In this document: positions 1 through 41,972 of the stretch, piece after piece
Layout of the letters: every line of letters starts with the position of its first letter
How positions within the stretch are numbered: the first letter of the stretch is position 1
Origin: Frankia nepalensis
GTDB taxonomy: Bacteria > Actinomycetota > Actinomycetes > Frankiales > Frankiaceae
Length of the DNA: 41,972 nt
Assembly (NCBI RefSeq): GCF_016786325.1
Contig: NZ_JADWYU010000153.1
Location: 1-41,972, forward strand
Reading direction: 5' to 3'
Notes under the pieces: model-generated
The model's database searches: none
What the model was told of the DNA's origin: nothing
Seen by the model: the letters and a program-made list of their open reading frames with translations, nothing else
Program-made: the position numbers and the translations under genes

Positions 1-107
1 CAGCAGGTGGGTCTTGACGGTGGCCTCGCCGATGAACAGCTCGCGGGCGATCTCGGCGTTGGTCCCGCCGCGGGCGAGCGCCGCGGGCAACGCGGTGTCG
101 CGGGGGG
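1..107 (-). pseudogene. Truncated LuxR/NarL-type DNA-binding domain (fragment, runs off the left edge)
   Basis: Read on the minus strand, this stretch encodes ALARGGTNAEIARELFIGEA followed by TVKTHLL, the helix-turn-helix core of LuxR/NarL-family regulators (canonical pattern ARG.TN.EIA..L.....TVKTHL). The residues just upstream (PRDTALPA) still align in length with the canonical PRExEVLxL segment but are already poor. Everything before that, meaning the receiver or sensor domain that should lie to the right, is missing, because at about 105-118 the sequence turns into an alpha/beta hydrolase on the other strand. The C-terminus lies outside the window. Most likely this is the surviving 3' end of a regulator that was once divergent from the hydrolase. 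Misassembly is the main alternative. Confidence 0.6.
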
Positions 108-120
108 GGCGCGCGCCCCC
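105..120. repeat. Perfect 16-bp GC palindrome at a gene-fragment junction
   Basis: GGGGGCGCGCGCCCCC is its own reverse complement and sits within an 8-G run. It lies exactly where homology to a minus-strand LuxR domain ends and homology to a plus-strand hydrolase begins. It could be a deletion endpoint or a spot where sequencing or assembly failed. Confidence 0.7.
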
Positions 121-753
121 ACGGCCGTGACGATGGACTACCCGACCGACCCGGCCGCCGGGCTCGACCGGTATGCCGACGCCGCCGTCGACGCGATCGA
201 GGCGGGTGGCGGCGAGGGGCCGCTGGTCGTCGTCGCGCAGTCGCTCGGCGGGTTCATCGCGCCGCTGGTCTGCGCGCGGGTCGACGTCGACCTGCTGGTC
301 CTGCTGAACGCGATGGTGCCGCGCCCCGGCGAGTCGGCGCAGGCGTGGTGGGACAACGTCGGCCACGAGGCGGCCCGCGCCGCCGACGCCGCCCGGGCCG
401 GCAGGACACCGGACGCCGACTTCGACGCGCGCGTCGAGTTCTTCCACGACGTGCCCGCGCGGATCGTCGAGGAGGCGTTCGCGGGTCCGCCCCCGCACGG
501 CCCGTCGGAGACCATGTTCGTCGAGCCCTGGCCCCTGCCCGCCTGGCCGGCGGTGCCGACCCGTTTCCTGCAGGGCCGCGACGACCGGTTCTTCCCGTTG
601 GCGTTCCAGCGCCGCGTCGTCGCCGAGCGCCTTGGCCCCACCGTCCCGTTCGACGAGCTCCCCGGCGGCCACCTGACCGCGCTGAGCCAACCCGCCGCCC
701 TCGCCGCCCGTCTCGACACCTACCAGCGTGAGCTCGCCCTCGCCCGTCGCTGA
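118..753 (+). pseudogene. Alpha/beta hydrolase lacking its N-terminus
   Basis: The sequence matches the single-domain alpha/beta hydrolase family with a nucleophile elbow AQSLGG (Ser in a G/A-x-S-x-G context). It continues with APLVCARVDVDLLVLLNAMV, the late strand with the Asp region (LQGRDDRFFP) and a C-terminal GGHLTALSQP carrying the catalytic His. Family members begin with a strand and oxyanion loop of the type YVLVPGAxxGxWxW about 35-40 residues before the TAVTMDYP segment. That part is absent, and the codons upstream belong to an inverted LuxR fragment. An ATG at 133 could still start translation, but the product would lack the first strand and oxyanion loop and is unlikely to fold as an active hydrolase. 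I call it a truncated gene; an assembly error could equally explain it. Confidence 0.6.
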
Positions 754-932
754 GTCGGCTCCGGACCTGGCGGTCCCGTCCGTGGTCTCACGCGGGCAGG
801 ACCGCCGGGTCGGGCGGCCGCGAGCCCGGCGCGCCAGGCTTCCCTCCAGATCATCGGCGCTGTCCGTTATCGGTTGGGTTGCCCTGTTGTAGCGTGGCCG
901 TGATGACCCGATCACCGGCAGGGAGCCGTCCG

Positions 933-2492
933 ATGATCGACGGGTACAGCTCGTTCGAGCCGATCGGGCACGGCGGCTTCAGCACCGTCTATCTCGCCTA
1001 CGAACCGGACCTCGACCGGCACGTGGCGATCAAGGTTCTGCACGCGGACCTGCGCGACGGCGACACCCAGCGGCGGTTCGACCGCGAGCGCCGCGCGACC
1101 GGGCGGCTCACCGGGCACCCGCACATCATCACGGTCTACCGGACGGGCGCGACCTGGGACAACCGGCCCTTCCTCGCCATGGAGCGCATCGAGGGCGGCT
1201 CGCTGCGCGACCGGATCAAGGCAGAAGGACCGCTGCCGGTCGCCACGGCCGTCGGCCTGATGCTTCCGGTGGCCGACGCGCTCGCGACCGCCCACAGGGC
1301 GGGTGTGCTGCACCGCGACCTGAAACCGGCCAACATCCTGCTGCGCGGCCCGCACGACCCCGTCCTGTCCGACTTCGGGATCGCGAGCGTGTTCGACGGG
1401 ACCGACCAGGCGACCACGACGGCGGCGTGCACTCCCCGCTACGCCGCCCCCGAGGTGCTCTCCGGCGAGACGCACGGCCCGGCCTCCGACATGTTCTCGT
1501 TCGGCGCCACCCTGTACAACCTGCTCACCGCGACCACGCCGTTCGCGGGTGAGGTACCGGTCCAGCTCCTGCTCCGGATCCTCGCCGACGATCGCCTCCC
1601 GATCGGCCGGCCGGACGTCCCGCCCGACCTGGACGCGCTCATCCAGGACCTGCTCGCCGCCGACCCCGACCGCCGCCCCGGCTGGGCCGAGATCACCGAC
1701 CGGCTGACCGCCCTGGCGCCGGGGAGGGCCGCGGGCCCGGCGCGACCATCGCCGACGCCGCCTTCCTCGACTCGACCCTCCCCCATGCCGCCCTCCCCCG
1801 CGCGGCCCTCCTCGACGCCGCTCTCCCCGACGCTGCTCTCCCCGGCATCGCCCGCTTCGGCGCCGCCCTCTTCGACGCCGCGGCCGCCGTCGTCGCCCGA
1901 ACCCGCGCGGGCTCGGCCCCGGCGCGCCCGTCTTCTCCTGGCGCTGTCGCTCACCGCGCTGCTGGCGCTCGCCGCCGCGGCGCTCGCGCTGTTCCCGCTC
2001 GGCGGGGACGACGACGAGCCCACCGACGCCGGACCGGACGCCGACGCGACGCGGATCTCCCCGACCCCGCCGAGTTCGTCGGCCTCGCCCACGGCGGGTG
2101 GGTCCTGCCGGCAGGAGGCCACCGCCACCCGGGACTACCGGGGCCGGCTGTGGTCCACCCACTATGTCTGCGAGATCCGAACCGGCTCCTCCGTCTACGC
2201 CAACGTCGCCGCCGCCGACGACCAGCCGCTCGACGACTCCGGCTACATGTTCGCCGCCGACCAGATCTGGGTGATCTGCCAGCTCGAGGGCCGCGGCAAC
2301 ACCCCCGGCACCACCCCCGGCGAGGGCACCTCGGCCGTCACCGGCTGGTGGCTCTACACCCAGGGCGACAGGGCCCTCCCCAACACCCACGACTACACCC
2401 ACGGCTGGGGCTACCTTCCCGCGACTGCCGTCGCGCGGGCCGGTCAGGACGGGTCGGTCCCCGGAATTCCCACATGCGACGACTACCCTTGA
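933..2492 (+). CDS. Membrane Ser/Thr protein kinase with SH3-like extracytoplasmic domain (copy 1)
   Basis: PknB-type (Hanks) kinase of 519 residues. The glycine loop is IGHGGFSTVY (11-20), with the VAIK lysine at 34, HRD at 127-129, DFG at 147-149 and APE at 172-174. Residues 265-330 are a Pro/Ser/Thr-rich juxtamembrane linker, 333-356 one transmembrane helix, and 390-515 an exported domain. That domain has paired cysteines (SCRQ, YVCE, VICQ, PTCDD) and an SH3-like pattern VYANV...QIWVICQL...WWLYT...GWGYLPATAV. The start at ATG 933 is chosen over upstream in-frame ATGs because it has GGGAG 9 nt upstream and matches the start of the tandem paralogue exactly. It probably phosphorylates cytoplasmic proteins in response to a cell-envelope signal; ligand and substrate are unknown. 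The neighbouring gene at 2650 is a duplicate. Confidence 0.93.
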   Translation: MIDGYSSFEPIGHGGFSTVYLAYEPDLDRHVAIKVLHADLRDGDTQRRFDRERRATGRLTGHPHIITVYRTGATWDNRPFLAMERIEGGSLRDRIKAEGPLPVATAVGLMLPVADALATAHRAGVLHRDLKPANILLRGPHDPVLSDFGIASVFDGTDQATTTAACTPRYAAPEVLSGETHGPASDMFSFGATLYNLLTATTPFAGEVPVQLLLRILADDRLPIGRPDVPPDLDALIQDLLAADPDRRPGWAEITDRLTALAPGRAAGPARPSPTPPSSTRPSPMPPSPARPSSTPLSPTLLSPASPASAPPSSTPRPPSSPEPARARPRRARLLLALSLTALLALAAAALALFPLGGDDDEPTDAGPDADATRISPTPPSSSASPTAGGSCRQEATATRDYRGRLWSTHYVCEIRTGSSVYANVAAADDQPLDDSGYMFAADQIWVICQLEGRGNTPGTTPGEGTSAVTGWWLYTQGDRALPNTHDYTHGWGYLPATAVARAGQDGSVPGIPTCDDYP

Positions 2493-2528
2493 TCTTTGAC
2501 CTCCCGGTCCCGTCAGAGACCCGCCTGA

Positions 2529-2559
2529 CGCCCGGCGGCACGGACATCGCCGCCGGGCG
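2529..2559. terminator. Hairpin between the two kinase genes
   Basis: An 11-bp perfect stem (CGCCCGGCGGC with GCCGCCGGGCG) has a 9-nt loop and lies 37 nt after the first kinase stop. There is no T-run, which is common for actinobacterial terminators. It suggests the second kinase can be transcribed separately. Confidence 0.5.
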
Positions 2560-2649
2560 CGGACACCTACTGGGCACCGCTGGGAATCGGGCCGGACGGC
2601 CCGAGGGAACATCGCCCGGCCTGAACCGCCACTGGCAGGAAGCCGCCCG

Positions 2650-4269
2650 ATGATCGACGGATACAGCGCGTTCGAGCCGGTCGGGCGCGGCGGATTCAGC
2701 ACCGTCTATCTCGCCTACCAGGAGATCTTCGACCGGTACGTGGCGGTCAAGGTGCTGCACGCCGACCTGCACGACGAGGACGCCCGGCGCCGGTTCATCC
2801 GCGAATGCCGCACCACCGGGCGGCTCACTGGCCATCCCCACGTCATCACGGTCTTCGACGCCGGCACCACCCAGGAGAACCGCCCCTACCTGGCCATGGA
2901 GTACTTCCCCGGTGGCTCGCTGCGCGACCGGATCATGAACGAGGGGCCGCTGCCCGTCGCCACGGCCGTCGGCCTGATGCTCGCGGTGGCCGACGCGCTC
3001 GCGACGGCGCACCGCGCCGGCATCCTGCACCGCGACCTGAAACCGGCCAACATTCTGCTGCGCGGCCCGGACGACCCCGTCCTGTCCGACTTCGGGATCG
3101 CCCGGCTGTTCGACGGCGCCGACCAGGCGACGACCGCCGCCGCGTTCACCCCCGCCTACGCGGCGCCCGAGGCGCTGTCCGGGGAGACACCCGGGCCGGC
3201 GACCGACGTCTTCGCCTTCGGCGTCACCCTCTACACCCTGCTCGCCGGGAGCACCCCGTTCCCCGGCCGGGCGCCCCTGCAGATCCTGCGGAGCATCGTC
3301 GCCGGCGACATCACCCCCCTCGGCCGGCCGGACGTCCCGCCCGACCTGGACGCGCTCATCCAGGACCTGCTCGCCGCCGACCCCGACCGCCGACCCGGCT
3401 GGACCGAGATCACCGACCGGCTGACCGCCCTGGCGCCCGCGCCGAACGCGCCGGCCGCGGTGGCGGCCCCGCCGGACACGACCACCGTCGTCCAGCCGGT
3501 GCCGCCGCTGCCCGCGCTGCCCGGGCCGACACCCCTGCCGACACCCCCACCGCCGCCCGGGCCCGCTCCGTCGCCGCCTCCCGGGCCCGCTCCCTCGCCG
3601 GTGCGCGGCTCGGCGCCGAGCCCCACCCGTACCCGGCGCGGCGGCGCGTTCGTCGGGGTCGCCGCCGGCGCCGTCGCGCTACTGGTCGCGCTCGGGGCGA
3701 TCGCGCTCGCGCTACGAGACCGGGACGACGGCTCGGGCGGGACGGCGGGCGCGGGAACCGTCACGATCGTGTCCGCGACGGGCCCCGGGCCGACCGCGAC
3801 GACCGCGACGACCGCGACGACCAGCCGTCGGCCGGAACCGGGACAGACGACGTCCGACGCCGCGCCCCCGCCGGTCTCGCCGCCCCCACCGGGCGCGTCC
3901 TGCCCGCGGCAGGCGACCGCGACCGAGGACTACCAGGGCCGGCGATGGCCCGCCCGCTACGTCTGCCGGACCTATGCCGACGCCCCCGTCTACGCCAACG
4001 TGGGCGCCGACGACAGCCGGCCGCTGGACGATTCCGGCTTCATGAAGACCGCCGACCAGGTATGGGTGATCTGCCAGCTCCAGGGCCGAGGCAACCCGGT
4101 CATCCGCGGCAACACGAACACCTGGTGGCTCTATACCAAGGGCGACGACACGCGGGCGAACGCCTTCGGCTACACCAAGGCCTGGGGTTACCTCCCGGCC
4201 ACGGCCGTCGCCCAGGGCGGCCAGAACGAGCCCATCCCCGGCGTCCCCGTCTGCGCCGCCTACCACTGA
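2650..4269 (+). CDS. Membrane Ser/Thr protein kinase with SH3-like extracytoplasmic domain (copy 2)
   Basis: This 539-residue tandem paralogue of the preceding kinase is nearly colinear with it up to residue 260. It has G-loop VGRGGFSTVY (11-20), Lys34, HRD 127-129 and DFG 147-149. The cytoplasmic linker (265-330) differs, being Pro-rich (PPPPGPAPSPP style) rather than Ser/Pro-rich. A transmembrane helix spans about 332-355. The C-terminal exported domain repeats the four-cysteine SH3-like pattern (CPRQ, YVCR, WVICQ, PVCAAY) and the GYLPATAV motif. The 5' leader immediately before the ATG (GGCAGGAAGCCGCCCG) also resembles that of copy 1, so the duplication included upstream DNA. All catalytic residues are intact in both copies, so both kinases are predicted active; divergence of linker and loops suggests different inputs. 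Confidence 0.93.
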   Translation: MIDGYSAFEPVGRGGFSTVYLAYQEIFDRYVAVKVLHADLHDEDARRRFIRECRTTGRLTGHPHVITVFDAGTTQENRPYLAMEYFPGGSLRDRIMNEGPLPVATAVGLMLAVADALATAHRAGILHRDLKPANILLRGPDDPVLSDFGIARLFDGADQATTAAAFTPAYAAPEALSGETPGPATDVFAFGVTLYTLLAGSTPFPGRAPLQILRSIVAGDITPLGRPDVPPDLDALIQDLLAADPDRRPGWTEITDRLTALAPAPNAPAAVAAPPDTTTVVQPVPPLPALPGPTPLPTPPPPPGPAPSPPPGPAPSPVRGSAPSPTRTRRGGAFVGVAAGAVALLVALGAIALALRDRDDGSGGTAGAGTVTIVSATGPGPTATTATTATTSRRPEPGQTTSDAAPPPVSPPPPGASCPRQATATEDYQGRRWPARYVCRTYADAPVYANVGADDSRPLDDSGFMKTADQVWVICQLQGRGNPVIRGNTNTWWLYTKGDDTRANAFGYTKAWGYLPATAVAQGGQNEPIPGVPVCAAYH

Positions 4270-4313
4270 TCTCGGCGCCAGCCCAGACGCCGTCGGCCAG
4301 CCACCGCTTTACC

Positions 4314-4329
4314 CCCGCCTCATGGCGGG
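4314..4329. terminator. Short hairpin between convergent genes
   Basis: CCCGCC-TCAT-GGCGGG is a 6-bp stem with a 4-nt loop, ending at the base before the stop codon of the convergent VOC gene. It could terminate transcription from both sides. Confidence 0.4.
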
Positions 4330-5112
4330 TCAACCGCGAAGCGGGACGTTCGGCTTGATGATCGAGAAGTGGGCGCCCAGAGGGTCGTTGACGACGGCGA
4401 AACGGCCCGGGGGGATGTCGGTGGGCGGCACCGGGACGGAGCCGCCCAGGCTGAGGATCTTCTCGGCGCAGGCGTCGGTGTCGTCGACGGCGAGATAGAC
4501 CATCCAGTGCGACGGGATCTCGGCCGGCCAGGCGTCGTTCATCCGCATGAGGCCGGCGACCAGCCGGCCGTCGAGGGACCACCGGGTGTAGGTCACGTCG
4601 TCACCCCATGACTGGGTGTCGGCCGCCCACCCGAAGACGTCCTGGTAGAAGGCGCGCGCGGCGGCGTCGTCCCGGGCGGCCAGCTCGTTCCAGCACATCG
4701 CGCCCGGCTCGTCGAGAAGCTCGACCCCGGAGTTGGCTCGGGGCTGCCAGAGCCCGATCGGCGCGCCTACGGGGTCGGTGAGGACGGCGAGCCGGCCGGC
4801 GTCGAGCACGTCCATCGGCTCGACGAGGGTCTTGCCGCCGGCGGCCCGCGCGCGGCGTACGGCCTCGTCGGCGTCGCTCACCCCGAGGTAGGTGGTCCAG
4901 ACGTTCGGCTGGCCGTAGAAGTCCGGGCCCGCGCCGGCCACGCGGCGCCCGCGCAGGGTGAACTCGGTGTGGCCACCCGCGGCCGGGTCCGGCGATCGGC
5001 GTGCCTCCCAGCCGAACAGCGCGCAGTAGAACGCGACGGTCGCGTCCAGGTCGGGGCTGGCGACGTCCATCCAGACGGGTGTGTTCGGGACGGCGGCGTT
5101 GATCTCGGCCAT
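4330..5112 (-). CDS. Two-domain VOC (glyoxalase/bleomycin-resistance fold) protein
   Basis: The product is 260 residues made of two vicinal-oxygen-chelate modules. Module 1 (about 10-125) begins TPVWMDVASPDLDATVAFY and contains the GGHTEF and WTTYLGVSDAD strands. Module 2 (about 137-258) begins CWNELAARDDAAARAFYQDV and ends HFSIIKPNVP. This is the layout of CFP30B-like glyoxalase-fold proteins common in actinobacteria, whose substrates are mostly unknown. Glyoxalase activity should not be assumed. The start at ATG 5112 has a good GAAGGAG Shine-Dalgarno 7 nt upstream and is preferred over a longer frame that begins near 5214 with low-complexity sequence. It is convergent with the kinase gene and codirectional with the TetR gene about 190 bp upstream. 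Confidence 0.88.
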   Translation of the reverse strand: MAEINAAVPNTPVWMDVASPDLDATVAFYCALFGWEARRSPDPAAGGHTEFTLRGRRVAGAGPDFYGQPNVWTTYLGVSDADEAVRRARAAGGKTLVEPMDVLDAGRLAVLTDPVGAPIGLWQPRANSGVELLDEPGAMCWNELAARDDAAARAFYQDVFGWAADTQSWGDDVTYTRWSLDGRLVAGLMRMNDAWPAEIPSHWMVYLAVDDTDACAEKILSLGGSVPVPPTDIPPGRFAVVNDPLGAHFSIIKPNVPLRG

Positions 5113-5302
5113 GGCGTGCTCCTTCGGACGGCGGGCCGCGACGCCGCCACCGTAGCGGCCGGCTGTGACAGACTCCGCCACGCCCGGCGCGTCCTCGGCC
5201 CGCCACGTCGTCATCCCGCCGCGTCGTCATCCCGCCGGCGACCCGGGCGGCCGGCCTGGAACCCGCGCCGGCCGGCGGCGGCCAGGATCCGGCCCCGCCG
5301 TC

Positions 5303-6082
5303 TCAGGTCCGCTCGTCGTCGCGCGGCCGCGGCGCCGATGGCTTCGCCGGGACGGATCCGCCGGGCTCCTCCGTGACCGTCGAGCCCCGGCCGGTCGTCG
5401 AGCGCGGGCCGGTCGTCGAGCCCGGGCCGGTCACGGCCCCGGAAGCCGCGCCGAGGCCGCCCAGGCAGAACGCCCACACGTGCTCGGCGATCGCCTCCGC
5501 CGGCTCGGTGGCCGGCGCGAAGGCGTGGTGGTGGTACATCGACAGGAGGAGCCCCGCGACGAGCGCGGCGTCGCGGTCCACGTCCGCCGGGGCGAGCAGG
5601 CCGGCCTCCCTGGCGGCCCGCAGCTCCCGGGCGACGAGGTCGGCGTAGGGCCGGGTCGCTCGCGCCATCTCCTCCGGGAACAGCTGGTGCAGGCGCCAGT
5701 GCTCGCTGGTGATGAACCTCGGGCCCGCGCCCGCGCGGTCCTGGCCGTCCAGTTCGGACAGCACCGCGACGACATGGCGGCGCAGTCGGGCGACGGGGTC
5801 GGGCAGGTCACGAGCCGCCTCGTCGTAGCGCGCGACCTGCTCGGTGACCATGTTCTCGATGACTGTGACCAGAAGCTGGTCCTTGCTGGGGAAGTGGCGG
5901 TAGAAGGTCTGCATCGCGATGCCGGCCTCCTTCACGAGCTCCTGGGTCGTGAAGGAGGCACCCTTGGTCGCGATCAGCCGCCTGGCGGCCTCGACGATGA
6001 TCCTCGTCTGCCGCGCGCCGCCCGTCCGCGACCGTCGCGCCAGTGACGGCTGGTCCACGGCGCGCTCCGCCCAGGAGGTCAC
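5303..6082 (-). CDS. TetR-family transcriptional regulator
   Basis: The product is 259 residues. A typical TetR N-terminal DNA-binding domain lies at about 25-75 (IIVEAARRLIATKGASFTTQ, then the recognition region IAMQTFYRHFPSKDQLL). An all-helical ligand-binding domain runs to about 215. The C-terminal 40 residues are low-complexity: the DNA at 5390-5440 carries short direct repeats (GGTCGTCGAGC-type units) giving a GPGSTTGPRSTTGRGSTV tail that looks like a slippage expansion. The GTG at 6082 is the upstream-most start and has no clear ribosome-binding site, so a later start is possible. No target gene is evident; the VOC gene lies downstream on the same strand. Confidence 0.88.
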   Translation of the reverse strand: MTSWAERAVDQPSLARRSRTGGARQTRIIVEAARRLIATKGASFTTQELVKEAGIAMQTFYRHFPSKDQLLVTVIENMVTEQVARYDEAARDLPDPVARLRRHVVAVLSELDGQDRAGAGPRFITSEHWRLHQLFPEEMARATRPYADLVARELRAAREAGLLAPADVDRDAALVAGLLLSMYHHHAFAPATEPAEAIAEHVWAFCLGGLGAASGAVTGPGSTTGPRSTTGRGSTVTEEPGGSVPAKPSAPRPRDDERT

Positions 6083-6511
6083 CGGCGCCCACGACGACGG
6101 CGCCGTGGCGGGACGGGGGTCGCCTCGCGGGCCGGCCGCGGCGGTGCTCCCGCCCCGTCGCGCGCACCCACCTCCACCGGTGTGTCTCCCCCGCGCATCG
6201 GACCGCCGACGCCGTACCCGCCGACAGCAGAAGGATCACAGCTGTAGAATGCCGCTCTCGCTACTGGGAGCACATAGTAGCGCCTCTTCGTAGAGCCCGA
6301 CTTCCGAACGTCACCTGATCGCGAAGAGTCGCGCGAACCCGGCGTAACGCCCCCAAGGACGCCAAGGTGGCGAGCGAAGCCGTCGGCCTCGGCGAGGTCG
6401 ACGGGATCCGTGCCGTCAGGATCGCCACTCGACGATCGGCCCCATGAGCGCCCCGGACGATCGCGCCCGCGTTCGCTCGCGCTCCGAGCGGCGCCGTCGG
6501 CGGCCTTCCCG
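6083..6511. other. Gene-poor stretch with one short inverted repeat
   Basis: No convincing gene is seen on either strand: the open frames here are Arg/Pro/Ala-rich and overlap one another. The local base composition drops around 6230-6300. GCTACT (6260-6265) and AGTAGC (6276-6281) form a 6-bp inverted repeat with a 10-nt spacer about 180 bp upstream of the TetR start. It could be an operator or promoter part, but this is weak. Confidence 0.35.
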
Positions 6512-6862
6512 TCAGCCGGCGCGCCGGCCGTGGCCGGACGGCGCGGCCGCGGGGCACGGACGGCCGCCGGAGACGCCGGCCTCGGACGGCTCGCCGGGGG
6601 CGGCCACCGAGCCGGCGGCCACCGAAGTCGCGGACTGGTCGCAACCGGGCAGGACCGCGAACTCGGCCCAGGCGATCAGTTCACAACGGGCGGACCAGAT
6701 CCGGCGACTTACTCTTGCCAGACGGTCATCAACCGTCAGCGGCAGGAGAACGGCCAGGCCAGCGGCCCATTGGTGAGCCCGACGATGCGCGGTGTCGAAG
6801 TCATCGAAGGCGCCCAGGGTCCGGCCCTGGGCGTCCCAGACGGCAAACGGGGAATCGTCCAT
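6512..6862 (-). CDS. Small hypothetical protein divergent from the XRE regulator
   Basis: This is a predicted 116-residue soluble protein starting MDDSPFAVWDAQGRTLGAFD, with a body rich in charged and aromatic residues (AHRRAHQWAAGLAVLLPLTV, RCELIAWAEFAVLPG) that does not look like random antisense translation. The last 30 residues are low-complexity. The ATG at 6862 has AGAGGG 9 nt upstream; an alternative ATG in frame is at 6973. I do not recognise a domain. Its divergent position next to an XRE/DUF397 pair is its main contextual clue. Overlapping plus-strand frames exist but look like shadows. Confidence 0.45.
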   Translation of the reverse strand: MDDSPFAVWDAQGRTLGAFDDFDTAHRRAHQWAAGLAVLLPLTVDDRLARVSRRIWSARCELIAWAEFAVLPGCDQSATSVAAGSVAAPGEPSEAGVSGGRPCPAAAPSGHGRRAG

Positions 6863-6972
6863 CCCGGCCCACCCTCTCTCCCGCGACACGCCGGCCGCGT
6901 AGATGGAGATGCCGTGCTCGACCGCTACCACCTGATTACGGCCCGCGTCAGAATCTACTCCGGGCACATGCA

Positions 6973-6999
6973 TACGCAAGTACGTACGCGCGATGCGTA
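6973..6999. promoter_or_regulatory. Candidate operator in the divergent region before the XRE gene
   Basis: TACGCA (6973-6978) and TGCGTA (6994-6999) form an inverted repeat. The palindrome GTACGTAC (6980-6987) lies between them. The site is about 95 bp before the XRE start. It may be where the XRE protein binds, but the assignment is by position only. Confidence 0.35.
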
Positions 7000-7094
7000 A
7001 CCGGGCATTCCCCATGGGGCGATCGTCAGCCCACCGAGCGACCTGGCAGACTGCGGCCGAACGAGCGATCACGATCTCGGCGAGAGGAGAGGCG

Positions 7095-7955
7095 ATGCCG
7101 AGCATCCCGGGACCGACCGTGCGGCGCCGCCGCCTCGGCGCCGAGCTGCGCCGCCTGCGCGAGGCGAGCGACCTCACCGTCGACCAGGCCGGTGAGCACA
7201 TCCATCGCTCTGGTCCGACCATCAGCCGCATGGAGGCGGGCCAGTTCCGGTTCGTGCCCCGCAACGTCGCCGAGCTGCTCGACCTCTACGGCCTCCAGGA
7301 CCCGGACCAGCGCCAGGCCTTGCTCGCGCTCGCGAAGGAGTCGCGCCGCCCCGCCTGGTGGCACTCCTACGGGGACGCCGTCCCCCGCTGGTTCCAGATC
7401 TACATCGGCCTGGAGGCCGAGGCTTCCGCGATCTCCACCTTCGAGGGCCTGCTGGTGCCCGGTCTCCTTCAGACCGCCGACTATGCTCGCGCCGTCATCC
7501 GCGCTGCCAGCCCGTCCCTGTCGGCCACCGAGGTCGATCGCGCGGTCGAGCTACGCCTCACCCGCCAACAGGTGCTCACCACCGTCCCACCGCTCGACTT
7601 CTGGGCGATCGTCGACGAGGGCGTGATCCACCGCCACGTGGGCGGCGCGGCCGTCATGCGCCGCCAGCTCGAGGCACTCCGCTCGTTATCCGAGCAGCCT
7701 GGGATCACTTTGCAGGTCGTACCGTACAGTGCCGGCGCGCACGCCGGCATGATCTCCAATTTCACCCTCATCGGGTTCGCTGACACCGGCGGAGCCCCGG
7801 AGACTGTCTATATAGAGGCCCCGACCGGCAGTCTCTACCTGGAAAAATCGACCGAAGTCCGCCGTTATGAGAGCTGGATGAACCAGCTCCGTGGTACTGC
7901 CCATAATCCCGACAATACCCGTTCACTGCTCGCAGCCATAGCCAAGGACATGTGA
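7095..7955 (+). CDS. XRE-family HTH regulator with DUF5753 domain
   Basis: The product is 286 residues. A Cro/CI-type helix-turn-helix lies at about 12-67 (RRLGAELRRLREASDLTVDQ, HRSGPTISRMEAGQ), followed by a DUF5753 domain at about 100-280 (ISTFEGLLVPGLLQTADYAR, GISTLYLEKSTE-like end region). Proteins of this architecture, such as Streptomyces WhiJ-like and Scr1-type regulators, pair with a small DUF397 partner encoded just downstream, and that is the case here (1-nt gap). ATG 7095 has GAGAGGAGAG immediately upstream and is preferred over the in-frame ATG at 6993. Known pairs influence development or growth and behave partly like toxin-antitoxin modules. Which role applies here is inference. 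Confidence 0.93.
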   Translation: MPSIPGPTVRRRRLGAELRRLREASDLTVDQAGEHIHRSGPTISRMEAGQFRFVPRNVAELLDLYGLQDPDQRQALLALAKESRRPAWWHSYGDAVPRWFQIYIGLEAEASAISTFEGLLVPGLLQTADYARAVIRAASPSLSATEVDRAVELRLTRQQVLTTVPPLDFWAIVDEGVIHRHVGGAAVMRRQLEALRSLSEQPGITLQVVPYSAGAHAGMISNFTLIGFADTGGAPETVYIEAPTGSLYLEKSTEVRRYESWMNQLRGTAHNPDNTRSLLAAIAKDM

Positions 7956-7956
7956 C

Positions 7957-8196
7957 ATGACCACGCACACGTATATCCCCGCTTTTCCGTTCTCCGCCCG
8001 CTTCACTCCCCTGACCTGGCGCAAGAGCAGCTATTCCGGCGGCACCGGGGGCAACTGCGTTGAAGTCGCCCCGCTGCCGGACGGCGGCCGCGCGGTGCGC
8101 GACTCCAAGAATCCCGCCGGACCCGTGCTGTACTTCACCCCGGCAGAATGGTCGGCCTTCCTGGCCGGCGTCCGCGACAACGAGTTCGACCTGTAA
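7957..8196 (+). CDS. DUF397 small partner protein
   Basis: This 79-residue protein carries the DUF397 hallmark: LTWRKSSYSGGTGGNCVEVA, then VRDSKNPAGPVLYFTPAEW and an AFLAGVRDNEFDL end. DUF397 proteins are the small partners of XRE-DUF5753 regulators, thought to bind or modulate them. The ATG follows the upstream stop codon by one nucleotide, so the two genes are translationally coupled. Confidence 0.93.
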   Translation: MTTHTYIPAFPFSARFTPLTWRKSSYSGGTGGNCVEVAPLPDGGRAVRDSKNPAGPVLYFTPAEWSAFLAGVRDNEFDL

Positions 8197-8369
8197 ATCC
8201 ACGGACCCGCGGTCCACACGGCTCGAGGAGGGCGTCGCGCGCATATCGCGCCGGAGGCGGTCAGCGGCACTCGCGCGTCGCGGTTGACCACCACCGACAC
8301 CGAACGCCTGGCCAGGGCGCACCCCCGCCAAGAACACCCACCGCCCGGGGCGCTCGGCGAGCAGGAGTG

Positions 8370-8426
8370 CCCCACCACCGCACAGGGCCTCCCGGAGATC
8401 CCGGGAGGCCCTGTGCGGTGGTGGGG
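8370..8426. terminator. Perfect 26-bp-stem hairpin downstream of the DUF397 gene
   Basis: Left arm 8370-8395 and right arm 8401-8426 are exact reverse complements over 26 bp around a 5-nt loop AGATC. There is no T-tract. It lies 174 nt past the DUF397 stop and 110 nt before the next gene. The stem is much longer than needed for a terminator, so it may also be a dispersed repeat or a structured RNA. The rest of 8197-8535 shows no gene, apart from the ribosome-binding site of the following gene. Confidence 0.6.
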
Positions 8427-8535
8427 GGTGGTGTCTGGTGGTCAGCCGCCGATGGTGGTGGCGGCGGGGCGGAGCGGCCGCGCGTGGTACGACGGCCCGG
8501 CAACGTCCCGGACGGGGATATAGGAGACTCATGGC

Positions 8536-9117
8536 GTGGGTGGGTTGCCAGAGCTCTATATCGCCGTTGACGTGGAAGCGGACGGGCCCATCCCCGGGCC
8601 CTACAGCATGCTGTCGCTCGGCATGATGGTCGCCGGCCGGACCGACCTGACGTTCTACACGGAGCTGCGCCCCATCTCGGCGGACTTCGTGCCGGAGGCG
8701 CTCGCCGTCTCCGGCCTCGACCGCGACCGGCTGCTGCGCGAGGCACCCAGCGCCGAGGACGCGATGAAGGCGGCCGCGCACTGGGTCGACGAGCTACGCC
8801 CGATCGGCCGGCCCGTGTTCCTCGCCGCCCCCGCCGTCTGGGACGGCATGTTCGTTCACTGGTACTTCCTGCGCTTCCTCGGTCACAGCCCCTTCGGGGC
8901 CACCGGCTCCGGGGTGGACCTGCGCAGCTACTGGATGGGGCTGACCGGCAGCGACTGGGCCGGCACCAGCAAGAAGAAGATCAAGCGGACGCTCGGGCTG
9001 GCCGGCGTCGCGCACACCCATCACGCCGGCGACGACGCCGCGGAGCTCGCTCTGATCTTCGAGACCATGCTGCGGGCCCACGGCCGGCTCCCCGAGCCCG
9101 GCGCACGGGACGCGTAA
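8536..9117 (+). CDS. DEDDh-type 3'-5' exonuclease-like protein
   Basis: The product is 193 residues. The N-terminal YIAVDVEADG supplies an Asp12/Glu14 pair as in exonuclease motif I. AVWDGMFVHWYF gives Asp103 as a motif II candidate, and HTHHAGDDAAE gives His162 and Asp167 with the H-x4-D spacing of motif III. These fit an RNase T/DnaQ-like fold. The substrate is unknown; oligoribonucleotide or DNA-end trimming are possibilities. The start is a GTG at 8536, with AGGAG at 8522-8526 (9-nt spacing). An ATG at 8531 is out of frame with the protein. It stands alone, flanked by hairpins. Confidence 0.75.
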   Translation: MGGLPELYIAVDVEADGPIPGPYSMLSLGMMVAGRTDLTFYTELRPISADFVPEALAVSGLDRDRLLREAPSAEDAMKAAAHWVDELRPIGRPVFLAAPAVWDGMFVHWYFLRFLGHSPFGATGSGVDLRSYWMGLTGSDWAGTSKKKIKRTLGLAGVAHTHHAGDDAAELALIFETMLRAHGRLPEPGARDA

Positions 9118-9160
9118 CCGGCCGCCCGAGGGAGGACCTCGGCCCAGCGCCCGAGGGAAG

Positions 9161-9190
9161 GCCCAGCCGACGGCCAGCCGCCGGCTGGGC
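9161..9190. terminator. Hairpin between convergent genes
   Basis: GCCCAGCCG (9161-9169) pairs with CGGCTGGGC (9182-9190) around a 12-nt loop. It is placed between the convergent exonuclease-like and GNAT genes. Confidence 0.5.
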
Positions 9191-9203
9191 GAATCGGGCC
9201 GGG

Positions 9204-9626
9204 CTACCGGCGTGGCCGGCGCTCCAGGCAGGTCCCGTCGGGCGGGGCGAAGCCGAACCGCCGGTACAGGCCGTGCGCGTCGTCGGTGTGCAGCATCCAC
9301 CGGAAACAAACCCCGGGCCCCTCGTCGATCATGGTGGCGACGAGCGCCGCGCCGAGACCGTGCCCGCGCGCCTCCTCCGCCACGAACACGTCCGCGAGAT
9401 AGGCGAACGCGACCCCGTCGGAGACCGCCCGCGCGAACCCGACCAGCCGGCCGGTCGAGGCCTCGTACGCGCCGACGACCCGCCAGGCACCGTCCACCTG
9501 GGCCTCCCAGTCGGCGCGCCGGCGCCACCGGCCCCAGTAGGCCTCGGTCGACAGGAACGCCCAGACGGCGTCCCGGTCGACTCTGTCGCGGTCGTCATCC
9601 AGCACAAACCCCTCCACAGCGGCCAT
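9204..9626 (-). CDS. GNAT-family N-acetyltransferase
   Basis: This 140-residue protein has the GNAT core. The acetyl-CoA loop appears as VFVAEEARGHGLGAALVATM (pattern R/Q-x-x-G-x-G/A), and the C-terminal strand-turn as LYRRFGFAPPDGTCLER. The segment AFLSTEAYWGRWR near the N-terminus is typical of small soil-bacterial GNATs that acetylate free amines or small molecules. ATG 9626 is chosen because upstream codons are low-complexity. The substrate cannot be read from the sequence. A DoxX gene lies about 100 bp upstream on the same strand. Confidence 0.88.
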   Translation of the reverse strand: MAAVEGFVLDDDRDRVDRDAVWAFLSTEAYWGRWRRRADWEAQVDGAWRVVGAYEASTGRLVGFARAVSDGVAFAYLADVFVAEEARGHGLGAALVATMIDEGPGVCFRWMLHTDDAHGLYRRFGFAPPDGTCLERRPRR

Positions 9627-9729
9627 GCGCCGTGACTCTGGCAGACCCTGACGCCGCTCCGCACGCCCTTTTGGCGGCGACGCCGGCAACCGGCGCCGAC
9701 TACTCCGTACAGGTCGCGGCGGTGGGGCC

Positions 9730-10218
9730 TCAGCTCCCGGGACGGCCCACATCTAGCGTCCCGGGGGTGAGGCGCCGGGCGAGGCGGGCGTCGAGCGAGT
9801 ACCTGCCGGGTCCACTGACCAGCAGGAACAGCAGGCCGAACAGCATCGACCAGTCGGTGCGGGCCTCATGGGCAACGCCCCAGAAGCCGGAGACGCCCTG
9901 GAAGCCGCCGGGAGCCAACGCGCGCAGCTTCGTCAACGCGATCGCGAGACAGATGTCGACGAGCAGTGGGATACAGGCCAGCCGAGTCAGCAGGCCGAGC
10001 AGCACCAGCAGCCCACAGACGATCTCCACCGTTCCGTCCAGGTAGGCGAAGAATCCCGGTGCCGGAATGCCGATCTTCTCAAACCGTCCCGGCCCGAGCT
10101 TGTCCGGGAACAGGAACTTCTGGATGCCTTCGGACAGGAACACCGCCCCGACGAGCAGCCGAACCAGAATCATCGCCCCAGGCCCGTCGGCCCTGAGCGT
10201 GCCGACGACGTCCCGCAT
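9730..10218 (-). CDS. DoxX-family membrane protein
   Basis: The product is 162 residues with four predicted membrane helices: MILVRLLVGAVFLSEGIQKF, the segment near VEIVCGLLVLLGLLTRLACI, PLLVDICLAIALTKL and WSMLFGLLFLLVSG. The N-terminal helix with the EGIQKFLFPD motif is characteristic of DoxX/YphA proteins. Family members are linked to redox or thiosulfate metabolism and membrane oxidoreductase complexes, but many have no known role. ATG 10218 is preceded by a GGGAGGGGGCGG purine-rich site. It is probably monocistronic or cotranscribed with the following GNAT gene. Confidence 0.87.
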   Translation of the reverse strand: MRDVVGTLRADGPGAMILVRLLVGAVFLSEGIQKFLFPDKLGPGRFEKIGIPAPGFFAYLDGTVEIVCGLLVLLGLLTRLACIPLLVDICLAIALTKLRALAPGGFQGVSGFWGVAHEARTDWSMLFGLLFLLVSGPGRYSLDARLARRLTPGTLDVGRPGS

Positions 10219-10481
10219 CCGGCCGCCCCCTCCCAGTTCCGCCGAGCCGCCAGCCGAGAGCCCGGCGGAGCGCTCACCGCGCCCCGCCCACAAGGCGCAG
10301 CGTAGGAACCGGCACGCCAGATCGCCTCTCCTCGCGAGCCGAAGCGGCCCACCGACGCGCGTCAACGGACGTGGCCGTTCCCGGCCTGGCGGCCAGCCGT
10401 GGGATCTGGGCGTGACCAGCGGGGATGACCAGGACGCTCTTCGGCACCAAGGCACACCCAGCCGGCGAACCCCCGAGAGCG

Positions 10482-11030
10482 CTACTCGCGCTGGTCGTCG
10501 TCCCGGGACGGTGAGCGGATGGTGAGGACGGCCTCGGCGGGGGTGTCCCCCAGGGACCGGTAGGCGTGGGTGGTGGCGCTCTCCCAGGTGAGGGTCTCGC
10601 CGGGGCCGGCCTCGGTCTCGCGGCCGGACGGGCCGGCACGGACGCGGCCGTGCGTGACCAGCAGGTGTTCGACGACCCCGGGGCCGTGGGCGGTCGAAGG
10701 GTGGCGGGCGCCCGGGTCGAGGTGGAGCAGGTAGACCTCGACCGTCGTCCCGTCGGCGTGCCGGGTGGCGTCGAGCAGCCGCGCGACGATGCCCGGGGAG
10801 GCGATCTCGGCGCCGGCCCGCTCGGCGAGCAGGGTCGCGAGCGGCACGCCGAGCGCGCCGGCGAGCGCGTAGAGGGTCGACAGCGTCGGGTTGCGGACGC
10901 CGTTCTCGATCTCCGACAGCGAGCCCTTGCCGACGCCAGCCCGCGCCGCGAGCGCGCCGACCGACAGGGCCCTGACCCGCCGGGTCTCGCGCAGCCGGGC
11001 GCCGACGGCGGCCGCCACCTGGGGGTTCAC
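10482..11030 (-). CDS. XRE-cupin transcriptional regulator
   Basis: The product is 182 residues. A helix-turn-helix occupies about 9-65 (RVRALSVGALAARAGVGKGS followed by LSEIENGVRNPTLSTLYALA), and a cupin fold about 90-178 (VEVYLLHLDPGARHPSTAHG, HLLVTHGRVRAG, WESATTHAYRS). XRE-cupin proteins usually sense a small ligand in the cupin barrel and control an adjacent gene. Here the divergent neighbour is a BenE-type transporter whose promoter carries two near-identical palindromes. The start is GTG 11030. Confidence 0.92.
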   Translation of the reverse strand: MNPQVAAAVGARLRETRRVRALSVGALAARAGVGKGSLSEIENGVRNPTLSTLYALAGALGVPLATLLAERAGAEIASPGIVARLLDATRHADGTTVEVYLLHLDPGARHPSTAHGPGVVEHLLVTHGRVRAGPSGRETEAGPGETLTWESATTHAYRSLGDTPAEAVLTIRSPSRDDDQRE

Positions 11031-11067
11031 GCGCCGGGCCCGCCGATGTGTTCCCTATCGCCGATGC

Positions 11068-11083
11068 GTTCCATATATGGAAC
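11068..11083. promoter_or_regulatory. Palindromic operator 1 upstream of benE
   Basis: GTTCCATATATGGAAC is a perfect 16-bp palindrome in the 74-bp gap between the XRE-cupin and benE genes. It lies 28 bp centre-to-centre from operator 2. A possible extra half-site, GTTCC, lies at 11050-11054. Confidence 0.75.
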
Positions 11084-11095
11084 CCTATGACTAGT

Positions 11096-11111
11096 GTTCC
11101 GTATATGGAAC
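11096..11111. promoter_or_regulatory. Palindromic operator 2 overlapping the first benE start codon
   Basis: GTTCCGTATATGGAAC matches operator 1 at 15 of 16 positions. It contains the ATG at 11105, the first possible benE start. Binding here would block transcription or translation initiation directly. Confidence 0.75.
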
Positions 11112-12283
11112 GGATGCACCTCGCGAGCGCCGGTGTCGTCGCGGCGCTGGTCGGCTTCGCCAGCGCGTCGGTGGTGGTGCTGACGGGGCTGCGGGCCGTC
11201 GGCGCGAGCCCCGCGCAGGCGGCCTCCGGCCTGCTCGCCGTCACCGTCGCCCAGGGGCTCGGCACGGTGCTGCTGTCCCGCCGCCATCGCATCCCGGTGG
11301 TGCTCGCCTGGTCGACCCCGGGCGCCGCGCTGCTGGCGTCGACCGGAGCGGTCGACGGCGGCTGGCCGGCCGCCGTCGGGGCGTTCCTGGTCGTCGGCGG
11401 GCTGATCCTGCTCACCGCGCTGTGGCCGCGGCTCGGCGCGCTGATCGCCGCGATCCCGGCCGCGATCGCGCAGGCCATGCTCGCCGGGGTGCTGTTCGCG
11501 CTCTGCCTCGCGCCCGTGCACGGGCTGCTCGACCACCCGGCGCTCGTCGCGCCGGCCGTCGTCACGTGGCTCGCGCTGTCCCGGCTCGCGCCCCGCTGGG
11601 CGGTGCCGGCGGCGTTCGCCGTCGCCATGGTCGCGATCGGGATCTGGCTCGCCCGCCACGGCGGCCCGGACGGCCCGCTGCTTCCGCGCGTCGACCTGAC
11701 CGCGCCCACCCTGACCTGGGCCTCGGTGCTGTCGCTCGCGGTCCCGCTCTACATCGTCACGATGGCGTCACAGAACGTCCCGGGAGTGGCGGTGCTGGCC
11801 TCCTACGGCTACACCGTCCCCTGGCGCGAGTCGATGACGGTCACCGGCGTCGGCACGGTCGCCGGCGCGTTCGCCGGCGGCCACGCCATCAACCTGGCGG
11901 CCATCACCGCGGCGCTGGCCGCCAGCCCCGAGGCCCACCCGGACCCGAGACGACGCTGGCTGGTCGCCAACCTCGCCGGCTGGACCCACCTCGTCCTGGC
12001 CCTGCTCACGACCGCGCTCGTCACCGTCATCACCGCGGCGCCGGCCGGGGTGATGACGGCGGTCGCGGGCCTCGCGCTGCTCGGAACGCTCGCCTCGTCC
12101 CTGAACGCGGCCCTGGCCGAGCCCGCCGACCGGCAGGCGGCCGTCGTGACCTTCGCGGTCGCCGCGAGCGGCATGACTCTGCTCGGCATCGGCGCGGCCT
12201 TCTGGTCGCTGGCCGCGGGCCTCGTCGTGCGCGCGACGCTGCGCCCCTTCGCCCGGCCGGCCCCGCCCGAGCCGGCCGGGTAG
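11105..12283 (+). CDS. benE: Benzoate/H+ symporter (BenE family)
   Basis: The product is about 392 residues and a strongly hydrophobic membrane protein with around 10-12 helices. BenE hallmarks include VVVLTGLRAVGASPAQAASG, the VVLAWSTPGAALLAS segment and VTMASQNVPGVAVLASYGY, the last being very characteristic of BenE/YdcO proteins, followed by FAGGHAINLAAITAAL. It is predicted to import benzoate or a related aromatic acid, or another small anion, by proton symport. The start is either ATG 11105, inside operator 2, or ATG 11114, which has GGAA upstream; neither has a strong ribosome-binding site. Regulation is probably by the divergent XRE-cupin protein. No benzoate-degradation genes lie beside it. 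Confidence 0.92.
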   Translation: MERMHLASAGVVAALVGFASASVVVLTGLRAVGASPAQAASGLLAVTVAQGLGTVLLSRRHRIPVVLAWSTPGAALLASTGAVDGGWPAAVGAFLVVGGLILLTALWPRLGALIAAIPAAIAQAMLAGVLFALCLAPVHGLLDHPALVAPAVVTWLALSRLAPRWAVPAAFAVAMVAIGIWLARHGGPDGPLLPRVDLTAPTLTWASVLSLAVPLYIVTMASQNVPGVAVLASYGYTVPWRESMTVTGVGTVAGAFAGGHAINLAAITAALAASPEAHPDPRRRWLVANLAGWTHLVLALLTTALVTVITAAPAGVMTAVAGLALLGTLASSLNAALAEPADRQAAVVTFAVAASGMTLLGIGAAFWSLAAGLVVRATLRPFARPAPPEPAG

Positions 12284-12286
12284 GGA

Positions 12287-12303
12287 CGCCGGCTCAGCCG
12301 GCG
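12287..12303. terminator. Hairpin spanning the stop codon of the Clp-N gene
   Basis: CGCCGGC-TCA-GCCGGCG is a 7-bp stem whose 3-nt loop is the minus-strand stop codon. It sits between convergent genes. Confidence 0.45.
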
Positions 12304-13073
12304 GCCTCGGCCTCGTCGATGGCCGCGAGGTTGGTCACCAGCGCGGCGAGCGCGGTCTCGATGTAGGACTCCGTCGCCGGCTTGGTCAGGCCCAGGTCGC
12401 CGAGCAGCCGTGAGCCACGCTCCGGGGCCTCCTGCTCCTCCAGCTCCAGCAGGGCGAGCAGGAGGTGTTCGGTGCCGACGTAGTTGTGGCCGAGGCGCAG
12501 CGCCTCCCGGAAGGTGAGCGTCAGCGCCTTCTTGGAGCGCGCGTCGAACGGGATCAGTTCCCGCCGCTCGCCGTCGCCCGCCGGCAGCGCGGCGGCGGCG
12601 GCCGCCCGGACCGTGTCGAGCGCCGCCCCCTGGGCGACCAGCGCGCGGGCGCCGATGCCATCCGGCTCGGCCAGCAGGCCCAGCACGAGGTGCTCGGGGG
12701 TGATCTGCTCGTTGCCGGCCGCGCTCGCCTCGTTCTGCGCCGCCACGACGACGTTGCGCGCCCGCGGCGTGAAGCGGGCGAAACCCTGGCTCGGGTCGAG
12801 GTCGGTCGCCTCACCGGGGTCCTTCGGGACGAACCGCTTCTGGGCCGCCTGCTTGGTCACGCCCATGCTGCGGCCGATCTCCGTCCAGGACGCGCCCGAG
12901 CGCCGCGCCTGATCCACGAAGTGCCCAATCAGATGGTCGGCGACGTCGCCGAGGTGGTCGGCCACGATGACCGCGCCGGACAGCTGGTCGAGGACGCCCG
13001 TGTGCGTCTGCTTGATCCCATCGATGAGGTCGTCGAGTCGAACGGGGGTGGTCACCTGCACTGGATCTACCAT
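12294..13073 (-). CDS. HTH protein with two Clp N-terminal repeats, no ATPase domain
   Basis: The product is 259 residues. Residues 12-82 form a helical region ending in a helix-turn-helix-like SWTEIGRSMGVTKQAAQKRF. Residues 100-250 contain two Clp-N repeats, FTPRARNVVVAAQNEASAAG...TPEHLVLGLL and FDARSKKALTLTFREALRLG...GTEHLLLALL, the substrate/adaptor-binding fold at the front of ClpA/ClpC. There is no AAA+ module, so it is not a ClpC chaperone. It is better read as a DNA-binding regulator that uses the Clp-N fold to sense damaged or phospho-arginine-type clients, or as a Clp adaptor or decoy; function is inference. Two palindromes overlap its predicted promoter, and the -10 element is placed so that the transcript could start at the ATG (leaderless). 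Confidence 0.87.
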   Translation of the reverse strand: MVDPVQVTTPVRLDDLIDGIKQTHTGVLDQLSGAVIVADHLGDVADHLIGHFVDQARRSGASWTEIGRSMGVTKQAAQKRFVPKDPGEATDLDPSQGFARFTPRARNVVVAAQNEASAAGNEQITPEHLVLGLLAEPDGIGARALVAQGAALDTVRAAAAAALPAGDGERRELIPFDARSKKALTLTFREALRLGHNYVGTEHLLLALLELEEQEAPERGSRLLGDLGLTKPATESYIETALAALVTNLAAIDEAEAAG

Positions 13074-13075
13074 GC

Positions 13076-13121
13076 GTCAACCATAGGTTGACGCCAACCT
13101 CTTCGTCAACCTCGAGTTGAC
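13076..13121 (-). promoter_or_regulatory. Two palindromic operators over the promoter of the HTH-Clp-N gene
   Basis: GTCAACCATAGGTTGAC (13076-13092) and GTCAACCTCGAGTTGAC (13105-13121) are 17-bp dyads with identical GTCAAC/GTTGAC arms, 29 bp apart centre-to-centre. On the minus strand TTGACG (13104-13109) and TATGGT (13080-13085), spaced 18 nt, look like -35 and -10 boxes embedded in the dyads. The predicted transcription start falls at about 13073, the ATG. Confidence 0.75.
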
Positions 13122-13271
13122 GCCTGACGCACCTCGTCAGCCGGCCAGCCAGCGGCCCGCCGCGGTCGCCAACGTGTTGGTGACGATCTGGTGAGCCCAC
13201 CGGCATCGGCCAAGCCGATGCCCAGCGTCGAGCGAGCCCGGTATGCGGCGGCCTCGACCGGCGTGGGCCCG

Positions 13272-14243
13272 CTAACCGAACGCGGGCAGAACCTCGCGCT
13301 CGAACAACCGCAGGCTCGACCAGGCCACGTCGATCGGCATCCCGCCGCAGAGCGGATGAAAATGCGCGAAGGGGGTCGCGGCGGCCTTCAGCTCCTCGAC
13401 GTACTGGGCGGGCTTCAGCACGCGGAAGCGCCCGGTCGCGCGCAGCGCGTCGACGTCCGGCACCGTGCGATAGGGGCTCGCGACGTCGTCCTGGGCCTGC
13501 CAGGCGCCGTACGCGTTCGTGTGGTGCAGGAAGAAGGGCGCCATCTGCCGCCAGCCCAGTTCGGCGTCTTCCGCGAGCGCCACGGTCCCGGCCGAACCCA
13601 TCGGGCTGGCACCTGGGTCCGGACGCCCGAGGCGCTGGACCTCGTCGCGGTAGAACTCCCAGACCCGCGGGTCCGAGGGGACGAAGCCGTCGGCGATCCG
13701 CGCCGCGCGCCGCGCCGCGGGCTCGCTGCTCCCCCCGAGTGAGACCGAGGGGCCGCCCGGCCGGAACGGCGCGGGCGTGAGGTGCACCCGGCGGCCGCGG
13801 TAGTCGAACGGCTCGCCGGTGAAGGCCGCCTTCAGCGTCGAGACCACCTCGGTGACCCGCCGCGGGCGCTCCTTCATCGGCACGTCGAACATCGCGAACT
13901 CCTCGCGCACGTAGCCGGCGGCCACGATGAGGTCGACCCGCCCCCTGCTCAGGTTGTCGAGCACGATCAGGTCCTCGGCCAGCCGCAGCGGATCGTGGAA
14001 CGGCGCGATGAGCGCGGCGATGGTGAACCGGGCGTTCGTGGTGCGCGCCGCCATCGCGGCGAGCATCGGGATCGGGCTGGGTAAGTAGCCGTCCGCCGAT
14101 CCGTGGTGCTCCGCGACGGTGATGGTGACGCAGCCCAGCCGGTCCGCCCACTCCGCCATGTCGAGGGCGGCCGCGTAGCGGTCCGCCGTCGCGGTCCCCG
14201 CGAAGGCCGGGTTGCGGAAGTCGAAGTGCAGGCCGAAATGCAT
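13272..14243 (-). CDS. LLM-class flavin-dependent oxidoreductase
   Basis: This 323-residue luciferase-like TIM-barrel protein has MHFGLHFDFRNPAFAG at the start, EWADRLGCVTITVAEHHGS (the family EHH motif), a LIVLDNLSRGRVDLIVAAGY segment and FRPGGPSVSLGGSSEPAARR for flavin phosphate binding. Members use FMNH2 or F420H2 to oxidise or reduce small organics; the cofactor cannot be decided here. A conserved HPLCGGMPIDVAWSSLRLFE end matches the actinobacterial subgroup. It is transcribed alone or after the ECF sigma gene, which ends about 100 bp upstream. Confidence 0.9.
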   Translation of the reverse strand: MHFGLHFDFRNPAFAGTATADRYAAALDMAEWADRLGCVTITVAEHHGSADGYLPSPIPMLAAMAARTTNARFTIAALIAPFHDPLRLAEDLIVLDNLSRGRVDLIVAAGYVREEFAMFDVPMKERPRRVTEVVSTLKAAFTGEPFDYRGRRVHLTPAPFRPGGPSVSLGGSSEPAARRAARIADGFVPSDPRVWEFYRDEVQRLGRPDPGASPMGSAGTVALAEDAELGWRQMAPFFLHHTNAYGAWQAQDDVASPYRTVPDVDALRATGRFRVLKPAQYVEELKAAATPFAHFHPLCGGMPIDVAWSSLRLFEREVLPAFG

Positions 14244-14342
14244 GGCGGCATGCTACGAGAGCTGGGAGTCTCCGAGCCATAGTTTGACTTGGCCAAATTT
14301 TCAGCGCGGATTGTCGAGCCTGCCGGCCACCTCGGCGGGCGG

Positions 14343-15227
14343 TTACGCGAGGCCGGTGAGGTCGAGGTGGCGGAGGCGGTCCGGGTCGGCCAGGACGTCG
14401 ATCTCGACGATCCGGCCGCCGTGGACGGCGAAGCTGAGAACCGCGGCCGGCGACACCCCCGCCCGGATGACCACCACGCCCGGCAGGCCGTTCACCAGCG
14501 CCGGCCGCCCGAACGGAGCCTGGGACGCGAAGGTCGACACCCGCTCGGCCACGACCTGGGCGCCGTGGGCCTCGGCCAGGCCGCCCGCCGCCGCCCCCGG
14601 GTCCGCGCGCAGCACCACGTCCGGGTCGAGCACCGCGAGCAGGCCGTCGAGGTCGCCGTCACGCGCGGCGACCTGGAACGCGGTGACGAGCTCCCGGTGC
14701 CGGGCGCGGTCCACGTCCGAGGTCACGCGGGCGCCGCGCACCCGGCGCCGGGCGCGGCTGGCGAGCTGGGTCGCGGCCGCCGGCGACCGCCCGACGAGCG
14801 CGCCGATCTCGGCGAACGGCACCCCGAACATGTCGTGCAGCACGAACGCGAGCCGCTCGGCGGGGGTGAGCGTGTCCAGCACCACCAGCAGGGCGAGGCC
14901 GACGGCGTCGGCGAGCAGCGCCTCCTGTTCGGGGTTCACGGCGTCCTCCCGCCCGACCACCGGGTCGGGCAGGGAGACGCCGAACGGCTCCTCACGCCGC
15001 GTCCGGCGCGTGCGCAGCGTGTCCAGGCAGACCCGGGCGACGACGGTGGTCAGCCAACCTCCCAGGTTGGCGACCTCGCCGGCCTCGGCGCGCGCCAGCC
15101 GCAGCCACGCCTCCTGCACCGCGTCGTCCGCCTCGGCCAGCGAGCCGAGCATCCGGTAGGCCATCGCGCGCAGGCGGGGCCGCTGCTCCTCGAACCGCTC
15201 GGCAAGTACGTCGTGCGCCTCGGTCAT
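14343..15227 (-). CDS. ECF sigma factor with SnoaL-like C-terminal domain (SigJ-like)
   Basis: The product is 294 residues. Sigma region 2 lies at about 5-75 (RAMAYRMLGSLAEADDAVQE, then GWLTTVVARVCLDTLRTRR) and region 4 at about 110-170 (LTPAERLAFVLHDMFGVPFA, EIGALVGRSPAAATQLASRA). A SnoaL/NTF2-like domain fills about 180-290 and ends in VLADPDRLRHLDL, comparable to the NPDKL element of ECF41/SigJ sigma factors. In these groups the tail regulates sigma activity instead of a separate anti-sigma factor, and none is seen nearby. ATG 15227 has GGAAGGGGAG at the right distance; an in-frame upstream ATG near 15284 lacks support. It often partners with carboxymuconolactone decarboxylase or oxidoreductase genes; here the LLM oxidoreductase follows. 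Confidence 0.92.
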   Translation of the reverse strand: MTEAHDVLAERFEEQRPRLRAMAYRMLGSLAEADDAVQEAWLRLARAEAGEVANLGGWLTTVVARVCLDTLRTRRTRREEPFGVSLPDPVVGREDAVNPEQEALLADAVGLALLVVLDTLTPAERLAFVLHDMFGVPFAEIGALVGRSPAAATQLASRARRRVRGARVTSDVDRARHRELVTAFQVAARDGDLDGLLAVLDPDVVLRADPGAAAGGLAEAHGAQVVAERVSTFASQAPFGRPALVNGLPGVVVIRAGVSPAAVLSFAVHGGRIVEIDVLADPDRLRHLDLTGLA

Positions 15228-15467
15228 GTCTCCCCTTCCGGCTCCGTCATGCCTATGACGAATCCCGGCGGGCACATCTGACACCGGCCGGCACCTGCCA
15301 CGCCGCGCCCGGCCGCGACATCCGTGGCGGATTCACCATCTCCCGCGCCGACATCGCCCACCAGATGCCGCGCGCCCTGAAGGGCACGCCACCGTCCACC
15401 CGACGATCGGCCTGGGACGGTCGGCCGGGTCGGCCGGGTCCGACGGGCCGGCCGCGCCCAGGAGGGT

Positions 15468-15487
15468 GCCCGGCCCAGTTGCCGGGC
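15468..15487. terminator. Hairpin in the 301-bp gap 15228-15528
   Basis: GCCCGGC-CCAGTT-GCCGGGC lies 41 nt past the TetR stop on the minus strand. The remainder of the gap has only a weak dyad GTCAT-GCCT-ATGAC (15246-15259) before the sigma gene and short CGGCCGGGT tandem units near 15420. I see no gene. Confidence 0.45.
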
Positions 15488-15528
15488 CCGCGCCTCGCGC
15501 CTCGCGCATGGCGGGCCGGCGGGCGGCG

Positions 15529-16239
15529 CTAGGGGGAGGCGGCCGCCGTGCCCGCGGCGGGAGCCGGCCTGGCGGGCGAGTGCGGGCCGGTGGACAGACC
15601 GAGGGCGCGGACCCAGATCTTGTTCACCGTGTCGATCAGCGTCTCCTCGTCGTAGTCGACGCCGTCGTAGGACCAGGCCATGACCAGGCGCTCGACCATG
15701 AAGGTCAGCGCGTGCGCGGTGTGCAGGGGGTCCAGGTCGGGATAGGCCAGCCCCGCGGCCTGCCAGGACCTGATGGCGGCGACCACCTTGTCCTGGAAGT
15801 AGCTGGCGATCTGGTCCCACTCGTCGCGCAGCCGCTGGTCGTCGTCGCGCGCCTGGTAGAGCAGGTTGAGCAGCCGCGCGTTGCGGCGGAACGCCTGCAC
15901 GTAGACCCGGTTGACCTCCTCGAGGCGGCGCACCGGGTCGACCTGGCCGCTGACGTGGCCCGGCGCGATCGCGGTGATCTCGGCGACGACCTCCTTCATC
16001 ACGTCGTGGAAGAGGTCGTGCTTGGACCGGTAGTAGTTGTAGAGCGTGCCGGCGGCGAGGTTCGCCTCGGCGGTGATGTCGGACAGCCGCGCGTTGTAGA
16101 AGCCGTCCCGCTCGAACACCACCCGCGCCGCCGCCATCAGCTTCTTCGGCGTCTGTTCCCGGCGTGGATCGTTGCGGGTGCGCCGCGCCGGCGCGCTCGC
16201 GGGCGGGGTCTCCCGCGGCGCCTGCCTAGGTCGGGCCAT
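15529..16239 (-). CDS. TetR-family regulator divergent from the LivK-FadD-FadE operon
   Basis: The product is 236 residues. The DNA-binding domain is at about 30-80 (LMAAARVVFERDGFYNARLS, ANLAAGTLYNYYRSKHDLF), followed by a long helical ligand domain (FMVERLVMAWSYDGVDYDEE) and a short Ala/Pro tail. ATG 16239 has GGAGG six nt upstream. It is divergent from the transporter/acyl-CoA operon that starts at 16492, which makes it the likely repressor, probably released by an acyl-CoA or the imported substrate as in other FadR-like TetR proteins. A dyad at 16379-16392 is a candidate binding site. Confidence 0.92.
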   Translation of the reverse strand: MARPRQAPRETPPASAPARRTRNDPRREQTPKKLMAAARVVFERDGFYNARLSDITAEANLAAGTLYNYYRSKHDLFHDVMKEVVAEITAIAPGHVSGQVDPVRRLEEVNRVYVQAFRRNARLLNLLYQARDDDQRLRDEWDQIASYFQDKVVAAIRSWQAAGLAYPDLDPLHTAHALTFMVERLVMAWSYDGVDYDEETLIDTVNKIWVRALGLSTGPHSPARPAPAAGTAAASP

Positions 16240-16344
16240 TACGCACCTCCACTGCCATGTTCCGAGCCTTTCATGCCGCGGCGGCGTGCCCGGTGGCGCC
16301 TGACCAGCGCCATGGCACGGGGCGACACCTCCCAAAGGGAAAGG

Positions 16345-16392
16345 TTGACGTCATCCTCATTATTAGCTAGCGTCCGGCGTGACGCCAGTCAC
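16345..16392 (+). promoter_or_regulatory. Predicted promoter and operator of the first LivK-type operon
   Basis: TTGACG (16345-16350) and TAGCGT (16368-16373), spaced 17 nt, fit a housekeeping promoter with transcription starting near 16380. The inverted repeat GTGAC-GCCA-GTCAC (16379-16392) covers that start, a typical repressor position. The 5' leader would be about 110 nt. Confidence 0.5.
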
Positions 16393-16491
16393 ACCCGCGG
16401 ATGAGCCGAGACCGGCCTACCCGCGGCTCGCATCCGCCGCCACCAGGCACGGTGCGCGGCCGCGAAACTGCCGCAGAAGGGACCACCGAAC

Positions 16492-17748
16492 ATGCAGCGC
16501 AGAGCTGTCCGATTAGCGACGGGACTGGTCGCCGCGGTCTGCGTGGCCGCGAGCCTCGCCGCCTGCGGCGGTAGCGACGACGGCTCGTCCGACTCCCCCG
16601 GCGCGCCAGGCGCGAGCGTCCCGACGGGGACACCGATCAGGGTCGGCTTCTTCAACCCCTCGACGGGGCCGCTGGCCTCGCCGGGTGTGGGGACCGGGTC
16701 GAAGGCGGCGGTGAAGTACATCAACTCCGACCTGGGCGGCGTCAACGGCCACCCGATCGAGGTGATCGACTGCGCGGTCGACGGCACCCCCGAGACGTCG
16801 ATCTCCTGCGCCAACAAGTTCGTCTCCGAGCGCGTGGTCGCCGCCCTCGACGGCTACAACCTCACCTCGAGCGCCACGCTGCCGATCCTCACCCCGGCCG
16901 GGATCCCGCTCGTCGGCATGATCCCGTTCGACTCGGTCACCGGCTCCGAGGCGACCAACCGCGTCTACTTCGGTGCCCCACAGGCCGCCTACCTGATCGG
17001 CGCCCTGCAGGCCTTCCAGCAGCAGGGCAAGAAGTCGGCGGTCCTGGTGCTGGCCGACACGCCGTCGTCGCACCAGACCATCGACATGGTGCTCAAGCCC
17101 ATCGGCGCCGCGCTGGGCATCGACGTGACCGGCCTGTACTACTCCCCCACCAACCCGAACTTCACCGCGCTCGCCTCGTCCATCGTGTCCTCCGACCCGG
17201 ACGTCGGCGGCCTGATCGCCTCGCCGAACGACGCCACCTGCACCCGGCTGCTGCAGAACATGCGCCAGCTCGGATACCAGGGCACGGTCCTGCTCGCCGC
17301 CTGCACCGGCTTCATCAAGCAGGCACCGGCGCAGGCCGCCAACTCGGCGATCTACTCGTCCACCTGGCTGCCGACCGCGTCCACCCACGCGCCGGCCAAC
17401 AGCCAGGAGGAGCTGAAGATCGCCAGCAAGTACATCGACGCCGAGAACGGCACCGCCGACTACTACGCCTACGGGACGTTCTCGCTGTTCGCCGACTTCG
17501 CCAAGGGCCTCGCGACCGCGCCGGCGGCGGAGCTGACGGGCCAGGGCATCCTCGCCACGCTCAAGGGACTGACGGCGTTCCCGGGCTTCCTCGGCCCGGA
17601 GCTCACCTGCGGCAAGGCCACCTCGCCCAACTGCACCACCCAGATCCTGCTGTTCGAGGTGCAGCCCGACGGCACGACCAAGCCGGTCACCGGCACCTTC
17701 CTCACCGCCCTGCCCGACATTCTCGCCAGGATCCCTGGCGCGAGCTGA
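16492..17748 (+). CDS. Substrate-binding lipoprotein of a branched-chain-amino-acid-type ABC transporter (LivK-like)
   Basis: The product is 418 residues. The signal peptide ends in the lipobox SLAAC with Cys25, followed by a Gly/Ser/Asp linker and a periplasmic-binding type I fold (IRVGFFNPSTGPLASPGVGT, AVKYINSDLGGVNGHPIEVI, YQGTVLLAACTGF). It captures the substrate outside the membrane and delivers it to the permease encoded next. Because a CoA ligase and an acyl-CoA dehydrogenase share the operon, the ligand is more likely a carboxylic acid than an amino acid (inference). AGAAGGGA lies 9 nt before the ATG. It is the first gene of the operon and is separated from the permease gene by a strong hairpin. 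Confidence 0.93.
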   Translation: MQRRAVRLATGLVAAVCVAASLAACGGSDDGSSDSPGAPGASVPTGTPIRVGFFNPSTGPLASPGVGTGSKAAVKYINSDLGGVNGHPIEVIDCAVDGTPETSISCANKFVSERVVAALDGYNLTSSATLPILTPAGIPLVGMIPFDSVTGSEATNRVYFGAPQAAYLIGALQAFQQQGKKSAVLVLADTPSSHQTIDMVLKPIGAALGIDVTGLYYSPTNPNFTALASSIVSSDPDVGGLIASPNDATCTRLLQNMRQLGYQGTVLLAACTGFIKQAPAQAANSAIYSSTWLPTASTHAPANSQEELKIASKYIDAENGTADYYAYGTFSLFADFAKGLATAPAAELTGQGILATLKGLTAFPGFLGPELTCGKATSPNCTTQILLFEVQPDGTTKPVTGTFLTALPDILARIPGAS

Positions 17749-17754
17749 GCGGTC

Positions 17755-17786
17755 GCCCGCGGGCCGCCACCGGGCGGCCCGCGGGC
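17755..17786 (+). terminator. Intra-operon hairpin after the substrate-binding-protein gene
   Basis: A perfect 14-bp stem (17755-17768 with 17773-17786) closes on an ACCG loop, starting 7 nt after the stop codon. It likely gives partial termination or 3'-end protection, so that binding protein is made in excess over the membrane components. Confidence 0.6.
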
Positions 17787-17802
17787 ACGGAAAGGTCCGC
17801 TG

Positions 17803-19833
17803 ATGGGTGAGTTCCTGCAGTTCGTCTTCCTGGGCCTGTCGACCGGCGCGGTCTACGCCGTGCTCGCGTCGTCGCTGGTCGGCGTCTACGCGGCCACCGG
17901 AATCGTCAACTTCGCCCAGGGCTCGATCGCGCTGTGGGCGGTCTGGGCGGTCGCCGCCCTGCGCGCCGACGGGACGCTGGTCCTGCCGGTCGGCAGCGTC
18001 GGGCTCGGGTCGGGGCCGATGGACCGGGTGCCGGCGGTCGCGATCGGGGTGGCCTCGGCCGTGGTCTGGGCGCTGCTGGCGCACCTGCTGGTGTTCCGCC
18101 CGCTGCGCCGCGCGCCGGTGCTGGGTCAGGTCGTCGCGTCCGTCGGCCTCATGATCTTCCTGCAGGCGCTGGTCACGCTGCGGTTCGACACCACCAGCCT
18201 GCAGGCGCTTCCGCTCCTGCCGGCCAAGGTGCTGACCTTCGCCGGCGCGCACGTCAACGTCAGCGACCTCGTCCTCGCCGGGGCGGCCGTCGCGGTCGCC
18301 GCCCTGCTGTGGGCCTACTTCCGGTTCACCCGGCCGGGCATCGCCACCCGGGCCGGGGCCGAGGACGAGCGGGCCGCCCGGCTGATGGGCCTGTCGCCCG
18401 ACCGGCTCGCCGCCGTCGTCTGGGCCATCACCGGCGGTGTCTGCGGCCTGGTCGCCGTGCTGGCGGCGCCGACGATCGGCCTGGACCCCACCTCCTACAC
18501 GTTCTACGTCGTGCCGGCGCTCGCCGCGGCGCTGGTCGGCCGGCTGGCCTCGATCGGCCTGGCCTGCGCCGCCGGCCTGCTGCTCGGGTCGTTCCAGACC
18601 GTCATCCTGTGGCTCGGCACGAAGTCCTGGTGGCCGGGCTGGGCGCAGGCCGGCCTCGGTGACGCGCTGCCGTTCGTCGTCGTCATCGTGGCGCTGTTCC
18701 TGCTCGGCGGGCGGATCCCGTCGCGCGGCGAGGTCACCGAGACCCGGCTGGCCGCGGTGACCATCCCGCGGCTGCGCCCCGCGCCGGTCGCGCTGGTGCT
18801 CGCCGCGGCCACCGCGGCGACCCTGCTCACCTCGGGCGCCTGGCGCTTCGGCGTCGTGACCTCGGCGATCCTGACCCTGCTCGCGATGTCGCTGGTGCTG
18901 CTCACCGGCTACCTGGGCCAGATCTCGCTGGCCACGATGGCCTTCGCCGGCACCGCCGGGTTCGCGCTGTCGAAGCTGACCACCAGCGCGCACGTACCGT
19001 TCCCGTTCTCCATCCTGATCTCGGCGATGGTCGCGACCGCGGTCGGCGTCGTGGTCGGCATCCCCGCGCTGCGCATCCGCGGCGCGCAGCTGGCCGTCGT
19101 CACCCTCGCGGCGGCGATCGCCGTCCAGAGCTTCGTCTTCAGCAACCCGGCGCTCACCCCGTTCGAGGGCAACCTGATCCGGGACCCGTCGCTGTTCGGG
19201 CTGAGCCTGGCCGTCCGCAGCGGCACCGACCTGACCACCGCCCGGTTCGCCCTGACGGTGCTGGTGATCGTCGCGCTGCTGACCCTCGCCGTCGCGCGGC
19301 TCATGGCCGGCGCCACCGGGCGGGGCTTCCTGGCAGTGCGGTCCAACGAGCGGGCGGCCGCCGCGGCCGGCATCAACGTGGCCGCGACCAAGCTGCTCGG
19401 CTTCGGCCTGTCCGCGTTCCTCGCCGGGATCGGCGGCTGCCTGATCGGGTACAGCCGCGGGCAGCTGTCCGACGCCTCGTTCACGGTGCTGGCCGGCCTC
19501 ACGCTGCTGGCCATGGCCTACGTCGGTGGCATCACGAGCGTCAGCGGCGCGATCATCGCCGGGCTGATCGGCCCGCTCGGCGTGCTCTACACGTTCCTCA
19601 CCCAGACCGTCGAGGCCGGCCGGTACTACCAGCTCATCGCCGCCGGCGGCCTGCTGGTGACCGCGGTGCTCAACCCGCTCGGCCTCGCGGGCACGACCGG
19701 GCACCACGCGCGCGCGTGGCTGTCGCGCCGGCGGCGCCCGCCCGAGGCGCCGCCGCCGGGCGCGGCCGCCCCGACCGGCACCGAGCCGGCCGGTACCGTC
19801 CCGACCAGCCCGGAGCCCAGCCATGCCGCCTGA
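17803..19833 (+). CDS. Fused LivH-LivM-type ABC permease
   Basis: The product is 676 residues. Residues 1-300 are a LivH-like permease (FVFLGLSTGAVYAVLASSLV, GIVNFAQGSIALWAVWA, RAGAEDERAARLMGLSPDRL). Residues about 315-640 are a LivM-like permease (LTGYLGQISLATMAFAGTAG, GIPALRIRGAQLAVVTLAAA, AYVGGITSVSGAIIAGLIG). Each half carries the cytoplasmic coupling loop of the family. A single chain therefore supplies both halves of the membrane channel, which are normally two proteins. The C-terminus is a Pro/Thr/Ala-rich cytoplasmic tail. AAAGG lies 7 nt before ATG 17803, and the stop overlaps the next gene by 11 nt. Confidence 0.92.
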   Translation: MGEFLQFVFLGLSTGAVYAVLASSLVGVYAATGIVNFAQGSIALWAVWAVAALRADGTLVLPVGSVGLGSGPMDRVPAVAIGVASAVVWALLAHLLVFRPLRRAPVLGQVVASVGLMIFLQALVTLRFDTTSLQALPLLPAKVLTFAGAHVNVSDLVLAGAAVAVAALLWAYFRFTRPGIATRAGAEDERAARLMGLSPDRLAAVVWAITGGVCGLVAVLAAPTIGLDPTSYTFYVVPALAAALVGRLASIGLACAAGLLLGSFQTVILWLGTKSWWPGWAQAGLGDALPFVVVIVALFLLGGRIPSRGEVTETRLAAVTIPRLRPAPVALVLAAATAATLLTSGAWRFGVVTSAILTLLAMSLVLLTGYLGQISLATMAFAGTAGFALSKLTTSAHVPFPFSILISAMVATAVGVVVGIPALRIRGAQLAVVTLAAAIAVQSFVFSNPALTPFEGNLIRDPSLFGLSLAVRSGTDLTTARFALTVLVIVALLTLAVARLMAGATGRGFLAVRSNERAAAAAGINVAATKLLGFGLSAFLAGIGGCLIGYSRGQLSDASFTVLAGLTLLAMAYVGGITSVSGAIIAGLIGPLGVLYTFLTQTVEAGRYYQLIAAGGLLVTAVLNPLGLAGTTGHHARAWLSRRRRPPEAPPPGAAAPTGTEPAGTVPTSPEPSHAA

Positions 19834-20578
19834 CCCGCTGTTCGCCACCGACGCGCTGACCGTCCGCTACGGCGGCGTCCTGGCCAACGACCGCGTCACG
19901 CTGACCGTGGATCGCGGTGAGATCGTCGGGCTCATCGGCCCGAACGGCGCGGGCAAGACCACGTTGGTCGACGCGGTCAGCGGCTTCGCCCCGGCCACCG
20001 GCGCGGTGACGCTCGCGGGCCGCCGCCTCGACGGCGCCGGGCCGCACCGGCGCCGCGCCGCGGGCCTGGCCCGCACCTGGCAGGCGGGCGAGCTGTTCAC
20101 CGACCTGACCGTGGCGCAGAACCTGGCGGTCGCCATCGAGCGGCCGGGGTGGCGCACCGTGGTCGGCGACGTCTTCGGCCGTCGGCGTCCGGACGCCGAC
20201 GGCATCCAGGCGGCCCTGGAGATGCTCGGCCTCGGCGACGCGGCCGACCGGCGGCCGACGGAGCTGTCGCTCGGCCAGCAGAAGCTCGTCGGGGTGGCCC
20301 GCGCCCTGGTCGGCGGCACGGCCATGCTGCTGCTCGACGAGCCGGCCGCGGGGCTGGACACCCACGAGAGCGGCCAGTTCGGTGCCGAGCTGCGCCGGAT
20401 CGCGGCCACCGGCGTCGGCGTGCTGCTCATCGACCACGACATGACGCTGGTGCTCGACGTCTGCGACCGCGTCTACGTCCTCGACTTCGGCAAGGTGATC
20501 GCGTCGGGCCCACCGGCGGCGATCCGCGACGACCCGGCGGTCATCGCCGCCTATCTCGGAAGCGCGGTCGCGGAATGA
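19823..20578 (+). CDS. ABC transporter ATPase, LivG-type
   Basis: The product is 251 residues with Walker A GPNGAGKT (39-46), signature LSLGQ (149-153), Walker B MLLLDEP (168-174) and the H-loop His205 (LLIDHDM). The segment RTWQAGELFTDLTVAQNL is the LivG-type Q-loop region. It powers substrate import together with the following LivF-type subunit. The ATG lies inside the end of the permease gene (11-nt overlap), indicating translational coupling. Confidence 0.95.
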   Translation: MPPDPLFATDALTVRYGGVLANDRVTLTVDRGEIVGLIGPNGAGKTTLVDAVSGFAPATGAVTLAGRRLDGAGPHRRRAAGLARTWQAGELFTDLTVAQNLAVAIERPGWRTVVGDVFGRRRPDADGIQAALEMLGLGDAADRRPTELSLGQQKLVGVARALVGGTAMLLLDEPAAGLDTHESGQFGAELRRIAATGVGVLLIDHDMTLVLDVCDRVYVLDFGKVIASGPPAAIRDDPAVIAAYLGSAVAE

Positions 20579-21327
20579 CCCCACCACCAGCGGCCCTGGA
20601 GATCTCCGGCCTGAGCGCGGGCTACAACGGCGTGCCGGCGGTCCGTGACCTGTCGATCAGTGTGGCCCAGGGCGAGGTGCTGGCCCTGCTCGGCCCGAAC
20701 GGCGCCGGCAAGACCACCACCCTGCTGGCCGCGGTCGGTCTGCTGCCCGCCCTGCGCGGCAGCGTCGTCGCGCTCGGCACGCCGCTGCGCGGGCGGCGGG
20801 TCGAGCGGACCGCGCGCGCCGGGGTCAGCCTGGTGCCCGCGGGGCGCGGGGTCTTCCACCAGCTCACGGTGGCCGAGAACCTGCGGCTGGCCCGGCGGCG
20901 CGGCGGCGCCGACCTGGACGAGACGCTCGGCCACTTTCCCCCGCTGCGCCCCCTGCTGGGACGCCGCTGCGGGCTGCTCTCCGGTGGCGAGCAGCAGATG
21001 CTGGCGCTGGCCAAGGCGCTGCTGGCCGGGCCGCGCGTCCTGCTCGTCGACGAACTGAGCCTCGGGCTCGCGCCGCTGGCGGTGCGGGGCCTGCTGCCGA
21101 CCATCCGCGCGCTGGCCGACGAGCGGCGCATGGCGGTGGTGCTGGTGGAGCAGCACCTGGACCTCGCGCTGTCGGTCGCCGACCGGGCCGTGGTGCTGCA
21201 CCACGGCCGGGTCGCGCTCGCCGGCCGGGCCGCCGAGCTGCGCGAGCGCCGCGACCTCGTGGAGGCGGCCTACTTCGGGCACACCGACCCCGCTTCACCC
21301 TTCGAGCCCTCAGGGAGCGCACCGTGA
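20575..21327 (+). CDS. ABC transporter ATPase, LivF-type
   Basis: The product is 250 residues with Walker A GPNGAGKT (40-47), LVPAGRGVFHQLTVAENL (LivF-type Q-loop), signature LSGGE (135-139), Walker B VLLVDE (155-160) and an EQH switch (LVEQHLDLAL). The start ATG overlaps the previous stop codon (ATGA). It forms the second ATPase subunit of the importer. Confidence 0.95.
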   Translation: MTPPPAALEISGLSAGYNGVPAVRDLSISVAQGEVLALLGPNGAGKTTTLLAAVGLLPALRGSVVALGTPLRGRRVERTARAGVSLVPAGRGVFHQLTVAENLRLARRRGGADLDETLGHFPPLRPLLGRRCGLLSGGEQQMLALAKALLAGPRVLLVDELSLGLAPLAVRGLLPTIRALADERRMAVVLVEQHLDLALSVADRAVVLHHGRVALAGRAAELRERRDLVEAAYFGHTDPASPFEPSGSAP

Positions 21328-23174
21328 CGCTGTCCGCCGATCCGACGGCCACCGAGGTCGCCGAGGTCGTCCGCGATCTGACCCTTCCGCTGCTGCTGCG
21401 CCGCAACGCCGAGGAGTTCGGCGCGTTACCGGCGCTGACCGCCGGCGACGTGACCCTGACCTGGGCACAGCTGCGCGCCGACGCGCTCGCCGCGGCGCGC
21501 GGCCTGCGCGCGCTCGGCCTGCGCCGCGGCGACCGAATGATGATCATGATGTCTCCCCGGGTGGAGCACTGGGTCGTCGACCTCGGCGCGGCGCATCTCG
21601 CGGCGATCGGCTGCACGGCCTACCAGACGCTGTCCGCCGAGCAGATCGGTTACGTGGCCCACCACAGCGGCGCCACCGTCGTCGTCCTCGAAGGCGCCGA
21701 CGAGGTGCGCCGCTGGGCGCCGGCGCTCGACGCGCTGCCCGCCCTGCGCGCGGTCGTGGTGGTGGACCCGGCCGCTGTCCCGGCCGGGGACGGCCGCTTC
21801 ACGTCCTGGGCCGACCTGCTCGACACCGGCCGGCGGCTGCACGCGGCCGACCCGGCCGTCATCGAGGACACCTGGCCGACGATCACCCCGGACGACCCGC
21901 TGTGCATGCTCTACACGTCGGGCACGACCGGAGACCCCAAGGGGGTCGTGCTCAGCCACCGCAACGCCTTCTACGAGGCGGCAGCGGTCGACCTCGCGGC
22001 GCCGACCCCCATGCACGCCGCCTCGATCGCCTACCTGCCGCTGGCGCACATCGGCGAGCGCGAGCTCGGCATCTACCGCGCCGCCTACAAGGCGCTGCAC
22101 GTGACGGTCTGCGCCGACCCGGCGCAGGTGGTCCCCGCCCTGGCACGCACCCGGCCGCCCGCGTTCTTCGGCGTGCCGCGCGTCTGGGAGAAGCTGGCCG
22201 CCGGCCTGCGGATGCAGGTCGGCGCGCTGGCCGAGCCCCAGCGGTCCGCGATCCTGCGGGCGCACGCCGTGGCGGCCGAGGCGTTCCGCGTCGAGGGCTC
22301 CGGCGGGACGCTCGGCGCCGAGCGGGCGGCGGCGCTCGCCGAGGCCGAACAGGCGGTCCTGCGGCCGCTGCGCACCCGCCTGGGCCTGGAGGAGCTGCGG
22401 TGGGCCAGCAGCGGGTCGGCGCCGATCCCGGTCGAGGTGCTGGAGTACCTGGCCGGGTTCGGCATCCGCGTGCTCGAGGTCTGGGGCATGAGCGAGACGA
22501 CCGGCTGCGCCACGGTGAACCGGCCGGACGCCTTCCGCGTCGGCGCGGTGGGCCGGGCCATCCCCGGCGTCGACGTCCGGCTCGCCGACGACGGCGAGAT
22601 CCTCGTCCGCGGCCCGATCGTCTTCCTCGGCTACCTGGACGCCGACGGCCGGATCGCGCCGGCGGTGGACGAGGACGGCTGGCTCGCGACCGGCGACATC
22701 GGCACCTTCGACGCCGACGGGTTCCTCACCATCACCGACCGCAAGAAGGAACTGCTGATCACCTCGAGCGGCAAGAACATCGCGCCCAGCAAGATCGAGG
22801 GCCTGCTGCGCGCGCATCCGCTGGTCGGCCAGGCGGTCGCCGTCGGTGACCGCCGCCCCTACGTCACCGCTCTGATCACGCTCGACGAGGAGGCGGCGCC
22901 GCTGTGGGCGAAGGCCCAGGGGCTCGCCGCCGTGACGGCCGGGGAGCTGGCCGCCGAGCCGGCCGTCCGCGACGAGCTCGACCGGCTCGTCCAGACCGTC
23001 AACGAGCGGCTGGCCCGCGCCGAGCAGATCAAGCGGTACGAGCTGCTGCCCCAGACCTGGTCGCCGGAGTCCGGCGAGCTCACCCCCACCCTGAAACTGC
23101 GCAGGCGGGTCATCCTGGACCGCTACGCCGACGAGATCGCCGGGCTGTACACCCCGGCCGGAGTCGCCCCGTGA
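21324..23174 (+). CDS. AMP-dependent acyl-CoA synthetase (FadD-type)
   Basis: This 616-residue member of the ANL superfamily has the P-loop TSGTTGDPKG at 198-207, SIAYLPLAHIGERELG, the WGMSETTG adenine motif, the GWLATGDIG motif with ITDRKKELLITSSGKNIAPS and a C-terminal lid. It resembles long-chain/very-long-chain FadD proteins. It activates a carboxylic acid to an acyl-AMP and then to the CoA thioester, trapping the imported substrate in the cytoplasm. The GTG start overlaps the LivF stop (GTGA), and its own stop overlaps the next start in the same way. The chain type of the substrate is unknown. Confidence 0.94.
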   Translation: MTLSADPTATEVAEVVRDLTLPLLLRRNAEEFGALPALTAGDVTLTWAQLRADALAAARGLRALGLRRGDRMMIMMSPRVEHWVVDLGAAHLAAIGCTAYQTLSAEQIGYVAHHSGATVVVLEGADEVRRWAPALDALPALRAVVVVDPAAVPAGDGRFTSWADLLDTGRRLHAADPAVIEDTWPTITPDDPLCMLYTSGTTGDPKGVVLSHRNAFYEAAAVDLAAPTPMHAASIAYLPLAHIGERELGIYRAAYKALHVTVCADPAQVVPALARTRPPAFFGVPRVWEKLAAGLRMQVGALAEPQRSAILRAHAVAAEAFRVEGSGGTLGAERAAALAEAEQAVLRPLRTRLGLEELRWASSGSAPIPVEVLEYLAGFGIRVLEVWGMSETTGCATVNRPDAFRVGAVGRAIPGVDVRLADDGEILVRGPIVFLGYLDADGRIAPAVDEDGWLATGDIGTFDADGFLTITDRKKELLITSSGKNIAPSKIEGLLRAHPLVGQAVAVGDRRPYVTALITLDEEAAPLWAKAQGLAAVTAGELAAEPAVRDELDRLVQTVNERLARAEQIKRYELLPQTWSPESGELTPTLKLRRRVILDRYADEIAGLYTPAGVAP

Positions 23175-24304
23175 AGACCGCCGAACAGCACGCGTTCGCC
23201 GAGGCCGTCGACGACTTCTGCCGCGCCCACGCCGGCACGCGCGAGCAGCGCGACGCGCTGAGCGAGCACGGCCAGCACCCGCACAACCCCGGGCTCTACG
23301 CCGCCTGCGCCCGGCTCGGCTGGCTCGGCGCGGGCCTGCCGGAGGCCTACGGAGGCGCCGGCGGCGGCATGACGGAGACCGCGATCTTCGCCGAGCGGAT
23401 CGCCTACGGCCTCGCCCCGCTGGGCGGGTTCGTCACCTCCATGGTCGCGGTCGGGCCCTACCTGCGGTTCGGCACCGAGCAGCAGCGCAAGTCCGTGGTC
23501 ACCGGCGCCGCGAACGGCGCCGTCGAGGCGATCTCGATCTCCGAGCCCGGCGCCGGGTCGGACGCCGCCGCCATCCGCTGCCGCGCCGAGGCCGTCGACG
23601 GCGGGTATGTGATCAACGGCCAGAAGACCTGGTGTTCCAACGCGCACCTCGCCGACCACATCCTGCTCGTGGCCCGCACGTCCACCCACGGCGACCGGCA
23701 CGCCGGGCTGACGATGTTCTGCGTCCCGGCCGGGGTCGCCGGCCTGACCGTCCGGGGCATCCCCACCATGGGCGGGCGGGAGGTCAACGACCTCTTCCTC
23801 ACCAACTGCTTCCTGCCGGCCGACGCGGTCGTCGGCGCCGTGGACCGCGCCTGGCCGCAGCTGATGGCCGGGCTCAACAGCGAACGGCTGATCCTCGCGG
23901 CCACCATGCTCGGCCGCGCCAGGCGGGCCTTCGACGACACGGTCGCCTACGTGCGCGAGCGGACGCAGTTCGGCCAGCCGATCGGCTCGTTCCAGGCCCT
24001 GCGGCACCGCCTCGCCGACCTCGCCACCGAACTCGCCTGCGCCGACCTGCTGGTCTACGACGTCGCGGCCAGGGTCGACGCGGACCCGGAGACGCAGCTG
24101 CCCCGCGAGGCGTCGATGGCCAAGCTCAAGGCCACCGAGACCGCCAAGAAGGTCGCGATCGAGGGCATGCAGATGATGGGCGGCTACGGCTACACCACCG
24201 AGTTCGACATGGAGTCCCACCTGCGGGCCACCATCGTGTCGACCGTCTACGGCGGCACCAGCGAGATCCAGCGCGACATCATCGGCCGCTCCTACGGCCT
24301 GTAG
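23171..24304 (+). CDS. Acyl-CoA dehydrogenase (FadE-type)
   Basis: The product is 377 residues. The alpha-helical N-domain is followed by the FAD/substrate motifs ISISEPGAGSDAAAIRCRAE and YVINGQKTWCSNAHLAD and the C-terminal helical domain (RTQFGQPIGSFQALRHRLAD, MQMMGGYGYTTEFDMESHLR, VYGGTSEIQRDIIGRSYG). The position of the MCAD catalytic Glu (YEGT) is Gly here (YGGT), so the base must be elsewhere, as in many other family members. It would introduce the first double bond into the CoA ester made by the preceding ligase. It is last in the operon, with a GTGA overlap at the start and a terminator hairpin covering the stop. Confidence 0.94.
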   Translation: MKTAEQHAFAEAVDDFCRAHAGTREQRDALSEHGQHPHNPGLYAACARLGWLGAGLPEAYGGAGGGMTETAIFAERIAYGLAPLGGFVTSMVAVGPYLRFGTEQQRKSVVTGAANGAVEAISISEPGAGSDAAAIRCRAEAVDGGYVINGQKTWCSNAHLADHILLVARTSTHGDRHAGLTMFCVPAGVAGLTVRGIPTMGGREVNDLFLTNCFLPADAVVGAVDRAWPQLMAGLNSERLILAATMLGRARRAFDDTVAYVRERTQFGQPIGSFQALRHRLADLATELACADLLVYDVAARVDADPETQLPREASMAKLKATETAKKVAIEGMQMMGGYGYTTEFDMESHLRATIVSTVYGGTSEIQRDIIGRSYGL

Positions 24305-24322
24305 CCGCCGCGAGGCGGCTAC
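24301..24322 (+). terminator. Terminator hairpin over the stop codon of the last operon gene
   Basis: GTAGCCGCC-GCGA-GGCGGCTAC is a 9-bp perfect stem that contains the TAG stop of the acyl-CoA dehydrogenase. It marks the operon end. Confidence 0.65.
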
Positions 24323-24473
24323 AGGCCGCCGATGGGCTCACCACGAGTGTCGGTACCCGGAGTCCGGTCGCCGGGAAGGAGCGGGACGCGAGGGCGGCCT
24401 GTTCCCGCACAGCTCAGCCGCGACGTGACCGACCTGCGCAGGGCGGGCGTCCGGCGATGCGAAGATCGGGCCT

Positions 24474-26000
24474 GTGACGATCACGGGGCGCACGGCCGGC
24501 GCGGAAGGGTGGGACTTCTTCGTCTCCTACACGGGCGTCGACCGGGCCTGGGCCGAGTGGGTGGCCTGGCAGTTGGAGGATGCCGGATACCGGGTCCTGA
24601 TCCAGGCCTGGGACTTCGTCCCCGGACACAACTGGCGGTTCCGGATGGACGAAGGCGTCCAGCACGCGGAACGGACCATCGCCATCCTGTCCGCGTCCTA
24701 CCTGAAGTCGATGTACGGAAAGCAGGAGTGGCAGGCCGCCCACGCCGCCGACCCGACCGGTTTCGGCCGCAAGCTCCTGCCCATCCGGGTCGAGGACTGC
24801 CCCCGCCCGGGTCTGCTCGGCGCCGTCGTGTCCATCGACCTGTTCGACCGGCCGGCCGACGACGCCCACCGCCATCTGCTCGACCAGATCCGCGGCAGCC
24901 TGACCGGCCGCGCCAAACCCGCGACCGCCCCCACCTTCCCCGTACCGGCGCGCGGCACCCCGCCCGTCGACGAGCCGGCCTTTCCTCCTCCGCCTCGGCC
25001 GGCGCCCGCTCCCCCTCGGCCGGCACCCGCCCTGTCGACCGGTTCCGGGCCGGTCGGCGGACCTCTCACCGGCCACACCGGCGCCGTTCGGTCGGTGGCG
25101 TTCACGGCGGACGGACTCATCCTCGCCACCGGCGGCGACGACCGGACGGTACGGCTGTGGGACGTCACGGACCCCGCCCGACCCCGCCGGATCGGCCAGC
25201 CTCTCGCCGACCGCGGCTACGGCATCTGGTCAGTGGTGTTCGCGGCGGAGGGGCGCATCCTCGCGACCGGTTGCGCCGACCGGACGGTACGGCTGTGGGA
25301 CGTCGCCGACCCCACCCGACCCCAGCAGATCGGCCAGCCACTGACCGGCCACACCAGCAGCGTCGCGTCGATGGCGTTGACAGCGGACGGACGCACCCTC
25401 GCCACCGGCAGCTGGGATCGGACGGTGCGGCTGTGGGATCTCACCGACCCCACCCGACCCCAGCAGATCGGCCGGCCACTCATCGGCCACACCGCCACCA
25501 TCTGGACGGTGGCGTTCACGGCGGACGGGCGCACCCTCGCCACCAGTGCCACCGATCGGACGGTGCGGCTGTGGGACGTCGCCGACCCCGCCCAGGTCCG
25601 GCGGGCCAGCCAGCCACTGGCCGGCCATGCCAGTAGCGTGGCGTCGATGGCGTTCACGGCGAACGGACACACCCTCGCCACCGGCAGCGACGACCGGACG
25701 GTACGCCTGTGGAACGTCGCCGATCCCCGCCGACCCCAGCAGATCGGCGAACCACTCACCGGGCATACCGCCGCCGTGGCGTCGGTGGCGCTGTCGGCGG
25801 ACGGACGCGCTCTCGCGACCGGTGGCGTCGACAAGACAGTGCGCCTGTGGGATCTCACCGATCCCGCCCGGCCCCAGCAGATCGGCCAGCCACTCACCGG
25901 CCACACCAACGGCGTGGCATCGATGGCGCTGACGGCGGACGGACGCATCCTGGCCACCGGCAGCCACGACAAGACGGTACGGCTCTGGCGGATGGCCTGA
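24474..26000 (+). CDS. TIR-domain protein with seven WD40 repeats
   Basis: The product is 508 residues. Residues 12-145 are a TIR domain: WDFFVSYTGVDRAWAEWVAW, the WDFVPGHNWR loop and AILSASYLKSMYGKQEW, with Glu85 in the place of the NADase catalytic glutamate. A Pro-rich linker covers 150-195. Residues 198-508 are seven repeats of 46 residues, each LxGHxxxVxSxAxxADGxxLATG followed by DRTVRLWDV and ADPxRPQQIGQP, enough for one closed seven-blade propeller. The repeats are very similar to one another, so the array expanded recently. The likely role is NAD+ cleavage gated by ligand sensing through the propeller, or a scaffold role; antiviral defence is one hypothesis. The GTG 24474 start has a weak ribosome-binding site. 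It is separated from the upstream operon by a terminator. Confidence 0.93.
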   Translation: MTITGRTAGAEGWDFFVSYTGVDRAWAEWVAWQLEDAGYRVLIQAWDFVPGHNWRFRMDEGVQHAERTIAILSASYLKSMYGKQEWQAAHAADPTGFGRKLLPIRVEDCPRPGLLGAVVSIDLFDRPADDAHRHLLDQIRGSLTGRAKPATAPTFPVPARGTPPVDEPAFPPPPRPAPAPPRPAPALSTGSGPVGGPLTGHTGAVRSVAFTADGLILATGGDDRTVRLWDVTDPARPRRIGQPLADRGYGIWSVVFAAEGRILATGCADRTVRLWDVADPTRPQQIGQPLTGHTSSVASMALTADGRTLATGSWDRTVRLWDLTDPTRPQQIGRPLIGHTATIWTVAFTADGRTLATSATDRTVRLWDVADPAQVRRASQPLAGHASSVASMAFTANGHTLATGSDDRTVRLWNVADPRRPQQIGEPLTGHTAAVASVALSADGRALATGGVDKTVRLWDLTDPARPQQIGQPLTGHTNGVASMALTADGRILATGSHDKTVRLWRMA

Positions 26001-26093
26001 AGCAGCTCGATGCCCTGAGCGGCTCCCGGCCGCGCCGGCGCGGCCGGCCTCGGCGCCCAGGACAGCGGCTGGGGCCGGACGTAGGGTCCGGGT

Positions 26094-27614
26094 GTGCCAG
26101 AGCCGCCGGGCGGGTTGACGTTCTCGTCGGCGCCGGGGCGGTGGGTGCTGCTCGCGACCGTGCTCGGGTCCGGGCTCGCCGCGATCGACGCGACCGCCGT
26201 CGGCGTCGCGCTGCCGGCGATCGGCCGGGACTTCGACACCGATCTCGCCTCGCTGCAGTGGGTCGTGACGGCCTACACGCTCACTCTCGCCGGGTTGCTG
26301 CTCGTGGGCGGCTCGCTCGGTGACCGGTATGGCCGGCGGCGGGTGTTCACCCTCGGAGTCGGCTGGTTCGCGGTCGCGTCGCTGCTGTGCGGGCTCGCGC
26401 CGAACGCGTCGGCGCTGATCGGCGCGCGGGCGCTGCAGGGCGTCGGCGCGGCGCTGCTCACCCCGGGCAGCCTGGCGATCCTGCAGGCGTCGTTCGCCGA
26501 GCGCGACCGTTCCCGCGCGATCGGCGCCTGGTCCGGCCTGTCCGGCGTGACCACCGCGGTGGGCCCGTTCCTCGGCGGCTGGCTGGTGTCGGCGGTCTCC
26601 TGGCGGCTCATCTTCTTCATCAACCTGCCGCTCGCCGTCGTGGTCATCGCGGTCGCGGCCCGGCACGTCCCGGAGTCGACCGATCCGGCCGCGCCTCGCC
26701 GGATCGACCTGACCGGCGCGGGCCTGGTGACGCTCGGGCTGGTCGGGCTGTCCTACGGGCTCATCGAGGGACCAGCGAGCGGCTGGACGTCGCCGCTGGT
26801 GATCGTGCCGCTGCTGCTGGGAGTCCTGCTGCTCGCCGCGTTCGTCGTCGCGGAACGGCGGACGGCCGAGCCGATGCTTCCGCCGGGCCTGTTCTCGTCC
26901 CGGCAGTTCACCGCGGCGAACCTGGTCACCTTCGCGGTCTACGCGGCGCTCGGCGGCGCGTTGTTCCTGCTTCCGATCCAGTTGCAGCAGGTCGACGGGT
27001 ACTCGCCGATAGCCGCTGGCACCGCGCTGCTCCCCGTCACGATCCTCATGCTCGCGCTGTCTTCCCGTTCCGGCGCGCTCGCCGACCGGATCGGCCCACG
27101 GCTGCAGATGAGCGCAGGCCCGCTGGTCGCCGCCGCCGGGCTCGCGCTGCTGTCGAGAGCCGGGCAGAGCGACGGGTACCTGCGCGACGTCCTGCCCGCC
27201 GTCGCGGTGCTGGGCCTCGGTCTGGCGATCACCGTCGCGCCGCTGACGTCGACGGCGCTGGGCGCGGCGCCGGCCGAGCACGCCGGGGTGGCCTCCGCCG
27301 TGAACAACGACGTCGCCCGCACCGCCCAGCTGCTGGCGGTCGCCGTACTTCCCGCGGCCGCGGGGCTCGCCGGGGCCGCCTACCTCGACGCCGCCGTCTT
27401 CGACCGCGGCTTTCGCGTCGCCGTGTGGATCTGCGCGGCCCTCTGCGCCGCCGGCGGCCTGGCCGCCGTCGCGGGCATCCGCAACCCGGCGCGCCCCGCC
27501 GAACCGGCCCCGGCCGCCGCGCCGGCGTTCTCCGGTGAGCGGGCGCGCCCTCCGCACTGCTGCGCGCTCGACGCGACCCCGGTGGCACCGTCCCCCGCGA
27601 TCAGGCAACGGTGA
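26094..27614 (+). CDS. MFS transporter, DHA2 (14-TM) drug-efflux type
   Basis: The product is 506 residues with about 14 predicted helices. MFS motif A is GGSLGDRYGRRRVF, and antiporter motif C is seen as GVTTAVGPFLGGWLV. DAT near the first helix (GLAAIDATAVGVALPAIGRD) and LQWVVTAYTLTLAGLLLVGG are typical of the DHA2 (EmrB/QacA) group, which exports drugs or toxic metabolites with proton antiport. The GTG start at 26094 is 93 nt after the TIR gene. Cotranscription is possible, but the Shine-Dalgarno is weak. The substrate is unknown. Confidence 0.92.
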   Translation: MPEPPGGLTFSSAPGRWVLLATVLGSGLAAIDATAVGVALPAIGRDFDTDLASLQWVVTAYTLTLAGLLLVGGSLGDRYGRRRVFTLGVGWFAVASLLCGLAPNASALIGARALQGVGAALLTPGSLAILQASFAERDRSRAIGAWSGLSGVTTAVGPFLGGWLVSAVSWRLIFFINLPLAVVVIAVAARHVPESTDPAAPRRIDLTGAGLVTLGLVGLSYGLIEGPASGWTSPLVIVPLLLGVLLLAAFVVAERRTAEPMLPPGLFSSRQFTAANLVTFAVYAALGGALFLLPIQLQQVDGYSPIAAGTALLPVTILMLALSSRSGALADRIGPRLQMSAGPLVAAAGLALLSRAGQSDGYLRDVLPAVAVLGLGLAITVAPLTSTALGAAPAEHAGVASAVNNDVARTAQLLAVAVLPAAAGLAGAAYLDAAVFDRGFRVAVWICAALCAAGGLAAVAGIRNPARPAEPAPAAAPAFSGERARPPHCCALDATPVAPSPAIRQR

Positions 27615-27648
27615 CGACGAAGCCGCGGACCGACAGACCAGACCGGGT

Positions 27649-27694
27649 GACGCGGCCCGGGGCCGGGAATTTTCCCCAGGGCTCGGGCCGCGTC
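27649..27694. terminator. Bidirectional terminator between convergent genes
   Basis: GACGCGGCCC (27649-27658) pairs with GGGCCGCGTC (27685-27694), and inner G/C tracts around GGAATTTTCC extend the structure. It lies between the MFS and kinase-like genes, which converge. Confidence 0.6.
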
Positions 27695-27710
27695 GCCGGT
27701 CCGCGGCCGG

Positions 27711-28739
27711 TCAGGCGTCCAGGGCGGCGTGGCCCCGGACGACCAGGGGAGCCGTCATCGCGCCGATCCGGTCGAAACCCGCGCCCACGGTCTCACCACG
27801 CAGGAAACGGAAGTGGATGCCCTCGGCGATCGCCGCGAGCTTGAAGTAGGAGAAACCGAGATACCAGCGCATCCGCGAACGCAGCTCGGCCTCCTCCCAC
27901 CCCGCCGCGGCGGCATAGGCGGTGAGCGCCACGTCGGAGGAGACGCCGAGATGCTCCCCGGGAGCGGCGGCCGTCGGGCTGTCGAGCCCGACCAGGCCGT
28001 CCCACCACATGCACAGCGAGCCGACGTCGGCCAGCGGGTCGCCCAGCGTGGCCATCTCCCAGTCCAGCACCGCGGCCACCCGGGTCAGCGACTCGTCCAG
28101 CATGCAGTTGTCGAGCCGGTAGTCGCCGTGCACGATGCCCGACCGCGCCGCCACCGGCACCGCCGCCGCCAGCCGGTCCGCCAGCGCGTCCAGGCCCGGG
28201 ATCTCCCGCGACCGCGACGCGGCGAGCTGGCGCCGCCAGGTGCGCACCTGCCGCTCGGCGTACCCCTCGGGACGGCCGAAGTCCGCGAGACCCACCTCGG
28301 CCGGGTCGACCGCGTGCAGCGTCGCGAGCGTCGTCGCGAGGACGCGCGGCACGGCCTCGCCGCCGCCGCCCGCGTGTATCTCGGCGAGCTGGGCGGCGGT
28401 GCGGATGACGAGCCCGTCGACGTGGTCCATGACGTAGAACTCGGCCCCGACGACCTCTGGGTCGACGCAGCGGACCACCACGCGCGGCACCGGCACCGGC
28501 GAGTCCGCGAGCGCCGACAGGACGCGGAACTCCCGGCCCATGTCGTGGGCGCTCGCGAGCACGTGGCCCAGCGGCGGGCGGCGTACGACCCAGCGCCGCC
28601 GCCCGTCGGTCACGCCGTAGGTCAGGTTGGACCGCCCGCCGGCGATCAGCCGTGCCGAGAGCGGCCCCGCGAGCTCCAGGTGTTCCTTGAGGAAGCCTTC
28701 CAGGTGGTCGAGGTCGAGCCCGACCGGCGACTCAGGCAT
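27711..28739 (-). CDS. APH-like phosphotransferase (ACAD10/11 kinase-domain type)
   Basis: The product is 342 residues with an aminoglycoside-phosphotransferase/choline-kinase fold. It has GGRSNLTYGV as nucleotide loop, WVVRRPP lysine/arginine strand, Brenner motif HGDYRLDN (His204, Asp206, Asn211) and metal-binding DWEMATLGDPLADVG (Asp226). This subgroup is the kinase domain fused to acyl-CoA dehydrogenase in animal ACAD10/ACAD11 and related to LvaA of Pseudomonas levulinate catabolism. There the kinase phosphorylates a 4-hydroxyacyl-CoA. Here it lies 14 nt after an acyl-CoA dehydrogenase gene of the matching type, so the two probably act in sequence. Drug resistance is unlikely. Confidence 0.9.
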   Translation of the reverse strand: MPESPVGLDLDHLEGFLKEHLELAGPLSARLIAGGRSNLTYGVTDGRRRWVVRRPPLGHVLASAHDMGREFRVLSALADSPVPVPRVVVRCVDPEVVGAEFYVMDHVDGLVIRTAAQLAEIHAGGGGEAVPRVLATTLATLHAVDPAEVGLADFGRPEGYAERQVRTWRRQLAASRSREIPGLDALADRLAAAVPVAARSGIVHGDYRLDNCMLDESLTRVAAVLDWEMATLGDPLADVGSLCMWWDGLVGLDSPTAAAPGEHLGVSSDVALTAYAAAAGWEEAELRSRMRWYLGFSYFKLAAIAEGIHFRFLRGETVGAGFDRIGAMTAPLVVRGHAALDA

Positions 28740-28753
28740 GCCCGGCTCCCGGG

Positions 28754-29992
28754 TCAGAAGGTGAACAGCGGCTCGCCGCCGAGCTCGCGCCGGGCCAGCG
28801 TGCCCAGGTGGACCTCGTCCGGACCGTCGAAGATCCGCATCGCCCGGTGCCGGGCGTAGAGCGCCGCGAGCGGGGTGACGTCGCTGACGCCGGCGGCGCC
28901 GTGGAGCTGGATCGCCCGGTCGATGACGCTGAGCACCGCCCGGGGGACCGCGACCTTCGCGGCGGAGACCAGGTGGCGGGCCGCCCGGTTCCCCTCGCTG
29001 TCGATCACGAAGGCCGCCTTGTGGCACAGGGCTCGGGCCTGCTCCAGCTCGATGCGCGACTCGGCGATCCGCTCCCGCACGGCGCCCTGCTCGGCCAGTG
29101 GCTTGCCGAACGCCACCCGGTTCTGGGCCCGGGCGACCATCAGCGCGAGCGCCCGCTCGCCGGCCCCCAGCGCCCGCATCACGTGGTGGATCCGGCCGGG
29201 GCCGAGCCGCATCTGCGCCGCCGCGAAACCGCCGCCCTCCTCCCCCAGCACGTTCGTGACCGGCACCCGCACGTCGGTGAGCGTGAGCACGCAGTGCCCG
29301 TGCTGGTCCTGCCGGCCGAACACCGGCAGGGAGCGCTCGATGGCGACGCCGGGCGTGTCGACCGGGACGATCACCATGGTCTGCTGGCGGTGGGTCGGCC
29401 CGGTCGGGTCCGTCTTGCCCATGACGATGAGCACCCGGCAGCGCGGGTCGGCCGCCCCCGAGATCCACCACTTGCGGCCGTTGATCACATAATGGTCGCC
29501 GTCCCGCTCGATCCGGGTCTCGATGTTCGTCGCGTCCGACGAGGCCACCGCCGGCTCCGTCATCGCGAACGCGGACCGGATCGACCCGTCCAGCAGCGGC
29601 TCGAGCCACTCCTTCTGCTGGTCCGGCGTGCCGATCAGGTGCAGCAGCTCCATGTTCCCGGTGTCCGGGGCCTGGCAGTTCAGCGCCTCGGGGGCGATCT
29701 CGGTCGACCAGCCGGTCAGCTCCGCCAGCGGCGCGTACTCCAGCTGCGTCAGGCCCGACTCGGCCGGCAGGAAGAGGTTCCACAGCCCGCGGGCCTTCGC
29801 CTTGGTCTTCAGCTCCTCGACGACCGGCGGCAGCGTGTGGTCACCCGGGCCGGCCTGCTCGCGGTACTCCTCGTAGGCCTTCTCGGCCGGGAACACCTCC
29901 GTCCGCAGGAAGTCCACCAGGGACGCGTACAGCTCGACGGCCTTGGCCGACGGCGCCGGATAGGCCGGGTACATGGCTGAACCGAACGTCAT
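28754..29992 (-). CDS. Acyl-CoA dehydrogenase, ACAD10/11-like
   Basis: The product is about 412 residues. Recognisable segments are FAMTEPAVASSDATNIETRI and YVINGRKWWISGAADPRCRV for FAD and substrate binding, the RVAFGKPLAEQGAVRERIAE helix region, and a C-terminal IFDGPDEVHLGTLARRELG. The DGPDEVH motif, with Asp where MCAD has its catalytic Glu, is diagnostic of the ACAD10/11 subgroup. With the adjacent kinase it could convert a phosphorylated 4-hydroxyacyl-CoA by eliminating phosphate, opening the route for 4-hydroxy acids into beta-oxidation (inference from that family). Start options are ATG 29992 and ATG 29974; neither has a clear ribosome-binding site. Its promoter region is divergent from the Rieske oxygenase gene. 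Confidence 0.9.
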   Translation of the reverse strand: MTFGSAMYPAYPAPSAKAVELYASLVDFLRTEVFPAEKAYEEYREQAGPGDHTLPPVVEELKTKAKARGLWNLFLPAESGLTQLEYAPLAELTGWSTEIAPEALNCQAPDTGNMELLHLIGTPDQQKEWLEPLLDGSIRSAFAMTEPAVASSDATNIETRIERDGDHYVINGRKWWISGAADPRCRVLIVMGKTDPTGPTHRQQTMVIVPVDTPGVAIERSLPVFGRQDQHGHCVLTLTDVRVPVTNVLGEEGGGFAAAQMRLGPGRIHHVMRALGAGERALALMVARAQNRVAFGKPLAEQGAVRERIAESRIELEQARALCHKAAFVIDSEGNRAARHLVSAAKVAVPRAVLSVIDRAIQLHGAAGVSDVTPLAALYARHRAMRIFDGPDEVHLGTLARRELGGEPLFTF

Positions 29993-30121
29993 AACCCACG
30001 GGTCTACCCCATCGGCCGCGCACTGTCGCACTTTCGTCACGGCCGGCTGGCGGTGCCTCTCGTCTTCCCCGCGATGCCATGACGAGTGAGTGCGGTCGGT
30101 CGTCGGCGATCGGTCGTCGCG

Positions 30122-30207
30122 GGTGGCGGTCGGCGCGACGCGACCCGATGGTTAGTGATCGGTGGCCAATGGCCAATGGCCAATGGCCGGTGGCGGTCGG
30201 CGCGACG
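30122..30207. repeat. Direct repeats in the leader of the Rieske oxygenase gene
   Basis: GGTGGCGGTCGGCGCGACG occurs exactly twice (30122-30140 and 30189-30207). Between them are three tandem copies of the heptamer GGCCAAT (30164-30184) plus a partial fourth. It may be a slippage product or a regulator-binding array. No gene is apparent in 29993-30286 otherwise. Confidence 0.65.
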
Positions 30208-30286
30208 CCGTCGGCGGCCCGGCGTCTCGCCGGGGCTGTTGCTCGGGGGCAACACCGGCGCAACGGGGCTCGCCTACGGTCCGTTG

Positions 30287-31528
30287 GTGACCATCGTCGA
30301 TCCCGCTCCCCTGGCTGACCTGCTCGGTTACGTCGGCGCGGCCACGCCGATCACGACGGCGCCGCCCGTGTCCGCGCCGTCAGCCGTCCCGTCCGAGCCC
30401 GCGAGCCCCGACGGCCAGCCGGCCGGCGCCGGCCGCGGCGGCGCTGTCAACAGCGTGGTCAACGCCGTATGGGCGACGGGCGGCTCGGCGGCCACGGACC
30501 GCGACGCCGCGCTGGACGCCGCCTTCCTCGCCGCCTCGGCGCGGTACTGGCACCCGGTCGCGCGCGCGGCGGACGTCGGCGCCGCCCCGGTCCGCGCCGA
30601 GCTCTGCGACGTCCCGCTCGTCCTGTGGCGCCGGCCGGCGTCCGCCCCGGGCGGCGCGGCCGGCACCGTCGCCGCGCTGGTCGACCGCTGCCCGCACCGG
30701 AGCGTGCCGCTGTCGGGCGGCCAGGTCGACGCCGACGGCCGGGTCCGCTGTCCGTACCATTCGTGGGCGTTCGACGGCGCCGGCGCCTGCGTCGACATTC
30801 CGCAGCAGCCCGGTCAGAAGATCCCGGATCTGATCGCCGCGCGGCCGGTGCGGGTGGCCGAGGCGGCCGGGCTGGTCTGGGCCTGCCTGGCCGACGAGGC
30901 GGACGAGGCCCGCCCCCGCCCGCGTTTCGGTGAGATCGAGGACCTGGCCTGGCCGCACTACGTCGGCACCGTCCAGAACTGGAACGGCCAGGCGGCCCGC
31001 CAGGTCGAGAACTTCTGCGACATCGGCCATTTCTCGGTGCTGCACACCGACACGTTCGGCAACGACGAGGTCCTGGCCGTCGACCCGTACCCGGTCCGCC
31101 GGACCGAGTGGACCGTCGAGGCGGACTACCGCTACCCAAGCGTCAACCCAGTCGCCGAACCCGGCCCCGACGGGCGCCGCCCGGTCGGCGAGACCGCCTT
31201 CCAATACCGCATCGAGCTGCCGTTCGCGGTCTGGCTCGGCGGCGCGACCGGCCCCAGCACCGTCCTGTTCTCCGTCTGCGCCCCGACGTCGGCGACGACC
31301 CTGCGGCTGTACTGGATGGCCGCCTTCGACCCGGCCGTCTACGGCGACGGCCCGGTGGACGGCGTGGGGCTGCAGGCAGTGGAAGATCGCATCTGGGCGC
31401 CCGACAAGGTGATCGTCGAGTCCCAGCGCCCAGCCCGCGTGTTCGCCGCCGACGAGATACACCGCGCCTTCGACGCGCTCGGCGTCGCCTACCGCAAGGC
31501 ACTACGCGAACTCGGCTTCGCCGGCTGA
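30287..31528 (+). CDS. Rieske non-heme iron oxygenase, alpha-subunit type
   Basis: The product is about 413 residues. The Rieske [2Fe-2S] cluster ligands are CPHRSVPLSGGQ (Cys135, His137) and CPYHSW (Cys155, His158). The catalytic iron site is ENFCDIGHFSVLH, with the His248/His253 pair and acidic residues nearby, in the E-N-x-x-D-x-x-H-x4-H arrangement of vanillate-demethylase/ketosteroid-hydroxylase type oxygenases. These enzymes hydroxylate or O-demethylate aromatic or sterol-like substrates using electrons from a separate reductase, which is not encoded here. The GTG 30287 start is my best choice; the upstream in-frame extension is repeat-derived, and residues 20-70 are low-complexity even so, so a later start is possible. 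Confidence 0.87.
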   Translation: MTIVDPAPLADLLGYVGAATPITTAPPVSAPSAVPSEPASPDGQPAGAGRGGAVNSVVNAVWATGGSAATDRDAALDAAFLAASARYWHPVARAADVGAAPVRAELCDVPLVLWRRPASAPGGAAGTVAALVDRCPHRSVPLSGGQVDADGRVRCPYHSWAFDGAGACVDIPQQPGQKIPDLIAARPVRVAEAAGLVWACLADEADEARPRPRFGEIEDLAWPHYVGTVQNWNGQAARQVENFCDIGHFSVLHTDTFGNDEVLAVDPYPVRRTEWTVEADYRYPSVNPVAEPGPDGRRPVGETAFQYRIELPFAVWLGGATGPSTVLFSVCAPTSATTLRLYWMAAFDPAVYGDGPVDGVGLQAVEDRIWAPDKVIVESQRPARVFAADEIHRAFDALGVAYRKALRELGFAG

Positions 31529-31611
31529 CCCCCGCCGGACGCCTGACCCGCGCGGACCCGACCGCCAGGCCGACCGCGCCGCGCCGCGCCACCGCCACCA
31601 TCGACTGGCCG

Positions 31612-31692
31612 CATGTGATCGCCGACTGTGCCCTCGGGGGGTCGTGAAATGACCGCGTCCACGACACCCCGAGGGCACAAACCGCGATCATG
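31612..31692. repeat. Long inverted-repeat element, copy 1
   Basis: The left arm (31612-31646) and right arm (31660-31692) are imperfect reverse complements of about 33-35 nt. Both outer ends are CATG, with GTGCCCTCGGGG in the middle of each arm and a 13-nt centre. The arms match a second element at 38066-38145. It starts 84 nt after the oxygenase stop. Confidence 0.85.
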
Positions 31693-31744
31693 TCGAGCGC
31701 GGGGGCAGGGGCGTCGCCGCCGGGGACGGCGGTAGCGTCGAGGG

Positions 31745-32323
31745 GTGCATCGGCTCTCCTCGACGGTGGTGTGCGTCGTCGGGCCGGACCCGACGGCGTC
31801 GCCGGACACGGTGACGCGGTCGGTCGTCGCCCCGCTGGCCAGCGCCGCCAACGTGACCCTCGTGCTGCCGGACGACACGATGTCGCCCGGCGCCCGGGCG
31901 GCGGCGGCCTGGCGGGAGTGCCGGGGCGTCGCCACCCCGTACGTGGTGCACGACGCCGACCCGCTCGCCGAGGTCGCGGCGGCCTGGACGGCTCGCTACG
32001 ACGAGGCCGGCGCGGTCGGCGACCTGGAGGTCGCGGTCGCCGCGGCGGCCGACCGGTTCCGCCGCGGCGAGGTGGACATGCCGGACAGCCTGGTGCTGCT
32101 CGACCCGGACGGCTGGCCGCCGACCCGTCGCCACTGGTATCTGGGGGTGCTGGCCGCGGCCGCTCCCGCGCGGGTGGTGCCGGTCCGGTCCGACAGCCGC
32201 GAGCTGCGCCGCGCCCTGCGGGCCCTGCCCGCCGGCCGCTGGTGGCCCGACCCCCCGGAACGCCTGCTCGACGGCATCGACCGCGTCGTCCCCGACCGCG
32301 TGGGCCTGCCCACCCGCGGCTGA
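31745..32323 (+). CDS. Hypothetical protein, Rossmann-like N-terminus
   Basis: This 192-residue soluble protein begins with a beta-alpha-beta-like pattern (STVVCVVGPDPTASPDTVTR, VTLVLPDD). It also contains DMPDSLVLLDPDGWPPTRRH and a Trp/Pro-rich RWWPDPPERLLDGIDRVVPD end. I do not recognise the family. Codon usage and the alternation of hydrophobic and acidic stretches support a real gene over the overlapping frames on both strands. The start is GTG 31745 with a weak site. It is convergent with the GNAT gene and ends about 20 nt before it. Confidence 0.65.
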   Translation: MHRLSSTVVCVVGPDPTASPDTVTRSVVAPLASAANVTLVLPDDTMSPGARAAAAWRECRGVATPYVVHDADPLAEVAAAWTARYDEAGAVGDLEVAVAAAADRFRRGEVDMPDSLVLLDPDGWPPTRRHWYLGVLAAAAPARVVPVRSDSRELRRALRALPAGRWWPDPPERLLDGIDRVVPDRVGLPTRG

Positions 32324-32342
32324 CCGCGCCCCGCGGCTCGCT

Positions 32343-32903
32343 TCAGCGATCCACCCCCACCGGGTCCGGCGCCGGGTCCAGGAAGTCGTCGAGTGCGCGG
32401 GTGAAGACGACGCACGGCAGCCCCGGCCCGTCGTAGTCGCTGTGGGCCGAGACGCCGTCGATCACGGTGTCCCCGGGGCTGATCGCGAAACCGATGCCGG
32501 TGTGGAAGGCCACGGACAGTCGGTTGCCGGGGGTGGTGATGCAGGTGACCTGGCGGCAGCCTCGGGCGGCGACGTGCTGGAAGAAGCGCCGGTACAGGCT
32601 CGCGGCGATCCCCGTCCGGCGCGCCGCCGGGTCGACCCCGACGAAGTGGATGTAGCCGACGTCCGGCCGCGACTGCGAGACGAACCCGATGAGGAACGCG
32701 ACCAGTCGCCCGTCCCGCTCGACCAGGAAGCTGCTGTCCGCGAAGTGCTGGAAGTACAGCCGTGGCAGCAGCGACCTGCGCCGCGCCGAGCCGTGCTCTC
32801 GTTGGAAGCCGCCCCACCAGTCGTCCAGGACGGCGAGCACCCGCCGATGGTCTTCAGGGGTGGGGCGCCGCGTCGTCAGGTCGCCGGGGGCCTCGTCTGC
32901 CAC
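32343..32903 (-). CDS. GNAT-family N-acetyltransferase
   Basis: The product is 186 residues with the GNAT acetyl-CoA signature GVDPAARRTGIAASLYRRFF, preceded by the strand GRLVAFLIGFVSQSRPDVGY and followed by NRLSVAFHTGIGFAISPGD. The N-terminus has the TRRPTPEDHRRVLAVLDDWW pattern of small actinobacterial GNATs. The substrate is undetermined. The GTG 32903 start is in an intergenic region that holds two hairpins on the other side. Confidence 0.9.
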   Translation of the reverse strand: MADEAPGDLTTRRPTPEDHRRVLAVLDDWWGGFQREHGSARRRSLLPRLYFQHFADSSFLVERDGRLVAFLIGFVSQSRPDVGYIHFVGVDPAARRTGIAASLYRRFFQHVAARGCRQVTCITTPGNRLSVAFHTGIGFAISPGDTVIDGVSAHSDYDGPGLPCVVFTRALDDFLDPAPDPVGVDR

Positions 32904-32955
32904 AATCCGACCCTGTCAAAGCCGCGGTACCGCGACCAGCGGTTTTCCGCTCTCC

Positions 32956-33035
32956 GGGCGCCGACCTCCCGTGGCGCCCGGTTCACCCGGCCTGTCCGTC
33001 AGAACGCGGCCGCGGACCGCGCTCTGACGGACAGG
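32956..33035 (-). terminator. Two consecutive hairpins downstream of the second substrate-binding-protein gene
   Basis: Hairpin A is GGGCGCC (32956-32962) with GGCGCCC (32973-32979). Hairpin B is a 19-bp stem with one mismatch (32991-33009 with 33017-33035) around a 7-nt loop. Reading the minus strand, hairpin B comes 128 nt after the stop at 33163, making it a strong terminator candidate. Confidence 0.55.
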
Positions 33036-33162
33036 TCCGGGGGCCGTGGCAATCCCGGACGGCCAGGGCCGAGGGCCGGCCGGGACCGTCGACCTGTCCG
33101 CCGATCCGCGAGCCATGGACCGCGCCACGGCGGACATTTCGCCGGCGCCGGCCGTCCGTGGT

Positions 33163-34389
33163 CTACGCGCCGGGCTCGATGACCTTCGCGGTGCCGAACT
33201 CGTACAGGTTGCCGTCCCAGTCCGCCTTGCCGTCGGTGACGTGCACGACCGAGTAGGCGGGGTTGTAGACCGAGGCGTAGGGCAGTGGGCTCTTGTCCGC
33301 GAAGCTGATCGGCGGGGTCAGGCCACCGGTGTCCACGTTGGGCATCTTCTGCAGGCCGGCGAGCACCGATGCCCTGTCAATGGTCGGCAGGGTGGCCGCC
33401 AGCTGCGCGAAGAGCTGGACGCCCAGCCAGCTGCCCAGGCTGAGCTCGTCGATCTTGCCGTCCGGCGAGTAGGCCTTCATGTCTTCGTTGAACTGCTTGC
33501 CGAACGTGGTCGAGGTGTCCCAGGCCGGTGGGAAGACGAGCCCGACGGTCAGCGGGCCGCCGGCGCCCATGGCCTCGATGTCCGCCCGGTTGAACGCGCT
33601 GCCGGCGAATGCGACGGTCTTCTTGTAGCCGGTGGAGCGCAGCGCCTTGACCGCGACGCTGGTCTGCGCGGCGAACGTCAGCCAGATGACGGCGTCGGGG
33701 TTGTCCTGCGTCACCTGCTGGGCCGGCGCGGACAGATCGGCCGTGGACGGCGCGATGCGCACGTTGTTCACGATCTCGACGCCGGCCTTGGAAAGGACGT
33801 CACCGACCGACTTGCGGATGACGTCGGCCGTCGGGATGTCGAGGGTGACCAGGCCGACCTTCTTGGCGCCGCTGGCGACGACGTCCTGGGTGAGGCCGTG
33901 GAAGCCGACGACGACCGCGCCGTTGACGTTGAAGGACAGCGGGTTGGTGAGGTCGAACTTGGAGACCGGGAACTGCCCGATGATCGGCAGCTTGGCGGCC
34001 TCGATCTGGGTCGCGGTCGCGTCGTGGTAGTTGTCCGAGCCGCCGGCGATCGCGACGATGTCCTTGTCCGCCAGGATGTCGCGGTAGCACTTCGCCGAGT
34101 CGGTGGCGTTCTGGTGGTTGTCGCAGTGCGTGAGTTCCAGCGGCCGGCCCTTGATCCCACCGCGCGCGTTGATGGCCTTCACCGCGGCGTCCGCGCCGGA
34201 GGCGTACTCCGGGTTGGTGCTGACGCCGCCGGACAGCCCCGAGATCGCCGCGATCTTGATGGGGTCGCCGCTCGGGCCGCCCGCCGTGCCCGACGACGTG
34301 TCGTCGCCGCCACCTCCGCAGGCGACGGCCAGCACGGCGAGCGACGCTAACGCCGCCGGCCCGCGCAGGAACCGCAGAGATCTGAACAT
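33163..34389 (-). CDS. Substrate-binding lipoprotein, LivK-like (second system)
   Basis: The product is 408 residues. The signal peptide has lipobox LAVAC with Cys24, a Gly/Ser linker, and then a type I periplasmic-binding fold (IKIAAISGLSGGVSTNPEYA, AVKAINARGGIKGRPLELTH, CYRDILADKDIVAIAGGSDN, GQFPVSKFDLTNP). ATG 34389 is chosen because GGGAGG lies six nt upstream; an ATG two codons earlier overlaps that site. It follows the LivF-type gene on the same strand after 79 nt and pairs functionally with the divergent fused permease/ATPase. The ligand is unknown; no CoA ligase is nearby. Confidence 0.93.
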   Translation of the reverse strand: MFRSLRFLRGPAALASLAVLAVACGGGGDDTSSGTAGGPSGDPIKIAAISGLSGGVSTNPEYASGADAAVKAINARGGIKGRPLELTHCDNHQNATDSAKCYRDILADKDIVAIAGGSDNYHDATATQIEAAKLPIIGQFPVSKFDLTNPLSFNVNGAVVVGFHGLTQDVVASGAKKVGLVTLDIPTADVIRKSVGDVLSKAGVEIVNNVRIAPSTADLSAPAQQVTQDNPDAVIWLTFAAQTSVAVKALRSTGYKKTVAFAGSAFNRADIEAMGAGGPLTVGLVFPPAWDTSTTFGKQFNEDMKAYSPDGKIDELSLGSWLGVQLFAQLAATLPTIDRASVLAGLQKMPNVDTGGLTPPISFADKSPLPYASVYNPAYSVVHVTDGKADWDGNLYEFGTAKVIEPGA

Positions 34390-34468
34390 GGTCATCCTCC
34401 CGGAGAACTAACTCGCGAAACGGCCCGAAGAAGCCCTTCAGGACCTGGAAAAGATTCAGGGAAAAGAA

Positions 34469-35161
34469 TCAGGAGAGGTAGAGCGCCGCCAGGCCGTCCA
34501 GGTCGGCCCGCCAATGGTCGGCCGGCCTTTCCTCGACGACCTCGCCGCGCCGCATGACATAGGCGCGGTCCGCGCGGTCGAGAACGGAGCGGGCATTCTG
34601 CTCGACGACGAGCACGCCGACGCCGGTGTCGGCGGTCGTCCGCACGGTGTCGAGTAGGCGCTCACGTACCAGCGGCGCGAGGCCGAGCGACAGCTCGTCG
34701 ATCAGCAGCAGCCGGGGCTTGCGCGCCAGCGCGAGCGTGAGGGCCAGCATCTGCTGCTCGCCGCCGGACAGCAGCGCGCCGCGGTGGCGGGCCCGGTCCG
34801 CGAGCGCCGGGAACAGCGCCGCCTGCTCGCCCTGGGCGCGCACCAGCCGCAGCGACTGGCGCACGGTGAGCCCGGGGAAGACGTGCCGCTCCTCCCCCAT
34901 GAACGACACCCCCTGCCGGCACCGCTTGTAGACCGGCATCCGGCCGCAGCTCGCCCCGAAGAGCAGGACCTCGCCGCCCGCGGGACGCAGGTAGCCGGCC
35001 AGCGTGCGCAGCAGCGTCGTCTTGCCGGCGCCGTTCGGGCCCAGCAGCGCGACCACCTCGCCCGGGCGGACCGTCAGGTTGACGTCGCGCAGCACCTGCA
35101 CCCGGCCGTAGCCGGCCGACAGCCCGCGCGCCTCGAGGGCTAACTCCGCCAAGTCCGCCAT
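34469..35161 (-). CDS. ABC transporter ATPase, LivF-type (second system)
   Basis: The product is 230 residues with Walker A GPNGAGKT (about 40-47), Q-loop region GEERHVFPGLTV, signature LLSGGEQQMLALTLAL, Walker B LLLIDELSLGLAP and the EQN switch. All motifs are canonical. GGAGG lies 5 nt before ATG 35161. It is the only separate ATPase of this system; its partner ATPase is the C-terminal domain of the divergently encoded fusion protein. Confidence 0.94.
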   Translation of the reverse strand: MADLAELALEARGLSAGYGRVQVLRDVNLTVRPGEVVALLGPNGAGKTTLLRTLAGYLRPAGGEVLLFGASCGRMPVYKRCRQGVSFMGEERHVFPGLTVRQSLRLVRAQGEQAALFPALADRARHRGALLSGGEQQMLALTLALARKPRLLLIDELSLGLAPLVRERLLDTVRTTADTGVGVLVVEQNARSVLDRADRAYVMRRGEVVEERPADHWRADLDGLAALYLS

Positions 35162-35177
35162 CTGGTCCTCCGGCTGG

Positions 35178-35219
35178 ATCGTCCGGGTTGCATCGTCCGG
35201 GTTGCGAGTGAGCGCTCAC
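35178..35219. promoter_or_regulatory. TetR-type palindrome next to a tandem 14-bp duplication, between divergent transporter genes
   Basis: ATCGTCCGGGTTGC occurs twice in tandem (35178-35191 and 35192-35205). It is followed by the perfect palindrome GTGAGCGCTCAC (35208-35219), a shape typical of TetR operators controlling lipid or acyl-CoA genes in actinobacteria. No TetR gene adjoins, so the regulator would act in trans. Confidence 0.6.
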
Positions 35220-35310
35220 AAGCCTACACTCGGCGGACAATAACCCGCAATGGAAAGCGAAGGACTCACTCCGGGCCTCCGCTCGCCTGAAAACATGGCT
35301 AGGGGTGCGT

Positions 35311-38025
35311 ATGGACGCACGGACCATCCTTCAGTTCGCGCTGTTAGGCCTGGGCGTCGGCGGCGTGTACGCGGTGAGTGCTGTGGGTATTGTGGCGATC
35401 CACCGAGGGTCGCGGACAATCAATCTGGCGCACGCCGGTATCGCGTTGTGGGGCGCCCTGCTGTTCTATTGGCTGCGCGACGACCACGGGTTCCCGGCCG
35501 CGGCGGCCGCCGTCGTGACGCTGGTCCTCGCGGCGCTGTTCGGCGCCGCCGTCTACCTGCTCGTCATCCGGCCGATCCGCCACCGGACCCAGCTGTCACG
35601 GATGGTCGCGACACTCGGCCTGCTCGGGCTGCTCGTCGGGCTGGCCCACAGCGTCTTCCCGAACGCGGCCCGCGTGCCCAACACCTCGCTGCCGTCCTCG
35701 GCCGCGCACCTGTTCGGCCTGACCGTGCCAACGGAGCGGATCGTCATCTTCGCGGTCGCGGTGGTGGTCGTCGGCGGGCTCGCGGCGTGGTCGGCCTGGG
35801 CCCGGCTGCCGCTGATGACCAAGGCGATGGCCGAGCACGAGTCCGCGGCCCAGGCGCTCGGCGCCTCACCGCACACCCTCGGCAGCATCAACTGGGGGCT
35901 CGGCTCGATGCTGGCGGCGGCCGCCGGCATCCTCGTCGCCCCGATCGTCGGGCAGTTCGACACCGCGATGCTCACCGTCATGGCCTTCGCGCTCGCGGCC
36001 GCGCTCGTCGGCCGCTTCGACGGCTACCTGCCGGCGCTCGGCGGCGGGCTCGCGCTCGGCGTCGGCGAGGGCGTCGTCACCCACCTGGTCGCCGAGCACG
36101 TGCCGGAGCGCTTCCAGATCGGCTGGCCGCAGACAGTCCCGTTCGTCGCCGTCATGGCGATCCTGATCCTGCGGCGCGACCAGGCCAGCAACCGGCTGCC
36201 CGCGGTGCCCGCCGCGCCGGTCGCGGCCGGCCTGTTCCGCCCGATCCCGCTCGCGGTCGCGTTCGCGGGGATCGTCGCGATCCTCGCGACTGGCGACGCG
36301 AAGTGGCGCGACGCCGCGATCACGACCGTCATCGTCGCGATCCTGGTGCTGTCGCTGGTCGTGCTCATCGGGTACGCCAACCAGATCAGCCTCGCCCAGC
36401 TGACCGTCGCCGGGCTCGGCGCCTACGTGGCCGTGCGGCTCGACATCGGCGCGCACGTGCCGTTCCTGCTGGCGCCGCTCGTGGGCGCGGCCGTCGGTGC
36501 GCTGGCGGGCCTGCTCGTCGGGCTGCCCGCGCTGCGGGTGCGCGGCGTCAACCTCGCGATCCTCACGATGGGCATGGCGGTCGCCGTGTCCGGTGTGCTC
36601 TTCGACAGCACGCACTACACGGGCGGCATCACCGGCATGCAGCCGCGGCTGCCCGCCGTGTTCGGCCTCGACGTCGACGCGGCCACCCATCCCGACCGGT
36701 ACGGGTACTACTGCCTGTTCTGGCTGCTGCTGGCGGGGGCCGCGGTCGCCGCGGTCCGGCGCTCGGGTCTCGGGCGGCGGCTGCTCGTCGTGCGCACGAA
36801 CGAGCGGGCCGCGGCCTCGGTCGGCATCAGCGTCGCGCGGGCCAAGCTGTCCGCGTTCGTGATCTCGTCGGCGCTCGCCGGCATGGCCGGCGTGCTGCTG
36901 GCGTTTCGCAGCTCGTCGGTCACGTTCACGCAGTTCTCGTTCATCGAGTCGATCAACCTGGTCAGCCTGGCCGTGATCGCCGGCGTGACGTCGATCTCCG
37001 GCGGCCTGCTCGGCGGCGTCCTCGCGTTCGGCGGCCTGGTCTACCTGGCGATCTCCGAGCTGCACGTCGGCTTCATCGCCGAGAACTACGCGACGATCTT
37101 CGGCGCCGCCCTGGTGCTCACCGTGATCGTCCACGAGAACGGCGTCGCCTGGCGCAAGCGCTCCCAGTACGACCCGGCGCCGCTGCCCACCGGCGACGTG
37201 CCGGCCCGGGCCGGCGAGCCGCTCGTCGCCGACGACGTGACGGTGCGCTTCGGCGGGGTCACCGCCGTGTCGGGCGCCCGGCTGCGGGCCGCGCCCGGCG
37301 AGGTGACCGGGCTCGTCGGGCCCAACGGCGCCGGCAAGACGACGCTGCTCGACGCGATCGGCGGCTTCGCGCCGACGACGGGCGGCCAGGTGCTGCTCGG
37401 CGAGTGGCCGCTGCACGGCCGGGCGCCCGACGCCAGGGCGCGCCACGGCCTCGGCCGCGTCTTCCAGGCCGGCGAGCTGTTCGAGGACCTCACCGTCGCG
37501 CAGAACCTGCGGGTGGCGGCCGAGAACGCCGGCCGCACCGACGGCCGGCTCCCCGAGCCGGCGCGGGCGGCGCTCGAGCGGTTCGGCCTCGCCGACGACC
37601 TGTTGCGCCTGCCCACCGAGCTGCCGATGGCCAAGCGGCGGCTCGTCGGCATCGCGCGCGCCCTGGCCGCCAACCCGGCGGCCGTCCTGCTCGACGAGCC
37701 CGGCGCCGGCCTGTCGATCACGGAGATCACCGAGCTCGCCGCCGGCCTGCGCGACCTCGCCCACGGCACCGGCCTGACCGTGCTCGTCGTCGACCACGAC
37801 ATGGCGCTGGTCATGTCGGCCTGCGACCGCATCGTCGTCCTCCACCAAGGCCAGGTGCTCGCCGACGGCACCCCCGCCGAGATCCAGGCCAACCCGGCCG
37901 TCCGCGAGGCCTACCTCGGCGAACCGACCGAACTCGCCACCGCGCCGGCAGGTTCGCCGGCCACCGCGCCGGCCACGGCCAGCGAGCCGGCGACCCCACG
38001 GCTCACCGAGGCCACCAACGACTAA
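35311..38025 (+). CDS. LivH-LivM-LivG triple-fusion ABC transporter protein
   Basis: The product is about 904 residues. Residues 1-290 are a LivH-type permease (LLGLGVGGVYAVSAVGIVAI, IGQFDTAMLTVMAFALAAAL-like region), and 300-620 a LivM-type permease (LVVLIGYANQISLAQLTVAG, GLPALRVRGVNLAILTMGMA, TSISGGLLGGVLAFGGLVYL). Residues about 640-880 are a LivG-type ATPase with Walker A GPNGAGKT (about 670), Walker B VLLDEPGAGLS and H-loop VVDHDMALV. The ABC signature is degenerate: LPMAK (about 771) instead of LSGGQ. It ends with an Ala/Pro/Thr tail. AGGGG lies 5 nt before ATG 35311; a GTG two codons earlier is the alternative. It is divergent from the LivF-type and LivK-type genes of the same system. 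Confidence 0.92.
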   Translation: MDARTILQFALLGLGVGGVYAVSAVGIVAIHRGSRTINLAHAGIALWGALLFYWLRDDHGFPAAAAAVVTLVLAALFGAAVYLLVIRPIRHRTQLSRMVATLGLLGLLVGLAHSVFPNAARVPNTSLPSSAAHLFGLTVPTERIVIFAVAVVVVGGLAAWSAWARLPLMTKAMAEHESAAQALGASPHTLGSINWGLGSMLAAAAGILVAPIVGQFDTAMLTVMAFALAAALVGRFDGYLPALGGGLALGVGEGVVTHLVAEHVPERFQIGWPQTVPFVAVMAILILRRDQASNRLPAVPAAPVAAGLFRPIPLAVAFAGIVAILATGDAKWRDAAITTVIVAILVLSLVVLIGYANQISLAQLTVAGLGAYVAVRLDIGAHVPFLLAPLVGAAVGALAGLLVGLPALRVRGVNLAILTMGMAVAVSGVLFDSTHYTGGITGMQPRLPAVFGLDVDAATHPDRYGYYCLFWLLLAGAAVAAVRRSGLGRRLLVVRTNERAAASVGISVARAKLSAFVISSALAGMAGVLLAFRSSSVTFTQFSFIESINLVSLAVIAGVTSISGGLLGGVLAFGGLVYLAISELHVGFIAENYATIFGAALVLTVIVHENGVAWRKRSQYDPAPLPTGDVPARAGEPLVADDVTVRFGGVTAVSGARLRAAPGEVTGLVGPNGAGKTTLLDAIGGFAPTTGGQVLLGEWPLHGRAPDARARHGLGRVFQAGELFEDLTVAQNLRVAAENAGRTDGRLPEPARAALERFGLADDLLRLPTELPMAKRRLVGIARALAANPAAVLLDEPGAGLSITEITELAAGLRDLAHGTGLTVLVVDHDMALVMSACDRIVVLHQGQVLADGTPAEIQANPAVREAYLGEPTELATAPAGSPATAPATASEPATPRLTEATND

Positions 38026-38065
38026 CCCCGACCCCACCCGAGGCCCGCCCTGTCTCGGCACCGAA

Positions 38066-38145
38066 CATGATCGCCGTTTGTGCCCCGCGGAGGTCGCGCC
38101 CCGCCCCTTGTCCACGACCTCCCCAGGGCACAAACGGCGATCATG
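38066..38145. repeat. Long inverted-repeat element, copy 2
   Basis: The arms 38066-38098 and 38113-38145 match as reverse complements at 30 of 33 positions. Each starts CATGATCGCCGTTTGTGCCC from the outside. The right arm is closely related to the right arm of the element at 31660-31692. It starts 41 nt after the fusion-protein stop, between convergent genes. Confidence 0.9.
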
Positions 38146-38268
38146 CGTGGCAGGCGGAGCGGCGCTGGCCGCCAGCCGCGCCCTGGTGTCCAGGGGCAGC
38201 CCTCCAAAGATGACCTGCCTGGACAGGAGGGCGCGACCCCCCTCGGCTGGTCGCGGCCCCTCGGCTGG

Positions 38269-38910
38269 TCAGAGGATGCCGAGTTCGTTCGCGCGGGCGA
38301 GCGCCTCGACGCGGTTGCGGGCGCCGAGTTTCTCCAGCAGGCGCTGCAGGTAGGTCTTCACGGTGTTGCGGGTCAGGCCGAGGGCGTCGGCGATCTCGGG
38401 GTTGGTCTGGCCCATCGCGACCCGGCGGAGGATGTCGTACTCCCGGCGGGTGATCCCGCGGTCGTCGAGGGCGCGGCGGGGCGCGGCGGCGCCGTCGGCT
38501 CCGAGGTCGGCGGCGACGACCCGCTCGCCACCCACGACCTTGCGGATCACCTCCACCAGGTCGGCCCGTTCGGTGTCCTTCACGACGACGCCCCGCGCCC
38601 CGGCGGCGAGCGCGGCCTCGATCGCGACGTGGTCCGGGTAGGCCGTGAACAGGATGACCTTGAGAGACGGCGCCTCGGCGAGCAGGCCGGCCGTCGCCTC
38701 CGGGCCGAGCATGTCCGGCAGGCGCAGGTCGAGCAGGACGACGTCGGGCTGTAGCCGCGCCGCGGCCTCGATCGCGTGCCGGCCGGTGCGGGCGTAGCCG
38801 ACGATCTCCAGCCACGGGGTGCGCCGCAGCGCGAGGGTGACGCCGTCGAGGACGATCGGGTGGTCGTCGGCGACGAGCACCCGCACCGTCCGGGGCGACG
38901 CCGCGTTCAC
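38269..38910 (-). CDS. NarL/FixJ-family response regulator
   Basis: The product is 213 residues. The receiver domain (9-125) has the acidic pair Asp15/Asp16, phosphoacceptor Asp61 (VVLLDLRLPD) and Lys111 (VVVKD). The LuxR-type helix-turn-helix at about 150-210 reads DILRRVAMGQTNPEIADALG and TRNTVKTYLQRLLEKLGARN. It acts as the output of the histidine kinase encoded immediately upstream, whose stop overlaps its GTG start by 4 nt (GTGA). Confidence 0.94.
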   Translation of the reverse strand: MNAASPRTVRVLVADDHPIVLDGVTLALRRTPWLEIVGYARTGRHAIEAAARLQPDVVLLDLRLPDMLGPEATAGLLAEAPSLKVILFTAYPDHVAIEAALAAGARGVVVKDTERADLVEVIRKVVGGERVVAADLGADGAAAPRRALDDRGITRREYDILRRVAMGQTNPEIADALGLTRNTVKTYLQRLLEKLGARNRVEALARANELGIL

Positions 38911-40115
38911 GCCGGCAGCCAGGCGCGCACCGTCGTGCCGCCGTCCTCGTTCTGCTCGATCTTCAGCGTCCCGCCGACCCGTCCCAGGCGTTCGGTCATG
39001 CTCGCCAGGCCCAGTCCCAGGCCCCGGCCGTGCCCCATGCCCGGACCCGCGTCCGGGCCCGTGGCTGGTTCCGCGCCCGTCGCCGCGGCGGCGACCGAGG
39101 GGTCGATACCGAGGCCGTCGTCGGAGACCGCGACGGCGACGCCGTCGGCCATCGCGAACACGGACACGACCACGGAGCTCGCCCTGGCGTGCTTCTCCAC
39201 GTTCACCAGGGCCTCTCGGGTCACGTCCACCAGGGTCTGGGCCGAGGCGGCGGGCAGGTCGGGTAGGGCGGTCAGGGTGAGGACGCGCGCGGGAACTCCT
39301 GTTCGCTCGCTGAAGGCGCGGCAGTGCTCGCGCAGCGCGACGCCCAGGGCGAGGCGCCGCGGCGTGGTGGACAGCACCCGCATGGACCCGCGCAGGGCGG
39401 CCGCGGCCTGCGCGGTCTGGGCCTCGAGGGTGGCGAGCCGGGAGCGAACGCCCGCCTCGAGGTCGGGTTCGGCGGAAAGCGTCCGAATGCCGGCGCCGAT
39501 CGTGAACAGCATCGCGCCGACCCCGTCGTGCAGTTCCAGCGCGAGCCGGTGCCGCTCCTCATGGACCGCCACCTCGGCGGCGTGCCGGGCACGTTCCGCG
39601 ACGATCTGCGCGGTCGCCAGCGCGCTCGCGGCGGTCTCCAATCCGCCGACCATGACATCGCTGTACTCGGTCTTCTGGCGGTTGGCCCCGTAAAGGACGC
39701 CGAGCAGCCTGCCGTCGGACACGACCGGAACGGCGATCATCGAGACGATGCGCTCCTGGGAGACGTGCCACGCGAAATCATGCGTGATCTCCTGCGCGCC
39801 GAGGTAGTCACTGACCCACATCGGCCGGCGGGCCGCCATCACCAGGCCGCCGAGGCCCACCCCGCGCGGCACGACCAGGCCGCGCAGGACATCCGTTTCG
39901 AGATTCACCGGGTTCCCGAGCGCGAGCACGTCCGCCTCCGCGGGCAGGCCCACCCATGCCACATCGACTCCGGTCGCCCCCGGAACGGTCGTGACCAGTC
40001 CGCGAATCGCCGTGTCACGGTCCAGCGACGCGACGATCTCGGTGTACTTCTTGCGGAGAGCGGCCAGCGGGTCGGCGCGGAACGTGGGCGGATGCGCCTG
40101 CCCGCCGCTCACCAC
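38907..40115 (-). CDS. GAF-domain sensor histidine kinase (HisKA_3 type)
   Basis: The product is 402 residues. A GAF domain lies at about 30-170 (GLVTTVPGATGVDVAWVGLP, VSMIAVPVVSDGRLLGVLYG). The HisKA_3 dimerisation/phosphoacceptor helix is LALELHDGVGAMLFTIG with His196, and the HATPase domain contains REALVNVEKHARA (N-box) and DDGLGI and GLGLASMTERL (G-boxes). There are no membrane helices, so it senses a cytoplasmic signal, probably a small molecule or a redox or gas ligand in the GAF domain; no heme-ligand motif could be confirmed. GTG 40115 has GGAGG upstream. It is divergent from the lipoprotein hydrolase gene, which might be a target. Confidence 0.93.
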   Translation of the reverse strand: MVSGGQAHPPTFRADPLAALRKKYTEIVASLDRDTAIRGLVTTVPGATGVDVAWVGLPAEADVLALGNPVNLETDVLRGLVVPRGVGLGGLVMAARRPMWVSDYLGAQEITHDFAWHVSQERIVSMIAVPVVSDGRLLGVLYGANRQKTEYSDVMVGGLETAASALATAQIVAERARHAAEVAVHEERHRLALELHDGVGAMLFTIGAGIRTLSAEPDLEAGVRSRLATLEAQTAQAAAALRGSMRVLSTTPRRLALGVALREHCRAFSERTGVPARVLTLTALPDLPAASAQTLVDVTREALVNVEKHARASSVVVSVFAMADGVAVAVSDDGLGIDPSVAAAATGAEPATGPDAGPGMGHGRGLGLGLASMTERLGRVGGTLKIEQNEDGGTTVRAWLPA

Positions 40116-40217
40116 GCCTTTTCCTCCACCCGGTCCTGTGTCCTCCGTCCGGACATCGGGGGTGCATTCTCCACGGGGAGAGTGTCACCCGCCATCTTTC
40201 CGAGTGAAACGTCCGGA

Positions 40218-40235
40218 GGTCTCCAGATGGAGACC
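40218..40235. promoter_or_regulatory. Dyad in the region divergent to the kinase and hydrolase genes
   Basis: GGTCTCC-AGAT-GGAGACC has 7-bp arms and lies about 105 nt before the hydrolase start and 103 nt before the kinase start. It may be an operator, possibly of the NarL-type regulator. Confidence 0.4.
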
Positions 40236-40338
40236 CCCGATCTGGCGTCTCCGGATGCGGATGGTGCGACCGCCAAAACGGCGGCAGACTACCGGCGCCC
40301 AGCCCGTGTGGGTTTGTCCCAGTAGAAAGCGGTTGTCC

Positions 40339-41919
40339 ATGAAACTTCCCGGATCCAAACCAGGCGTCTTACCCGGCTTACCTGGCGCCGGCGGCGCACG
40401 GCCTCGGCGGGCGCCGCGCTGGCGCCGGCGGACGGTGGCCGCCATCGCCTGCGCCGTGGTGCTGCCGCTCACGGCCTGCGTCGGCCCAGGCATGCCGGGT
40501 GGCCCCGGCGGCCCCGGCGGCGGCCCCACCCCCGCGCCGACGCCCGTGCCGGGACCCACCGCGGACCTGTCCCAGGAGCTGACGGGCGGAGGCGGGCCGT
40601 TCATCGGCACCGCGATCCCGGTGGACCTGCCGGCGGCGGGCTACGTGCAGCACGAGTACGCCGCGGCGGGTACCGCGACCTCCTACAAGGCGGTCGGCGG
40701 GCTCAGCGGCGACGGCCGGTGGAGGTTCGAGCCGGACGGGACCGCGCCGTACCGCACGCGGGTGCTGGTACGCCAGCCGGCGGACGCCGAGCGGTTCAGC
40801 GGCACGGTCATCGTCGAGTGGCTCAACGTCAGCGGAGGCGTCGACGCCGATCCCGAGTGGGCGACGCTGCACGAGGAGATCATCCGGGCGGGCCACATCT
40901 GGGTCGGCGTGTCGGCCCAGCGGCTCGGCGTCCTCGGCGGGCAGGTGCTCGTCACGGTGCCCGCTCCGGGCTCCGAGCTGGCCGGCAAGGGCCTGAAGGC
41001 CATCGACCCGGCCCGCTACGGGTCGCTGGACCATCCCGGCGACGGCTTCGCGTACGACATCCTGACCCAGGTGGCCCGCGGCGTGCGCGGCGGAGCGGGG
41101 ATCGGCGGGCTGGCGCCGCGCAAGCTGATCGCCTCCGGCCAGTCGCAGTCGGCGTTCGCGATGACGACCTACTACAACGGTGTCCAGCCGCTGACCGGCG
41201 CGTTCGACGGCTTCTACGTGCTCAGCCGGGGAGCGGCCGGTCTGCCCCTGGTCGGGCCCGGCCAGAACGCGGACCTGACCGGCGCGCTGCTTGGCGGCAC
41301 CACGACCACCTTCCGGACCGATCAGCGCGCGCCGGTGATGGACGTGCAGGCCGAGTCGGATCTCACCAGCATCCTCGGCTCCGCGAAGGCGCGGCAGCCC
41401 GACAGTGACCGCTTCCGGCTGTGGGAGATCGCCGGCACCGCGCACGCCGACAAGCACCTGCTCGGCGCGAACGCGGCGAACATCGACTGCGGTGTCCCGA
41501 TCAACGACGGGCCGATGCACGTGGTCGCCAAGGCCGCGCTGCGTGGGCTCACGACCTGGCTCGACACCGGTCAGCCGCCGGCGAGCGCCGCGCGCGTCAC
41601 CGTGAACGAGGGGCTGTTCCCGTCGGTCCGCCGCGACGCCGACGGCATCGCCCTCGGCGGGGTCCGGACGCCGCCGGTCGACGTCCCGGCCGTCGCGCTG
41701 TCCGGCGAGCCAGGGCCGGCCCTGTCGGCGATCTGCCTGCTCATCGGCTCGACCAAGCCGCTTCCCGCGGCGCGCCTCGCCCAGCTCTACCCGTCCCGGG
41801 CGGACTACGAGCAGCGCTACACCGCCGGCACCGCCGCCGCGATCACGGCGGGGTTCGTCCTCGCCGAGGACCGCGCGGCCCTGCTGGGCTACGCCAGGCC
41901 GGAGCTCGTCGCCGGCTGA
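40339..41919 (+). CDS. Secreted alpha/beta-hydrolase-domain lipoprotein
   Basis: The product is 526 residues. Arg-rich n-region, hydrophobic stretch and lipobox LTAC (Cys47) mark a lipoprotein, followed by a Gly/Pro spacer (50-75). The rest matches the large alpha/beta hydrolase domain family annotated in actinobacteria (QHEYAAAGTATSYKAVGG, VIVEWLNVSGGVDADPEW, the nucleophile segment IASGQSQSAFA with Ser269 in GxSxS context, WEIAGTAHADKHLLG near the catalytic His, DCGVPINDGPMHVV). It is probably an esterase acting outside the membrane; the substrate is unknown. ATG 40339 is chosen because the longer upstream frame is unsupported and the signal peptide begins here. The remaining 53 bases of the window hold no gene. 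Confidence 0.88.
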   Translation: MKLPGSKPGVLPGLPGAGGARPRRAPRWRRRTVAAIACAVVLPLTACVGPGMPGGPGGPGGGPTPAPTPVPGPTADLSQELTGGGGPFIGTAIPVDLPAAGYVQHEYAAAGTATSYKAVGGLSGDGRWRFEPDGTAPYRTRVLVRQPADAERFSGTVIVEWLNVSGGVDADPEWATLHEEIIRAGHIWVGVSAQRLGVLGGQVLVTVPAPGSELAGKGLKAIDPARYGSLDHPGDGFAYDILTQVARGVRGGAGIGGLAPRKLIASGQSQSAFAMTTYYNGVQPLTGAFDGFYVLSRGAAGLPLVGPGQNADLTGALLGGTTTTFRTDQRAPVMDVQAESDLTSILGSAKARQPDSDRFRLWEIAGTAHADKHLLGANAANIDCGVPINDGPMHVVAKAALRGLTTWLDTGQPPASAARVTVNEGLFPSVRRDADGIALGGVRTPPVDVPAVALSGEPGPALSAICLLIGSTKPLPAARLAQLYPSRADYEQRYTAGTAAAITAGFVLAEDRAALLGYARPELVAG

Positions 41920-41972
41920 CGGCACCGCCGCCGGCGACCTGCCGACCAGCTGGGGAACGCGGCGGGGCATAC

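Follow-up and report, generated by a model that had tools for sequence, protein, structure and literature searches.

The window, a stretch of 41,972 nucleotides from a contig of Frankia nepalensis, contains two inverted-repeat elements, each lying 3' of a plus-strand gene. Element 1 sits between a gene for a 480-aa Rieske/VanA_C-type oxygenase (30086-31528, plus strand; Pfam PF00355, E 1.6e-20, and PF19112, E 2.7e-13) and the next plus-strand gene. Element 2 follows a gene for a 906-aa branched-chain amino-acid ABC transporter permease-ATPase fusion (35305-38025, plus strand; PF02653, PF00005, and PF12399), and downstream of it lies a convergent gene for a LuxR-type response regulator (38269-38910, minus strand; PF00072 and PF00196). 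Both elements were found where an earlier note on this DNA had placed them (31612-31692 and 38066-38145), and the distances of 84 and 41 nt from the upstream ORF ends (31528 and 38025) agree with it as well. The start CATGATC given there does not apply to copy 1, which begins CATGTGATC.

In a repeat search, the arms of element 1 (31616-31646 and 31660-31690) were 31 nt long and 87% complementary around a loop of 13 nt, while those of element 2 (38066-38096 and 38115-38145) were 31 nt long and 94% complementary around a loop of 18 nt; as direct repeats between the two copies, the right arms matched at 89% and the left arms at 75%. The predicted RNA folds on the plus and minus strands reached -52.6 and -54.9 kcal/mol for element 1 (z -8.6 and -7.5) and -54.9 and -67.6 kcal/mol for element 2 (z -9.8 and -11.2), with none of 200 shuffles being equally stable.

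The boundaries of about 80 bp drawn in the earlier note proved too narrow and captured only the centre of each copy, since alignment to the family consensus described below placed the true element ends about 40 nt beyond the hairpin, at approximately 31580-31735 and 38022-38186. Element 1 is probably a decayed copy of an element of about 152 bp on the minus strand (31580-31735), with both terminal repeats eroded; its extent and orientation are uncertain (alignment scores of 133.5 on the minus and 119.0 on the plus strand). Its 75-nt core palindrome (31616-31690, minus strand), delimited by repeat search, core extraction, and folding, coincides with a covariance-model match (E 1.1e-19). Element 1 was absent among 73 blastn matches and was picked up by the arm pattern and the covariance model. 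Element 2 (38022-38186, plus strand; alignment score 174.5) has a 76-nt core palindrome delimited in the same way (38068-38143, plus strand), and the CTAA with which it starts on the left shares its TAA with the stop codon of the ABC transporter gene (38023-38025). It matched a copy at locus L030 with 83% identity across 38045-38155 (blastn E 3.5e-25), and 5 more copies in its own genome with 77-83% identity (starts 37982-38045, ends 38153-38158). The terminal repeats were unrecognisable in both window copies, with 9-12 mismatches to the end motif, and the best reading of the sequence is that a miniature inverted-repeat transposable element (MITE) once inserted at both places, has since decayed, and is now recognisable by its core hairpin.

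The loci of relatives were compared, and a clean empty site was not obtained for either window copy. Element 2 is not found downstream of the ABC-gene orthologues in genomes G001 (86%) and G002 (82%), where orthology does not extend into the sequence beyond the gene. For element 1, the two neighbouring genes are separated by about 3 kb in each of G001, G002, G003, and G005.

Copies, architecture, and distribution of the family

A genome-wide search with the arm pattern, as the earlier note had proposed, yielded 87 matches in the same genome (46 and 41 on the two strands, at most 1 mismatch), compared to 0 and 0 for the reversed pattern, and each of the 8 genus genomes scanned with a covariance model of the core gave matches. 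A duplication or coincidence limited to the window, to which we assign practically no weight, is refuted by these genome-wide arm and covariance-model matches together with the blastn matches. The dispersed, MITE-like family suspected from 2 copies is supported by the arm matches, and by the common terminal repeats, the IS630-type insertion sequences with corresponding ends, and the empty site described below.

The element is short, non-coding, and repeated at many loci. Better-preserved copies measure about 152 bp and share common ends in full-length alignments. They carry a terminal repeat of about 28 nt, CTAGTGCC-N10-ANGTTCGCCC, at either end, which is separated from the core by a spacer; the two spacers differ in length, at about 16 and about 9 nt. 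The core is a near-constant 75-nt palindrome, TGATCGCC...GGCGATCA, with the ends TGATC and GATCA. Within its own genome, 43 intact cores as well as interrupted ones were found, and at least 3 palindromic core types lie behind the same IS630-type ends. Outside the genus the family is nearly absent, with the covariance model giving 1-2 matches each in 5 of 27 genomes of the family Frankiaceae. At the gathering score, Rfam gave no matches across the window and none at the elements of loci L026, L193, L181, and L242.

Terminal repeats, insertion site, and putative partner transposase

The end motif, allowing at most 2 mismatches, occurred 33 and 27 times in the own genome compared to 0 and 2 for the control. 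It was clearly above the control in G001 (13 vs 4), G002 (21 vs 2), G005 (24 vs 4), and G006 (46 vs 2), hardly so in G004 (7 vs 4), not so in G003 (3 vs 7), and was not found in G007. The search for a transposase with matching ends, also suggested in the earlier note, led to IS630-family remnants at loci L305, L312, and L197, which share the end GTGCCGC(T/A)TCAGGCAACGT with the MITE. These comprise a C-terminal transposase ORF ending in CTGGTGCCGCTTCAGGCAACGTTGGCCC (L305), a decayed insertion sequence of about 1.2 kb with a probable left end CTAGTGCCGCAGTTGACATGG and a right end ..GGGCGAACGTTGCCTGATGCG at a contig edge (L312), and a 20-aa transposase remnant (85%) in the own genome (L197); such remnants occur in 3 genomes and derive from an insertion sequence whose transposase C-terminus continues into a MITE-type terminal repeat. 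Furthermore, an insertion sequence in the own genome (L246) encodes a transposase scoring 168 bits against NF033545 (cut-off 100) and has the ends CTAGTGCGCTGACCACGAACGTTC in the same register as the MITE ends; the end of L246 and L295, CTAGTGCGCTG, is related. Ends of the form (CT)AGTG were present in 13 of 26 IS630 loci of the genus, representing 8 distinct elements. An intact transposase with exact GTGCCG ends was not found in the 8 genus genomes, where every cognate copy was either cut short or degraded. The well-preserved MITE copies share their terminal inverted repeats with IS630-family elements of the genus; the ends of the window copies are eroded.

One clean pair of empty and filled sites was obtained, from loci L321 and L026: the empty site in G003 reads CGCTACTAGCCGG, and the filled one CGCTACT-AGCGCC...GGGACT-GGCCGG, with the two aligning at 90% over 343 nt. 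The right end of L026 reads TGG instead of TAG, and this was the only fully clean empty site. A second site, C125 compared with G002 (CGGCTAGGCGG), is consistent with a CTAG target. In the own genome, 42 ends could be placed, of which 12 had CTAG exactly and 16 more had CCAG or CTGG, the search motif itself having begun with CTAG. For well-preserved copies, the sequences point to TA as the target, preferably within CTAG. With such a target, duplication of TA and of the whole CTAG yields identical sequence; we infer duplication of TA, because this follows from membership in the IS630 family. That no target duplication had been seen before holds at the boundaries then drawn, yet these boundaries stop about 40 nt short of the true ends and the duplication comprises at most the 4 bases CTAG, both of which account for its having escaped notice.

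Stop codons as a rule of targeting were considered and rejected: of the ends located with at most 7 mismatches, 6 of 42 from the own genome fell on called stop codons, as did 1 of 22 from other genomes, compared to 31 of 140 for CTAG sites from the same loci, element ends included. Where element ends do coincide with stop codons, this is because the target is CTAG.

Taken together, we consider it very probable that the elements are a non-autonomous family of IS630-type mini-transposons and that the window hairpins are the cores of 2 decayed copies. Points that weigh against this reading are the degraded state of the cognate transposase copies, the weak or missing excess of the end motif in G003, G004, and G007, the eroded ends of the window copies, the core loci of other genomes that lack IS630 ends (see below), and the single fully clean empty site with its TGG. 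Judging from the shared ends, mobilisation would be due to a cognate IS630-family transposase. Supplied in trans, it would bind the terminal repeats, excise the element, and insert it into the TA of CTAG, duplicating TA. Because its first base is then G and its last base C, the element would have CTAG regenerated on either side, so that a TAG stop codon used as a target would stay a stop codon.

Correia elements of Neisseria are assigned to the IS630 type. By description, they resemble the element reported here in being short, non-coding, and tightly folded, with terminal repeats and intergenic dispersal (PMC10969869), although the term IS630 does not occur in that article. The same features are described for RUP of pneumococcus, for which an IS630-family helper has been proposed, mobilisation by IS630-Spn1 being hypothesised (PMC3049150). 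Unlike both, the present element occurs in a high-GC actinobacterium, has the terminal repeat GTGCCG...GTTCGCCC, and encloses a near-constant 75-nt palindromic core that is also found without ends, with at least 3 core types sharing ends in one genome. IS630 of Shigella and ISY100 have a CTAG target containing TA and a transposase of the same family (NF033545, PF13358) (PMC2170065, which cites Tenzen and Ohtsubo 1991, a title on TA preference in CTAG), but encode their own transposase. The 100-bp MITEPsy1 of Pseudomonas syringae also inserts at CTAG (or YTAA), but differs in its 4-nt duplication, tentative link to IS5, and unrelated terminal repeats (PMC3189936). A 4-nt CTAG duplication, as reported for MITEPsy1, would look the same here as a TA duplication.

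Origin and role of the core

For analysis of the core, 81 sequences were extracted, from which 10 palindromes with other interiors were removed by hand; of the remaining 71, 68 measured 75-76 nt, and 66 were aligned (L016 and L038 were left out). Extraction was confined to 72-83 nt, with 64 of the 71 cores measuring 75 nt, and a core was kept when at least 20 of its 28 outer positions paired; this choice, together with orientation by hand, raises the paired percentage. The compensating changes that the earlier note had suggested looking for are present and support the stem: 126 cells were altered on both sides of the stem, compared to 74.3±5.9 in shuffled alignments (0 of 500 reached this value), although related sequences can exceed shuffles.

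Such compensating changes across genomes, together with a near-constant length and divergent interior, would suit a core that is maintained by the host as a bidirectional terminator, RNA-stabilising hairpin, or protein site and has spread by its usefulness, the IS630 ends being incidental. We regard this as unlikely. In 5 orthologous pairs, the cores were 97.3, 97.3, 96.0, 90.7, and 86.7% identical (90.7-97.3% in 4 pairs for cores in G002 and G006), which may be taken as a sign of maintenance; however, the flanks were about as conserved (75.7-95.5%), and this comparison does not show purifying selection on the core. The flank range excludes 2 further pairs that matched on a single flank (L230/L334, core 70.7%, flank 86.9%; L269/L339, core 84.0%, flank 84.5%). 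The near absence of the family beyond the genus also speaks against host maintenance.

In the own genome, most copies lie between convergent or co-directional genes and few between divergent ones. According to a simple in-house ORF scorer, convergent, co-directional, and divergent positions numbered 12, 18, and 2 in the own genome, compared to 36, 78, and 30 in the gene-call background, although the statistics for the 2 divergent copies among 32 are weak (binomial 0.025 or 0.052, depending on the background; Fisher 0.07 against the background). However, the counts in other genomes were 5, 7, and 6, so that 6 of 18 classifiable copies there lie between divergent genes (own vs other genomes, 0.019; of the 28 cores from other genomes, 10 had been retrieved by their ends). 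The counts leave aside cores that fell within a called ORF (6 in the own genome, 1 in the others) or too near a locus edge (5 and 9), which amount to 11 of 43 and 10 of 28 cores, respectively. Moreover, while the hairpins are stable, no U-run follows either window hairpin on either strand when read directly. SPRITE of pneumococcus, a terminator-like repeat, likewise places its hairpin often near gene 3' ends, but has a U-rich tract that the core lacks (PMC3049150). A terminator role, which the earlier note had offered as a possibility, is therefore not established, the context skew being confined to one genome.

The note had also called the elements REP-like, and movement of the core palindrome by a Y1 (RAYT) transposase would fit a short palindrome of high copy number that often lacks terminal repeats or visible duplication, and a mismatch that is conserved in the stem (50 of 66 aligned cores leave pair 13 unpaired). 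Like the core, REP sequences of the GTAG and CGTC super-families are dispersed extragenic palindromes of high copy number, but they are defined as palindromes of 20-40 nt with a GTAG or CGTC tag (PMC3733652, whose main text has 0 occurrences of Frankia, actinobact, Streptomyces, or Mycobacterium), whereas the core measures 75 nt, ends in TGATC, and carries no such tag. Furthermore, PF01797 (Y1) was not found in 7 of the 8 genus genomes, including the own genome and those richest in cores; the exception, G007, is the genome in which core matches are rarest (9). The REP reading, taken strictly as a RAYT system, was rejected, and we consider it highly improbable.

The core itself appears to be a separate module, which in the sister species examined often lacks recognisable IS630 ends. 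Among 18 core loci of other genomes that had not been fetched by their ends, none had IS630 ends within 5 mismatches, and these ends thus do not explain the spread of the core there. For solo cores, the candidate empty sites came from L242 and L233 and show several indel differences. Tentative, and less likely than not, is the view that the TGATC...GATCA core is a mobile or hitch-hiking module that spreads genus-wide by other machinery, without IS630 ends or RAYT, and that IS630-type ends have repeatedly captured it and different cores to form mini-transposons with exchangeable centres. The wide occurrence of the core in the genus without IS630 ends is a testable puzzle.

What had been an unexplained pair of hairpins now belongs, on the IS630-type reading, to a defined mini-transposon family with its ends, its target, and a likely partner transposase. 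Restoration of CTAG, which would leave a TAG stop codon intact, offers a simple reason why some copies may sit at gene ends cheaply.

The hairpins and the unit around them

Both hairpins of the earlier note were confirmed at 31612-31692 and 38066-38145 of the window. Their 31-nt arms are 87% and 94% complementary, and RNA folding yielded z-scores of -7.5 to -11.2, with 0/200 dinucleotide shuffles as stable on either strand of either copy. A genome-wide arm search confirmed that they belong to a dispersed family: the pattern TGATCGCNNNTTGTGCCC (up to 1 mismatch) gave 46+41 matches in the 10.73-Mb Frankia nepalensis genome (G000) compared to 0 for the reversed control pattern, so the window pair is not a coincidence. 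In many copies, one arm carries TTTCTGCCC and the opposite arm ATAGTGCCC, a combination that creates a mispaired patch within the stem, where the window copies pair better than many others.

While the hairpin itself was described correctly, the previously given extent of ~80 bp did not hold: projecting copies onto one another revealed similarity extending ~42 nt on one side and ~35 nt on the other, which results in a complete unit of ~152 bp (type A) that ends in CT followed by AGTGCCGGCCCCGCCAAGGTTCGCCC on one side and a repeat of the form CTAGTGCCGCGACCGCCAACGTTGGCC on the opposite side. Aligned to this family, element 1 covers 31580-31735 (minus strand; extent uncertain) and element 2 covers 38022-38186 (plus strand), both with eroded ends. 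Element 2 was recovered by blastn with a well-preserved copy (E 3.5e-25); element 1 was absent among the 73 blastn matches and was recovered by a covariance model (E 1.1e-19).

A first search for unit ends gave 62+54 matches, many of which are chance matches, since the control already reached 37+33. It led to two further own-genome families that share these outer repeats and have unrelated palindromic centres: type B (174 bp; G000:C99:14671-14844, corresponding to L181 3672-3845) and type C (238 bp; C55:17686-17923, corresponding to L193 2187-2424), both with the type A ends CTAGTGCC...GTTCGCCC. With the generalised end motif CTAGTGCCN10ANGTTCGCCC (up to 2 mismatches; forward and reverse matches counted), we found 60 matches vs 2 in the control in the own genome. 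Among the other 7 genus genomes (G001-G007), counts were 13 vs 4 in G001, 21 vs 2 in G002, 24 vs 4 in G005, and 46 vs 2 in G006; G003 (3 vs 7) was not above the control, G004 (7 vs 4) hardly so, and G007 had no match. In other species, ~150-bp elements with the end motif hold related or unrelated cores. One type A element (L035 2741-3092, contig C88) is split by a ~210-bp insert. The window also contains two more GC-rich hairpins (32986-33152), with arms at 32986-33009/33017-33040 and 33074-33115/33116-33157, that resemble the type B core (local alignment at ~33095-33152, minus strand); in G001 and G002, similarity to the next gene begins just past these hairpins.

Target site and probable partner transposase

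The empty-site search within the genus used five joined flank pairs out of 21 prepared. For L026 (contig C19, own genome), G003 provides an uninterrupted 343-nt match with 90% identity, the empty site reading CGCTACTAGCCGG and the filled site CGCTACT-AGCGCC...GGGACT-GGCCGG. The target is CTAG, whose TAG here serves as the stop codon for the reading frame upstream; the left junction regains TAG, and the right copy now reads TGG. At L041 (C125), G002 reads CGGCTAGGCGG, G003 and G005 both read CTATGCGG, and G006 reads TTAGGCGG at the same place, while G001 and G004 gave no clean alignment across the junction. For L056, L036, and L010, the matches listed outside the own genome joined no flank pair at the expected spacing. 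The duplication would be TA, a reading taken from the IS630 family, as the sequences fit a CTAG duplication equally well. A preference of IS630 for TA in CTAG is indicated by the title of a reference in PMC2170065 and by excerpts of PMC6811581; MITEPsy1, a miniature element tentatively linked to IS5, duplicates CTAG or YTAA according to excerpts of PMC3189936.

Element 2 fits the CTAG/stop pattern, because the ABC-transporter gene terminates with a TAA that forms part of the element's left end, CTAA (38022-38025). No clean empty site was found for it: in G001, this gene continues via GAC-CAA-CCG as far as a later TGA, followed by unrelated sequence. An extra preference for stop codons was rejected, since called stops occur at 6/42 ends in the own genome and 1/22 elsewhere, vs 31/140 CTAG sites in the same loci as the located ends.

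Six of the 8 genus genomes contain the IS630-type DDE domain (PF13358). In the own genome, the 388-aa ORF of L246 matches the IS630 family transposase model NF033545 with 168 bits (cut-off 100), and the ends of this IS, CTAGTGCGCTGTCCACGAAGGTTGGCC / CTAGTGCGCTGACCACGAACGTTCACC, share the register of the mini-elements. A scan for flanking inverted repeats at 26 IS630 loci of the genus (L279-L304) found (CT)AGTG ends at 13, representing 8 different elements (for L301, the pair ranked second), other ends at L279, and chance-level pairs only at 12, many near contig ends. Copies with exactly the end of the mini-elements were found as remnants, with no intact one among the 8 genomes. The remnant in L305 (G005) comprises the C-terminal 78 aa, which continue into CTGGTGCCGCTTCAGGCAACGTTGGCCC; L312 (G006) is a decayed ~1.2-kb element with the probable start CTAGTGCCGCAGTTGACATGG and last readable bases GGGCGAACGTTGCCTGATGCG at the contig edge; and L197 (own genome) retains 20 aa with 85% identity adjoining GAGTGCCGCTTCAGGCAACGTC.

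The core with and without transposon ends

Among 71 family cores (extraction limited to 72-83 nt), 64 are 75 nt long, 4 are 76, 1 is 77, and 2 are 79, with divergent interiors. Across 66 aligned cores, 32 stem pairs were assessed: 84.2% of cells pair, compared to 79.6% in shuffles, and both sides are changed in 126 cells compared to 74.3+-5.9 in shuffles (0/500) and at most 51 with a slid partner, which supports paired substitutions that keep the stem. Coarser measures are weaker: pairs with both-side change, 17 vs 14.0 (reached in 18/500 shuffles); further pair types, 51 vs 45.0 (11/500). Stem pair 13 is unpaired in 50/66 cores. Other 75-77-nt palindromes share the TGATCG...CGATCA ends and have unrelated interiors, e.g., GTTGCGCAGAGATAAAAG (L280 335-410; L271 1676-1752; L277 1182-1256; L287 3170-3244).

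Covariance-model matches to the core (E up to 0.01; one locus may count once per strand) numbered 99, 79, at least 138, 98, 127, 41, at least 138, and 9 in G000 to G007, respectively, and 5/27 other genomes of the family had 1-2 each. In the own genome, an end matching the terminal repeat with up to 5 mismatches was located in 20/43 copies, 1 of them (L202) retrieved via the end motif. In other genomes, such an end was found at 0/18 core loci retrieved other than by ends (17 via the core, 1 for its orthology to the window) and at 10/10 retrieved via the end motif. Since G002 holds at least 69 core loci (138 matches, two strands) vs 21 end-motif matches, the core appears to have spread largely without recognisable IS630 ends. 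Solo cores could be either mini-transposons that have eroded or a module that spreads by a separate route; at neither L242 nor L233 was the candidate empty site clean. In L242 (G006), the core (1501-1575) lies between a tRNA with a hairpin-plus-T-run and a convergent gene, a position at which G002 and G004 have no core and several indels.

A RAYT, the Y1 transposase of REP systems, was rejected as mobiliser: in 7 of the 8 genus genomes, a search for PF01797 gave no match, and G007, which holds the sole match (G007:C610:9267-9632, L328), has fewer core matches than any of the others.

Five cores are broken near the hairpin middle and followed by two related foreign ends, ...GGTCCTCGCAACACC and ...GGTGCTCGCAACACC: L063 (C85) 1-113, L064 (C157) 1-115, L052 (C286) 1-116, L065 (C316) 3929-4038, and L181 (C99) 1440-1587. 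Four of them are at contig edges, and the one on C99 leads to a reading frame with an HTH domain (PF13384, below cut-off). This looks like insertion sequences with a preference for the hairpin apex.

Host function and related elements

Nothing observed requires a host function. The terminator role suggested earlier was not established, as no U-run follows the window hairpins and the gene-context skew is weak and limited to the own genome; we consider a terminator or RNA-stability role of the core unlikely. Using a simple purpose-made gene caller, copies in the own genome were placed between convergent (12), co-directional (18), and divergent (2) genes, leaving out 11 within called ORFs or at locus edges, and those in other genomes likewise (5, 7, and 6; 10 left out), against a gene-call background of 36, 78, and 30. 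The deficit of divergent sites is weak in the own genome (binomial 0.025-0.052; Fisher 0.07) and absent in the others. Core identity in five orthologous pairs is 86.7-97.3% vs 75.7-95.5% for the flanks; in two further pairs, where just one flank matches, the cores reach 70.7 and 84.0%. A match to Rfam RF02514 (5' ureB sRNA; 70 bits, gathering 40) at L193 4150-4445 in the own genome may merely reflect urease coding sequence.

The closest kinds of elements are RUP with IS630-Spn1 (PMC3049150) and Correia elements (PMC10969869). No title or abstract opening among the best-matching open-access papers on Frankia/Pseudofrankia repeats, on IS630 with MITEs, stop codons, or CTAG, and on actinobacterial MITEs describes the type A family; the matches listed for literal end and core sequences all concern an 8-letter end string only, and none describes this family either. 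PMC2770080 records IS630 transposases for Frankia genomes, and neither MITE nor miniature occurs in it as a whole word. The mechanism is probably ordinary, that of an IS630-type MITE; the unusual feature is an exchangeable palindromic core of near-constant length, which many loci of the genus carry in the absence of transposon ends.
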